Shown in pieces: positions 1 through 64,000 of a DNA stretch of 64,000 nucleotides (the first letter of the stretch is position 1; the number at the start of each line of letters is the position of its first letter). Location of the stretch: the NCBI GenBank assembly GCA_011033025.1, contig WFMF01000025.1, positions 483,018 through 547,017 on the forward strand, given 5' to 3'. A program made the translations under genes and the position numbers. The notes beneath the pieces are model-generated. The model had not been told where the DNA came from. It worked only from the letters and a program-made list of their open reading frames with translations, and searched no databases. The DNA comes from Beroe forskalii (taxonomy: Eukaryota > Ctenophora > Nuda > Beroida > Beroidae).

Positions 1-169
1 TATTACTAAGAAATAGTCATCTTCCATCTAGCTTGGTGCCTTCTTGAGGCTTTGAGGGTGCCCTTCTACATTAATAATGCAACGATAATTGTACAGTAGA
101 TTTAATTTAATGGTTGCTGAATGCTCATGAAAATCGTAGTTGTAATCTTCATCATATCAAAGCCAACTT

Positions 170-718
170 TCAGAATTCAATCTCAAGGGTAGGGAAGAAA
201 GGACAGAAGGCAAAGGTTCCGTCAATGTTCAGCATCAGGTCACCACCAAGGGAAGTACAGTCATCATCCTCAATCTCCAGCTCTGCAAGGCAGGTGGGGG
301 CTCTAGGGCGAGGGTTCTTCTTTCGCCTGATGCGTTGAGCTCCCTTCTTGGTAGCCTCCTCACTAGGATGTCTTGCCCGGGTGTCCTGGGAGATGGAGCC
401 AGTGGTGGAGCAGTGGATTAGGTAGGGGGCGATGTGAGTGTTCTCCGCCATGTCATCCATGTTGTAGATGACCTCACGCAGCTCACAGTCAGCAAGGTCT
501 GGCTCGTGGCAGTGTGGTTGCTTGAAGGTGTCTAAGTTCCCCTGGGAGTCCGTGCAGAGCCTTCCATTGCAGCAGTCGTTCTTCTTCACGCACCTTCAAG
601 CCTGTCTGCCATCCAGGGTGGGCTTCCCACTCTTCGAATAGCGGAATACAAGGGGCAGGAGATTTTGAGATCCAGCTGTCTGCCCTCTCCATATCTTGAC
701 TTCTTCGTTGTCGAACAT
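170..718 (-). pseudogene. Cys-rich hypothetical reading frame interrupted by in-frame TGA
   Basis: Two open stretches lie in the same minus-strand frame. One runs from an ATG at 718 to a TGA at 596-598 (40 codons, ending SGKPTLDGRQA). The other follows immediately (RCVKKNDCCNGRLC...) to a TGA at 170-172. The joined frame would be about 182 residues, with a Cys cluster around the internal stop, a basic patch (RIRRKKNPRPR) and an acidic Cys-containing tail. No signal peptide or known domain was recognised. Base composition is GC-rich like the EZH exons, which favours real coding sequence. A donor-like GTGCGT follows position 594, so two exons or an intron boundary here are also possible. The internal TGA could be a mutation, a sequencing error (TGT or TGC would fit the Cys-rich setting) or, least likely, a selenocysteine codon. 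Confidence 0.35.
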
Positions 719-1079
719 TGGTAGAGAATAAATGTATTTGATGGTTTGATCCTACAGAGAGGTATCTCTTCTACTATCTGGTTGTTTCGTCAGATACCTA
801 GTTCATGTGCAATCAAGTAATAATATTTGTCTCATGGGAACGAAGTACGATGAGTCCCAGAATCCTAATGAGGTCACAAGCAAGCAAGCAGTATCTCTCG
901 TAGACTCCATATCTGTAATCCTAATAGGATCAGCTAACAAGCAGTATCTACCGTATGTGCCTGATCTCTGATGAGAGGTATCTGTCGTAAGAGGAAAAAA
1001 TGTCCCCTTCTCCATTACCCTAACTGCAACCATGCCTTAGAGTGTGCCGCAGAGTCCACCCTTAAAACAAAGTGTGCCG
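719..1079. other. No recognisable gene
   Basis: Short near-repeats of AGGTATCTCT / GAGGTATCTGTCGTAAG type occur at about 760-990. No exon, RNA gene or element boundary was recognised. Confidence 0.4.
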
Positions 1080-1160
1080 CAGCGTCCCCAAAAACTGAAA
1101 AGTGTTCCCAAGAATCCTGTGCCGTACTGTCCTGTGCCGTAGAGTCCTGTGCCGTATAGT
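1080..1160. repeat. 15-bp tandem repeat
   Basis: A unit of the form CCTGTGCCGTAGAGT is repeated about five times with decay. It makes short open frames on both strands that are repeat artefacts. Confidence 0.6.
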
Positions 1161-1830
1161 CCCATAATATTGATGTCAAAAAGTTGTCGTGGTCCAAAAT
1201 GCCCAAAATATTTGTTGTAGCGTTTTGGTAATTGCTTTAATCGACATCTCGTGAAAAAAAAACTAGGATTCAAGTATAATCATGCCCTAGCTAAATCCAT
1301 ATAATAAATTCAGATTTTCGGCCATTGTATTACTGACAAAAAGTGGGTGTGGTCCATAACGGCCAAAATATTAGTTTTAGGACTAAGACGTTGGTTTCAA
1401 GCGATTTCTCGTGCCAAAAAACATAGTATTAGAGTATAATCATGCCCTAGCTAAATCAATATAATAACTTCAGATTTTCGGCCACCATATTGATGACAAA
1501 AAGTGGGCGTGGTCCATAACGGCCAAAATACTGGTTTAAGGTCTTAGACATTAGTTCTAAACGATTTCTCGTGCCAAAAAACATAGGATTAGAGTATGAT
1601 CATGCCTTAGTTGCAGTAGCTTAGTTTTTTCGAAATTTTCGGCAAAGTGCGTAACTAAAAAAGTGGGCGTGGCCGATAAAAGCCGAAATATTGGTCTTAG
1701 AGCTTAGGTGATGCTTGCAATCGATTTCTCGTATCAAAAACATAGGTTTAGAGTATAATCATGCCTAGTTTTCGTCATAATATTTTTTAACGATTTTAAT
1801 CAAATATTCCCACGGTCAAAAAAGGGCGTG
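1161..1830. repeat. 160-bp tandem repeat, about four copies
   Basis: The marker AAGTGGGCGTGGTCCATAAC recurs, with variation, at 1181, 1341, 1501 and 1661, and again at about 1822, giving a constant 160-bp period. Each unit carries an AATCATGCCCTAG block and a TTTCTCGTGCCAAAAAACATAG block. Divergence between units rises towards 1830. No terminal inverted repeats were seen, so this is a local satellite rather than a bounded transposon. Confidence 0.8.
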
Positions 1831-4198
1831 GCCACCCTGGGTTTTCCGGACACCGAAAATTTGAACAAAAATTTTTGGTGACTCTAGGGACCCATTTGAG
1901 TCGATTGGCACACTGAAACCTTTGTTATGAATTTTTTCCCAGGCATGTTGGACTATTCCCTTACTAGTATTTGGATAATGAAATTCACATGATGCCTGCA
2001 GTGTCTGACCTGGCAAGATTTTTTGCATATATCGAGGAACTCGCCATTTAGGTCCAGGATTGCCGAACGGCAATGGCTTTCGTCAGTTGACGCACTCAAC
2101 GACATGTTAACCAAGTCAGATCACTCGACATACAAAAATCATTTTTGGAGTGCGAGCTTTCTTTGATCTTGGAGGGTGGAGTATCAATTTGTTTGTTAGA
2201 CGTGAAATTAACAAAGAATTCCACTCTATAAAGCTGCAAGAACAGTTAATGGAATGTGCATTATAGGGCTTGTGCAAGAATAATGGGTTATTTCAGAGTC
2301 ATCAGCTGTTTACCATAAACTTACCACTTGAATGAATAAATCATGGCAAATAAAATCAATCGGAGTACCTTGCAATCCGCGCAAGCCCATAATATTAATA
2401 TGGAGATCAAAAACATATCAAATAAAATCTACATGCCGTTTAATAAAGTCAGAGGATTGCTTACTTAAGAAATACCCAGACCCACACTGGAACTAGGGCT
2501 GCAACGTAAGTACTTGATTTTTCGAGTTGTTGCGATATAGAAAAACTGCGCGCGATGTAAGCCCACACAGAGACTTCGTTACAACGACGATAGGCATTAC
2601 TGGAACGAATTTATCCACTGTATGATGATCGGACTACTCCGGTTTGATTAATATTAAGATAATATACTTGGTACAGGCATAGCGCGTGACGAACAGTGAG
2701 CTGCTGGGAGGATGACGTCATTATCATACTCCAAAGTGGTGAATTGATGAAGTCAAACTGTATATAAGTCTTTTAGCGGGTCCTCAAAACTACTAGAAGG
2801 TAATATTAAGCTTATCGTGAAGTAAATAAACTCCATTATAAGGTAGCGCTGCAAATAGCTTTCATTAGAATAAGCACAGTAATTTCCTGTTAGCTACCTG
2901 GTAATTGACTACCTCTACTTTTAGAATGAGACTTTCTATCGGACATATTAGAGTTGACGTTTTAGCTTGAATTGAAAGCTGCATGATCAGGTACATATTA
3001 CTTTCACCAGCGTCAGAGCTCCAGAGGGCAGCCAGACTCAATCTATTTGAAATGAATTGACATTAAACCTCCCATTCTTCCATCCTCCAGTGTTAAAACT
3101 TTAGAAATTGCAATATCAAATCACGTTTTTACTTTTTTAAATAACAAACAAGAACCAATATTTGGAATTTTCTCGGTTTTCTGTTCGGGAATCCCAAAAT
3201 AATAGCAGCTTGGCATCAAAATGAAGGATTCCCGAGCTTCAAAAAGCGGGTATCTCGGGCCCATTGTAACTGAAACAGATAACTTTGATCCTTATCAAGG
3301 GCCGAGAAAAACAATAAGGGCCTATAAGGAAGTTAAGCGCCCAAGCGGAGGGGTTCAGCAAGAACTCCCTACAAACACGTGTATGGGTTCACACGTCGGT
3401 AGTACTGGTCAAATTAATTTCACAGCAATCATCTCACACAATATCAAGCAATGTTTGCAGAGGACACTGCTTTATCTTGTGATCAAATTAGGATAGGAGT
3501 AAAACTAACAAGTTATCACTGCCACAGATACTGCCACAATGGAAAGTTTGATGTTGTTTATGATGTTTGTGAGTCTTAATAAGCTCCACGATAATATCAT
3601 GTTATCATAATCAACGGAAGGAGCAACGCGACGTTCAACAGTGCTGAGAATTGCCATGAAATACAGAGAATCAGGCCCAACGGAAGCAGTCTCATTTCGG
3701 GGAGCGCACCGAATGGTTTTGATCATCAATTGATTAAAACATGTATAAGATTTGGTTTCAAGTATTTACTGTATAAAGTTCATATCTTATCGGACATAAT
3801 AATCAAGAACTTCAGTTTCACTTTCAGGGACCTTAACTTCACGGACATATTCACGCTTGATCCTGCCACTTCAAATTTTCAATAAAAATTCGAAATTTTT
3901 TTGCTCGATTTCACCTACTTTCTCCCACGATTTCTAGTCTAGAATTTTTGAGAAAATATCAGACTTAATTTTCATGGACCTGAAAATCACGGTCATTAAT
4001 ATTCACGCTGAGGTGCTCAGCGTCTCTGTCCGTGATAACAATATCAGACAACAGATAAGTTTAATGAGAACCAAGGAATTATCATGATCGGACAAATGAA
4101 ACCTAGAGATTAATTCCTGTCGTTTATTTACAGAAACTTAGACATTAATTCCTGTCGGTAGCCTGCAGAGCGCTCCTGAAAACAACAATTACACAACG
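1831..4198. other. Mostly featureless AT-rich DNA
   Basis: No convincing exon was found. A TGACGTCA (CRE-like) octamer at 2713-2720 lies about 40 bases before a TATATAAG at 2761-2768, both read on the plus strand. This spacing could suit a promoter, but no recognisable plus-strand coding exon follows. An open frame at 3221-3496 has no recognisable domain and AT-rich composition. Confidence 0.35.
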
Positions 4199-4204
4199 AT
4201 CATA

Positions 4205-5250
4205 GGGGGGGGGCCAACCCCCATAAACCCCCATAAACCCCCAAAAATTTAACCCCCATTTGCCTTTTTCGATATCCACTTGGGGGTTTATGGGGGTTTA
4301 ATTTTCCAGGTACCATTTCCAAAATGATCAAAATTTCAGACAAAAATGGCTCAATTGTGGTGAAAATGTGTAATTCTTGTGATCCTTGCTCAATTTTAAA
4401 GGCGTATTTAAACTAAGAAGCGAAGAAAGGAAGAAAAGTTAAGCCAAAAATCTCTAAAAAAGGGTACCATTCTAGAAAAAGGTCGAAAATCATCAACAAA
4501 AAATGGTACCATTTCAGAAAAGGGCCAAAAATGGTACCATTTCAGAAAAGGTTCGCAAATCGTCAACAGAAAATGGTACCATTTCAGAAAAGTGCGAAAA
4601 ATCTTCAACAAAAATGGTACCATTTCAGAAAAGGGTTGAAATTCGTCAACAAAAAATGGTACCATTTCAGAAAAGGGTCGAAAATCATCAATCAAAAATG
4701 GTACCATTTCAAAGAAGGGCGAAAAATCGTCAACAAAAAATGGTACCAATTTAGAAAAGGGCGAAAAATCTCCAACAAAAAATGGTACCATTTCAGAAAA
4801 GGGTCGAAAATCATCAACGAAAAATGGTACCATTTCAGAAAAGGGCCAAAAATAGTACCATTTCAGAAAAGGTTCGAAAATAATCAACGAAAAATGGTAC
4901 CATTTCAAAGAAGGGCCCAAAATCGTCAACAAAAATGGTACCATTTCAGAAAGGGGTCGAAAAGCATCAACGAAAAATGGTACCATTTTGAAAGAGGGCC
5001 AAAAATGGTACCATTTCAGGAAAGGGTTAAAAATCGCTAACAAAAAAATGGTACCATTTCAGAAAAGGGTCGAAAATCCTCAACAAAAATGGTACCATTC
5101 CGTTAAAAAAGCCAAAAATCGTGCAAAAATTAATCATAAAACAGCCAAATTTAACTAAATTAAGCCCCATAAACCCCATAAACCCCAAAAATTAAACCCC
5201 CATTTGCCATTTTTTTCGATATCCACCGGGGGTTTATGGGGTTGGCCCCC
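4205..5250. mobile_element. Non-autonomous DNA transposon, 6-bp target duplication
   Basis: The ends are inverted: the left end reads GGGGGCCAACCCCCATAAAC and the right end is its near complement, finishing TTTATGGGGTTGGCCCCC. ATCATA flanks both sides (4199-4204 and 5251-5256), a perfect 6-bp target-site duplication. Each end also contains its own hairpin: CCCCATAAACCCC is answered about 60 bp later by GGGGTTTATGGGG, with CGATATCCAC between. The interior is a palindromic minisatellite. No transposase is encoded. Six-bp duplications are known for several superfamilies (for example Polinton, Dada and IS3EU), so the family is not assigned. Confidence 0.8.
4440..5105. repeat. Palindrome-bearing minisatellite inside the transposon
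   Basis: About 17 copies of a unit roughly 42 bp long (some shortened to 28) are each centred on the 14-bp perfect palindrome AAATGGTACCATTT followed by CAGAAAAGGG. Open frames run through it on both strands because the unit lacks stops, and they are not genes. Confidence 0.85.
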
Positions 5251-5256
5251 ATCATA

Positions 5257-6069
5257 CCCGCGTACGATTGCACAATCCTACATTTGAGAGCAGGGACTTA
5301 ATAAAAAGCAATTAGAGGTGGCAACATTTGCCCTTTTGCTACTCGATTCAGTGTCCGCACGAAATCACCAGAATATATGTGATTATAATAATCAATACTT
5401 TTTCGAGCTGTACTTGGATATAATGCCTGAACCCATTTTAGGTTTTTAGTCAGAGTGATGGTGAGGGTTTATTAACATCTACTATCTAGATGTGGGAAGT
5501 CAAATAGACAACCGTTTGAGGTCGACCTTCAACCCTTGGAGCTCCTTAAACCGGCCTAAGCTGCAGTTTAAAGTCCATCTTAAGATTCCACATTATCCAA
5601 TGTGCTCCTTAGGGCGATTTTAAGGTCGACCCTTAGCGAGTCAAGTCGACCCTAAAATTATCTATAAAAGGATGTGCTCCTTATAGCTCCTCCTATACGC
5701 TTAGACCATGGCTGGGAATGCGCTAATAAAACTTAGAGCCTCTAACAGGAAAATTAATCCGGCCCTTAATCTAACATTATCTATTGCTAGAGCATTTCAC
5801 AAAATAAAGATAAATCACAATACGAATCTTATTTTGGTATGACTCAGTCCCAATCTGTCTTGGGAACAAGTGAGGCAAGTTCTGGGTAAATGCAAGGTTA
5901 ATAAAAGGCCAACAAGAAATCACCTACATATTATCAAGAAAAGTCTCAGAGATTATTAACTGTCAACTTTTCATGCGTAACAGCTTTCTGCTTTGTCTTA
6001 ATATCGTATACAAACAATCTGTCTTTCGGCGAAATAAATCGAGTAATCGTCAATAAATCGTCATGATAG
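5257..6069. other. No recognisable gene
   Basis: Several GTCGACC motifs occur at 5520-5655. No coding, RNA or element boundary was recognised. Confidence 0.4.
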
Positions 6070-9037
6070 TTAGTAAGGGTACGACTGTAACCCCCTGTGA
6101 ACTAAATAGTTAAGTAGGTCTGAGAACGTTTTTCGGTAGTTCATAGTCCATAGATTCACCAGAAAAAAACTCACCGGATTCCGAGTTGGGGAAACCCCTT
6201 TTTTGAACCCCTTTTTCTCCCGAATAGGGGCACAAACTTCAACCGGCAATATCTCAGCTTTGGATGGAGAAAGAGGCCGTATCGGTATACCAAACTATGC
6301 AGGATGAGCACATCATAGGCGACGAAGCATAGTTTTAAAGTCGTAACCCCTTTATTTTTGGAGTTATGGACGAAAAACCTCTTTTTAGCCCTACGCGTAA
6401 CCCCAAAATTGCCCCTTTTTGATAAATAGATTCTGAAGGACCTAGAGAACTCAACGAGGACACTACGTGATGCAGAATCATCACATTATGGGGGGTAGAA
6501 CATGGTTTCAAAGTCCTAACCCCTTTCGTTTAAGAGTTATGGACGAAAAACCCCTTTTTAGCCCTACACATAACCCCAAAATTGCCCCTAGTCAATTAAT
6601 AGAATCTCAAGGACCTAGAGAACTCAACGAGGACACTACCCTGTGCAGAATTATCACATTTTGGGGGGTAGAACGTGGTTTCAAGGTCCTAACCCCTTCC
6701 GTTTAAGAGTTATGGACGAAAAACCCCTTATTAGCCCTATGCATAACCTTAAAATTGCCCCTATTAATAGATAAAATCTGAAGGTCGTAGAGACCTGAAC
6801 GAGGACCCTAACCTATGCAGAATCATCACATTATGGGGGGTAGAACATGGTTTGGAAGTCCTAACCCCTTTCGTTTTTGAGTTATGGACGAAAACCCCAT
6901 TTTTAGCCCCATGGGTAACAAAGTAACAAAATAGTCCTCTTTCTGTGAACGTCGTACAGCCGAGTAATGGAAGAAGTTTGTATGATTGAAATTGAAACCA
7001 TTTGAAAAACTGGACGAATGATGGTCGGTGTTCTGGTTGCTGATGGTTTCCTGGTGTGTTAATCCAGTGGAAGGAGCCTTTAATGAACTTAATAAAATAT
7101 TATCAATAAATTATTATAGTAGACAAAAAAATTCATTTACTATTTTGCTAGGTTAGAATTTCGTTTGCCTTTTAGGATACAATTTGTTTGGCATTAAATC
7201 ATGATAGAAGATCTTGAATCGGGTTTCAAAAAAGGTCAGGCATACTACACCAGGTCAAAAAAGGTCAAGCACACTACACCAGGAGGAAATCCGAAGCTGT
7301 TAGACCGTGAGTCGCGCTTGATAATAATGACATAAAAGCCTATGACGACAATTTTGAGAATACTGAGATTTTTCAATTCATGTTATCAAGGCTTTTTATT
7401 CCACAATTGATCGGAAACAAGTTGTCATATGTAAAGGTAACCTTGAACTAGAACGCCAACTTGATCATGGTATTGAGAGTTGAACGGGATATTTGTTTTG
7501 TGACAATGAAATTAAAGTAGGTTTCACATTCACGTTACAATCAAGGGTGCTGAGGTGTACAATGTTCATACGTGATATATTGGAGTAATCACACCCAAAA
7601 ATATGACGTGAGGGCATCATACTGCACAACATATTGAATACTGACATGGTAGAGAGCATTCCAGGATACCGTGGGTATGAATGAAACTATAATATGTAGT
7701 ATGTACCACAATGACGTGCCACGTTTTTTGGCTTTCTCAAGAGTATTCACAGAATGTGTTTTATTTGATTATGAGTTGAACATGGTTAGTATGACACTGA
7801 GTATTCAAATTACTTCGTCTCATAACTTCATAACATAAAAACTATTCCGGTCTATACTGTAAATCAGATCAGGTTTATCCTAAACCTGGTAGCAGCTGTA
7901 GTCGTAATCTATTGCAAAATAGAGACATGTTTACATTATAGAAAGTGGAACACTTTTAGTTAGCATTGTATGTTTCTAGCAGTAGCAGTAGATGAAATGT
8001 TTAAGATATATGTGATGTGTCATAATTATTCTTTATGAACTTCCTCTGCATTCTTTTAGGAAAAGGTTCGATTATTCTATGTAAATTTTACAGTTATATT
8101 ATTGTGGAATATCATGCCGTGTTCATTTGATTTTTATCCCTATCTAATATAACCAAGCTCTATTCCATTTTGGATTAAAAATTTTGGAGTTGAAAGAGGT
8201 TTTTTCGTCCATAACTCAAAAACGAAAGTGGTTAGGACTTTTAAACCATGTTCTACCCCCCATAATGTGATGATTCTGCATAGGTTAGGGTCCTCGTTCA
8301 GGTCTCTACGACCTTCAGATTTTATCTATTAATAGGGGCAATTTTAAGGTTACGCATAGGGCTAATAAGGGGTTTTTCGTCCATAACTCTTAAACGGAAG
8401 GGGTTAGGACCTTGAAACCATGTTCTACCGCCCAAAATGTGATGATTCTGCACAGGGTAGTGTCCTCGTTGAGTTCTCTAGGTCCTTGAGATTCTATTAA
8501 TTGACTAGGGGCAATTTTGGGGTTATGCGTAGGGCTAAAAAGGGGTTTTTCGTCCATAACTCTTAAACGAAAGGGGTTAGGACTTTGAAACCATGTTTTA
8601 CCCCCCATAATGTGATGATTCTGCATGACGTAGTGTCCTCGTTGAGTTCTCTAGGTCCTTCAGATTCTATTTATCAAATAGGGGCAATTTTGGGGTTATG
8701 CGTAGGGCTAAAAAGAGGTTTTTCGTCCATAACTTCAAAACTAAAGGGGTTACGACTTTGAAACTATACTTCGTAGCCTATGATGTGCTTATCCTGCATA
8801 GTTTGGTATAACGATATGGCCTTTATCTCAATCAGAAGCTGAGATATTGCCGGTTGAAGTTCGTGCCCCAATTCGGGAGAAAAAGGGGTCCAAAAAAGGG
8901 GTTTCCCCAACTCGGAATCCGGTGAGTTTTTTTCTGGTGAGTATATGGACTATGAACTACCGAAAAACGTTCTCAGACCCACTTAACTATTTAGTTCACA
9001 GGGGGTTACAGTTCAGAGCACATACGACCCTTACTAA
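6070..9037. mobile_element. Foldback element with about 0.83-kb inverted arms
   Basis: The left arm (about 6070-6897) and right arm (about 8195-9037) are inverted copies of each other. Both start from TTAGTAAGGGT / ACCCTTACTAA and contain CTGTAACCCCCTGTGAACTA. Each arm is itself built from about four tandem units of roughly 180 bp, with GAGTTATGGACGAAAAACCC and CAGAATCATCACATTATGG as markers. The 1.3-kb spacer holds a short direct repeat (AAAGGTCAAGCACACTACAC type, 7230-7285) and no recognisable protein. No clear target-site duplication was found. The structure matches foldback (FB/Galileo-like) architecture; the assignment is inferred from structure only. Confidence 0.75.
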
Positions 9038-10497
9038 GTAGTTCTACAACACATTACCGTTACGTTAATCATGCTTAAATTAATCAACCATTATGTTAAT
9101 CTGATTATTATGGATGATAACAAACAACAATAATATAGAATTTTGTATCATACAATCGCTTCACCACTCGTCAGCTAACTTATCAGGTTTAGGGATCATC
9201 ATATCCACTAAGACACAATATAATCACCATTGAACTCCAATATTCAACTGTAGACCAGTAGGGCACAAGAGGCTATTTTATGAAACTAAGGCTACTTTAT
9301 TATCAATATCAGCTAGATACAGGCAAATCAGGTCCATTCCAAGTGCCCTATAACGGATAACTTTAATTGTCGGCCAGAAGTCAACGAACTCCATCTCTGC
9401 TGTTGAAGACTTTCACTGATAGTAGTTTTAGGCATCTTCGAAACGAGTAACACATAATGAAAAACACCATAGTCAAAGGAAAGATTCAGCCAAAACTGTG
9501 ATATGAATCTCACAGGATTTACATTATTTTCGGTCCTAGAAAAAGTCTTGATGACCACCCCGTTATAAGAAGATGGACTTCTCCCATCCTTGGTGCGCAG
9601 CACTTAGACATTTGGAAGGAAAAAGTACGCGCGATAGAGGGTAGGGTAAAATCCTACTTGTCATGATCATGATCAGCAGGGGGTCACACGATGGATGAAA
9701 CTCACTCATAACACTCCACGATTAGATCGGAATATGATTTCAGTGATGAATGATGATGTTCATAATCCACCCTGATTGTCATTATCTTACAATATCATGA
9801 TAAGAGGTCACTTATCAAGTTTACCGATAGACGAGAATTGGAATAGACAAGGGAGAACAAAGCAATCATATGCTCACGCCCTCCTGTGTTTCCTCCAGCA
9901 ACACACCAGCACTACACTGTACAGAGCAGGAATGGTAGGAATTGAGACAGAGTGAGAGAGAGTGACAAAACACCTTGTCCACAAATAAACCAACGCAGCC
10001 GATTAAATTCAAGGGAAATCCATTAAAGAGAATCGTCACAGCCCCACGTATAACTTTGCGTTACGAATTGGAGATTGAATGTAGAATCATGTACTGGTGC
10101 ATCTCAGAGAACTTTCGTTAATGAAAGTCCGACCAGAAAGAACGTAATGGCTAAATGTAGGTATTGTAGGAAATCTTCGATAACTCATACCGTAATGGCT
10201 AAATGGTGTGGCTGTAAAAGAAATATTTAAGTGGTTGTATAATTGACAACTCGGAATTAATGTAGAATATACGCACATAGTCATGCTGATTGTTGGTATT
10301 TGTAAGAGGCCATGGCAGGTTGCCAAACACGTCAAAGCGCGTCAATTGAGAACCCTGAAGATGACAAAGCAAGACAGCCCTCTAAACCTTGTGAGCTTCG
10401 GGAGGTGTCAGTATTGCTTCTTTAAACCTAAACCATCTAACACTCAAACCACACCATTCTCGAATGCTAAACCAACTAAAACAACTCTCGAGCGAGC
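9038..10497. other. No recognisable gene
   Basis: A short dispersed block (GAGGGTAGGGTAAAATCCTA at about 9638-9657) recurs near 37515 and, slightly changed, near 56495. Nothing else was recognised. Confidence 0.35.
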
Positions 10498-10601
10498 CAC
10501 GTGAAAACAGTTCAAACGTGAGTCACGTGACTGACAGTGTCCCACGTGACGCGCAACTCAACGTGTCCGCTCACCATGGATACCACGTGACGTCACGTGA
10601 C
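10498..10601. promoter_or_regulatory. Cluster of five CACGTG E-boxes
   Basis: CACGTG occurs at 10498-10503, 10524-10529, 10543-10548, 10584-10589 and 10594-10599. Two lie within the full palindrome GTCACGTGAC (10522-10531 and 10592-10601), which is the CLEAR-type site bound by TFE/MITF family bHLH-zip factors. A GTGACGTCAC overlaps the last pair. Five 6-mers in about 100 bp far exceeds chance. No first exon was recognised nearby, so the target gene is unknown. Confidence 0.55.
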
Positions 10602-11994
10602 CGATGTGTCAGGATGAGGTGCATGTAACTTGTGCGGGAAGGTGTGGATTATCCACGGGGAGGTCTCGCTGATTTAGTGGGGAAAGGTGTGTGGAAACTG
10701 TCATGAGAGTGTGATAAGTGCGCTTATCAAACCGCGATATGATGATGAGAGCGTGATATGATGGGAGATATTATGTGTCAAGGTATTACAATTGTAAATG
10801 TTTTCCAAAAGTTTGTAACAATATACAGCAAGTGGTAGTAATGAGTAAATCACTGAGGGAGCATTTCTACAGATTGTGAGACTGGCGGGTAGTACCAATT
10901 GTAACTGGAGATGAAAGTGAACTGAGCTTAATGAGAGAATGGTCCTAAAACACACGTTGAACTTGAACACTATCTCAATCTCTCAATGCACGGTATGGTG
11001 TGGTAGACGTTTTCAAAAATATGCTAAAAGAACCTCCAATGGTTAGGAAAAGATGGAATATGCCCACAGGAGGTATTTTTAGCACTCAATTATTGCAGAT
11101 GGATGTTCAGAAAGTTGACGAGCAATTCCAACCTAAGAAGTAAGCTGACGAGGGAGTTTTATGAGTAATTTGGCATTTTAATAGGTAACTAAAATCTCTA
11201 TCACAAAAGAAAACAGGACAAAATAAACCATCCACCTCCAAATAAAAGAAAACACTGCCAATAATTAATTACGTCGGCAAATCGGACGTGATAATACAGC
11301 TGAGGGTTCAATAGTATCAGTAACACTTACAATGAAGTAGACCTAAAATAAGGAAGACTGAGTGGGATTATTTCACTAGTTCAAAGAAAATGTTTCAATA
11401 ATTCTAATCAATTATTGACACGCAGGGGCGAGGGATGGTCCGTTTTAATTTCAGTTGCGAAAACATTAGGTGGCTACCTTGTGCATTAAGAGAAATCCTC
11501 TGCGCTTTTGGTAATGACTGTTTCTTGACCAATGCTAAGTCAATACTTCCATCAGTACTTGAAATCTCATTTTAATAAATAGTTGGGAATGGTAGCAATC
11601 AAGCGTTATAAGGCTGCTCCAACACCAGCACACTATCACTCTATGACGCAAAACCACGAAACAATAAAACACTCCTCACCTTTTTCTCTTTTCTGAGCAG
11701 AGGGGTGGGTCTGCTACGTCACGCCATCTCTTCAGTGCCCCCGAGCTTATAATCCCCAATGGGATCGCTCTTACCTGGAAAGAGAACATAGAACATAAAC
11801 TTAAATATGGAACATAACCTTCAACCTAAATATATACTAGAAAATAAACATAGAAAACAGACAAAAAACATAAACTTCAACTATTAAAGAGCACTATGAA
11901 AATAACATTTCGGATAGGAATATTTTCCACAGTGGATTTTGCAATCAATAATTGAAAGTTTGATTTACCCATGCCTGAGAAAGCTTGGTATACA
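10602..11994. other. No recognisable gene
   Basis: AT-rich DNA. No exon, RNA gene or bounded repeat was recognised. Confidence 0.35.
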
Positions 11995-12334
11995 CCAGGA
12001 GCTCTTCCATGAACGGTTTTTCGTATTCGTAAGTGTACAGTCACGTGACAACTATACATTTCACTTTTTACGTCACGAATAACTCCAGAGTTACGAAGTA
12101 ACTCTACGACCACTATGGAGTGGTCTTACGAATACTCGTAAGTCATTCAGTCAAACATCGCGCCTTCTCATTGGTGGAAATTTTCCAAGAGTATTCGTAA
12201 GACCACTTCATAGTGGTCGTAGAGTTATATCGTAACTTTTAAAAGAAAGAAAAGGGAATGTATAGTTGTCAGTATAGTTGTCACGTGACTGTACACTTAC
12301 GAATACGAAAAACCGTTCATGGAAGAGCTCCAGG
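11995..12334. mobile_element. 340-bp foldback MITE
   Basis: The arms match in inverted orientation from GGAGCTCTTCCATGAACGG at the left to CCGTTCATGGAAGAGCTCC at the right. They continue through CGTATTCGTAAGTGTACAGT and a CACGTG on both sides. Internal blocks (TCTACGACCACTATG) also pair. No coding potential. Target-site duplication not resolved. Confidence 0.75.
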
Positions 12335-12780
12335 CCATCTAGCAGTTCAGATCGTGTAGTATTTCCTCATTTGAGTCCGTGCGACACTTCAATCCCCAAG
12401 AAAGACTGCAGATGAGGTTCCTTTCCATCACTCCGTTTCCATGGAGTGAGGGTATCCGAAGTGGTGAATGCTTTACATAACCTAATGTGGATATATTATA
12501 GGTCACTAAGGCTCAAAGAGAGTGGTGGGTGAATGTTGCTTTACAGAAGCACGAATCCTAAGAAATCTTAAATTCAAAAAAGGTTGAAAGTAACATTAAT
12601 AGTATCGTGTAAGGGTTTGTGGACCTTCTTCAGATGAATACTCGATAACTCAAATACCTACTTGGCGACAGTGAAGATGTTATTAGTGGACGCGACTAAA
12701 TCTCAAATGAAATCAAAACTAAGAACATCTGGCTCATGATGTACGGCTGTTGGAATAGAAGTAAAACCTTCAAAAAATCA

Positions 12781-12786
12781 TTTATT
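12781..12786 (-). terminator. Candidate poly(A) signal of EZH
   Basis: AATAAA on the minus strand, about 135 nt past the EZH stop codon, in AT-rich sequence. Position and hexamer suit the 3' end of the EZH transcript. Confidence 0.5.
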
Positions 12787-12920
12787 ACTTTCAAGCCCAA
12801 AATTCATGTCATTACTCGGAAAAGACCACAAAGTTCAAAACGTGTCAATATTCCGAATGGCTGAAGCAATCTTGAGGGATTGCAGAAATATTATATATCT
12901 AGCAATTTCTCGACTGTCAT

Positions 12921-13193
12921 TCAAACAAATTCCGGTTCACGTTCAATGCTGACAAACTTCAGAGCTTCCGTGGGTCCGTATCTGTAATCAAAGAACAGCT
13001 CCTCGCCAGGCTCGATGTTCCTCTTGGCAAATATCCCGATCCTGTGATCTCCGTTGACCATCATAACGCGCGCGAAGCAGTTCGGACTGACGGAGTGGTT
13101 TGCGAAGCGTATCTTGTTTCCCTTCCGCGTAGCGTCCACCACGTAGTCCTGCGTTAGGTTGAAGAGGAAACTACACTTGTATTTGTCGTATAC
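12921..13193 (-). CDS. EZH: EZH last coding exon: SET core and post-SET
   Basis: Acceptor TTCTCAG|G. Encodes [13 protein letters not shown], then [47 protein letters not shown] and IEREPEFV-stop. The catalytic NHS and FFDYRY motifs are intact. The sequence is closer in style to invertebrate E(z) (RYGPTE.LKFV.IERE) than to vertebrate EZH2. Confidence 0.95.
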
Positions 13194-16100
13194 CTGAGAA
13201 GCGGGAATGCGGGATTAGGTTCACAGTAGTTAGCGGGAATGCGGGATTAGGTTCACATAATTTAGTGAGAATGCAGATTAGGTTCACAGAATGTGGGCCC
13301 GTGGGGGTTAGCAATAGTTAGCTAAAGATGCACGATGGTATGCACGATGAGCGAAGGTTATAGAAAATACTAAAATAGAATTTCCCCGCACGCATATTGT
13401 ATCCTTCCCTCATATTTTTGCCCACCCCCATCAATCTGCAGGGAGGACACGACTTTCCTCGATATGGACAGTGGACTAGAGAATGGAATGAAGGGGCAAG
13501 GTATAACCTTCATTTCTCCTTCTGTCCACCTCCTCCTGCGATATAACCTACCTTGCCCCTTCTGTCCGCCTCCTCCTGCGATATAACCTACCTTGCCCCT
13601 TCTGTCCCCCCTGCGATATAACCTACCTTGCCCCTTCTGTCCGCCTCCTCCTGCGATATAACCTACCTTGCCCCTTCTGTCCACCTCCTCCTGCGATATA
13701 ACCTACCTTGCCCCTTCTGTCCGCCTCCTCCTGCGATATAACCTACCTTGCCTTCTGTCCGCCTCCTCCCAAGCGATATAACCTACCTTGCCCCTTCTGT
13801 CCACCTCCTCCTGCGATATAACCAACCTTGCCCCTTCTGTCCACCTCCTCCTGCGATATAACCTACCTTGCCCCTTCTGTCCACCTCCTCCTGCGATATA
13901 ACCTACCTTGCCCCTTCTGTCCGCCTCCTCCTGCGATATAACCAACCTTGCCCCTTCTGTCCACCTCCTCCTGCGATATAACCTACCTTGCCCCTTCTGT
14001 CCTCCTCCTGCGATATAACCTACCTTGCCCCTTCTGTCCACCTCCTCCTGCGATATAACCTACCTTGCCCCTTCTGTCCGCCTCCTCCTGCGATATAACC
14101 TACCTTGCCCCTTCTGTCTGCCTCCCCCTGTGATATAACCTACCTTGCCCCTTCTGTCCACCTATTGCGATATAACCTACCTTGCCCCTTCTGTCCGCCA
14201 CCTCCTGCGATATAACCTACTTTGCCCCTTCTGTCCGCCACCTCCTGCGATATAACCTACCTTGCCCCTTCTGTCCTCCTCCTGCGATATAACCTACCTT
14301 GCCCCTTCTGTCTGCTTCCTCCTGCGATATAACCTACCTTGCCCCTTCTGTCTGCTTCCTCCTGCGATATAACCTACCTTGCCCCTTCTGTCCACCTCCT
14401 CCTGCGATATAACGTACCTTGCCCCTTCTGTCCGCCACCTCCTGCGATATAACCTACTTTGCCCCTTCTGTCCGCCACCTCCTGCGATATAACCTACCTT
14501 GCCCCTTCTGTCATCCTCCTGCAATATAACCTACCTTGCCCCTTCTGTCCGCCACCTCCTGCGATATAACCTACCTTGCCCCTTCTGTCCGCTTCCTCCT
14601 GTGATATAACCTACCTTGCCCCTTCTGTCCCCTCCTCCTGCGATATAACCTACCTTGCCCCTTCTGTCCGCCTCCTCCTGCGATATAACCTACCTTGCCC
14701 CTTCTGTCCGCCTCCTCCTGCGATATAACCTACCTTGCCCCTTCTGTCCACCTCCTCCTGCGATATAACCTACCTTGCCCCTTCTGTCCGTCTCCTCTTG
14801 CGATATAACCTACCTTGCCCCTTCTGTCCGCCTCCTCCTGCGATATAACCTACCTTGCCCCTTCTGTCCGCCTCCTCCTGCGATATAACCTACCTTGCCC
14901 TTCTGTCCGCCTCCTCCTGCGATATAACCTACCTTGCCCCTTCTGTCCGCCTCCTCCTGCGATATAACCTACCTTGCCCCTTCTGTCCGCCTCCTCCTGC
15001 GATATAACCTACCTTGCCCCTTCTGTCCCCCTCCTGCGATATAACCTACCTTGCCCCTTCTGTCCGCCTCCTCCTGCGATATAACCTACCTTGCTCCTTC
15101 TGTCCGCCTCCTCCTGCGATATAACCTACCTTGCCCCTTCTGTCCGCCTAGTCCTGCAATATAACCTACCTTGCCCCTTCTGTCCGCCTCCTTCTGCGAT
15201 ATAACCTACCTTGCCCCTTCTGTCCGCCTCCTCCTGCGATATAACCTACCTTGCCCCTTCTGTCCGCCTCCTCCTGCGATATAACCTACCTTGCCCCTTC
15301 TGTCCGCCTCCTCCTGCGATATAACCTACCTTGCCCCTTCTGTCCGCCTCTTCTGTGATATAACCTACCTTGCCCCTTCTGTCCGCCTCCTCCTGCGATA
15401 TAACCTACCTTGCCCCTTCTGTCCGCCTCCTCCTGCGATATAACCTACCTTGCCCCTTCTGCGATTCTGTCCGCCTCCTCCTGTGATATAACCTACCTTG
15501 CCCCTTCTGTCCGCCTCCTCCTGCGATATAACCTACCTTGCCCCTTCTGTCCGCCTCCTCCTGCGATATAACCTACCTTGCCCCTTCTGTCCGCCTCCTC
15601 CTGCGATATAACCTACCTTGCCCCTTCTGTCCGCCTCCTCCTGCGATATAACCCTTCTGTCCGCCTCCTCCTGCGATATAACCTACCTTGCCTTCTGTCC
15701 GCCTCTGCGATATAACCTACCTTGCCCCTTCTGTCCGCCTCCTCCTGCGATATAACCTACCTTGCCCCTTCTGTCCGCCTCCTGCGATATAACCTACCTT
15801 GCCCCTTCTGTCCGCCTCCTCCTGCGATATAACCTCCTGCGATATAACCTACCTTGCCCCTTCTGTCCGCCTCCTCCTGCGATATAACCTACCTTGCCCC
15901 TTCTGTCCACCTTGCCCCTCCTGCCCCATGATATAACCTACCTTGCCCCTTCTGTCCGCCTCCTCCTGCGATATAACCTACCTTGCCCCTTCTGTCCGCC
16001 TCCTCCTGCGATATAACCTACCTTGCCCCTTCTGTCCGCCTCCTGCGATATAACCTACCTTGCCCCTTCTGTCCGCCTCCTCCTGCGATATAACCTACCT

Positions 16101-19100
16101 TGCCCCTTCTGTCCGCCCCCTCCTGTGATATAACCTACCTTTCCCCTTCTGTCCGCTTCCTACTGCGATATAACCTACCTTGCCCCTTCTGTCCGCTTCC
16201 TACTGCGATATAACCTACCTTGCCCCTTCTGTCCACCTCCTCCTATGATATAACCTACCTTGCCCCTTCTGTCCGCCTCCTCCTGCGATATAACCTACCT
16301 TGCCCCTTCTGTCCGCCTCCTCCTGCGATATAACCTACCTTGCCCCTTCTGTCCGCCTCCTGCGATATAACCTACCTTGCCCTTCTGTCCGCCTCCTCCT
16401 GCGATATAACCTACCTTGCCCCTTCTGTCCGCCTCCTCCTGCGATATAACCTACCTTGCCCCTTCTGTCCGCCTCCTCCTGCGATATAACCTACCTTGCC
16501 CCTTCTGTCCGCCTCCTCCTGCGATATAACCTACCTTGCCCCTTCTGTCCGCCTCCTCCTGCGATATAACCTACCTTGCCCCTTCTGTCCGCCTCCTCCT
16601 GCGATATAACCTACCTTGCCCCTTCTGTCCGCTTCCTCTTGCGAGATGACCTACCTTGCCCCTTCTGTCCGCCCCTCCTCCGATATAACCTACCTTGCCC
16701 TTCTGTCCGCCTCCTCCTGCGATATAACCTACCTTGCCCCTTCTGTCCGCCTCCTCCTGCGATATAACCTACCTTGCCCCTTCTGTCCGCTCCTCCTGCG
16801 ATATAACCTACCTTGCCCCTTCTGTCCGCCTCCTCCTGCGATATAACCTACCTTGCCCCTTCTGTCCCCCTCCTGTGATATAACATACCTTGCCCCTTCT
16901 GTCCCCCTCCTGTGATATAACCTACCTTGCCCCTTCTGTCCGCCTCCTCCTGCGATATAACCTACCTTGCCCCTTCTGTCCGCCTCCTCCTGCGATATAA
17001 CCTACCTTGCCCCTTCTGTCCGCCTCCTCCTCCTGCCTTCTGATATAACCTGCGACCTTGCCCTTCTGTCCCTCCTCCCTGCGATATAACCTACCTTGCC
17101 CTTCTGTCCGCCTCCTCCTGCGATATAACCTACTTGCCCCTTCTGTCCGCCTCCTCCTGATATAACCTACCTTGCCCCTTCTGTCCGCCTCCTCCTGCGA
17201 TATAACCTACCTTGCCTTCTGTCCGCCTCCTCCTGCGATATAACCTACCTTGCCCCTTCTGTCCGCCTCCTCCTGCGATATAACCTACCTTGCCCCTTCT
17301 GTCCGCCTCTTCCTGCGATATAACCTACCTTGCCCCTTCTGTCTGCCTCCTCCTGCGATATAACCTACCTTGCCCCTTCTGTCCGCCTCTTCCTGCGATA
17401 TAACCTACCTTGCCCCTTCTGTCCCCCCCCCCTCCCGATATAACCTACCTTGCCCCTTCTGTCCGCTTCCTCCTGCGATATATACCTTGCCCCTTCTGTC
17501 CGGAAGTCTTCCTGCGCAGGAACCTTCACGAATATCCCCTGTCCCCCTTCCTCCACATAACCTACCTCGGGAGCCAGGAGAAGGTGCTTCCCCACCCGCC
17601 GGCGCTGGATACACAATACCCCCACGTTCCTACACGAGGTCGCTTTGTCATTCAACGTGTCACCTGCGTGGGAAGAGAAGAAATGCAGTAATACTGGAGT
17701 GATTGATTGTACAACCGAAAAGAGAATAAATCAATCTCTTTTCCCATGACCTATGTAACTCTTATTCAACAACCTGATTCGTGAAATCAATACTTGATCA
17801 TATTGTGTGGTAAACTGAAGCTCCACGTTACAAGTAGTCTGAGGAAAGGCAAATACCTGCCCCACAGCTGGAACATAGGTCCGGGTCACATTCTCTAACT
17901 GCCACGAAGCAGGGACACATCTGAGTCCGACATGACGACTTGCACTTGCAACCTGCCGCGAAATGTAGGTATAGTAACTTACTCGAATTAAGTTGCAAGG
18001 ATTGATAATGTCAGGCTACAGATCGCGACTTCTTGCGTCATAATGTATAGATTGAAACTAGGAACACCTATATGACAGTGCTATCTCACCAGTGAATCTG
18101 TTGGAGCAGTCCTTGCTACAATTACAGAACTTCTCACAAAAGTGTCCGCCACTGACGCAGGAACAACATGGGTCACAGGGCCGACCTGGGTGGTCACACG
18201 GCACGAAACTACCCACCTGACGACGGATAAGAAATCAATCTTCCTTCTGTTTGTTTGGCTTTGAATTCAAAGAATCCAATATAAATCTAACACAGCAAAA
18301 AGTTGAAGTTTGCAACAAATGAAAGTTTGTTTGAACAAGCTATGCCAAGACTTACCAAGTTCCCAGGATTTTCTTGTGCTTTCTTGAGGACTTTTTGAAG
18401 GTTCTTCTGGAATCTTTTCTTGTGGGATGTGATTGATGAGACCTGTAACGCAAATCACACGGCTTACCGAGTTTAAATAATATTGGTTTCATGTAGAGGA
18501 AAAAGTAAAATAATAAACCGAAAAGAAGCACGTTTTCAGATTCTAGAAAAGTGCAGAGACTCCCCTGATACACCCCGGTCTCATTGAATTTCCTCCTGTA
18601 CCTACCTTGTTCTTCTTTCTCTTTTGTTTCTTCCTCGAGGTTTGTGGGGAGGTGTCGTCCGGCTGGACGTGAGATCCACAGAACTTGGAATACTCAAACA
18701 CCTGGACACCAGAGATGTATGGTGGTGAAGGGAAGGAAAAAGAACAGTTGGAGAAGGTGTGGCTTCAAATCGTTTAGAATTGAATAATTCTCCTAATAAT
18801 AAAATAGGTGGAATGGTAAACTTGACGCTATCATACTCATACTTTGGTGCGATCTATCGAAAAGGAGAGGTTGCTATGAAATTAGAAGCTGTGATTACAC
18901 TACCTCTACGCAGGTTTTGGTTCGGAGCATCCTCGCCAAACTACAAGAGTTCTGTTGGAACACCGGAAAGAGGGCGTTAAAGAGGCTCTCCTCATTGCAG
19001 GTCCAACTAGCACACACCTCAGCTTGACGTTGCAGGTACTGAGAATCCTGCAGAACGACGAATATTAATATTCACGCAGTGAAAAACATTTCCTTGTGTT

Positions 19101-21105
19101 TAAATAGCAATGTGTCGGACAAGTGAGAGAGAACTGGAACAATCAATGACATGTTATAATATTATCTACCCTCCATCCCAGATTACCTGGGACGTATCGC
19201 TCTTATCATCACCGTCACTCTCTGACGACAGGGCGGGGGATGACGTCATGGATATGGAAGGGGAGGAGGAGACCGAGGTGTCCTCGACCTGTACAAAGTG
19301 TGCTTAAAAAGGAGAAGGTGGCAGCATGCTTTTAAAACTTCATTTGATGACTCAGAATGTAGAGCAGTCGATTCTTTTGCAAGATTAGGAAGAAGCATGA
19401 CAGCCAGAAATGCAACTTTTGAGGTTTTTTAGTACTGAAAGGAGGGGTTTAGGGTCCTGCTGATGAGTAACCGACAAACAACCACTATCAGAGCTTGTAA
19501 CGTACCCTGAGAAGGCGTTTCTTAGCCTCCTCGCAGGGCGGCTCCCCGGGGTGCTCGGGCCGTCTGACGGGGGTGGGGGGTCGGGAGTACTTGTGGAGGT
19601 AGCAGTCTGAGGAACAGGGGGAGGTGGGGAGGGGCTCCCGCCGCTTCTTGGGCACCCGGGGCCGGGAGTTCCAGGAGTGGAGGAAGCAGTCGTACTTATA
19701 ACACCCCCGGCAGAAGAGGGAAGTGTAGGAGTGCAGTACCTGGTCGCGAGACACCTGCAGAGAGGGATGAGTGACAGTGAGAAATACAGAGAGTGTTTAG
19801 AAAGTGGAATATAAAAAGGGAAGAGGGGAGTAGGTGAGGGTGACAAGTGCAAAATGCGAGAGGAGGATGCGATTCGTGAATGAAAGTAGGAGAGAGGAGA
19901 GGGGGGAGATTCCAAGAGCTAACAATACCACCTTGTGAGGGAGCTTCTCGTCGATATTAGAGCAGCTGACAGTGTTAACTTGTGTCCCTGTTATCTGGAT
20001 ATACTTATCGTACAAATCCTCTATCCGACCTGTGCAGTGTCCTTTACAGGCAGTGTTTCTAGAGTAATAAATCATCCCAATTCAGACTGAAAAGAACTTG
20101 TCGAAATATCCCTAAGATGACGGAGTTTTATTTTGTTTTGAAGTTTATTCTGATACTCTGCTTCCCATCAAATGTTAAGTACGTCAGTATTCAATTATCC
20201 TACAGCGTGAGATGTGTAAATAGTTAACAGCGAGCAAGTACTGGATAAAAGAGGTTTTTCCGGAGATTAAAATCATTCCGAGTTTCAAGTAAATTACAAG
20301 AAGACTTAGCAGTAACCTATTTGTGGATAGAGAGGAGATATGACGTGGATAGCATCCACAAGTGACAGATCCTCGTACTTCTGAACCTTCGACACCAGCT
20401 CTTCCAGTACCTTTTATTTTGGATAGTTTGTCATTTTCAATAACCATTTCAATGCTGATTAAGCTAAATTAAATTTCATAACATTTGATAACCATTTAAC
20501 AAATCTGGTCGGTTTTAAGATCGGTGTTAAATCACATATCACTCAGTCAATGACTCGCCTCATCAAAGCAAGTATCCGTGAAGCCGCATCTGTCGTGTAT
20601 CTTGCCATCGTAATTCAGAATCAACTCCTCAATAAACGAGGTATCCTGCTGTAGAACCTGATGGGATGTCGTCATGGTAACCTGGTAACCTGGTTCTCAT
20701 ACTACTACATTTCTGTAGAGCGTATGAATTGACATGATTACATGAACTCTGCACCATTTGCTAGTTTGTCAATGATGGAGATATCCCACAAAAAACGCTG
20801 CCATAACAGCTGATAGACTCAGCTATTAGAGGAAACACTAGTGAAGCCCACCTCTTCTCCCATGTAAGGAATGTTGTGTAGCACTGTCTCGTCCTCCACA
20901 AACACATTCTGAGTAACGGGTACCCAGGTGTAGTACCTAGGCGAGAACACGTAAATCGCTCCCAAAACCCTTATCAAAGAATACGGTTTATTTACGGACA
21001 GTGTCTTTTGGACACCACATTTTCAAATTCTGAATTAGTGGCTTATATCCTCCCATAATCTAATGATGTGACCCACTGACAGCATGCAGCAGCTGCCAGC
21101 TACGT
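12921..21105 (-). CDS. EZH: Enhancer of zeste-type histone H3K27 methyltransferase (5' exons missing)
   Basis: EZH proteins are the catalytic subunit of Polycomb repressive complex 2 and methylate H3 lysine 27 in the nucleus. Reconstructed exons on the minus strand are 21073-21105, 20852-20936, 20559-20657, 20317-20410, 19932-20029, 19506-19754, 19187-19288, 18904-19047, 18606-18701, 18356-18442, 18090-18216, 17857-17952, 17449-17663 and 12921-13193. All reading phases agree and join into 598 codons plus stop. Order: the EED/SUZ12-contacting N-terminal half ([13 protein letters not shown]), the CXC-preceding Cys cluster ([14 protein letters not shown]), an acidic Ser linker, a SANT-like region, the pre-SET CXC domain, and SET. 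This corresponds to roughly residues 100-746 of the human protein; the start codon and first ~100 residues were not located. Introns are 80-300 bp except the last, which is swollen to 4.3 kb by a minisatellite. The SET exon looks damaged (see its own entry). Confidence 0.9.
13200..13290. repeat. Three copies of a ~32-bp intronic repeat
   Basis: A unit of type GCGGGAATGCGGGATTAGGT is repeated three times just inside the last EZH intron, with decay in the third. It is unrelated to the 40-bp array. Confidence 0.7.
13519..17448 (-). repeat. 40-bp minisatellite derived from the EZH exon/intron junction
   Basis: About 95-100 units fill the last EZH intron. On the gene strand one unit is ATATCGCAGGAGGAGGCGGA + CAGAAGGGGCAAG + GTAGGTT. 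The first 33 nt encode [11 protein letters not shown], exactly the end of the preceding exon, and the last 7 nt are that exon's splice donor and intron start. Most units differ by only a few bases; some lack 2-12 bases, and a few have 3-bp variants (CCTCCTCC shortened). Because 40 is not divisible by 3 and the unit has no stop on this strand, all frames stay open over long stretches. Repeat-like pieces extend beyond the donor into the exon to about 17560. Confidence 0.95.
17449..17663 (-). CDS. EZH: EZH exon: start of SET domain, altered by repeat sequence
   Basis: Acceptor CCACGCAG|G. Recognisable conserved pieces are [27 protein letters not shown] and [11 protein letters not shown]. Between them, the residues expected from all EZH proteins are replaced. 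SDVAGW before GIF is replaced by [10 protein letters not shown], and ISEYCGEI before ISQ by RTEGARY. Both replacements are encoded by DNA that matches the downstream 40-bp repeat (GTAGGTTAT...GGACAG and CGGACAGAAGGGGCAAGGTA). The frame stays open over all 71 codons. GWG and EYCGE help form the S-adenosylmethionine and lysine pockets, so this version would probably be inactive. An assembly or consensus error in reads from the repeat is a serious alternative. Confidence 0.75.
17857..17952 (-). CDS. EZH: EZH exon: CXC domain, second half
   Basis: Encodes [20 protein letters not shown] and [12 protein letters not shown], matching the human CRCKAQCNTKQCPC and [13 protein letters not shown]. All Zn-ligand cysteines of this half are retained. 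Donor G|GTATTT. Confidence 0.93.
18090..18216 (-). CDS. EZH: EZH exon: CXC domain, first half
   Basis: Encodes [20 protein letters not shown] then [20 protein letters not shown], the Zn-binding pre-SET Cys array (human YQPCDHPRQPCDSSCPC and FCEKFCQCSSECQNRFPG). Donor G|GTGAGA. Confidence 0.93.
18356..18442 (-). CDS. EZH: EZH exon: Lys-rich linker before CXC
   Basis: Twenty-nine codons ([20 protein letters not shown], then KAQENPGNL) in phase with both neighbours. Sequence conservation is weak, and the call rests on splice sites (GTTACAG|G; TTG|GTAAGT) and phase. Confidence 0.75.
18606..18701 (-). CDS. EZH: EZH exon: VFEYSKF and basic stretch
   Basis: Encodes [16 protein letters not shown] and then [16 protein letters not shown], matching VYEFRVKESS and TPPRKKKRKH of EZH2. 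The basic run is a plausible nuclear localisation signal. Acceptor GTCCAG|G, donor AAG|GTAGGT. Confidence 0.88.
18904..19047 (-). CDS. EZH: EZH exon: SANT-like region
   Basis: Encodes [20 protein letters not shown] followed by [14 protein letters not shown], aligning with the human WSGAEASMFRVLIG and FCAIARLIGTKTCRQ. Acceptor TTCTGCAG|G, donor GAG|GTAGTG; 48 whole codons. Confidence 0.9.
19187..19288 (-). CDS. EZH: EZH exon: Ser/acidic linker
   Basis: Encodes 34 residues ([20 protein letters not shown], then [14 protein letters not shown]). This is the low-complexity linker that in EZH2 precedes the second SANT domain. Acceptor TTTGTACAG|G, donor CAG|GTAATC. Confidence 0.8.
19506..19754 (-). 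CDS. EZH: EZH exon: [20 protein letters not shown] Cys cluster
   Basis: Encodes [18 protein letters not shown] and [10 protein letters not shown], the highly conserved Cys-containing motif of EZH proteins (human [21 protein letters not shown]). A Pro/Arg-rich stretch follows, with a second C..C ([10 protein letters not shown]). Acceptor CTCTGCAG|G, donor AGG|GTACGT; 83 whole codons. Confidence 0.92.
19932..20029 (-). CDS. EZH: EZH exon: [12 protein letters not shown] ... NIDEKLPHK
   Basis: Corresponds to EZH2 ELKEKYKELTEQQ and PNIDGPNAK. Acceptor TGCACAG|GT, donor AAG|GTGGTA. Confidence 0.85.
20317..20410 (-). CDS. EZH: EZH exon: [12 protein letters not shown] block
   Basis: Encodes [20 protein letters not shown] and [12 protein letters not shown], matching the VELVNALGQY and FEAISSMFPDKG parts of EZH2. 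The long acidic linker between them in vertebrates is absent. The acceptor (ATAAAAG|G) lacks a good pyrimidine tract, so the exact 5' edge is uncertain; an in-frame TAA just upstream limits it. Confidence 0.75.
20559..20657 (-). CDS. EZH: EZH exon: TFIEELIKNYDGK block, GC donor
   Basis: Encodes [20 protein letters not shown] and [13 protein letters not shown], 33 whole codons. The frame reaches a TGA shortly after the conserved part, and the only in-phase donor that joins to the next block is GAG|GCGAGT, so a GC-AG intron is inferred. Confidence 0.85.
20852..20936 (-). CDS. EZH: EZH exon: [14 protein letters not shown] block
   Basis: Encodes [16 protein letters not shown] followed by [12 protein letters not shown], nearly identical to the human EZH2 block before DEVLDQDGTF. 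Donor GAG|GTGGGC; acceptor CCTAG|G. Confidence 0.9.
21073..21105 (-). CDS. EZH: EZH exon, short, before the YYTWVPV exon (tentative)
   Basis: A 33-nt candidate exon with a pyrimidine-rich acceptor (CCTTTTCAG) and a GTCACA donor. It encodes [10 protein letters not shown] and then splices in phase to give GYYTWVPV, matching the LNAVASVPIMYSW stretch of vertebrate EZH2. The short length and weak donor make it the least certain exon. Confidence 0.5.
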
Positions 21106-21297
21106 CTGAAAAGGAAGGAAGGGGCATGAAGGATGGGGAGGGAAGGAGTTTTGTATTTGGCCACCGATCAAGACCCAGTGCACGCAGTGGAAAATCTATG
21201 GATTTTGAAATTTCACAAAACGATTATATCGACGATAAAAAGATTATCACGCGATAATCCTTTTGAAAACGATAATCGTGACGAAAAATGATTATCG

Positions 21298-22017
21298 TAC
21301 CTTATTAACAACGGCACCTTATTAACAACGGCACCTTATTAACAACGGTGCCTTGTTAACAACGGCAGCTTATTAACAACGGCACCTTACCAACAACGGT
21401 ACCTTATCAGCAACGGTACCTTATTAACAACGTAACCTTATTAACAACGGTACCTTATTAACAACGATACCTTATTAACAACGGTACCTTATTTACAACG
21501 GTACCTTATTAACAACGATACCTTATTAACAACGGTACCTTATTAACAACGGTACCTTATTAACAACGGTACCTTATTTACAACGGTACCTTATTAACAA
21601 CGATACCTTATTAACAACGGTACCTTATTAACAACGGTACCTTATTAACAACGGTACCTTATTAACAACGGTACCTTATTAACAACGGTACCTTATAAAC
21701 AACGGTACCTTTTTAACAACGGTACCTTATTAACAACAATACCTTATTAACAACGGTACCCTATTAACAACGGTACCTTATTTACAACGGTACCTTATTA
21801 ACAACGATACCTTATTAACAACGGTACCTTATTAACAACGGTACCTTATTAACAACGGTACCTTATTAACAACGGTACCTTATTAGCAACGGTACCTTAT
21901 TAACAACGGTACCTCATTAACAACGGTACCTTATTAACAACGGTACCTTATTAACAACGGTACCTTATTAACAACGGTACCTTATTAACAACGTTACCTT
22001 ATTAACAACGGTACCTT
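21298..22017. repeat. 17-bp satellite, about 42 units
   Basis: Unit TACCTTATTAACAACGG (plus strand), each with a GGTACC core across the unit junction. The first units have GGCACC variants, the rest are very uniform. It lies just beyond the most upstream EZH exon found and abuts the 3' end of a LINE. Confidence 0.92.
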
Positions 22018-22065
22018 TACCTACCTCCTCTTGTACCTCTTGTAGGTTCTTGCTGGAAATCCGAG

Positions 22066-23721
22066 CTAGACCATCTGTTGTAGACCACCTGTGCTCCAGT
22101 CCAGTAGCGAGTTTGAGTTGGGAGAGGTATACCCGGGTACTGGTGGTTGATCTGGATACGTGCTCATGATATGGGATGTTAGTCTCGATTTGAAAGACTC
22201 TATGGACGGAGCACAGGTGACGCTGCAGGGGAGAATGTTCCAAAGCTTTGGGCCAGTCACTGCGAATGATTTATCAAACAGTGACTTGGCGTAGGATGGG
22301 GCTTTCTTGGGTAGAGGTGGAACAGAGCATCGAGTTCCTAGACGGATGTGTTCGTAGGACTTCAGTTGGAGGTCATTGGGAGCGATACCTTTGAGAATCT
22401 TCCAAACCTGGATGATGATGTATCTTTCTCGGCGTCTCTGGATTGACATGAGATCTAACTTTTTTAGGCGTTCCCAATAACTGAGACCTTTGCAGCCGGA
22501 TATTTGACGAGTGAAGGCTCTTTGTGGTGATTCTAGCCTTTGGATATCACTCGTTAGTGTGGGGTTCCATACTGGACAAGAGTATTCCAGTCTGCTTCGG
22601 ACAATGGACTTGAAGAGGGTGAGCATGGTATTTCGGGATCTGTCTGAGAAGACACTAAGCACCCAGTTTGCCATTTTGTTGGCACTTTCGACAGCAGTCT
22701 TGACCTGAGTCGACCATTTCAAGTCAGGGGTGAGCATTATGCCAAGGTCTTTAACACTTGGTGCCGGGAGTATTTCTTGACCAGACGTAGTGATGTACTT
22801 GGTCCACTGGGATGTGAATGGGAGCTGCTGGAGAAGGTGGCTTCTAGGTGTTCTGTAGGTGAGGAGCTCGAACTTGTTTTCATGAAGTAGCATGTTATTT
22901 GCTACGGACCAATCGATGACTTTCAGGAGATCTTGTTGGAGAATAGTCTGGTCTTCGCAGCAGCTTACAGATTTACTGAGACGAGTATCGTCAGCAAAGC
23001 TTCCGGAAGTTGAACCATCCAGACAGTTTTCAAGGTCATCGATATAGATGAGGAAGAGAATAGGGCCGAGTACAGAGCCTTGTGGGACACCACTAAGAAC
23101 GAGTGAAGATATGGAATGTACTCCATTTACAGAGACGACTTGTTGTCGGTTGTTCAAGAATTGTTGGATCCAAGCAAGGAGCTTCCCCTCTACACCAAAC
23201 TTCTGGAGCTTGTGGAGGAGGATCTCATGGTCAACTTTATCGAATGCCTTGGCGAAGTCAAGATAGACCACATCATGTTCGTTGCCGTCAAGTATGCTCT
23301 GGATTACTGAGTCGATGTGTTTGAGAAGGTGTGTGAGACAGCTTCGTCCTTTTCTGAATCCATGTTGATTCCTGGAGAGCAGGTTGTTAGATTCCAGGTG
23401 GTTTACCAGTTGTTTCCTGATGACTCTTTCGAAGATTTTTATTAATTGGGATGTTAATGATATAGGACTGTAGTTTGCAGCATCTGACCTATCACCTTTC
23501 TTGAATATTGGTGTGATGATCTGCGTTTTCAGGTTACTCGGGATGCTACCATCTCTAAATGATTTTTCCCATATGAGGGAGATGGGGTAACACAGGTTAG
23601 TCTTGCATTCCTTAAGGACTACAGCTGGAATGTCTTTGTCAGTGGTGGCCGAGTTGGAGTCAATTTCATCGATGGCGTCAATGATGTCTTGAGTGGAGAA
23701 CGAAAAGTCACTGAACAACAA
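22066..23721 (-). mobile_element. 5'-truncated non-LTR retrotransposon (LINE) with reverse transcriptase
   Basis: One intact minus-strand frame of about 551 residues. Reverse-transcriptase landmarks: PIFKKGDRSDAANYSPISLT at about residues 71-90, HGFRKGRS near 120, VVYLDFAKAFDKVDHEILLH at 151-170, GVPQGSVLGP at 211-220 and the catalytic FADD at 242-245. A C-terminal domain with SRLEYSCPVWNP and RRRERY follows, typical of CR1/Jockey-group LINEs. The apurinic endonuclease that should precede RT is missing, so this is a 5'-truncated copy; the frame itself has no stops, suggesting a young insertion. Both flanks are AACAAT/TTAACAAC-rich, so it may have landed in, or beside, the 17-bp satellite. Confidence 0.9.
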
Positions 23722-24535
23722 TTATGAACAATTATTAAACAACAATTATGAACAACATTATTTACAACATTGTCAGCAACAATTAAACAAGACAACTCAA
23801 GCAAGAAAATGAAAACTAATGACCAGAGCTGTTATAGCACATGCCTTTATATATGTTGGCTGACACCACTCCGTCATCTATGACGAACAGCGACGTATGC
23901 ACATTCCGCATACCATCTCTATGACGTTGACACCACTAGGGACCCAATCAAGCAGGAATTAAACAGGAATTAAACAGGAATTAAACATATCTAGTCCAGA
24001 GAAGCACTAACACTTCTGTTTGGACGAAATATACATGAATGAGTTTGAATAAAGTTTCTAAAGGTCTACTAAATCTTAAATAATTTAAAAAAATATAACC
24101 AATCAATTGAATTAGCATTACTAAACACACATACAAGCATGACGAATGAAGTTACGTACACGTACCGACTCTATGACGTTGACACCACTCAACATGAAAT
24201 CCAACATGAGGAATGAAGTTACGTACACTTATCAACATCAAATCAAGCATGACGAATAGCAACGTTTGCACATTCCACGTACCGTTGGATTGCTATGTGC
24301 ACTATTTATCTACCAAGACCCTACCTATCTGTGTGACCTTGCGATTGGTACCTTATCAAGTGCGCCAACTTCCCACCATTCCTGAACCAGATTCAGGAAA
24401 ACAGACCTTTTGTTGTTCCATTCAGGTAAGCGACAGATTTTCCATTTTATTAGCTTAGCTTAACCAACCGATCCGTCATGCACGCATGAATTGAGCTGCG
24501 CGCGGCTAAAATTAATTAAATAAATAATTTAAATC
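23722..24535. other. Degenerate direct repeats, no gene
   Basis: Blocks such as CTATGACGTTGACACCACT (at about 23920 and 24170) and GACGAATGAAGTTACGTACAC recur with decay. TAAACAGGAAT is repeated three times near 23955. No coding exon was recognised. Confidence 0.45.
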
Positions 24536-25280
24536 ATACCCAACCCCGGAACGCGAGGTAGCGCTGCTGCTAGTAGTTTGTGCGCAGTTTTGCGAAACGC
24601 AGCAATTTTGCAACAATATTGCCCGAATTCATAGGCTTAACTTCAGATAGAGTAATTTTGAAGGTGGCCATTCGATAGAGCACAGCATAGGGAGTTCAGT
24701 GGTGAAGAGATCATTTGAATACGCCTTTTATGTCAGAAGTTATGATCAATAACACCTCGCGGCAGAAAACGAGGTTTTCCAGTAGTGGCGTGTTCAACGA
24801 TTCATAGTGAAGCTCAGGAACATGCTATCGAAAATCTATGATCAACTAACAATGTAGAATTTTATCCTCCATCGATTCTCGAAGGTCCCAAGTCTCTATC
24901 TTCAAAAATGTGGATTTCTATAAAAAGAAACCATGAGATGGTGTAAAAAAGTACATTACTGTCTACGAATGAGGTACCGCTGCTCTGAAGGTACCGCTGC
25001 TCCATTGCGCGCGTGATTCGTCAGCGCAAATCAAGTTCCCAGTTTATTTCTGGTATACTTGATTGTGCGTGTGTTTCCCCCGTAACCTATTTTGCATGGT
25101 TTCTCGCTATTCCTCTCCGGTTTAAGGAGGCCTGTTAGCCAGTTTAAATGAGACAAATTTATAAGGTACGAAATTTGGGGATTTTTTTCAAAATATCCCC
25201 ATTTATATTCATTCCCCACAAAGTTTTAAAATACGTCATCATCATACATTAACATGTGTAATATTGCCAAAGATTACCTC

Positions 25281-25880
25281 ATTGCCGGGCTTCACGGTCA
25301 CCATACCCGGCTCCACCGAACCTAGGGCTTCACCAATGCCCCGGGATAACCCTGATACAGGGGCTCACCCTTACCAGACTCACCCCATTGCAGGGCTTCA
25401 CCATACCCGGCTCCACCTAACCTTGGGCTTCACCAATGCCCCGGGATAACCCTGATACAGGGGCTCACCCTTACCAGACTCACCCCATTGCAGGGCTTCA
25501 CCATACCCGGCTCCACCTAAACTTGGGCTTCACCAATGCCCCGGGATAACCCTGATACAGGGGCTCACCCTTACCAGACTCACCCCATTGCAGGGCTTCA
25601 CCATACCCGGCTCCACCTAACCTTGGGCTTCACCAATGCCCCGGGATAACCCTGATACAGGGGCTCACCCTTACCAGACTCACCCCATTGCAGGGCTTCA
25701 CCATAGCCGGCTCCACCGAACCTTGGGCTTCACCAATGCCCCGGGATAACCCTGATACAGGGGCTCACCCTTACCAGACTCACCTCATTGCAGTGCTTCA
25801 CCATACCCGGCTCCACCTAACCTTGGGCTTCACTGATGTTCGGGGGTATCCTGAAATATGGGATCACCCATACCAGACTC
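25281..25880. repeat. 100-bp tandem repeat, six copies
   Basis: CCATACCCGGCTCCACCTAA recurs (with single changes) at 25301, 25401, 25501, 25601, 25701 and 25801, an exact 100-bp period. CCCCGGGATAACCCTGATAC marks each unit. Beyond 25830 it degenerates into shorter TGGGCTTCACC units. Plus-strand open frames here are artefacts. Confidence 0.92.
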
Positions 25881-26339
25881 ACCCTTACCTTGGGCTTCAA
25901 CGTACCTGGCTCCACCTTATCCTGGGCTTCACCATAGCTTGGGCCTCCTCACACTAGCATTAGCTCCCCGTAGTACTAACGTGGGCTCCCCCGTACTAAT
26001 TTAGGCTCCCCAAATCCCCCACACTATTTGAGATCTCCATACAATTACAAACTCGGCCCCATACAAACTCGCGTTCCTATACATACTCGGGCTCCAACAC
26101 AATCTTGGGCTCAAATTAGCAGACTGGAAAAACATCGATTTTCAAAACATGGAAGCATAAGTGGAAACACTATTCAAAATCAAAACCATAACCCTAACCA
26201 TCGACCAAAAACTAACTGTTTATGGTTAGGATAAGTTCTAGCCACGAATGTTAGGGTAACAGTTAGGATGAAAGACAGAAATAGCGCTTCCACTTCTGTT
26301 ACCACTTTTTGGAAATCGGTGTTCTTCCAATTTGCCCAA

Positions 26340-26840
26340 TTTAGTATGGGGGAATCAATAAGGGGTAATTGATATGGGGGGTTGGGGAGCCCAATTTGGG
26401 GGATTTGGGAGCCCAATTTATAGTATTGGGGATCCGAAGTTTGTATGGGCCATGGGGAGCCCAAATTAGTATGGGGGAGCCCAAATTAGTATGGGTGAGC
26501 CTAAATTATGTGAATAATTTGGCCGGGGACTGGACCTACGATCTCTAACTCAATATCAAATCATCATTGCATTACGCTAAATTAATACGGCTGAGCCCGA
26601 GTTGTAATGGGGGATTGGGGAGCCCAGGTTAATATGGGGAAGTGAAAGATAGTATTGGGGACTGGGAGCCCGAGTTTGTATGGGGAGCTTAAATTTGATG
26701 TATGGAGGACCCCAAATTAGCATGGGGAACCCAATTAGTATGGAGGATCCCGAGTTTATATGGGAGATTGGGGGAGCCCAAGTTAATATGGGGGAGTACG
26801 AGTTAATACGGGGGAGCCAAATACACAAATACGGGGATAA
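26340..26840. repeat. Degenerate GGGAGCCCAAATTAGTATGG repeats
   Basis: Irregular 20-40-bp units of GGGAGCCCAA(A/G)TTAGTATGGG. They are complementary in style to the TGGGCTCCCC units at 25980-26120, so the two stretches could pair. Confidence 0.7.
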
Positions 26841-27531
26841 GTTGGAGCCGGGTATGGTGAACTGTGAAGAACGGCAATGAGGTGAGTCTAGTTTGGGCTA
26901 GTACCGTGTATAGTATACACTGTATACTGTATAATAGAGGCGAGCCCCGGAAAATCAGGCAATACCAAGATTCAGGGAAGCACTGTTTTGGGAAGCTTTG
27001 GTAAGAGGTAATCCCATGTGTAAGGGAAGCTTGGGTAATGGGTATGATATGGGTGTAGCTGTTAAGATCATATACGTGTTACCAGTCGATGTCATACTTG
27101 GGCCAGAATGTCTCCCCCTATTACCAGGCTTCCATACTCGCTAAACACATTGAATTTGAATGCCGGTATATCCCGTATTGTAAGATAAAGTTAATGTACC
27201 AAAATGCCACATATAGAATTGTTTGATAAATTGACACATTGAATTTGGTGTCAACAAATAAATACATTGTCAACAATACTTGCTGTAAATTACTATACTT
27301 GGTAGTTGGTGTCAATCATACTTGGTGTCAAGTGTCAACTATACTTGGTGTCAACTTACTATACTTGGTGTCAACTATAGTTCAGTTAATAAACATTGAG
27401 CATTTATTCTGGTGTCAACCACACTCTTCGCTGTTGTCAACTATGCTTACCCAATTAGTACTGGCTTACCAAAATTCTACATTTTATTTCTTCTGATTGA
27501 TCATACATCCAATTGACTGGTTTTAATTAAT

Positions 27532-27960
27532 ATACAGGGTGCGCCAAAAGTCTTGTCCCCTTTTATTTTTTGATAATTCGAAAAATACCGCAGATATTTC
27601 GATTCTGTAAAAATTTTCTTTAAAGCTTTAAATAAACCCAAAGAATGGCGGATTTTGAGATTTATCGGTTGCTATGACGTCCATAGCAACCACACGAGTT
27701 CCCATAGCAACCGACCAAAGAATTGAATATTTTTGGCATTTTGACATAAATCTAGACCAAATTAGCTTATTTGATTGGACATCATACAGGATAGATACTT
27801 CGATTCTGTGAAAAGTTTCATTCAGTCAATGCTGAATTCTGAGATTTTCAGGTTGCTTTGACTTCCATAGCAACCACACAAGTTTCCATAGCAACTGGGC
27901 TAAAATTCAAGGATTTTCACTAAAATTAGCCTTTTTATTGTAATTTAGTAATTGGGTATG
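27532..27960 (+). mobile_element. Mariner-like terminus with internally duplicated body
   Basis: TA followed by CAGGGTGCGCCAAAAGTC at 27536 resembles Tc1/mariner-type termini. A matching right end was not found. Two related blocks of about 220 bp follow, each with TTCGATTCTGT and CCATAGCAACCACAC. GTTGCTATG and CATAGCAAC form a palindrome around GACGTC at 27668-27690. Confidence 0.4.
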
Positions 27961-28096
27961 GGGTTGGTGTCGATGTACCTATTTACGCTAGAGTTCGTGT
28001 CAGTACGTGGTTGGCATTCGTATCTGTGTATAGGGTACCTTATTGTGTTCAAAATATCATCTTTAGATGATTTGCAATACGAGTTGTTCTGCCATC

Positions 28097-28182
28097 GCTT
28101 ATGGGTATCAAGAATACCAAGGCTTAGATAATATAGTCAGAACTGTATTATCTTAGCCTTGGTATTTTTGGTACCCATAAGC
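28097..28182. repeat. 86-nt near-perfect hairpin
   Basis: Two 40-nt arms starting GCTTATGGGTA pair with about four mismatches around a TCAGAA loop. The size and stem suit a microRNA precursor or the core of a tiny MITE. No flanking target duplication was seen. Confidence 0.6.
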
Positions 28183-29155
28183 ATGTACCCCTACACACGT
28201 GTTTCCTGATTGATGAATACCGACACAGCTGCCCAATTACAAAATACCTACAATAAAGATGCGAATCCTATACACACAATGACACAGCGCCCATAAACAC
28301 ATTTAAAGCATTTCTATATTGTAATCAAAATATTGAATGAATACTCAAGCTTCTGCCTTCTTTATTTAGTCACTGATACTTTAAAATACCAAATATGTAA
28401 GGAAGTCTGTTTAGTCATCTTAGTCGGAATATATAAAACAGTTCGGTTATCCACAGTAATACCTAGCAAAATAACATTTTGTAGGTACCAAAATAGTACA
28501 TCAGTTAAATGTCTATATTATACAGGGATAATGAACTAGTACACAACATGATTTAGTCAGAAAATGTCTCGTGTAAAAGTTGAATCGGTAACGGGCCAAA
28601 ATCGGTAACGGGCGAAACACACGCACAATCAAGTATACCAGAAATAAACTGGGAACTTGATTTGCGCTGACGAATCACGCGCGCAATGGAGCAGCGGTAC
28701 CTTCAGAGCAGCGGTACCTCATTCGTAGACAGTAATGTACTTTTTTACACCATCTCATGGTTTCTTTTTATAGAAATCCACATTTTTTAAGATAGAGACT
28801 TGGGACCTTCGAGAATCGATGGAGGATAAAATTCTACATTGTTAGTTGATCATAGATTTTCGAAAGCATGTTCCTGAGCTTCACAATGAATCGTTGAACA
28901 CGCCACTACTGTAAAACCTCGTTTTCTGCCGCGAGGTGTTATTGATCATAACTTCTGACATAAAAGGCGTATTCAAATGATCTCTTCACCTCTGAACTCC
29001 CTATGCTGTGCTCTATCAAATGGCCACCTTCAAAATTACTCTATCTGAAGTTAAGCCTATGAAATCGGGCAATATTGTTGCAAAATTGCTGCGTTTCGCA
29101 AAACTGCGCACAAACTACTAGCAGCAGCGCTACCTCGCGTTCCGGGGTTGATACC

Positions 29156-29680
29156 GCAAGCGCAAAGATATCCACAATCGCTGCCTCGCGCGTGCGGTGA
29201 AATCCGATTTATGTAAAGAGGCGGACCTTACGATGCTTGCCTCACACGTGTGTCTACTCGGAAAGTCGGAAAGGAACTGTAGTAGTTCGAGCCCAAATGG
29301 TCACAAGAAGTGGTCACCAGGTCACAAGCCCAATTTTTTCAAGATTATTACGTCCTAAAACTTAGAATACGATATCAACTACTATACACATTATATGTGC
29401 CACAAGACGATGGAGAGTTCTTGAATGCCGGGAAAATCCATGAATGAAACCCCGTGTAAATCAGGACAAATCTATGACAAGAATGGTGAAACACCTCCGA
29501 GGAACAGTGTCAAACCGACTTCTGACCATCGATTAGATGAAATCCATATAGTATCTCTGGATCAATAAGTAGCAGCAAGCCAAATCCTCTGTCCCATGTG
29601 TTACTGTACTGTAAGAGCGCTGGCTACTGAGATTAAGCCACTCAGTGGTAGAAAAAAAGCTCCTAGTCAAGGGAGAGCTA
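29156..29680. other. No recognisable gene
   Basis: Nothing recognised between the 4.6-kb element and the small MITE. Confidence 0.4.
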
Positions 29681-29841
29681 GGGATCGTTCACATATTACG
29701 TAATCAATTTTTGCCCGATTTTAACCCCCTCCCCTCGTAATCAAGTTCACAGTAGTTGTATTTGCTACAATAACATGTAACGTAATCATTTGGAAACCCC
29801 CTCCCTCCCCTAGGTGATTACGTAATATGTGAACGATCCCC
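29681..29841. mobile_element. 161-bp MITE, TA flanks
   Basis: Termini GGGATCGTTCACATATTACG and its inverted copy at 29821-29841. TA lies on both sides (29679-29680 and 29842-29843). The interior holds C-rich blocks (ACCCCCTCCC) twice and no coding sequence. Confidence 0.75.
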
Positions 29842-29929
29842 TATCACTGGTGCATGAGGCAAGTCAGGATGTATCATGGCTTACCAGTTGCTCTACTCTC
29901 CAGATTCATCCAAAGATTTAACAAAAGTG

Positions 29930-30001
29930 TTCCGACACCGGGAATCGAACCCGGGTCTTGTGGGTGAGAGCCACAGATGCTAGCCCCTACACCATGCCGG
30001 A
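29930..30001 (-). tRNA. tRNA-Glu (anticodon CTC)
   Basis: A 72-nt gene with a 7-bp acceptor stem (TCCGGCA/TGTCGGA, one G-U), discriminator A, anticodon stem TGTGG/CCACA around loop CTCTCAC (anticodon CTC), and T-loop GGTTCGATTCC, which serves as B box. TGGTGTAGGGG fits the A box. A TTTT terminator follows at about 29922-29925. No intron. CCA is not encoded. Confidence 0.95.
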
Positions 30002-30548
30002 GATGAAAAATAAAATTTCATAGCGTCTATAAAATTATTTAAAAAACTTGCGGTAGAGACGATTTGTTTTTCAAGTAAGCGAGGATGACTGACGAGTGTA
30101 TTTTTGGGAGACCATAGTCGACTGCAGTAGGTGGTTGTCAGTTGATAAATGTCTGCCAGCGATAGCAATGAGTCTGTTCGGCATACAATACAGCTGGGTG
30201 GTAGTACGTCCACGCATCGAACAAGGCACACAATTACTGTCTTACAGTTTATACTCAATACTGGTAGTGTATTGCACTATGTACAGTAAATTAAGTTATA
30301 TTTGTGTGCCCATGCTGTACAAAGGCGTGTGTTACTATTGTATTTAAACTCTCTAGCTAACTAATATATGCCCATTGCGGCATTTGTCAAACATCTTCAC
30401 TGCCCATTGAAAGGAGGATTTCAAAAACAGAGGCAAGAAATTTGACAAATCATAGCAATTGATGTCATCTTTTACTCTTTAAAATGTAACAGAGCTGTCA
30501 ATCACGTCATTTGAAACTTGAAGTTTCACCGAAAAACAGGAAAAAGTG

Positions 30549-30620
30549 TTCCGACACCGGGAATCGAACCCGGGTCTTGTGGGTGAGAGCCACAGATGCT
30601 AGCCCCTACACCATGCCGGA
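30549..30620 (-). tRNA. tRNA-Glu (anticodon CTC)
   Basis: Identical base for base to the copy at 29930-30001, same strand, with a run of T directly downstream. The flank beyond the terminator is unrelated apart from a few bases. Confidence 0.95.
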
Positions 30621-30802
30621 GACGATAGTGAATGAATTGGTGAAAAATCAAATTTATTGACCATGTTCGACGAATCCTGAAGTACTTACAAGTCATCAGT
30701 CATGGAGATTGAAATACTGAAACAGTCTTGATTTCTTTGTCCTGTTTTACAACTTCGCTCATTCAGGGTCGCAAGTTCGGAGTTGTAAACTTGGAAGATG
30801 TC

Positions 30803-30874
30803 TCCGGCATGGTGTAGGGGCTAGCATCTGTGGCTCTCACCCACAAGACCCGGGTTCGATTCCCGGTGTCGGAA
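30803..30874 (+). tRNA. tRNA-Glu (anticodon CTC)
   Basis: Third identical copy, on the opposite strand and 182 bp from the second, so the pair is divergent at their 5' ends. A TTTT terminator starts at 30878. Confidence 0.95.
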
Positions 30875-31184
30875 TACTTTTGCATCTCACAGCTGTGCGA
30901 AATGCGCATCGGATGGACATGACGTGAGTTAAATCCAAAGGCTTATCTAGGTGTATGGGTATATGATAAACATAGAATAAAAACTGACAATCGATTTTAT
31001 AATCCAAGGATCAGAGTGGAGAGGGAAGAAATTTTGAATCATCAGCGGTTACCTTGCAGATGCAAGTCCCCCTTTGTCATCTGCGATGAGGTTTTCTATC
31101 AGCAGGTGACGAGAGAGAACAGAAAGGTTTCGGCCCCCGGAAATACAGATAACGCACATCTACATATATAATACATATCGCGAC

Positions 31185-32029
31185 TCACTTGGGTAAGGCT
31201 GGCATCGCCTCAAACACTAAACTGGGGCACTTCAGCCGCCTGTGACCGTTAGCGGTTACAGTTATCTGCTTGCACGCAGTAGTTTCCTTGTCTTGCAGCG
31301 ATTGTAACCTAGGGATTTAGGGAAATATTAAATCCTGAGGAAATATTTTAAATGGTGACTGGTGAGAGATTTAAATGCTGTGGAATTCATGAAATTGAAA
31401 AATCGTCATTTCACTTTCTCACTTTTGTTGAATATACCTCGGTAAAACGTATAGATTTGAGATACTGTTGGTTACATATACACTGTTTCTGAAAGGCCGC
31501 ACATTCGACCTTTCACTGAATGAAAGAGCCAGATCGGTACAACCGAACATCAATAACTCAACTTATTGCATGACGTGTCAAGTAACGATTAGCTAAGACA
31601 TTAATAAATGATTCACCTGCTAGACATATGGGCGATCTTCCTGGCATTACTGTTATAAACTTCTGCTTGTGATGATAGTAGCTTTTTGTTGACTTCCCAT
31701 TCCGAACTGGAGTGAATAGATATTTAAGTGATGTAAGATCATTGTCAAAATGGTGATTAAATTGAAACGTTATCGGTAAATTTGCGGATAAGCAACAAAA
31801 AATAAATAACCATAAAAAGTACTGATTATATATTAGCTCACCTGAATTTCTTATCTCTTTCTTCTAGTTTCCTTTTTCGTATTGCATTCAAATCATCACG
31901 GGCCAAGTTGGTAAATCTTGTCAATTGGTCTTCACTTAGGAATGAACAAAGCCGCAAATCATTAGATTCATCGGCAACAGGATTTGTAGCAAGCGGAGCA
32001 GCCTTTCCATTATCTGCTTCATTATCCAT
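31185..32029 (-). CDS. Unrecognised 133-aa protein, three exons
   Basis: Exons 31842-32029, 31617-31706 and 31185-31308 join in phase with good splice sites (CAG|GTGAGC; ACTCCAG|T; GCAG|GTGAAT; CCCTAG|G). The product starts MDNEADNGKAAPLATN, has a Lys/Glu-rich helical middle (NLARDDLNAIRKRKLEERDK, then SSEWEVNKKLLSSQAEVYNS) likely to form a coiled coil, and ends RRLKCPSLVFEAMPALPK-stop. No signal peptide or membrane segment. I do not recognise the family. The stop overlaps a donor-like AAGTGAGT; if that donor were used with the acceptor near 31080, the next codon pair would also be AAA TGA, so the protein would end the same way. The start could also lie upstream. Confidence 0.65.
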
Positions 32030-32129
32030 CCTCAATAACACATTGATATCAGCAGGGACCAGGGCTTATGCCTTATATTTTTTACTTGATATTCAAAAAA
32101 TCGGACATAGATCCGTTTGCCAATTTGTC

Positions 32130-32350
32130 CGGGCGCCAGTATAATGCAGGTCTAGTGCCAGTCTAGTGCAGGTCTATTAATGGAGGTTTCGCGCCAGTTT
32201 TGTGCAAGTTTAGCGCCGGTGCAGCGCGGGACCAGCGCCAGTCTAATGCAGGTCCTGTGCCACTTTAATGCAGGTCTAGCGCCGGTTTGGTGCAGGTCCA
32301 GCGCTTGTTAAGGTGCAGCGCTGGTCCAATGCACCTCGGATGCTACTCCA
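32130..32350. repeat. Degenerate ~21-bp tandem repeat upstream of the three-exon gene
   Basis: Units of type GCGCCAGTCTAATGCAGGTC, strongly decayed, lie immediately upstream of the minus-strand gene and so occupy its probable promoter region. Confidence 0.7.
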
Positions 32351-33340
32351 ATATTACAAGTGCATTTTATACAGATTTGGCGCCGATTAAACTAGTAAAA
32401 GAATGATTTAGTAAAAGAATGATTTTTATTCATCTCCACAATATACAATTCAAAACACACACACACACACACAAAATACAAATGAGGTCTTGCTGTTAGG
32501 ATAATTATTTCTGCAAGCCTAGAATAAGTCAAAGTAAGCTTGAAAGGTACTTATTTAACTATTTAAATACAAGCTCTATAATAGAATGTCTTGGGTATAA
32601 CAAGTTAAATGAAGGGAAATTTGTGGGGCAATCTGTTAAATTGATGCGTTTTACTTATTAATTATCAATGAATACAGTATTTCTATAAAAATTAGATATT
32701 TTACTTGCATTCTTCATGGTTGAGCTTAGATACAATTTGATGATATCTAAATTTGAAAATGATCCTAACATGTCCAAAATTGTAGAACCCATGTCTCTGG
32801 GTTAGAAAAGCAAACTAGACAGTTAATAAATGGTATAGGGCACTCTTATACCAATGTGCAGTGTGGGTGTGTGTGTTATACATTCACACCCAACATCTGA
32901 CTATACAGGATGATGAATCATCCTGTATAAAGTTTGGACTGCACAAATTGAGAGCTTTCTATAAACTATATTGACCACACGAAGCAATTCAGGCCTCATA
33001 AACTGGTCCGAACCTCTAGCACACCCATGGTCAAACTGCACTGTTTGAGAAGCCTAAGGTAGAGATCGGCCAATTTAAATAGATAACGACCAAGAATGGC
33101 AGAGCAGAAATGCAGCTGGAGAAAGGAGCACAGTGGCGGTTTGCTTCATAGTGCCCCTTGGGGACCACCAGGTCTACCACTCAGGGTCGTATACCTAGGT
33201 AAAAAACAAGGTCAAGATGGGAGTAAATTCATTTTAACTTCCTAAGTATTTAAACGTTACATGCTTTTTCAAATTGTTTTACACTAATATGTATTAGTAT
33301 GAAGAGTTGCTTGTATAGCATTGTAACAATTGATTATCAG
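32351..33340. other. No gene; (CA)n tract
   Basis: A CA microsatellite lies at about 32455-32473. GATGAATCATCCTGTATAAAG with nearby CTATACAGGATGATGAATCA forms a small inverted pair at about 32902-32930. Nothing else was recognised. Confidence 0.4.
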
Positions 33341-33797
33341 GAAGACCTGATGCGTCGTGTGTATACTCTCATTAAAACATGAAAGCCAATGACATCCAAC
33401 AGGGGACAGGGGTGGTAACTAACGTGGGTTACCGTGGTTACCGGTTTTAACAGGAAGACCTGATGCGTCGTGTGTATACTCTCATTAAAACATGAAAGCC
33501 AATGACATCCAACAGGGGAAAGGGGTGGTAACTAACGTGGGTTACCGTGGTTACTGGTTTTAACAGGGGACTATGCAGGTTTTTAATGCAGATGAAACGC
33601 CATTCCAATGCAGGTTAGTTACCTCCGTTAGCCATGGTATCGTCAGTTAGGGACCACTGGTAACCATGGTAACATATGTAAGTGACCACCGTTAACCATG
33701 ATAACCCACGTTAGTTACCATCGGTAACCATGGTAACCCACCTAAGTTAAAACCGGTAACCACGGTAACCCACGTTAGTTACCACCCCTGTCCCCTG
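33341..33797. repeat. 113-bp direct duplication plus inverted ~52-bp copy
   Basis: GAAGACCTGATGCGTCGTGT starts two nearly identical units at 33341 and 33454. The end of each unit (CAGGGGACAGGGGTGGTAAC...GGTTTTAAC) is found inverted at about 33745-33797. The stretch between is rich in GGTAACC and ACCATGGTAACC palindromes. Confidence 0.8.
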
Positions 33798-34060
33798 CTA
33801 GAGCTGTGCCCCTGTCCCCTGCTGGGCTGTCTCCCTGTTTCCTACTGGGGCTGTGCCCTTGTCAACTGATTGGGCTGTGCCACTGTTACCTACTGGGGTT
33901 GTGCCTCTGTCCCCTGCTGAGGCTGTTCCCCTGTTCCCTGCAGATGCTGTGCCCCTGCCTCCGTGCTGGGGCTGTGCCCTTGTCAACTGCTTGAGCTGTG
34001 CACCTGTTCCCAGCTCGGGCTGCGGCCTGCGCCCCAGACTCCCCACAAAGGTGCTCAGTG
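33798..34060. repeat. ~30-bp minisatellite
   Basis: Units of type GGGCTGTGCCCCTGTCCCCTGCT. All three plus frames and one minus frame stay open through it, giving spurious Leu/Pro- or Gly/Gln-rich frames. Confidence 0.8.
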
Positions 34061-35458
34061 TGATTATTATATGATGATATCTGTGATGATTATATCCAAT
34101 AATTGTGGGGTTATGTCTGGATGGGGCTATGTCGGGTGGGGTTATGTTTGGGAGTGGTTCAGGGGCATGGGGGAGGCAACACAGGGTGGGGTTTTGTCCT
34201 GATGGGATTATGTTTGGGTGAGGTTTTGTCTTTACACACCAGCTTTATTCACACAATACTCAACTGCATTGTGCCTCAAAATGCCAATTCATAGAATGAA
34301 TTAGAGTGAAACCAGGCATTGAGGATCATAATTCAACTTTCGAATATCATGAAGGACTGGAGAGTCAACAAAACACGAATTCCACTGGCCTATTTCTGTA
34401 ACCAAAAGGTATTGAGGAGGGCTGGCAATGGACAAGTTCTGAAAGTGCCTGGAAAATTTGAACATTCTACCTCTACTGTGGTAACCATGCTAACAAACAA
34501 TAAGGGGGGAGTATTTGCATTCCACATGCACAGTCCCGGTGGCAAAACCCTGCCATACTTCTGGTTGTCACCCGGAAACCAAGAGCACTGTTGACGACCA
34601 AATTTATGATTTTTTAAAAGATGGTTTAATTTAACTTAATTAGAATGCATCAATGAGTTAAATTTGTGTTGATTGATTAGAATTTATTTACCAGCATAAT
34701 TGACACTTTCAACTTTCATTGCTGCAGTACTGCTGTAAAGTGTAAACACTGGCATGCAGCAGACCCTAGGCTCGGCTATATGCCACCTATTAATAGCAGT
34801 CATGCCGAGGCATGTAGCTTCAGAACTTTTACTTCCTCTCAGTATGCTGAGATAGAGTTGGTGCCCAGTCACCAACTCTCTGATTTGCAATCCCTATTTC
34901 AGAGCATCAGACATTCTACTGGTGCCCAGTAATCAGATCACCAGGCACCATATCTAGCCAGTGAGGAGTTATTCTTATGTTGTCGGTAATTTGATTATCC
35001 TCTCCGCTACTTTTAAAGAGAGCCCCAGCTGTCAGCTATCGCAGCACTGTCTTAACATGCACCAATTGGACAAGTGCCATGGTGCATTGGACGACTGTAG
35101 TTTCTTAATTTCCAAAAAATTAATGAGTAATGACGAAATTTAAAAATTGAGTCTTGGTTAGGGTTTACAACCAGTTACTGCTTTCAAAATTGAGGTTCGA
35201 CAACCAGTCATAACACTTCTGCCACCGGGTGCACAGTACACGCATAATAGCCAATATCCTTGTGCCCATTTTCATGATTCATGGTTGCTAAACAAGTTTT
35301 AAGCATGTGAGATAGTTCAAATTGCCTACAAGAAAGGCCAGTATGTATTTATTATGTGCTACAAAGATGACTGTATTTGTTCTACAAAAAAGGTGCTAAA
35401 TTAGAATAATTCATTCATTTATTTATCCTTAAACTTTCAGGAAGACGGTTACTTGAGA
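34061..35458. other. No recognisable gene
   Basis: GGGGTTATGTCTGGATG-type short repeats occur at 34105-34230. An open frame at 34319-34594 has no recognised domain. Confidence 0.35.
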
Positions 35459-35466
35459 TTGATCAC

Positions 35467-36137
35467 CAGGGCCGTTGAGAGGATTTTAGGGGCCGGCGAC
35501 ATTCTTACCAGGGGCCTATTTTCTTTTCCGCAATGAGCCATTTTTCATTCAGAGCAGGGGTCTGGGGGCGGCAGCCCCCAGAAGCCAGACATTATGAGTA
35601 AATGAAATGACCGTCTCATTAGCATTTTTGTCTCTATTTAAAGTTTCCTGTCAAGGCAACATCAAGAAATCAATTCCACTGCAATGATAAGCAGGGGTCT
35701 GGGGGCAGACGTTCTGACTTTCTGAGTAAATGGAATGACTGTCTCATTACCATTTTTGTCTCTATTTAAAGTTTCATGTCGATGCAACATCAAGAAAGCA
35801 ATTCCACTGCAATGATAAGCAGGGATCTGGGGGTGGCAGCCCCCAGAAGCCAGACGATCTGAATGAATTGAATGGTTGCCTCAATGGCATTTCTCACTAT
35901 TTTTGATATCTGATGTTTCATGTCGAAGCAACATCAACTCATCAAGAAAGCAATTTCACTACAATCATAGCAGGGGTCTGGGGGCCACAGCCCCCAGAAG
36001 CCAGACATTTTGAGTAAATGAAATTGCCATCTCAATACAATAATCGAAAATATTTTTCTATCTTGGCATTTTTGGGCCTATCTTGGAGGCCGGGGCCAGT
36101 GACAGTTGTCGCCGTAACACCCCTCTCAACAGCCCTG
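35467..36137. mobile_element. Non-autonomous hAT-type element, 8-bp target duplication
   Basis: Termini CAGGGCCGTTGAGAGG and the inverted CCTCTCAACAGCCCTG, flanked by TTGATCAC on both sides (35459-35466 and 36138-36145). An 8-bp duplication and CAGGG-type ends are the hAT signature. The 671-bp body is mainly four copies of a 130-150-bp repeat, each starting GCAGGGGTCTGGGGGC and containing a GGGGGC/GCCCCC hairpin, which are internal repeats of the element. No transposase. Confidence 0.85.
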
Positions 36138-36154
36138 TTGATCACCTGATTAAG

Positions 36155-36362
36155 GGCTAGTGTCCCATATCATTTGAAAGCCTTCATTATCTATGATAAT
36201 GACGTTACTCAGAAAAAAATACATGTCAGCATGTTAGGGTTAGGATCAGGTTTAGGGTAAGAATTAGGGTTAAGGTTTTGGTTAGGTTATAGAATGATAC
36301 AAAAAGATTGAGGTTTAGATCTGTGATGTCACTCAGCCACTCAGCCAGAGTCATATTAGTAC
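36155..36362. mobile_element. Decayed copy of the TTAGGG-containing MITE
   Basis: Starts GGGCTAGTGTCCCATAT and ends near CCAGAGTCATATTAGT. It shares ATGATAATGACGTTACTCAG and the interior GTTAGGGTTAGGATCAGG with the better-preserved copy at 59567-59819. Confidence 0.7.
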
Positions 36363-36529
36363 TTCTTGCCAATTCAAGGGCAGCTGCCACAACAATCTTA
36401 GCCAGGACAGCTATCAGAACATTAGGCACTTATTTTTACCACCCAATGGGTGGCTATCAGAGTATGATCACTTACCTAGTTACTGATCCACCTGACAAAT
36501 ATGAAATACATAAGCAGGAGTCAACAAAC

Positions 36530-37330
36530 TGCTTGCCAGGCATTGCCTGGCCCCATGCATGAAGCACACACACCCCGACTCACAGTTGGGACATTTATTT
36601 CATTTAAGCTTAGGGGACAGACAACATCTGGCAACAAACTGCAAACATAAAAAAGGAACATTAAATAGCTGCTATTCAATATTCCTCTTTGATTGGCAAG
36701 GGAGGAAATGATACGATATAATTTATAAATGTTGCAAATAATAAATTTCGTCTTTTACTAAATTTTGTCGTTTACTGTGATTTCTTCATCTTTTGGACAG
36801 TCACATTTGCGTTTTCATTTGTGTTCTCGCCATCCAGTCAGAAAAAATAAATAAGAAACGTTCGTCGAATCCTTCCGGGACACGTGTGTGTCCCAAAAGG
36901 ATAAGTTATTCTTATTTTTGAAAGAGAAAAAATTAACTAATCTTTCTGGGACGCGCGGTGTGGACTCTCATGAGGGTTGCCAAACGTTATCTGTCCCATA
37001 ATTTCAAATTAAATAAATTTTATTTGCTAGTCGGGGCCGCGCGCGCAAGGGGCCAGGCAACAGGATCGGCCAACAAAATTTTTTCATGTTGCATTGCAGT
37101 TGTAACTCACAAACTCAGTCACTGCAGTGATTCATTGTTATGAAATTTCTTAAGCCCGCGCCGCATGGGTGTGTGTACGCGATGCGCGCTTTCTTCATAA
37201 GCAGTAAGTTGCCAGGCGTTGCCTGGCCCCCTCGCGCGCGAAGTGCGCGCGCCCCGACAACGTCTGGCAAGCACGGCAAGCGAATTCTGAAGAAGCGCGC
37301 CGCGCAATGTGAACAGGGGTATAGGTGTCC
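36530..37330. repeat. GC-rich hairpin elements
   Basis: At 37209-37275, TTGCCAGGCGTTGCCTGGCC is followed by CGCGCGCGAAGTGCGCGCG and closed by the inverted GACAACGTCTGGCAA. A related module lies at 36533-36625 (GCCAGGCATTGCCTGGCCCC ... GACAACATCTGGCAAC). GC content is far above the surroundings. Both relate to the cluster at 56.7-57.4 kb. No coding assignment; open frames here are composition artefacts. Confidence 0.6.
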
Positions 37331-38386
37331 AGCAACCTCGACCTTTAAAGGAGTTTAACGACCATTTATTTTTTGAGAACAGCAAAATTGTAAATTTAGC
37401 CACTGCTACTGGTTAGGGCCAATTTTGAGCAAACTTTAACTAGATGGATTTTACCCATCCCTAGCGCGCAACACTCGGAAATTTGGAGGGTCGTGTTGCG
37501 GAAAAAAATGGCGCGCGGCGGAGGGTAGGGTAAAATCCTACTAATTTTAACTAAGTTCAACTCAATCACTAGTAAGGAGCTTCGAAACTTTATTTACTTG
37601 AAGCTGAAGTCATTAATTCATTATAGAACCCCATATCAATATCGTAATTGATTGGTCGTCCCCAAGAAAATAATTGGTTCTCCTTTTTTTCAGCAAGCGC
37701 ATCCCCTAAATTGGCAAAAAATACTGTGCAATTTTTGAGGAAATTAAACATTTTGCAGCAGTAGTCGGTACGTATTTATTCAAACTATTAAACTTGTAGC
37801 AATCTTGAGCACTAACATAATATAGTAACATGATAGTCAAAATCTACCATATTAAGTATGTGTAATTCGGTATTTCTTATCTATTAGAATATTTTTGGGG
37901 TTGGTTTGAATTTGGTAAAATATAAAATAATGGACGGGTAGAATGTCGTTGCAAATTGATTAATATCGATTAGAATCAATCTACGATTAATTAATTGTAG
38001 ATTGAATTTGTATAAAATCATGCAATACCAGAACATATGATAATTATAACAACTGATAGACTCTGGACAATGGAATTATACTGCGCAATTAATTAGTGTG
38101 AGTTTATCAGAAACGCAGTAATTAAGTGACGCAGTTCTTAATACACATTATAATACAGAAATCAGGCACTATTTATTCCTCTTATAAAAATTGATAGAAG
38201 TTCCGGATTTAAACGTATTTGAATTATCGTATTGCAATTTGCACGTGGACTAAATTGATAACGTAAACATTTCCATACAAATTGCAAAACGAAACGACTG
38301 CTTGAAACGGTTTGAATACTTGAATGTTTTTGGTTATAATACTGTACAGCGATGCAAAATGCAATCAAGTAGGTTTGATTGCAATG
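37331..38386. other. No gene; dispersed short element at 37436-37545
   Basis: TAGATGGATTTTACCCATCC ... GGAGGGTAGGGTAAAATCCT looks like a small dispersed repeat whose parts recur at 9638 and 56490-56545. The rest is AT-rich and featureless. Confidence 0.4.
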
Positions 38387-38388
38387 TA

Positions 38389-38803
38389 CTCTTCAGTCTC
38401 AAATAGATGGGGGGGAGACGATTACAGTTTTTTTGGATTTTTACTACGGTGGGGGACAGTTATTTAACACCCTCCCCGTTTAGAAATTTTGAAAATTTTG
38501 AAAAAAATACAGACCTACATAAATCAAAGATAAATTCATATTTTTTGCTAGAATTGGGCAAAATCAAGCAGCAACCTGAAAGCTTTGCCAACTGTTTCTC
38601 AGAATTACGATCTTTGTCTCGATCTGAGTCCATACTCCATATCTTTCTATCTTTGATCAATGTGGGTGCTTCAAACCATTCGATTGAAATTTACCTCCCT
38701 TCCCTCTTATTTGCAACCCCCCTTTTTACGACATTTATAAAAAAAACCTACACAGGGGGACAGTTATTACACCCCCCCCCCCCGTCTATTTGAGACTGAA
38801 GAG
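38389..38803. mobile_element. 415-bp MITE with TA target duplication
   Basis: Termini CTCTTCAGTCTCAAATAGA and the inverted TCTATTTGAGACTGAAGAG, flanked by TA at 38387-38388 and 38804-38805. C/G homopolymer runs sit just inside each end. The interior plus-strand open frame (38407-38793) spans the whole element including its ends and is not a recognised protein. TA duplication points to Tc1/mariner or a related group. Confidence 0.8.
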
Positions 38804-38805
38804 TA

Positions 38806-40410
38806 GATAGGTAGGTAAATGTTAACTTTGGTAATATCATCGCATTCCTGTCTTTCTTGAATGATTTGCAACACACAGTACTACAGTACTACAGTATCAT
38901 GTTCTTCGATCCCCGATTCTCCAAAAATGAGATTTACTTCTCGCTTGCCCCCCAAATGCAAAATAGGGCACGTGTGAGCTATAGAACTAAAATTACAGAA
39001 GACCAAAATATAATTACAGGATCATTGAATCTAAGGTTAACCTATGTTTTTCGTTCGGACAGCCCATTGGCCATTGCCATCATTCTTGAGCGGATCGGAC
39101 TTTTCATTGGCCATTGCCAGCATTCTCCATTAAAGTATTAAAGTATCACTTTAACTGCTTTATATATACAAACGTATAGGCGCTTCATATAATATATGAT
39201 GATGATGTAAACCCCGCGAATAGGCAGCTCAACATCAAGGACCTACAACATTGCGTTATAATAATTACAGCAATTTATCCGCCTATTTCTCCCATGTGCA
39301 TTACACCTTTAGAGTAAGACAAGAATCATCGCGAGAGTTAGATTATGTGCCCAATGTTTAGTTCTAGTTATCTCTGCAGAAATTCAACGGAAACTGTTAA
39401 AAAGTTCTAGTGTCAAAAATTTTTTAAATTTTACATTTTTGGTCGTCCCCATATGGTCTTCAGTTCTCAATGATATTGATTAGGGTATAGAACACTACAA
39501 TTAATCAACACCATGAACATTGGAAACAATGTATATGATTATATACTCATATGTTTACTCTTGGTGTGTTTTAATTTATTCTTTGTGTATATATGGACCT
39601 TATTTTGCATTTCTATAATTTATTTTAACTTATTCTAATTAACTTTAAATTATTTTCATTGAATTTGAATGTCATGATTTCATTATTGAGAAAACTTAAG
39701 TCTTACTATTTTAGGGGTACATAACTGACTGATTTAGTATGTTGAGGATTAGGAAATTGAGCTCTGTTGCGGCAAGGCAAAATTTTTAATCTTTATCTTT
39801 TGTAGAACAAATACAGTAATCTTTGTAGTCAAGCCACAGAACTCTTTATCTTTAACGAAAATATTTTCACATAGCACAATTACAGGTTATAAAATTAAAA
39901 CATCTAGTTTAAAGCATCTTCTTTGTTGAACAAATACAGTCATCTTTGTAGTCAAGCATTTTCATATACAATGGACAGCACTTAGTCGATCATTAAGACT
40001 GTTAGGCGTTAGCAAGGCCACCACAACCCAGAAGCTTCATTTGTAAAGTTAATTTTGTAGAGTTAGAGTTACATTGTTTTATGTACTTGTTGAATGTGCT
40101 GTGGAAATTGAAAATGGAATTAAATTCTATACACTTGTGATTCAAATATACTTGTGATGTTTGATATGATTGATCATTGCAGTGAAACACAGAAATCTCA
40201 ATAATGAAATCAATACACTGGTGATGTTAGGATTGGGAAGTTCATTATAATTTTGATGTCATATACAGTTTTCTTGACATTTGACTAAATGAACTGTGAC
40301 ACTATATGAGTTTTTTTTTCAAATCAATTAGAAAATAGCAGAAAAAAAAACTTTTTTATGGTTGAGCATGGGATTGCCAATTAGATCCTCTTACTGAGAA
40401 ATATCTATCA
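38806..40410. other. AT-rich, no recognised gene
   Basis: A ~120-bp direct duplication (GAACAAATACAGTAATCTTT, at about 39807 and 39928) is present. Nothing else was recognised. Confidence 0.4.
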
Positions 40411-40416
40411 CAGGAC

Positions 40417-40525
40417 ATGGCTATTGACTCTTACATTCAGATGAGATTGTACACCCTTACCAAAAGACAATTCTTATTCCTTTTCCTGTTGTTCTTTCTG
40501 TCATTCATTCTGTCACTTCTCATTG
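40417..40525 (+). CDS. Candidate first coding exon with membrane anchor
   Basis: ATG at 40417 opens a 36-codon frame ending in a good donor (ATTG|GTAAGC). The peptide is a short polar head (MAIDSYIQMRLYTLTKRQ) followed by about 18 hydrophobic residues (FLFLFLLFFLSFILSLLI). That is the pattern of a type II signal anchor, as in Golgi enzymes. An acceptor-like ATCACAG lies just upstream, so the exon could follow a 5' UTR intron. A phase-compatible acceptor (TTTATTTCTAG|GA) occurs at 41390, but the sequence after it is not recognisable. AT-rich DNA can produce hydrophobic frames by chance. Confidence 0.3.
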
Positions 40526-41083
40526 GTAAGCAACAAGATCCTAAAATTTAATATAATTTTTCGATATTTTTGTTAATTTGATCCTTCATGATATCAAGTG
40601 AATGAGATGAGTGAAAGTCAATGATGATAATGAATGGAATGAATCTAAAAATTTCACACAACCAGCAAATCTACTGACAGTTTCAGAATTTAAGATTCCA
40701 TCTTCAGGATCTCTATGTGGATGTTAATAATAATAATAATGAGTGTAATTTAAACATTGCTATTAAGCTTCAAGCCTTTGTTAATCATCCTGAGTAAAAT
40801 ATGGAGAAACATTCATTATTCTAAGTTATATCAATAGCTTTAAGTCAAGTAAGATTTGTTTAGATATGATGTGCTTTGTCATGTGAACATGTTTTGTTCA
40901 GAGTACAATCAACCTCTCATATGGTTTTTTAAACTAATCAATTTTTTGTACCCTGCAAAAATTTCTCAGTTTTCGCTTCATTTTAGACATTTGTTGTCAC
41001 TTGCAATCACCATATTACATGTTTTATGATGATTGTGACACAATGTATGCTTATATGCTAGGATTGATTAATCCATCATAAGG

Positions 41084-41390
41084 TAGGTAGGTAGGTAAAA
41101 TGCGCTTCCGCGGAGGCGCTGTGCCATACGACATGGCCCCTCATAGTCTGAGAGGCAACGGTCGCGGTTTGGCTGATAATATGTTGGCATAACTAATAAT
41201 CTATAGACAGGACAGATATCTATACAGAGTATTGTTCGCTTATCTATATTCTCCAATTGGGTAATAGACCCCAATGGCCCCAGCTCAAGCAGTTATCTGT
41301 CTGTTCAACTTGAGCCGAATACATACAGTTTGCTTCTTTTTGAGCAATGAAGCAACCAAATCTTCTCCTCCCATTCTTCTTTATTTCTAG
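41084..41390 (-). mobile_element. Possible LINE 3' end with (TACC)n tail
   Basis: On the minus strand a GC-richer stretch (GTATGGCACAGCGCCTCCGC) ends in a TACC tetranucleotide run at 41084-41096. This is the form of a LINE 3' end with a microsatellite tail. No coding part was found. Confidence 0.3.
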
Positions 41391-42500
41391 GACAACTAAT
41401 GGGAAAGAATGTCCTGTGTCATGTTCCTCATTATTTAAATTGGAACAGAGTGAATAACCCTTTTTGGTTTGTTTCTATTTCTTGGTATGTTTTTTGTATA
41501 TTCCTGCAGGTAAAGCTCCTGTCCTTAAGGTCCTTTTTTGCAATCGAAAAGTGTGTTTTGTTCAGGCTCAAGAATGAGGCAGTTTACTATGTTATTACTA
41601 AAGTGTCTCTGAGCAGTGTTCTCTGGTCGACTATCATTAGCATCCACGTGCTTAGATTATTTTTGCCTACTTTTCACATAACTTTGATGGTTTAACAATT
41701 TAGTTATTTCTTGTTTCATTTTCGTTTTATCCATTGTTTACCTAATAAAGGATGGATTTTCTGTCAGTACTTCCATATTTTATAGCTGATGTTTAGTATA
41801 TAATACTGTATTATGAGTTACCTTGCTTTTTCTCTGTTAATTTATGATTTGTGCAGTTCACAGATTACCTTGACGGTAGGGTGTGGTTAGTTGCATTAGA
41901 TTCATGAATTCTTGTCATAGTTATCCATGGTGTTACTACTGCATGTGATGAGGTATCCACTATCAAAGTCCTTTTTCATATCTTTTTTGGCGTGTATGAA
42001 AAGCTTTTTGTGTTTCATTGATGTACTCTCAAGTAGGTTTCATCGCAACATTTATGTCTGATATCTATCAGAATGGCTTTTTGGTTGACTTTAATAGTTT
42101 AATGCTGGGACAGCTTAAAATTGTGTGGTTTTTCTATAAGTGATGGCGTGTTATTCGTTTCTAAAAACTGCATTTTCATTATCCACTGGATACAAGGGAA
42201 TAATTAGTCTAAAACTTCCCAGTTTAACGAAGTTGGTGTGCAATGATTTTTGTTATATCAATAAAGTTTGTGGTCTTTTTCCATTGACAAAGTGGTTATA
42301 GTATTCATGTTGATTAGGTAAATTGGTTTATTTGGTAAATTTGTAATGTATTTTTTTTAATTTTGTACTACTACTAGGTTGGAAGCAAATTTTTGGTGCA
42401 AGCATTTTTTGTTAAATGCATGAAGTTACCACGTAAATTTCATATGGTGTAACAGTGTTGCATTCAGTACATATTGTTCATGTGCCCACTGGAAACAGCT
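41391..42500. other. AT-rich, no recognised gene
   Basis: An open frame covers 41399-41695 but has no recognisable domain. Confidence 0.35.
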
Positions 42501-42529
42501 GTGTTTGGAGCAAACGGCTTCCAGGTCTT

Positions 42530-43990
42530 GGTTCTTGGGGCAGAGAACAACACTGTTATTCTCCACCCACCCCACTTTGAAAGGAAAGTAGAGTGTTGCC
42601 AAAACTGTGACCTGATATAGGGCCTTTATAACTGGCAGCAGTTTTGTAATAGTGAGGAGTTATTAGATTGCTTGGGAGTTGCTTTGGTTGTTGAGCTCAT
42701 ATGGAACTATTTGGCTCACATAGAGCTGTTGGGTTGTTAGGCTAAATGTAGATATGGAGCTATTTGGTTTGATGGAGCTATAATGTTTTTTGGGCTCACA
42801 TGGAGCTATTGGGTTGTTGGGCTCCCATGCCATGGTTCTTGGGGAGGAGGATACACTGTTGAGCCTCCACCCACCCCACTTACAAAAGAGAGTGGGGTGT
42901 TGCCAATAGCCAATGACCATGGTGATTTGCTTGGTTTGATGGGCTCACATGGAGCTATTGGTTGCTGGGCTCCCTGGAGCTATTTGGTTGATGGGCTCAC
43001 ATGGAGCTTTTTGGGTTGTTGGGCTCCCCTGGAGCTATTGGGTTGTTGGGCCTCCTGGAGCTATTGGGTTGTTGAATTCCCTGTAGCTATTGGGTTGTTG
43101 GGCTACCCTGCAGCTATTGGTTGTTGGGCCCCTTTGAGCTATTGGTTGTTGGGCTCCCTTGGAGCTATTGGGTTGTTGGGCTCCCTTGGAGCTATTGGGT
43201 TGTTGGGCTCCCTGGAGCTATTGGTTGTTGGGCTCCCCTGGAGCTATTGGGTTGTTGGGCTCCCTGGAGCTATTGGTTGTTGGGCTCCCTGGAGCTATTG
43301 GGTTGTTAGCTCCCATGCCATGGTTCTTGGGGAGGAGGATAACACTGTTATTCTCCACCCACCCCACTTACAAAAGAGAGTGGGGTGTTGCTAATAGCCA
43401 ATGACCATGGTGATTTGCTTGGGTTGATGGGCTCACATGGAGCTATTGGGTTGCTGGGCCCCCCTGGAGCTATTGGGTTGATGGGCTCACATGAAGCTAT
43501 TGGTTACATTGGGCCCCTGAGCTATTGGGTTGTTGGGCTCTCCTGGAGCTATTGGGATGTTGGCCCCTGAGCTATTGGGTTGTTGGGCTCCCCTGGAGCT
43601 ATTGGTTGTTGGCCCCCTGGAGCTATTGGTTGTTGGGCTCCCCTGGAGCTATTGGTTGTTGGCCCCCCTGAGCTATTGGGTTGTTGGGCCCCTGGAGCTA
43701 TTGGTTGTTGGGCTCCCTGGAGCTATTGGGTTGTTGGGCTCCCTGAGCTGTTGGTTGTTGCTCCCCTGAGCCATTGGTTATTGGCCCCCTGAGCTATTGG
43801 GTTGTTGGGCCCCCTGGAGCTATTGGTTGTTGGGCTCCCTGGAGCTATTGGTTGTTGGGCTCCCTGGAGCCATTGGGTTGTTGGGCTCCTGGAGCTATTG
43901 GTTGTTGGGCTCCCTGGAGCTATTGGTTGTTGGGCCCCCTGGAGCTATTGGGATAGGGCTCACAAGGAGCTTTTGAGTTATTGGGTACAT
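42530..43990. repeat. 27-30-bp minisatellite with three larger embedded duplicates
   Basis: Unit of type GGAGCTATTGGGTTGTTGGG + CTCCCT, some 40 copies from about 42690. Three copies of a ~110-bp block (CATGGTTCTTGGGGAGGAGG ... CCACCCACCCCACTT) interrupt it at about 42530, 42830 and 43315. Plus frames stay open through the array (WSYWVVGLPGAIGCW patterns) because units lack stops; this is not evidence for a protein. Confidence 0.85.
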
Positions 43991-44389
43991 GGAGATACCT
44001 ACTGTTGTTGAGCTCACATGCAGACACATATTGTGGTCGAATGCTGTTGGGATACATTCAAGATAATGTGGTTCCTGCAATAGTGGTGGCTAGTTGGGCA
44101 TATAGAAAGGTAGTAATTATATTCATTGATCCCTTACTGGTTTTGCTGCACTAGTGATGATGTAACTTGTATGACATATCATAGAGAGGCTCTTGACACA
44201 TCAAAATACTCACAAGTTACAAAACCAATAGAACGCGTTAGGATGCGTTCCACTACTGGTGAGTTCAGTAGGAATTTGCTAGCATAGTGCAATGCTAGCG
44301 ACTCGTCAGCTCAGACCTAACCGTCAGGGATAAAGCAGTTAAGGACAGTCTCCAGGGCAACCGACTAGGAGGAAAATGCATCATTATTT

Positions 44390-46353
44390 GGTTCTAGTAC
44401 ACTCTCTGGAAATCAGTCACGTGGGAAAAAAGCAGTTTTCAGCCTTATTTGTGGTCCTTGTGGCCCCTTATAGACGAAAAAGTCCATTTTAGCCCAAAAA
44501 TGGGGGTTTTCGAGAGGCTGTAAATCGTGAAAATGGTCGAAATTCAAAATTCTGAAAGCAGCATTTTCTTAGTTGGATCAAACTGTACTGACCTGCAAAA
44601 TTTCATGAGTTAACTAGTAAGTTTATTAGGACGACCCCCCCGGCCAGACACTGATCAAAATTCAGAAAATTCTCGGACATACTTGGACTTGGGGATAATT
44701 ATGGTAAAAAAATGCACCAGTATTTGGTTCTAGTGCACTCTCTGGAAATCAGTCACATGGGAATAAGCAGTTTTCAGCCTTATTTTTGGTCCTTGTGGCC
44801 CATTATAGACGAAAAAGTCCATTTTTAGCCCAAAAATGGGGGTTTTCGAGAGGCTGTAAATCGTGAAAATGGTCGAAATTCAAAATTCTGAAAGCAGCAT
44901 TTTCTTAGTTGGATCAAACTGTACTGACCTGCAAAATTTCATGAGTTAACTAGTAAGTTTATTAGGAGGACCCCCCCTCCGGCCAGACACTGATCAAAAT
45001 TCAGAAAATTCTCGGACATACTTGGACTTGGGGATAATTATGGTTAAAAATGCATCAGTATTTGGTTCTAGTGCACTCTCTGGAAATCAGTCACATGGGA
45101 AAAAGCAGTTTTCAGCCTTATTTTTGGTCCTTGTGGCCCATTATAGACGAAAAAGTCCATTTTAGCCCAAAAATGGGGGTTTTCGAGAGGCTGTAAATCG
45201 TGAAAATGGTCGAAATTCAAAATTCTGAAAGCAGCATTTTCTTAGTTGGATCAAACTGTACTGACCTGCAAAATTTCATGAGTTAACTAGTAAGTTTATT
45301 AGGACGACCCCCCCCTCCGGCCAGACACTGATCAAAATTCAGAAAATTCTCGGACATACTTGGACTTGGGGATAATTATGGTTAAAAATGCATCAGTATT
45401 TGGTTCTAGTGCACTCTCTGGAAATCAGTCACATGGGAAAAAGCAGTTTTCAGCCTTATTTTTGGTCCTTGTGGCCCATTATAGACGAAAAAGTCCATTT
45501 TTAGCCCAAAAATGGGGGTTTTCGAGAGGCTGTCAATCGTGAAAATGGTCGAAATTTTAAATTCTGAAAGCAGCATTTTCTTAGTTGGATCAAACTGTAC
45601 TGACCTGCAAAATTTCATGAGTTAACTAGTAAGTTTATTAGGACGACCCCCCCCCCCTCCGGCCAGACACTGATCAAAATTCAGAAAATTCTCGGACATA
45701 CTTGGACTTGGGGATAATTATGGTTAAAAATGCATCAGTATTTGGTTCTAGTGCACTCTCTGGAAATCAGGCCCATTATAAACGAAAAAGTCCATTTTTA
45801 GCCCAAAAATTGGGGTTTTCGAGAGGCTCTCAATCGTGAAAATGGTCGAAATTCTAAATTCTTAAAGCAGCATTTTCTTAGTTGGATCAAACTGTACTGA
45901 CCTGAAAAATTTCATGAGTTAACTAGTAAGTTTATTAGGACGACCCCCCCCTCCGGCCAGACACTGATCAAAATTCAGAAAATTCTCGGACATACTTGGA
46001 CTTGGGGATAATTATGGTTAAAAGTGCATCAGTATTTGGTTCTAGTGCACTCTCTGGAAATCAGTCACACGGGAAAAAGCAGTTTTCAGCCTTATTTTTG
46101 GTCCTTGTGGCCCATTATAAACGAAAAAGTCCATTTTAGCCCAAAAATGGGGGTTTTCGAGAGGCTGTAAATCGTGAAAATGGTCGAAATTCAAAATTCT
46201 GAAAGCAGCATTTTCTTAGTTAGATCAAACTGTACTGACCTGCAAAATTTCATGAGTTAACTAGTAAGTTTATTAGGACGACCCCCCCCCCTCCGGCCAG
46301 ACACTGATCAAAATTCAGAAAATTCTCGGACATACTTGGACTTGGGGATAATT
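44390..46353. repeat. 337-bp satellite, left part of the array
   Basis: About six units, marked by CTCTCTGGAAATCAGTCAC at about 44403, 44739, 45076, 45413, 45756 and 46052. Each unit includes AAAAATGGGGGTTTTCGAGA and a C run of 7-10 before TCCGGCCAGACACTGATC. Length differences come mainly from the C run. One unit (about 45770) lacks some 40 bp. The array is cut at 46353 by a transposon and continues at 52605. Confidence 0.92.
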
Positions 46354-46689
46354 CTACAGTCACACGGAAAAAACAAGTAACTGACATTTTGGTCAAAATT
46401 GAGTTATATATATTGCCGTGATCTGCAAGCGATTCTGCACATCCTCCAAAAGGTTTGGGGACCAAAAGATGTCTAGAAATCAAGATATTCGATTTCTAAA
46501 ATTTTGTTAACCAAGTAACTGACATTTTGATGCCCTAAGAAAAAACAAAGTAATGATATGATTCAAAAATCGTTAAGGAAAAACCTGTTAATGTTACTGA
46601 CTATTTGCCGATGAAGCAAGTATCAGTTGTTGTTAAAAAGATAAAATCAAGTTAATGTTTTTTTAAACTACAGAAAAACACAGTTTGAG

Positions 46690-46920
46690 TTTTTTGTACT
46701 AAGATATCTGTTTTTTTCACTAAGGAAACTACAAAGCATATGTTTTTTGTACTAAGATATCTGTTTTTTTCACTAAGGAAACTACCAAGCATATGTTTTA
46801 TGTACTAAGATGTCTGTTTTTTTCACTAAGGAAACTGCCAAGCATATGTTTTTTGTACTAAGATATCTGTTTTTCGACCTAAGGAAACTACCAAGTCTGT
46901 GTTTTTCGTACTAAGGTAAA
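46690..46920. repeat. Left subterminal 53-bp array
   Basis: GTACTAAG occurs at 46696, 46749, 46802, 46855 and 46908, an exact 53-bp period. Units contain TTTTTTGTACTAAGATATCT and CACTAAGGAAACTACCAAG. Confidence 0.9.
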
Positions 46921-48355
46921 TGTTTAATTTGCTTGGCAAAAAGCCAAGTCAGTGTTAATTTTACAAAGTAAAAACTGAAATAAGTGTAAAATCTAATAAG
47001 CCAAAGAGCAAGTAAGTGTTACATCTAATTAGGATTTCAAACTCAAGTTTTTCTTTTTCATCATGGCACTTAATGTTACCCTGACGAGCTATTAGTTTCA
47101 GTTTCACAGCATTGCATTTTGAATTTCAAGAATTTGAATAGCATCGGCTATAATCTTATACATAATCTTATACATAATATTCACCCATTGAAGTTGTGTT
47201 TAGGAAAAACAAGTTATTACACGCATTCGCTATTTTAAATTAATTCATCATGATTATTTGAAGGATTATCGTTTTAGGAATACATAGGCCTTCCTAAACG
47301 TTAAAGACATCCAATATGGCTGATTTTCTGACATTGCTAGAAATATTCCCTCGTGTTTGCCGTTCGGTTGATCAGATGATTGTGTCCGTCGATGGTTCAA
47401 TGGAAAGATTTTCTCGCACATTTTGTTCCATTGGATTTTTCCTTGTACTCTTATCCTATATTCGATAATTGCCATAGTTTCTAACTTTCAATATGGAATA
47501 CGAATAAACGTTTATAAAAAGAATTTCAACCTTCAAGCTGGATCATAATGTCTCATGCTTTCCAAATACGGGTGATAGTTAAGATAAAAACTCATCATCA
47601 TTTTGCACTAGCAGGCAGCATCCTGTTGTATGGTGTCAAGTTATGGGCGGTTACATGCTAACATGGCACAGTTTTTAATACAGGCATTTTTCGTGCTCAT
47701 TAAGCGCCAACTGGTGTCAAAACGTGAATCAGTGTAATTATGAATTATTTTACGGTAAATTGGGTCATGAACGGCCGTTTTTCACCGTTCGATCGACCAA
47801 TTCATTATATTTTCATCGTGCTAGTATTCTGATTACCTTACAACATTGCAAATGATCTCTTGTGGGGTGTTTTGGTGATGCCATGTTGCCTTAGTTCGCG
47901 CGAAATTTGAGATTTCAAATTGAATATTTGCGCGCGCGCGCAAAATTAACTAAACTGACAACTGTTCAATAAGGTCGCGTGATCATGAATTCAGGAGCGA
48001 AACATGCGAAAGCCTAAGAGTTAAATGTTAATCATTCGCTTAATTTCTCATCATTTCGTTTCGGCCGAGCACGTTGAAAATGGACAAAATTTACTTTGAA
48101 TACTATTTTGATGGTTGCTTGCTCGAAACGTCTCGCTTCTGAGGCTGCCATCAAGACAATTGGCCGTATCAGCTAAAGCAAAAGAATTGCATTGACGTCG
48201 AATTTAATTATAAACGGTGGTTGGGGCCTGCAGTCTATAAGCGTCTTAGAGAGCTGGGTTTGCTATCAGCTTATCAGGAAGCAGCTAGGCTTGCTCTCAG
48301 AGAGCAGCTGGGTTGAGCGCAAGTGTTTTTGGGGGGGGGGGGCACGCAAATTTAA

Positions 48356-49440
48356 GTTGGTGGGCCCGCTCAGAAGGCTCCACTCAGCCTCCACTCAGAC
48401 TCCACTAGGCTACACACAGCCTCCACTCAGCATCCATTAGCCTCCACTCAGCCTCCACTCAGTCTCCACTACTCACTAGCCTCCAATCAGCCTCCACTAG
48501 GCTTTACTAAGCCTCCACTAGTCTCCACACAGCCTCCACTAGCTTCCACTCAGCCTCCACTACTCACTAGCTCTACTCAGCCTCCACTTGCCTACATTAG
48601 GCTCCACACAGCCTCCACTAGCCTCCACTCAGCATCCATTAGCCTCCACTCAGTCTCCACTACTCACTAGCCTCCACTCAGCTTCCACCAGGCTCCACTC
48701 AGCCTCCACTCAGGCTCCAAACAGCCTCCACGCAGTCTCCACTACTCACTAGCCTCCACTCAGCCTCCACTAGGCTTCACTCAGCCTCCACTCAGCCTCC
48801 AATAGTCTTCACACAGCCTCCACTACCTTCCACTCAGTCTCCACTACTCACTAGCCTCCACTTGCCTCCACTCAGCTTCCACTCAGCTTCCACCAGCCTC
48901 CACTAGGCTCCACACAGCCTCCAATAGCCTCCACTCAGCATCCATTAGCCTCCACTCAGCCTCCACTCAGTCTCCACAACTCACTAGCCTCCACTCAGCC
49001 TCCACTAGGCTCTACTAAGCCTCCACTCAGCCTCCACTCAGGCTCCACTACTCACTAGCCTCCACTCAGCGGCTGAGTGGAGGCTAGTGAGTCTCAGCCT
49101 CCACTTACCTCCACTCAACCTCCACTAGGCTCCACACAGCCTTCACTTGCCTCCACTCAGCCTCCTCTACTCACTTGCCTCCACACAGCCTCCACTCAGA
49201 CTCCACTTGCCTCCACACAGCCTCCAATAGCCTCCACTCAGACTCCACTAGGCTACACTCAGCCTCCACTCAGGCTCCATTAGCCTCCACTCAGGCTCCA
49301 AACAGCCTCCACTAGCCTCCACTCAGTCTCCACTACTCACTAGCCTCCACTCAGCCTCCACTAGACTTCACTCAGCCTCCAATAGTCTCCACACAGCCTC
49401 CACTAGCCTCCACTACCTTCCACTCAGCCTCCACTCAGTA
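48356..49440. repeat. CTCAGCCTCCACT minisatellite, left block
   Basis: Higher-order mixtures of AGCCTCCACT and CTCACTAG units, stop-poor on the plus strand. It directly precedes the ORF1-like gene; the same unit resumes at 50550. Confidence 0.9.
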
Positions 49441-49463
49441 CAAGTATACCTTTTACTTGTATA

Positions 49464-50273
49464 ATGACTGATCGAAGTCCCGTACCCTGTGATGCGGGTG
49501 AAGCTTCCTTGTTATGGATCGGGGAAATCATGAAGACGATTGGCATCAGTCCGTGCTTCGAGCCTGATGAGACTTACGTGAAATCCAGGTTGCAGACGTA
49601 CATCACTCGTGAAAGAAAGGATGCGCTTGCGAAAATTGTCACTGATGCATGGAGTCACGTCGTGAAGCAGAGCGAGTTGATCAGGACATTGAAGCGTTCT
49701 AATGAAGAGCTGTCTAGGAGAACGATCGACCTACAAGATCAAGTTATCAAGACGCAGGCAGATCTCGTGAAGAGTAAGGACCAGCCAGTGGATACCATCA
49801 GCAAGGCAGTGAGCGAGTCGGTGTCGGAGTCTGTTAAAGAGATAAAGACCTACAGTGCAGCAGTGTCTGGTGGTCCAGGTCAGAACCCCATATGTCAGAG
49901 GCTCGAAGAGTCGGACAATGAGGTACTCGGAGACAAGGTGGACACTGTGCTGGAGGAACTCGGAGAGAAAGTGAGACATGAAGACAGCAGGATCGGGAAG
50001 AAGAAGCAGGGGGTAACGAGGCCAGTGAAAGTCCAGCTCAGGAATGGTGCGACAGCGCTCCAGATCCTCAGGAAGTGCTCAGGACTCAAGAAGTCGGCTA
50101 GGTTTGAGCGTGTCTTCCTATGTCCAGACAGATCATAAGAGGAGCGCAAGTCTCAGAGGGAACTGGTTGGGGAGCTGAGGAAGAAGATCGAGGAGGAGCC
50201 TCATAAGGCCCACTTCATTAGGAACGGGACTATTACATCAAGGAATAGGACTGATGAGGGTGATAGTGGCTAA
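49464..50273 (+). pseudogene. LINE ORF1-like protein with one in-frame stop
   Basis: ATG at 49464 opens 224 codons to a TAA at 50136-50138. The same frame then continues for 44 codons (EERKSQRELVGELRKKIEEE, PHKAHFIRNGTITS) to a TAA at 50271-50273. The middle (residues about 70-115) is polar, with RTLKRSNEELSRRTIDLQDQ, and probably forms a coiled coil. It is followed by a Ser/Val stretch and KTYSAAVSGG. The C-terminus VFLCPDRS-stop-EERKSQRELV resembles the conserved end of ORF1 proteins from marine-invertebrate LINEs, where a residue rather than a stop would be expected. No RT follows, so this is a captured or orphan ORF1. GC-rich codons contrast with the AT-rich surroundings. Confidence 0.55.
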
Positions 50274-50549
50274 CTTTCTTCGTAACATCACCCATGCCAC
50301 ACAAATCATTTCATTTGTGATTTAAGCTAATTTAAGGTTTTCGCAGTATATTGATCATACATAAACTTAATTGTTTTCGGCTTTCGCATCTATACTCTGA
50401 TAGTTGAGAGCGTGAGCAGTTTGACATCATAGGGAAAAATTTTGTTTTTTTAGAAGATTTGTGGGTATAATCTATTACAGTTTATTTATAAATTTTACTT
50501 TCATGCCCGTACAAGCGGCAACGCCCCCACGGGGGTGGTTTCTATCATA

Positions 50550-50815
50550 TCAGTCTCCACTACTCACTAGCCTCCACTTGCCTCCACTCAGATTCCACTC
50601 AGCTTCCACTCAGCTTCCACCAGCCTCCACTAGGCTCCACACAGCCTCCACTCAGCATCCATTAGCCTCCACTCAGTCTCCACTACTCACTAGCCTCCAC
50701 TCAGCCTCCACTAGGCTCCACTCAGCCTCCACTCAGGCTCCAAACAGCCTCCACTTGCCTCCACTCAGCCTCCACTAGGCTCCACCCAGCCTCCCTGGAG
50801 GCTAATGGAGGCTAA
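50550..50815. repeat. CTCAGCCTCCACT minisatellite, right block
   Basis: Same unit as at 48356-49440, resuming 280 bp after the ORF1-like stop and ending in the inverted GGAGGCTAATGGAGGCTAAT. Confidence 0.85.
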
Positions 50816-51885
50816 TTTTTGTCATGTTCCTGTGGTAAACTGTGCCATTTTACCATTAGTTTAAAGTGGTGTGGAAGTGGAGGAATCATGCCAGCACCGA
50901 AAATGACATTATCATGGCATTGATGCATTGTCATGTGCCATGGCACTATGGTGGCGTCCCTGTTCTTAAAAATGACCTTGTTGCCTTGAGTATTTAAATA
51001 TTTTAGTTTGAAAATTAAAATTTGAAAAATAAAAAAGCTAAAATTAAGGATTATTGGGTGGGTGATGCGACCTTTTACCACCCTAGGGTACAGGTGCGAC
51101 CTTTTACCCCCCCTGCTTTGCTTTTTATCTGTACTTTATTCTGAGGGGGATAAAAAAAGCTCACTTGTGCCATTGACTGCGACTTTTTATCCCCTATTTA
51201 AAATGAGCAGGGGATGAAAAGTCGTAGATAGCAGTAGAACTGCGACCTTTCATCCCCCTTGAAGCTTAGATGGGAATAAACAGTCGTACCTAACCGACAA
51301 CCGTAGAACTGCGACCTTTTAATTAGATTAAATTAGAAATTAGAATAAAACTATTTTGTGGCTTCAACTGATCCAATAACATCTGATCCATGCATTACCA
51401 GCTTAATATTTTCAATTTTTGGTGGCTAATGTCGAAATTTGTTGGAATTATACACATAATTATTACCTGTGTATGCTCAAATAAGCTACTCGCGAAAAGG
51501 TTTTTGATGATATTATCTCGAAAAGTAAAGGTCTTAAAGCCTTGGAAACCTCATCCACCCAACATAATTTGACCATTGCGGTCATTTTGAGGTGGTCATG
51601 GAGCTCTGTATCTCATTCAGAAGATATCCTATTTTGAACATACGCGCCTATACACCTGAGGGAACATTGAAAAAATCATATCTGCCACATTCAGATTTTG
51701 GTAAACTTTTTTTGTGACCTCATGGGACTCAATATGAACTGGTCCATGTGAAATCAGCTGTTTTTTTCGATAACGGGGGTCAGTCTATTTTAATTTTAAT
51801 GCAAAAATGCGATGGACTATATTTGTATTTAGTAAAAACCGAAGTAAACATGTGTTTTAAAAACTAAGAAACAAATCAAGAAATT
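50816..51885. other. Transposon interior, no gene recognised
   Basis: GCGACCTTTTACC / GCGACTTTTTATCCCC motifs recur six or seven times at 51070-51320, some inverted. No protein was recognised. Confidence 0.45.
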
Positions 51886-51889
51886 GTTA

Positions 51890-52215
51890 TTTTGTACTAC
51901 GATAAGACCAAAGTAAGTGTATTTATCATAACAGAAAGTTTTTTTGTACTACGATAAGACATAAGTATGTGTCTTTACTACTAAAACAAGTGTTTCTTGT
52001 ACTACGATAAGACCGAAGTAAGTGTCTTTACTACTAAAACAAGTGTTTCTTGTACTACGATAAGACCGAAGTAAGTGTCTTTACTACTACAACAAGTGTT
52101 TTTTATACTACGATAAGACAAAAGTATGTGTCTTTACTACTAAAACAAGTGTTTTTTGTACTACGATAAGACCAAAGTAAGTGTCTCTACTACTACAGCA
52201 AGTGTTTTGATTCAT
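51890..52215. repeat. Right subterminal 53-bp array
   Basis: GTACTACGATAAGAC occurs at 51894, 51946, 51999, 52052, 52105 (one change) and 52158, a 52-53-bp period matching the left array. Units also share TTTTTTGTACTA with the left array. Confidence 0.9.
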
Positions 52216-52604
52216 CGACGAAAAAAAAAGTATGTGTTTCAGCAACAGTGATAAATACAAGTATGTATTCTAATTACTAAGGGAAACCAATATAGTTATT
52301 TTTCATCAAAAGGAATAAGTCAAATAAGTGTCTGATCAGTAAGGAAAAACAAAGTATCTTACAGAGATACTAAGGAGGAAAAAAGTAATATTAAAATGGA
52401 ATTTAATGGCCATCTTATTCTTAATTAGCAGAAAAATTTGATTATATCAGTATTAATCAAGAAAAACTTATACAATCGTAAAAAAATTAGAAAAAAATAT
52501 CAATTATCAGTGAAGTTATTCGAATTACTACGTCAGATCACTTTTTTGCATTTATCTCGAAACTATACTTTTGTCAGTTACTTGTTTCTTCCGTGTGACT
52601 GTAG

Positions 52605-54715
52605 AATTATGGTTAAAAATGCATCAGTATTTGGTTCTAGTGCACTCTTTGGAAATCAGTCACACGGGAAAAGCAGTTTTCAGCCTTATTTTTGGTCCTT
52701 GTATTCATTATAGACGAAAAAAGTCCATTTTAGCCCAAAAATGGGGGTTTTCGAGGCTGTAAATAGTGAAAATGGTCGAAATTCAAAATTCTGAAAGCAG
52801 CATTTTTTTAGTTGGATCAAACTGTACTGACCTGCAAAATTTCATGAGTTAACTGGTAAGTTTATTAGGACGACCCCCCCTCCGGCCAGACACTGATCAA
52901 AATTCAGAAAATTCTCGGACATACTTGGACTTGGGGATAATTATGGTTAAAAATGCATCAGTATTTGGTTCTAGTGCACTCTCTGGAAATCAGTCACACG
53001 GGAAAAAGCAGTTTACAGCCTTATTTTTGGTCCTTGTGGCCCATTATAGACGAAAAAGTCCATTTTAGCCCAAAAATGGGGGTTTTCGAGAGACTGTAAA
53101 TCGTGAAAATGGTCGAAATTCAAAATTCTGAAAGCAGCATTTTTTCCCTCCCCATTGGCCTCTTTGTGAATACAAAAAGGCAAATGAGAGGGTTGGCAGA
53201 GATCGTGGTCTGGGAGGGTGAGAAATAGAATATGTATATATCAGGTAATTTCTGGAAAGTGCCCGGATTGCTCCTTTATAATATCAGTCGCGGAAATGTC
53301 CCTCCCTCCGTCCCTCCGTCCCTCCGTCCCTCCGTCCCCATGTCACATAAATCTTCAAAATAACGAATTTCTTAATTCATGGAGCTGTCGGTTGAGTATA
53401 AATCTTATAGGTTGATCTGGCCCATCCGTGCCGCATGCTCGAATTCCTGAATTATGATAAGTTCTGAATTTTATTAGGCTGTTGAAGAATTCGTGTCTTA
53501 AAAGTTAAAATCTTAGGTGTGAGTTGGGCGGTAGATTTGAGGAAAAGGCTTCGGTTTTGTTCTAGGTTTAGTACCAAAATGCATAACTATTAAAGTTTCT
53601 GCTGGATTCGACTAAGTTTGATAAATACTATTCGCTGTGACTCTGTGAAAGGCGAATATTGCTTTTTGGAACAAGAGACAGCATTGAAACAGAAAACATA
53701 AGCACGAAATTTGGAAATCAGATAAAAATTGATATCAACTTAGTATAAACATTCAAGAAAATACATCGCGTGAATAAACGGTGACACAATTTGATGCGAA
53801 ACGTAAACCAATTTAACAAAATTCTTAGTTGGATCAAACTGTACTGACCTGCAAAATTTCATGAGTTAACTAGTAAGTTTAGTAGGACGACCCCCCCCCC
53901 CCCCCCGGCCAGACACTGATCAAAATTCAGAAAATTCTCGGACATACTTGGACTTGGGGATAATAATGGTTAAAAATGCATCAGTATTTGGTTCTAGTGC
54001 ACTCTTCAAATCAGTCACACGGGAAAAAGCAGTTTTCAGCCTTATTTTTGGTCCTTGTGGCCCATTATAAACGAAAGAGTCCATTTTTAGCCCAAAAATG
54101 GGGGTTTTCGAGAGGCTGTAAATCGTGAAAATGGTCGAAATTCAAAATTCTGAAAGCAGCATTTTCTTAGTTGGATCAAACTGTACTGACCTGCAAAATT
54201 TCATGAGTTAACTAGTAAGTTTAGTAGGACGACCCCCCGGCCAGACACTGATCAAAATTCAGAAAATTCTCGGACATACTTGGACTTGGGGATAATTATG
54301 GTTAAAAATGCATCAGTATTTGGTTCTAGTGCACTCTCTGGAAATCAGTCACATGGGAAAAAGCAGTTTTCAGCCTTATTTTTTGTCCTTGTGGCCCATT
54401 ATAAACGAAAAGTCCATTTTGCATTCAAAATTGGGTTTCGAGAGGCTGTCAATCGTGAAAATGGTTGAAATTCTAAATTCTTAAAGAGCAGCATTTTCTT
54501 AGTTGGATCAAACTGTACTGACCTGAAAATTTTCATGAGTTAACTAGTAAGTTTATTAGGACGACCCCCCCCAGACACTGATCAAAATTCAGAAAATTCT
54601 CGGACACTTGGACTTGGGGATAGTATAGTTTAAAAAATGCATCAGCCTATTTGGTTCTAATTGCACTCTCTGAAATCAGTCACACGGGAAAAGCAGTTTC
54701 AGCCTTATTTTGGTT
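52605..54715. repeat. 337-bp satellite, right part of the array
   Basis: Continuation of the array at 44390-46353 in the same orientation, with units marked near 52646, 52980, 53999, 54341 and 54667. A different element interrupts it at 53145-53820. The C run in the 53888 region reaches about 16. The last unit runs into the N gap and carries more small indels than the others, suggesting poorer consensus quality there. Confidence 0.9.
53145..53820. mobile_element. 0.68-kb repeat element inside the satellite
   Basis: Interrupts a satellite unit between GCAGCATTTT and TTCTTAGTTGG. It begins CCCTCCCCATTGGCCTCTTT and ends near GATGCGAAACGTAAACCAAT. Pieces in the same order occur across 58553-62280, so this looks like an internally deleted relative of that longer copy. 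It contains a CCCTCCGT microsatellite at 53300-53335. Confidence 0.7.
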
Positions 54716-54815
54716 NNNNNNNNNNNNNNNNNNNNNNNNNNNNNNNNNNNNNNNNNNNNNNNNNNNNNNNNNNNNNNNNNNNNNNNNNNNNNNNNNNNNN
54801 NNNNNNNNNNNNNNN
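54716..54815. other. Assembly gap of 100 N
   Basis: Exactly 100 N, the conventional length for a gap of unknown size, lying at the end of the satellite array. Confidence 0.99.
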
Positions 54816-55484
54816 TCACATTGACAAAACAAAACAGAGTTATAATGAACACTGTGAATACTGTACAGAAGTAATGAAATACGTTGACTACAATCAAGAG
54901 AACTGCCTAGAAACAGCGCATACTGTGTAAATGCTCTTATTTCAGCAATAAAAAGAAAAGAAATATTCAACAATAATTTTAGCATTGACGATCTGCAAAG
55001 TAGTCTAATCAACAAAATGATAAAATTTTTCAATATTTTTGAAAGAAAGCCACAAATAACAAAAGAAGCCTTTCCAACAGAACACTAACAAACCAAAGTT
55101 AACACCTTACACAAGGTAATAATAATAAAGACGACTATACACCAGCTGATTCAAGAAAATAATGGAAGGAGAGCAGGAGGGTCCTGACATTTCGATAATC
55201 ACCACTCAAAATGAAACTGTACCACTTTTTAAATACACTTATGTTACCGAAGGCAACCCAGCTCACGCCTTCAAAACTACACTTACCATGACCTTGACCG
55301 ACCCATGGCAATGTGGACAGAGAGAGTAATTCTATTTTCTGTGCTTTGGACAGAGATATAGTTGACTCAAACTGTAGTGTGCAGCAGTAAAGGCGGCTTG
55401 TCTGGCCTAACACCCGACCCCCCATTGCTCAGTGAAGTTCACCAAGCCAATGTCACTGAAATGCTGTTCCCAATAAAGCCAGAG
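54816..55484. other. No recognisable gene
   Basis: AT-rich to 55130, then moderately GC-rich. No exon was recognised. Confidence 0.35.
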
Positions 55485-55625
55485 CACCCAGTGGGTACCA
55501 GTGGCAACTTGCCGTCGCTATAAGTGGTGTCCCGTGGCCCCAGTGCTGGCAGTGCCCTTAAGGGTACTGTCCCCCTTACTTCCGAGTTTGGGGAACCTAC
55601 AATACAATACAATACAATACAAATC
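55485..55625 (+). mobile_element. Possible LINE/SINE 3' end with (ACAAT)n tail
   Basis: A GC-rich stretch (GGCAGTGCCCTTAAGGGTAC ... CCGAGTTTGGGGAACC) runs into TACAATACAATACAATACAA at 55598-55621. The short tandem tail is typical of several LINE families. No coding part was seen. Confidence 0.4.
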
Positions 55626-55739
55626 CACATTGAATGAGTACTTGCTTCCAACGATATATGTAAATTCAATCATCTGGGATCAAGCTCATATAGACAAGAA
55701 ATTCCTATTTCATGGACATCTACCTCAAAATTGAATTTC

Positions 55740-56690
55740 AAAAAGGGTCCAAAATTCACCAATGATACCTACAGGTGACCATAAACTAAGCAGTAAGCAC
55801 ATCCTATAACCTCCCCTTCAACTCAATTCAACCTTATTCAATCTCCAATCCTCCCTTTTACATACATCTTAACATTCTCCCACTCTCTCATCTCGAATAA
55901 CCCCACTTTTCAGTGCCCTTCAGTCTGCCAATTTCTTACCAACCTTACCCAGCTTCTACTGCTTATCAGCCAACCAGATTTCATAGCAACCTTAGGGGCC
56001 ATCCAGAAATGAGCTCATCACTTGGGTATGTATGTATGTATGTATGTTTTGGGAATGATGAGGTAGTGATGAGGTATATTAATAGTATGTATGGAGGTTC
56101 GCCAAATGATGATCTCATCACTTTGAGGCAAACTTTGGACTGCATCAATCACTCGTTGTAAAATTTAACCAGGAGGGGGCTTTAAGCACATTTTTTAATT
56201 AAATAATTTATAGTCCGATCATTTACTTACATTATAATCAGTAAGAACACATATTATTATCGTTAAGGCTAGGAGAAGACTCTTTAATTCAAAATTAACT
56301 ACATCTAAGTAAGATGATCTAACTTGAATAGCAGTATTGACATCACTTCAGCCTTTCATATTGAATGAGTAACTCATTAACATAACATAAATTAACATAA
56401 CATAAATTTTGAAATGATGAGTTGAGGTTGGGGTATGTATGTATTTTTCCCAAATGATGAGGTAGTGATGAGGTAGTATAGCGCCGCTCGAGCGAGGGTA
56501 GGGTAACATCCTAGTCATCCTACAAAGGGTTGATAGATGGATTTATTCCATCCCTGTGCACAACTATAAAATGTATGTACCTTATTGGCCTTTATTTAAC
56601 ATTTTAACCGGCCCTTAAGGACAAAAACGACCTTGTGCGTAACTGCAGGGTCGTAGTATTACTAGTATTAATTAGGGCAATTGTTTAGCT
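55740..56690. other. No recognisable gene
   Basis: A (TATG)n tract lies near 56025-56047, and a GATGAGGTAGTGATGAGGTA block at 56058 recurs at 56456. The GAGGGTAGGGTAACATCCTA block at 56494 belongs to the dispersed short element also seen at 9638 and 37515. Confidence 0.4.
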
Positions 56691-56694
56691 GTAA

Positions 56695-57375
56695 GATTTT
56701 TTTTGTCCGACGTTGACAGACCCTCTAGAGATTCGAGAATCAGCGCCGCGCGCGCGGCGCTGATTCTCATCGACCGCGACGCCAGCCGCTTCGCGGCTGG
56801 CGTCAGCGGGTCATACATTGTAGTATCGTACGACAAGATGTTCCTAAGCCCGTATAGGTGCGCGGACGCGCGCGCACCCGCAAGGGTCGAAAAGTTAAAT
56901 ACGATGCAAAGCGCACTTGCTTCCTTCCTCTGGAAGGCGCGCGGCGCGTACACACACCTTGCCACACGTTGCATGGCCCCCTGCGCGCGCGAAGCGCACG
57001 CAGGGGGCAACACACACCTGAGTATGTTGTCAGGCGTTGCCTGACCCTCTCGGGCGCGCCACGACTCGCAGTGAATACCGAATATAAAATACATCGCGTC
57101 GTACGATTGCTTAACACGTATATCCCTGTTTGCGTTGCGAAGCGATCTTCCTCAAGTAGCGCGCCTGCGCCGCACGCACACCTATGCGCGCTTAGGACCC
57201 TAAGTCCGCATAGGTGTGTGTACGCGCCGCGCGCGCTTCTGAGGAAGCGCATCGTGTTTAGCAAGTCATAGATAATGAAGGCTCCCGTTTATATTGTCAG
57301 ACGTTGTCTGACCCCTTCGCCTTCGGCGGGCGAGCGCGCGCGTCCGCCGAAATAATGGTCAGACAACGTTTATAT
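56695..57375. repeat. GC-rich hairpin cluster
   Basis: Contains several strong palindromes. GAATCAGCGCCGCGCG is answered by CGCGCGGCGCTGATTC (56739-56767), and GACGCCAGCCGCTTCGCGGCTGGCGTC lies at 56779-56805. GCCCCCTGCGCGCGCGAAGC pairs with GCACGCAGGGGGC at 56974-57008. GTCAGACGTTGTCTGACC is answered by GGTCAGACAACGT near 57357-57370. AGGCGTTGCCTGACCC at 57021 matches the 37.2-kb module. Overlapping open frames on both strands follow from the composition. Confidence 0.65.
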
Positions 57376-57624
57376 GGGAGACCGACCGGAAATCGTACGA
57401 CAATATGGGAGTCGAATAAACAGACAAGTTTCAATATGAATATCAATAAGCATATCAAATTCAAAAGCAGAAGGTTTCAAAGTATCTAAAAATAACATGC
57501 AAAATAAAACCGTTTTAAGTAAAACCGTTGTTTTTTGATATTATACACTCGATAAGATTTCGAACATAACTCAATTTGAAATTGAATAAAGACATAGATA
57601 CCTTTATTCAATTTCAATTAAGTA

Positions 57625-58431
57625 CAGGGTTGGTAATAAGTCAGCACCCCCCCCCCCCTCTGCAGCCAAAACCATAGAAGTTGAAAACAAATCATTTGGC
57701 ACAGTTTTAGATTGATCTATTGCGATTGAATTTGAGTGATGAAAATCAATCTTTGGATGCAGAATATTTTATGAAGGAGCAATTTGGAATATGCAGGGTT
57801 CGTATGGAGCCTGAGTCCCTGCCTCCAGCCAAAACAGTTAAAGATAGAGACTTTTCGTTTTAAATATATTCAAGGCCGTCTATTAGTGAAAGAAAAATTT
57901 GGTGACATCATCAGAAAAGAAAAAATATTTGTGAAGGAGCACCTTTGAAAAGGATCCTATTAAATTCGCCGACATTTGGTCACGCTTGAAAAGTGCTCCT
58001 TCATGAACTTTCTAGCTATTTTTGATGATTTTACCACTTTTTCCCTGTTTTGGCTGGAAGCGGGATCAAGAATTGATACCCAACCATGCATTTTGCTTAT
58101 TTTGGGCTGTTTAGACCAAATATCAAGCATAAATCGTTTTACAACATAAATTTTCATCATAAATCACATATTGACATAAATTTTAATGATTGTATGTCAA
58201 AGACAAAAATTCCATTAAAAGCCAAAAAAGAGGCTAAAAATGCCAAAAATAAGCAAAATTCATTGTTCCCAAATTGCTCCTTCATGAAATATTTTGCTTT
58301 TGGAGAATCATTTATCAAACTTAAATCCAATCGGAATGGATCAAAGTAAAATGTACCAAAGGAATTGTTACCAACTTGAACTTATATGGTTTTGGCTGCA
58401 CAAGAGGGGTGCCGACTTATCACCAACCGTG
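57625..58431. mobile_element. 807-bp non-autonomous element with TA target duplication
   Basis: Termini CAGGGTTGGTAATAAGTCAG ... GCAGCCAAAACCATA and the inverted TATGGTTTTGGCTGCAC ... GACTTATCACCAACCGTG, with TA at 57623-57624 and 58432-58433. Tc1/mariner-like by target choice. No transposase; the interior holds short ATGAAGGAGC and GCTCCTTCATGAA repeats in both orientations. Confidence 0.8.
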
Positions 58432-59566
58432 TACATAGTAGAATTACCAGAACAATATCTTGCTCTGGAAATTGAACAATGTACTACATTGATCACCTCA
58501 GTGATATTGGTCTTTCTGAAGATCTAATAGTAATTTGTTGCAAAAAAATTGCCTTTTTTTCCCTCCCCATTGGTCTTTTTGTGAATACAAAAAGGCAAAT
58601 GAGAGGGTTGGCAGAGATCGTGGTTTGGGAAGGTGAGAATAGGGATAATTGTATATCAGGTCCAGATTTGCAATAGAACTACTGTAATTTCTGGAAAGTG
58701 CCCGGATTGCTCCTTAATAATATCAGTCGCGAACGGGTTTAGAGAACATTTCGAAAAGAATTTGCATCTTTTTTTACCGACTCTGTGGCAGGTTTTGGAC
58801 GTGTTCGCCACATTTCAAAACTAACTTTGCGACAGGTTGGGGACACGTTTTCGACAAGTTTGTGACTCTCATGTGACAGGTTTTACACAGATTCTATGCT
58901 CCTTTGGGGCAAGATTTGACTGGGTACCGCCTGTCAGGAGACCTTGTTTTTGAGAGGTCTTCGCCGATAAATGTCGGGTTATTGACGATATTAATGATAT
59001 GTTTTAGTTGTGTCCTTGTCAGCGAACTTCATTTTTCTCAATCGAAGCGATTTCTGTTTACAGTTTGCCGTTTGGATAAGTTCGAATTGCCAAATGTCAC
59101 AAACTTATCCCAAATTATACTAGTCTGGAAGGCGCCATGAAAATAACCTTGAATAAACCACATTATTTTAGCAGTTAAGAAGAAGACCTAATCTATTTTT
59201 AGCAACATGAACAGCCTAGCAGGTGCAGTATTTGCTACCGACCGATGAGCTTCTTAATCTTAGTGTTTTAAATCAGTTGAAACTAATTTTCTCTACGAGT
59301 ATAAATCGAATTGATTGTACATTTGATCATTCAAGCAAATTGTTGAATTACACTGAAAAAAAAAAAAAATATCAGTCGCAAAAATGTCCCTCCCTCCGTC
59401 CGTCCGTCACGTCCTTCCCCTTATCACAAATCTTCAATATCACGATTTTTATAACCATTGGCTGTCGGTTGTCAAAACTAAAGTATGACTTGATCCATCC
59501 GCGGAAAATGCTCCATTCCTCTAAAATTATGATAAATTCTAAATTGAAGTGCTGTTGAAGAATTCA

Positions 59567-59819
59567 GGCTAGTGTCCCATATAACTCCTGGCTCTTCATT
59601 ATCTATGATAATGACGTCACTCAGAAAAATACATTTAAGCGCACCTAGCGCTTTAAGGGTTGGGGTTAGGGTCAGGGTTAGGATCAGGATTTGTTAGGGT
59701 TAGGGTAAGGATTAAGGTTAGGGTTTTGGTTAGGGCCATAATATGTAGGTTTAGGACACAGAAAAATTGACGTTTAGATCTGTGACGTCACTCAGCCAGA
59801 GTTATATGGGACACATACC
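59567..59819. mobile_element. 253-bp MITE with telomere-like core, 8-bp target duplication
   Basis: Termini GGCTAGTGTCCCATATAACTC and the inverted GAGTTATATGGGACACATACC. AGAATTCA is repeated on both sides (59559-59566 and 59820-59827). TGACGTCACTCAG blocks lie inside each end. The centre holds irregular TTAGGG-type repeats (GGGTTAGGGTAAGGATTAAG). No coding sequence. The 8-bp duplication would suit hAT. Confidence 0.85.
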
Positions 59820-60539
59820 AGAATTCATGGGCTATGGATTGAGGGATAAGATGATAACGCTTCGGTTCTGTATTAGTTTTAGCCCAGTGACAGAACCCTA
59901 GCGAGCGAGCGAGCGTCGCTCGACAACCAACAGTCACGTTTGCGGCGACCCAAACGTCCAAACGACCGAATTTTTGTTGAAATTAGCATTGAAATTCCCA
60001 ATGAAATTAGCATAAACGAAACCAAATTGGCAATCAATCACTCACGATACTGTGCAAAAGCCGCCAAATTATAACCGTGAGTCATTTTAAGTATTTCATT
60101 GTGTTTGACAAGTGTACAGGCTCATTTATGTCGTGGAGAGTAAGAATCATCCTGACAAAAGTCTTTAGTACATTTACGATGACTGCCTCAAGCCCTCGCA
60201 GCTGTATTGTACCGCAAAACTTGTGATAACGTACTCTAAATATCTATAAAAATGCGTGGATATTTACTTGTGTTTGAAATAGACTTGTATTAACGATACG
60301 TTAATTATTTGTAATATTTGACCACGTGGGAAAAATTCAAAGTAGTCTCGTTCAAATGTAGGTCCAAATGATAAAGGCATACGCAGCTCTAAATGTGCTG
60401 GTCGTCAGAAAAAAAGCTGAAAAAGCTACGCTCGATATTGGTGGTCGCCACGCTCGACGACCACAATACAATTACAAGGTAAAAATCTCATTCTACGCTC
60501 GCTGGTCGTCAGCTGCGCTCGACGACCAGCGAAATAAAT

Positions 60540-61265
60540 ACTTACAATATTTTCACTGTGTACACTGTTTTGGCTATAACTTGAGAAGGGATCGATATTT
60601 TTTCAAAATTCTTTTTTCCTCTGGTAGATGAATGATTTACGAAGATTCTAAATATGCTTGAATGTGTTCCTTATCAATAACAAACTGTTGAAACACAAGG
60701 AAATATTTAGTTTACGAAAATCCAAGTTTTAGCTATAACATTGCATCTGAGCAATATTTTTTCAAAATTCTTTTTCCCTCTAGTAGATGTTTGTGTTAGA
60801 AAGATTCTAAATGTGTTGATTATTCATAACAAGCTGTTGAAACACAAGGAAATATTCAGTTGATGAAAAAATCTAGTTTTGGCTATAACATTGCGCCCGG
60901 TCGATATATTTATTAAATTATTTTTCATTAGTTGATAAATAATACATGAAATTTTTTCATAATGCTTCAGAGACTGAGTAGCAATGAAAACCGGTTGAAA
61001 CACAAGGAAATGTTTAGTTTCTAAAAGCTAACTTTGGCTGAAACATCGCGTCTGATTGATATTTTTTCAAAATTATTTTTTCCCTTTGATAGATGAATGT
61101 TTTTCGAAGGTTTCTAAAGATGCTTAAATAAGTTGAGTAATGCCAACCCAATGTTGAAACACAAGGAAATATTAAGTTTATAAAAACGTAAGTTTTGGCT
61201 CTAACACCTCGTCTGATCGTTATTTCTTCCAAATTTTTTTTCCTCTGGAAGATGAACGTTCTAAA
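60540..61265. repeat. ~155-bp tandem repeat, about five copies
   Basis: GAAACACAAGGAAATATT(T/C)AGT recurs at about 60689, 60839, 60998 and 61154. Units also share TTTTGGCTATAACATTGC and TTTTTTCAAAATTCTTTTT. Confidence 0.8.
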
Positions 61266-61349
61266 CATGCCTTGATGTGTTCCAAAATTTTTCGCCTGTG
61301 GCGGGCTGTTGTGATCAAATAATGTTTCTAAATTTATTTAGACGCAGAT

Positions 61350-61935
61350 TACTGAATTGATTTGGAGACAGATTCAGATGGGAAATACCATGAAATCTTT
61401 CGCTTGTATAGAGCTGTTGTGATCAAATTGTACATTAACAAATTGATCTCAGAGGCAGATTCAGATGGGAAATACCATTGTTTTTTAGGCCTGCAGCGGG
61501 CTGTTGTGATCAAATTGTACATTACCAAATTGATCTTAGAGGCAGATTCAGATGGGAAATACCATAAAATACTTTTCGCCTGTATGGGCGGTTCTTATCG
61601 AATTATATATTACCAAATTGATCTAGAGGCAGATTCAGATGCTTGGATGCGAAATACCATAAATTTTTCGCCTGCGGCGGGCTGTTGTGATCAAATTATA
61701 CATAACCAAATTGATCTTAGAGGCAAGATTCAGATGGGAAATACCATGAAATCACTTTCGCCTGTGGCAGGTGGTTCTGATCAAATTATACATTACCAAA
61801 TTGATCTTAGAGATTCGATGGGAAATACCATGAAATTTTTCGCCTGCGGCGGGCTGTTTGTGATCAAATTATACATTACAAAATTGATCTTTGAGGCAGA
61901 TTCAGATGGGAAAATGGAAATACCATGAAATTTTT
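61350..61935. repeat. ~86-bp tandem repeat, seven copies
   Basis: CAGATTCAGATGGGAAATACC marks each unit, with CCTGCGGCGGGCTGTTGTG and CAAATTGATCTTAGAGG. One plus-strand frame stays open for 188 codons through the array because units are close to multiples of three and stop-poor; it is not a recognised protein. Confidence 0.85.
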
Positions 61936-62280
61936 TCACGGATAGAAAATTCTTACGTGATGGCGACCAAATTGAGTAGTAATCTGCGCTCGACGACCCA
62001 CAAAGAGGTATTCTGTCACTGGGAGTTTTAATTGCCAAACTGTGTCACTATTTGATTGTATACTGAATTCGACTAAGTTCAAAAAAAATACGGTGGTTTC
62101 GATGTGATTTGTGAAGGACGAATGATTCTTTTCAGAACAGTGACAGCATTGAAACAGAAAGCATGAAATTTGAAATTTTGAAGAGTGACATCAACAGTCA
62201 AGTTATCAACAAATAAGAAATACAGCGTGAATAAACGGTTACACAATCTGGATGCGAAACGTAAATGAAGAAAATGGCGC

Positions 62281-62711
62281 GGAAATCTACAACGAACTGA
62301 TATGATTACAACAACTTGGTACGTAAGAACGCGCGCAAGAATTTAGAAGAAATGGCGTGCCAATGCATGTTCTCAGTGGTCGCGCGCAGCATTGGCGCAA
62401 TATTTTATACTCCTACTAGAGTACTAGTTGTGCCTAGTAGGGAATGACACTAAAGGTTACATCAAGCACCGCCGGGGAGGGAAATTAAGCCTGCAGGGAA
62501 CATCCACTAACAGGAATTGAAGAATTAGCACGCATGCAATTCATTTTTCAGATAAGGAGAAATCCTAAACTAAATTTAAATCCCTAAATTAAATTTAAAT
62601 CTACATTTTTAAATCTAAATTAAATTTAATATATAAATTATTTAATTTGATACGGAATTAAAGATTTCGAAACAACCATATTTTTGAACCCCAAAATTTC
62701 TATCCCGGCAT
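62281..62711. other. No recognisable gene
   Basis: A TAAATTAAATTTAAAT-rich tract at 62570-62650; otherwise nothing recognised. Confidence 0.4.
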
Positions 62712-62937
62712 TTATTGTCTCATGTTATTAGTCTTGGTGAGCGCCCTTTGGATCGCAGCACTCTGTAGTGCTTGTTGGCGAAGGCTGAGTGAGGAAGGGT
62801 GGGGAAGGAGGACTCTACTTGAAGGTGGGTTTGTCAGCACGTTGGCAGCGTCACTCCAAGTCCCATATCTCGGGGAGGCGCAGCCCGGCTGGAGGCGCTT
62901 AGCCGTGCACCAGTTCTTGTCTAGAATCACGTACTTT
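62712..62937 (-). CDS. Candidate 3'-terminal exon of an unrecognised gene
   Basis: A very strong acceptor (CTCTCTCTCCCTGTCTCCAAGCAG) at 62938 opens a GC-rich frame of 75 codons: KYVILDKNWCTAKRLQ, SPRYGTWSDAANVLTNPP, then SLRQQALQSAAIQRALTKTN and NMRQ-stop. The TAA stop overlaps an AATAAA hexamer (62711-62716). The composition, splice site and poly(A) hexamer together suggest a real last exon of a minus-strand gene continuing upstream, but no earlier exon was found before the window end and the family is not recognised. A plus-strand frame over the same bases (62722-63003) begins with a hydrophobic stretch and is judged a shadow. Confidence 0.5.
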
Positions 62938-63004
62938 CTGCTTGGAGACAGGGAGAGAGAGGCAGTGCACCTCAGCACAGGTGCTTTCCTGCTGAATACC
63001 TAAG

Positions 63005-63410
63005 GAGGGTGGTTTGTGTGTTACTTGGCCTTGTAGTATACTGGTAGTTCACTATTGAGGAGCTTATTTATTGCAATGTTATATACAGGACTTAATGCGT
63101 GGGTCTTTCATCCAACAAGAGTGGCGTCTGATGCATCTCTTGTTGTCCGTTGTTCCATGTACATGGGATTACACTTATGGGTCTTGAGGGCCACGCTTTA
63201 AGTTTCGAAGCCCCCTCTATACTTAGCAGGGGGCCTTGGCCCTTCCTAGGATTTTCTCAAAGATTTGAACATCCCACTGGAAGTTTAAAAATTAAGTTCA
63301 GTTAGACAGGAATTTTTATAGAATATCACCTTTTAAGACTTCAAGTTTCAAAATCAATCAATGAAACATGATTTAAGCTGTTTTTTATACAGAATAGTAA
63401 AATAGGGCAG
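63005..63410. other. No recognisable gene
   Basis: Nothing recognised; a GGGGGCTTCGAAAC / GCAGGGGGCC pair near 63210-63235 is a weak palindrome. Confidence 0.35.
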
Positions 63411-63411
63411 A

Positions 63412-64000
63412 AAAAAAATATCAGTCGCAAAAATGTCCCTCCCTCCGTCCGTCCGTCACGTCCTTCCCTTATCACAAATCTTCAATATCACGATTTTATA
63501 ACCATTGGCTGTCGGTTGTCAAAACTAAAGTATGACTGATCCATCCGCGCGAAAATGCTCCATTCCTAAAATTATGATAAATTCTAATTGAGTGCTGTTG
63601 AAGAATTCAGGCTAGTGTCCTTATAACTCCTGGCTCTTCATTATCTATGAGATAATGACGTCACTCAGAAAATACATTTAAGCGCACCTAGCGCTTTAAG
63701 GGCTTAAGTTAGGGGTCAGATTAGGGCCAGATTTGTTAGGTTAGGCAGATTGGCGTTAGGTTTTGGTTAGCCATAATATGTAGGTTAGACACAGAAAATT
63801 GACGTTTGATCCGTGACGTCACTCAGCCAGAGTTATATATGGGACACATACCAGAATCTATGGGCTATGGATTGAGGGATAAGATGATAACGCTTCGGTT
63901 CTGGTGGCTAGTTTTAGCCCAGTGACAGAACCCCTTAGCGAGCGAGCGAGCGTCGCTCGACAACCAACAGTCACGTTTTGTGGCGACCAAACGTCCAAAC
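63412..64000. repeat. Direct repeat of 59365-59960, running off the window
   Basis: Starts AAAAAATATCAGTCGCAAAA and follows the 59.4-kb copy, including the same MITE at the same internal site (about 63606-63853), then GAGCGAGCGAGCGTCGCTCG. It has many more single-base indels than the first copy, either from decay or poorer consensus. Confidence 0.85.

Follow-up and report, generated by a model that had tools for sequence, protein, structure and literature searches.

How could the last intron of a Polycomb gene come to be filled with about one hundred copies of the end of its own upstream exon, splice donor included? The question is raised by a stretch of 64,000 nucleotides from Beroe forskalii (contig WFMF01000025.1, positions 483,018 to 547,017), referred to here as the window; it is part of one contig of a 216-Mb genome. 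The evidence described below indicates that the array is probably a minisatellite of the "mirage" type, grown within an E(z) gene.

The E(z) gene and its array

The minus strand of the window contains an E(z)/EZH gene, for which eight exons were identified by tblastn, with human EZH2 as query. In the direction of the gene, they are located at 20849..20941, 20580..20660 (QVLQQDTSF...), 19593..19754, 18901..19005 (WTCNEESLF..., which we take to be SANT-like), 18088..18219 (CXC exon 1) and 17864..17953 (CXC exon 2), all on the minus strand and with the approximate edges of the tblastn matches. They are followed, on the same strand, by a penultimate exon of 72 codons, corresponding to the N-terminal part of the SET domain (17449..17664), and by a final exon containing the remainder of this domain (VYDKYKCS...IEREPEFV, 12924..13193). 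CXC and SET homology to EZH2 is present in the gene, as seen in the tblastn exons, in the final exon and in the penultimate exon of the sister copy described below; an EZH2 chain in PDB matches the final exon at E 7.9e-46.

Between the last two exons, Tandem Repeats Finder identified an array with a period of 40 bp, extending over 13,502-17,502 (minus strand), with 101.7 copies and 90% matches. On the exon side it extends over the last part of the penultimate exon, while the remainder occupies most of the last intron. The unit is AGGTTATATCGCAGGAGGAGGCGGACAGAAGGGGCAAGGT; on the minus strand it reads ATA TCG CAG GAG GAG GCG GAC AGA AGG GGC AAG followed by GTAGGTT, and 90 exact AG|GTAGGT donors are found in the array. 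A unit-by-unit alignment produced 103 rows, the first three of which correspond to unit-like sequence within the exon. The other 100, starting with the exon's own end, include 39 perfect units, and 72 are exactly 40 nt long. Together with the flanking E(z) exons, these results confirm the presence, reported by the first-pass annotation, of about 100 tandem 40-bp units in the last EZH intron.

Identical variant units lie close to each other, at a mean distance of 6.7 units vs 23.7 in shuffled arrays (none of 1000 shuffles gave a value as low). Slippage or unequal exchange would produce such a pattern; the array has undergone concerted evolution. Its coding strand is rich in G (1752 G and 483 C, skew 0.57) and contains 66 two-tetrad G-quadruplex motifs, and this composition is a plausible cause of array instability.

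A second copy of the gene and the altered penultimate exon

A genome search with two joined units produced at least 55 matches, all on the contig of the window, which fall in three places: the window itself, about 313 kb and about 451 kb. Among the best candidates, the penultimate exon was matched over its full length both at 313 kb (100%) and within the window (73%), and the last exon was matched twice, within the window and at 451 kb (96%); the unit and exon searches score best candidates only, and are no proof of absence elsewhere. The region at 299.7-313.7 kb aligns to the window gene in inverted orientation and corresponds to a 5' half, while the region at 438.0-451.3 kb, a 3' half with its flank, aligns directly, in part to sequence that immediately precedes the window. 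Outside the arrays, the blocks shared by the window locus and these two places are 78-97% identical. From their alignments, the 313-kb and 451-kb pieces are read as one second E(z) copy, the sister copy, which would have been split either by the assembly or by a real inversion.

In the 5' half of the sister copy, an intact penultimate exon continues directly into the array, of which about 13 units are visible before a gap of 100 N, and the sequence beyond the gap is not part of the array; in the 3' part, about 3 units precede the last exon, and no run of 5 or more N was found at the 451-kb end. The comparison between about 101 units in the window and about 13 plus 3 in the sister copy is therefore limited, for the latter, to the units visible in a split gene. 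As the same unit is found at two separate places of the second copy, a single-locus artefact is unlikely. The direct passage from sister exon to units, along with the unit alignment, also supports the earlier proposal that the end of the exon, with its own donor, gave the array its unit.

The two copies encode an identical final exon. When the tblastn-matched parts of seven exons were compared, leaving out the penultimate one, 34 synonymous substitutions (about 197 sites) and no non-synonymous ones (about 736 sites) were counted, with a dS of about 0.20, which indicates that both copies were under strong purifying selection until recently. The two may possibly be locally retained haplotypes; such a dS would be extreme for alleles. 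An unpurged diploid genome is not favoured, since the searches located a PRP8 domain at one place, and likewise the SUZ12 VEFS box, and the genome is thus not apparently doubled throughout.

Two more arrays, both located at splice sites, differ between the copies. In the sister, 22.7 copies of an 11-bp polypyrimidine repeat are found directly before the penultimate exon (L021, 7766-8026), where the window contains a single polypyrimidine tract. In the window, 2.9 copies of a 32-bp repeat are found at the acceptor region of the last intron (13200..13291, minus strand), where the sister has a single copy. The expected pattern of a single junction in relatives and an array here does not apply, within this genome, to the 40-bp array, which is shared by the sister copy, but is observed, between the copies, for these two other arrays.

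The neighbour of the array, described by the annotation as a SET exon, is not a normal one: array-like sequence is found inside it and conserved SET residues are lost. The penultimate exon is 216 nt long in the window vs 198 nt in the sister. Within it, a stretch of 32 nt (17537..17568, minus strand), located where the sister codons read SDVAGWG, resembles the array unit, with an alignment score that none of 2000 shuffles attained, whereas the corresponding site of the sister is unlike the unit (its score was attained by 1968 of 2000 shuffles). Farther along, the window exon passes from GACTTCC directly into unit sequence, and SEYCGE is absent; with both GWG and SEYCGE missing, no complete SET core is found in the window copy. 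The exon still matches EZH2 (E 2.6e-6, vs 5.3e-27 for the sister exon). No SET match was obtained from Pfam for the window exon; with 21.6 bits, the sister exon narrowly misses the curated cut-off of 22.4. The unit-like sequence was presumably placed in the exon by the same process that made the array grow.

As the seven other exons show no amino-acid change, the alteration must be either a recent erosion or a fault of the assembly. The latter, an assembly or polishing error induced by the array in a locus whose real exon is intact, has a probability only slightly short of even. It would account for 34 synonymous vs 0 non-synonymous changes in the matched parts of the seven other exons, and two further observations are in line with it: the sister locus is likewise interrupted at its array, by the 100-N gap, and the misassembly of one amphioxus mirage in the draft genome is mentioned in the published account (PMC3087553). 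Against an error stands the orderly structure of the altered exon, where four successive anchor blocks are shifted by +9, +12, +24 and +18 nt, all multiples of three, with no stop; shifts in threes and an open frame favour real sequence. The window exon, moreover, retains PAQ, which resembles human PVQ, at a site that reads ACQ in the sister copy.

We consider more tentatively that the exon is real, and that the window gene, on the evidence of its sequence, may be an E(z) paralogue devoid of catalytic activity, or a pseudogene of recent origin. The open frame and the preserved splice sites are in agreement with such an interpretation, as is the loss of GWG and SEYCGE, accompanied by the absence of a Pfam SET match from an exon whose sister counterpart falls just under the cut-off. 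However, no amino-acid change is seen in what was matched of the seven other exons, among them the catalytic last exon, and any loss of function must therefore be very recent.

Origin of the unit and of the intron

The annotation had described the unit as 33 nt of exon joined to 7 intron bases. The letters are as stated, but a better partition is 38 nt of exon plus GT. The whole 40-mer can in fact be read as contiguous coding sequence (AG-GTT-ATA-TCG...AAG-GT), and is identical to the spliced coding sequence of the sister at 38 of 40 positions. Both mismatches are at third bases and synonymous (GTC/GTT for V, ATC/ATA for I), and the GT that closes the unit is identical to the start of the next exon. 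The 40-nt coding segment has AGGT at both ends, so that GTAGGTT is mostly exon sequence and a donor, AAG|GTAGGT, arises at every duplication joint. For a random 8-mer with the composition of the intron, the probability of encoding AG-V-I is 1.8e-4, or 0.067 once AGGT is given; of GTAGGTT, at most GT need thus be intronic.

According to the mechanism that we propose, tandem duplication would have affected 40 nt of coding sequence with AGGT on either side (..G|AGGTTATATCGCAG...GGGGCAAGGT|..), located where the penultimate exon ends, and each joint, AAG|GTAGGT, would be a near-consensus 5' splice site. The first joint could be spliced to the normal acceptor, producing the ordinary mRNA, and extra copies would then simply sit in the intron. 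The array presumably grew by slippage or unequal exchange: such events, repeated on a G-rich coding strand, may have brought the window copy to about 101 units and the sister copy to at least about 13, variants being homogenised locally within the array.

The consequences for splicing were evaluated by a frame test of all exact AG|GTAGGT donors. Only the first is in frame, both among the 90 of the window and among the 10 of the sister, and all the others, 89 and 9 respectively, are predicted to cause frameshifts or stops. The unit of the human IFI6 minisatellite is 12 bp long and in frame; the E(z) unit, being 40 bp long, differs in that its inner donors break the frame. The first donor is presumably the one used in vivo. 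Substitutions do not single out the donor, with 8 at 900 donor sites vs 39 at 2700 other non-CpG sites, and the comparison of these rates gave no signal of selection on donors. The suggestion that the expansion could spread unnoticed by selection is not supported: the first donor leaves the frame intact, but the remaining 89 of 90 would, by prediction, disrupt it, and the window exon is altered.

The likely acceptor, CTCAG|GTATAC, is preceded by about 300 non-array bases in the window and by about 130 in the sister. Decayed units were looked for between array and acceptor and none were found; 98 of 500 shuffles (window) and 63 of 500 (sister) score as high as the real sequence. Two different histories of the intron may be considered on this basis.

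It is possible, if rather unlikely, that the intron with its donor was already there, and that the unit consists of the exon end and true intron bases, following a duplication between the exon AGGT and an AGGT at intron positions +3 to +6. The donor consensus alone makes an AGGT at these positions fairly likely, and in both copies the intron has an ordinary acceptor region; a donor region like GTAGGTTATA would then be expected in related species. The difficulty is the TATA following AGGT, which encodes the same V-I as the exon, a coincidence with the probabilities given above that leaves at most GT as intronic.

The opposite history, in which the array created the intron, is judged unlikely. 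The 40 nt bounded by AGGT would have been duplicated in a continuous exon, a joint would have become the donor, and the acceptor would have been established later. To our knowledge, human EZH2 has no intron between the codons for RRGK and VYDK, and the unit, having AGGT at both ends, does not need any intron base. Such a route is described by published models (PMC4974935, PMC3087553), and the case would be one of intron gain of the Rogers type in which the array that generated the intron can still be seen. Tandem duplication of AGGT-containing sequence as a source of introns is illustrated in the former source by the Rogers model, by ATP2A1 and by 24-bp repeats of fission yeast, where an intron spans several tandem duplicates (PMC4974935). 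As in the Rogers model, an exonic segment containing AGGT has been tandemly duplicated in E(z), and is present with its 38 of 40 identities to coding sequence. Unlike in that model, the likely E(z) acceptor is not array-derived, being separated from the array by the non-array bases, free of detectable decayed units, described above. A combined history, in which an intron born from an AGGT-bounded duplication was followed by invasion of the exon by the array and by removal of the active-site residues of one E(z) copy, is improbable; if true, one minisatellite would both make an intron and turn a Polycomb enzyme into a pseudoenzyme.

Relation to known minisatellites and significance

As a mirage-type minisatellite, the E(z) array shares the anatomy of the amphioxus mirages, minisatellite-like tandem duplications of intron/exon boundaries found in Adh3 and globin genes, which reportedly leave regular splicing undisturbed and have been proposed as a source of introns (PMC3087553). 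Its unit of 40 bp is within the 10-160 bp range given for mirages. In that account, the units of BflGb6, of 150-160 bp, number 6 and 3 in its two haplotypes, vs about 101 units of 40 bp in E(z); BflGb9 has a duplicate of 157 bp, and Adh3 units are 10-72 bp long. With respect to the mirages described there, the E(z) array is distinguished by its location in a Polycomb gene and by the array-like sequence within a coding exon.

A minisatellite offering several splice donors is also known from human IFI6 (6-16, G1P3), where two downstream units act as donors and three mRNA species are produced (PMC4526556). In human segmental duplications, variable minisatellites of about 30 bp have been reported in recent paralogues, some of them at exon-intron boundaries, and 27 intron modifications are listed; the repeats have about 4 units on average, vs about 101 in E(z) (PMC2812944). 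No Polycomb gene with such an array was found among the matches listed by a literature search aimed at Polycomb. To this extent, the absence of a described Polycomb example, suggested by the first-pass annotation, holds, but the kind of repeat is known from amphioxus mirages and human IFI6. The E(z) array is an extreme case of a rare and already named kind of repeat; its size, the gene involved and the presence of the repeat within a coding exon are new with respect to known mirages.

The sister copy provides a built-in comparison for three arrays anchored at splice sites. About 90 identical donors, contained in one intron, represent a natural experiment on the choice of 5' splice sites by the spliceosome, and the locus ties together, in a chromatin gene, minisatellite growth, the origin of an intron and a possible loss of coding sequence.

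Repeats at the splice sites of the two E(z) copies

Short tandem repeats are found at two further splice sites of the E(z) genes, one in each copy. An 11-bp polypyrimidine repeat adjoins the acceptor of the penultimate exon of the sister copy, where 22.7 copies are present (7766-8026 of L021, the stretch holding its 5' half), whereas the window gene has only one; the 3' splice site seems to be the source of this array. At the 3' end of the last intron of the window gene (13200-13291), the acceptor region itself is found as a 32-bp repeat, in 2.9 copies, versus a single copy at the sister locus.

Other repeats, a LINE-like element and a fold-back element

A 17-bp minisatellite, GTACCTTATTAACAACG, occurs at several sites on the contig, close to E(z) exons as well as elsewhere: window 21297-22017, L021:4049-4381 and 9427-9901 of L009, the stretch holding the 3' half of the sister copy. 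A 338-bp satellite is present in 4.1 copies at window 44373-45770; blastn comparison of the contig stretches with each other revealed arrays that appear to be the same satellite at other places too, around 290.6 kb, 323.7 kb and 536-537 kb.

Beyond the most upstream E(z) exon identified in the window gene lies a LINE-like element, a minus-strand open frame of 551 codons (22069-23721) in which Pfam recognises a reverse transcriptase (RVT_1) domain. Just downstream of the last exon lies a fold-back element (12000-12330), in which about 60 bp of the start are repeated, as judged by eye, at the end as reverse complement.

The break in the sister gene

The 3' half of the sister gene stops about 3 units into the 40-bp exon-end array, where non-array sequence takes over without a gap (L009:5437-5547). 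This half lies about 138 kb from the 5' half, in flipped orientation. The split is either an inversion or a misjoin, and its breakpoint is at the array.
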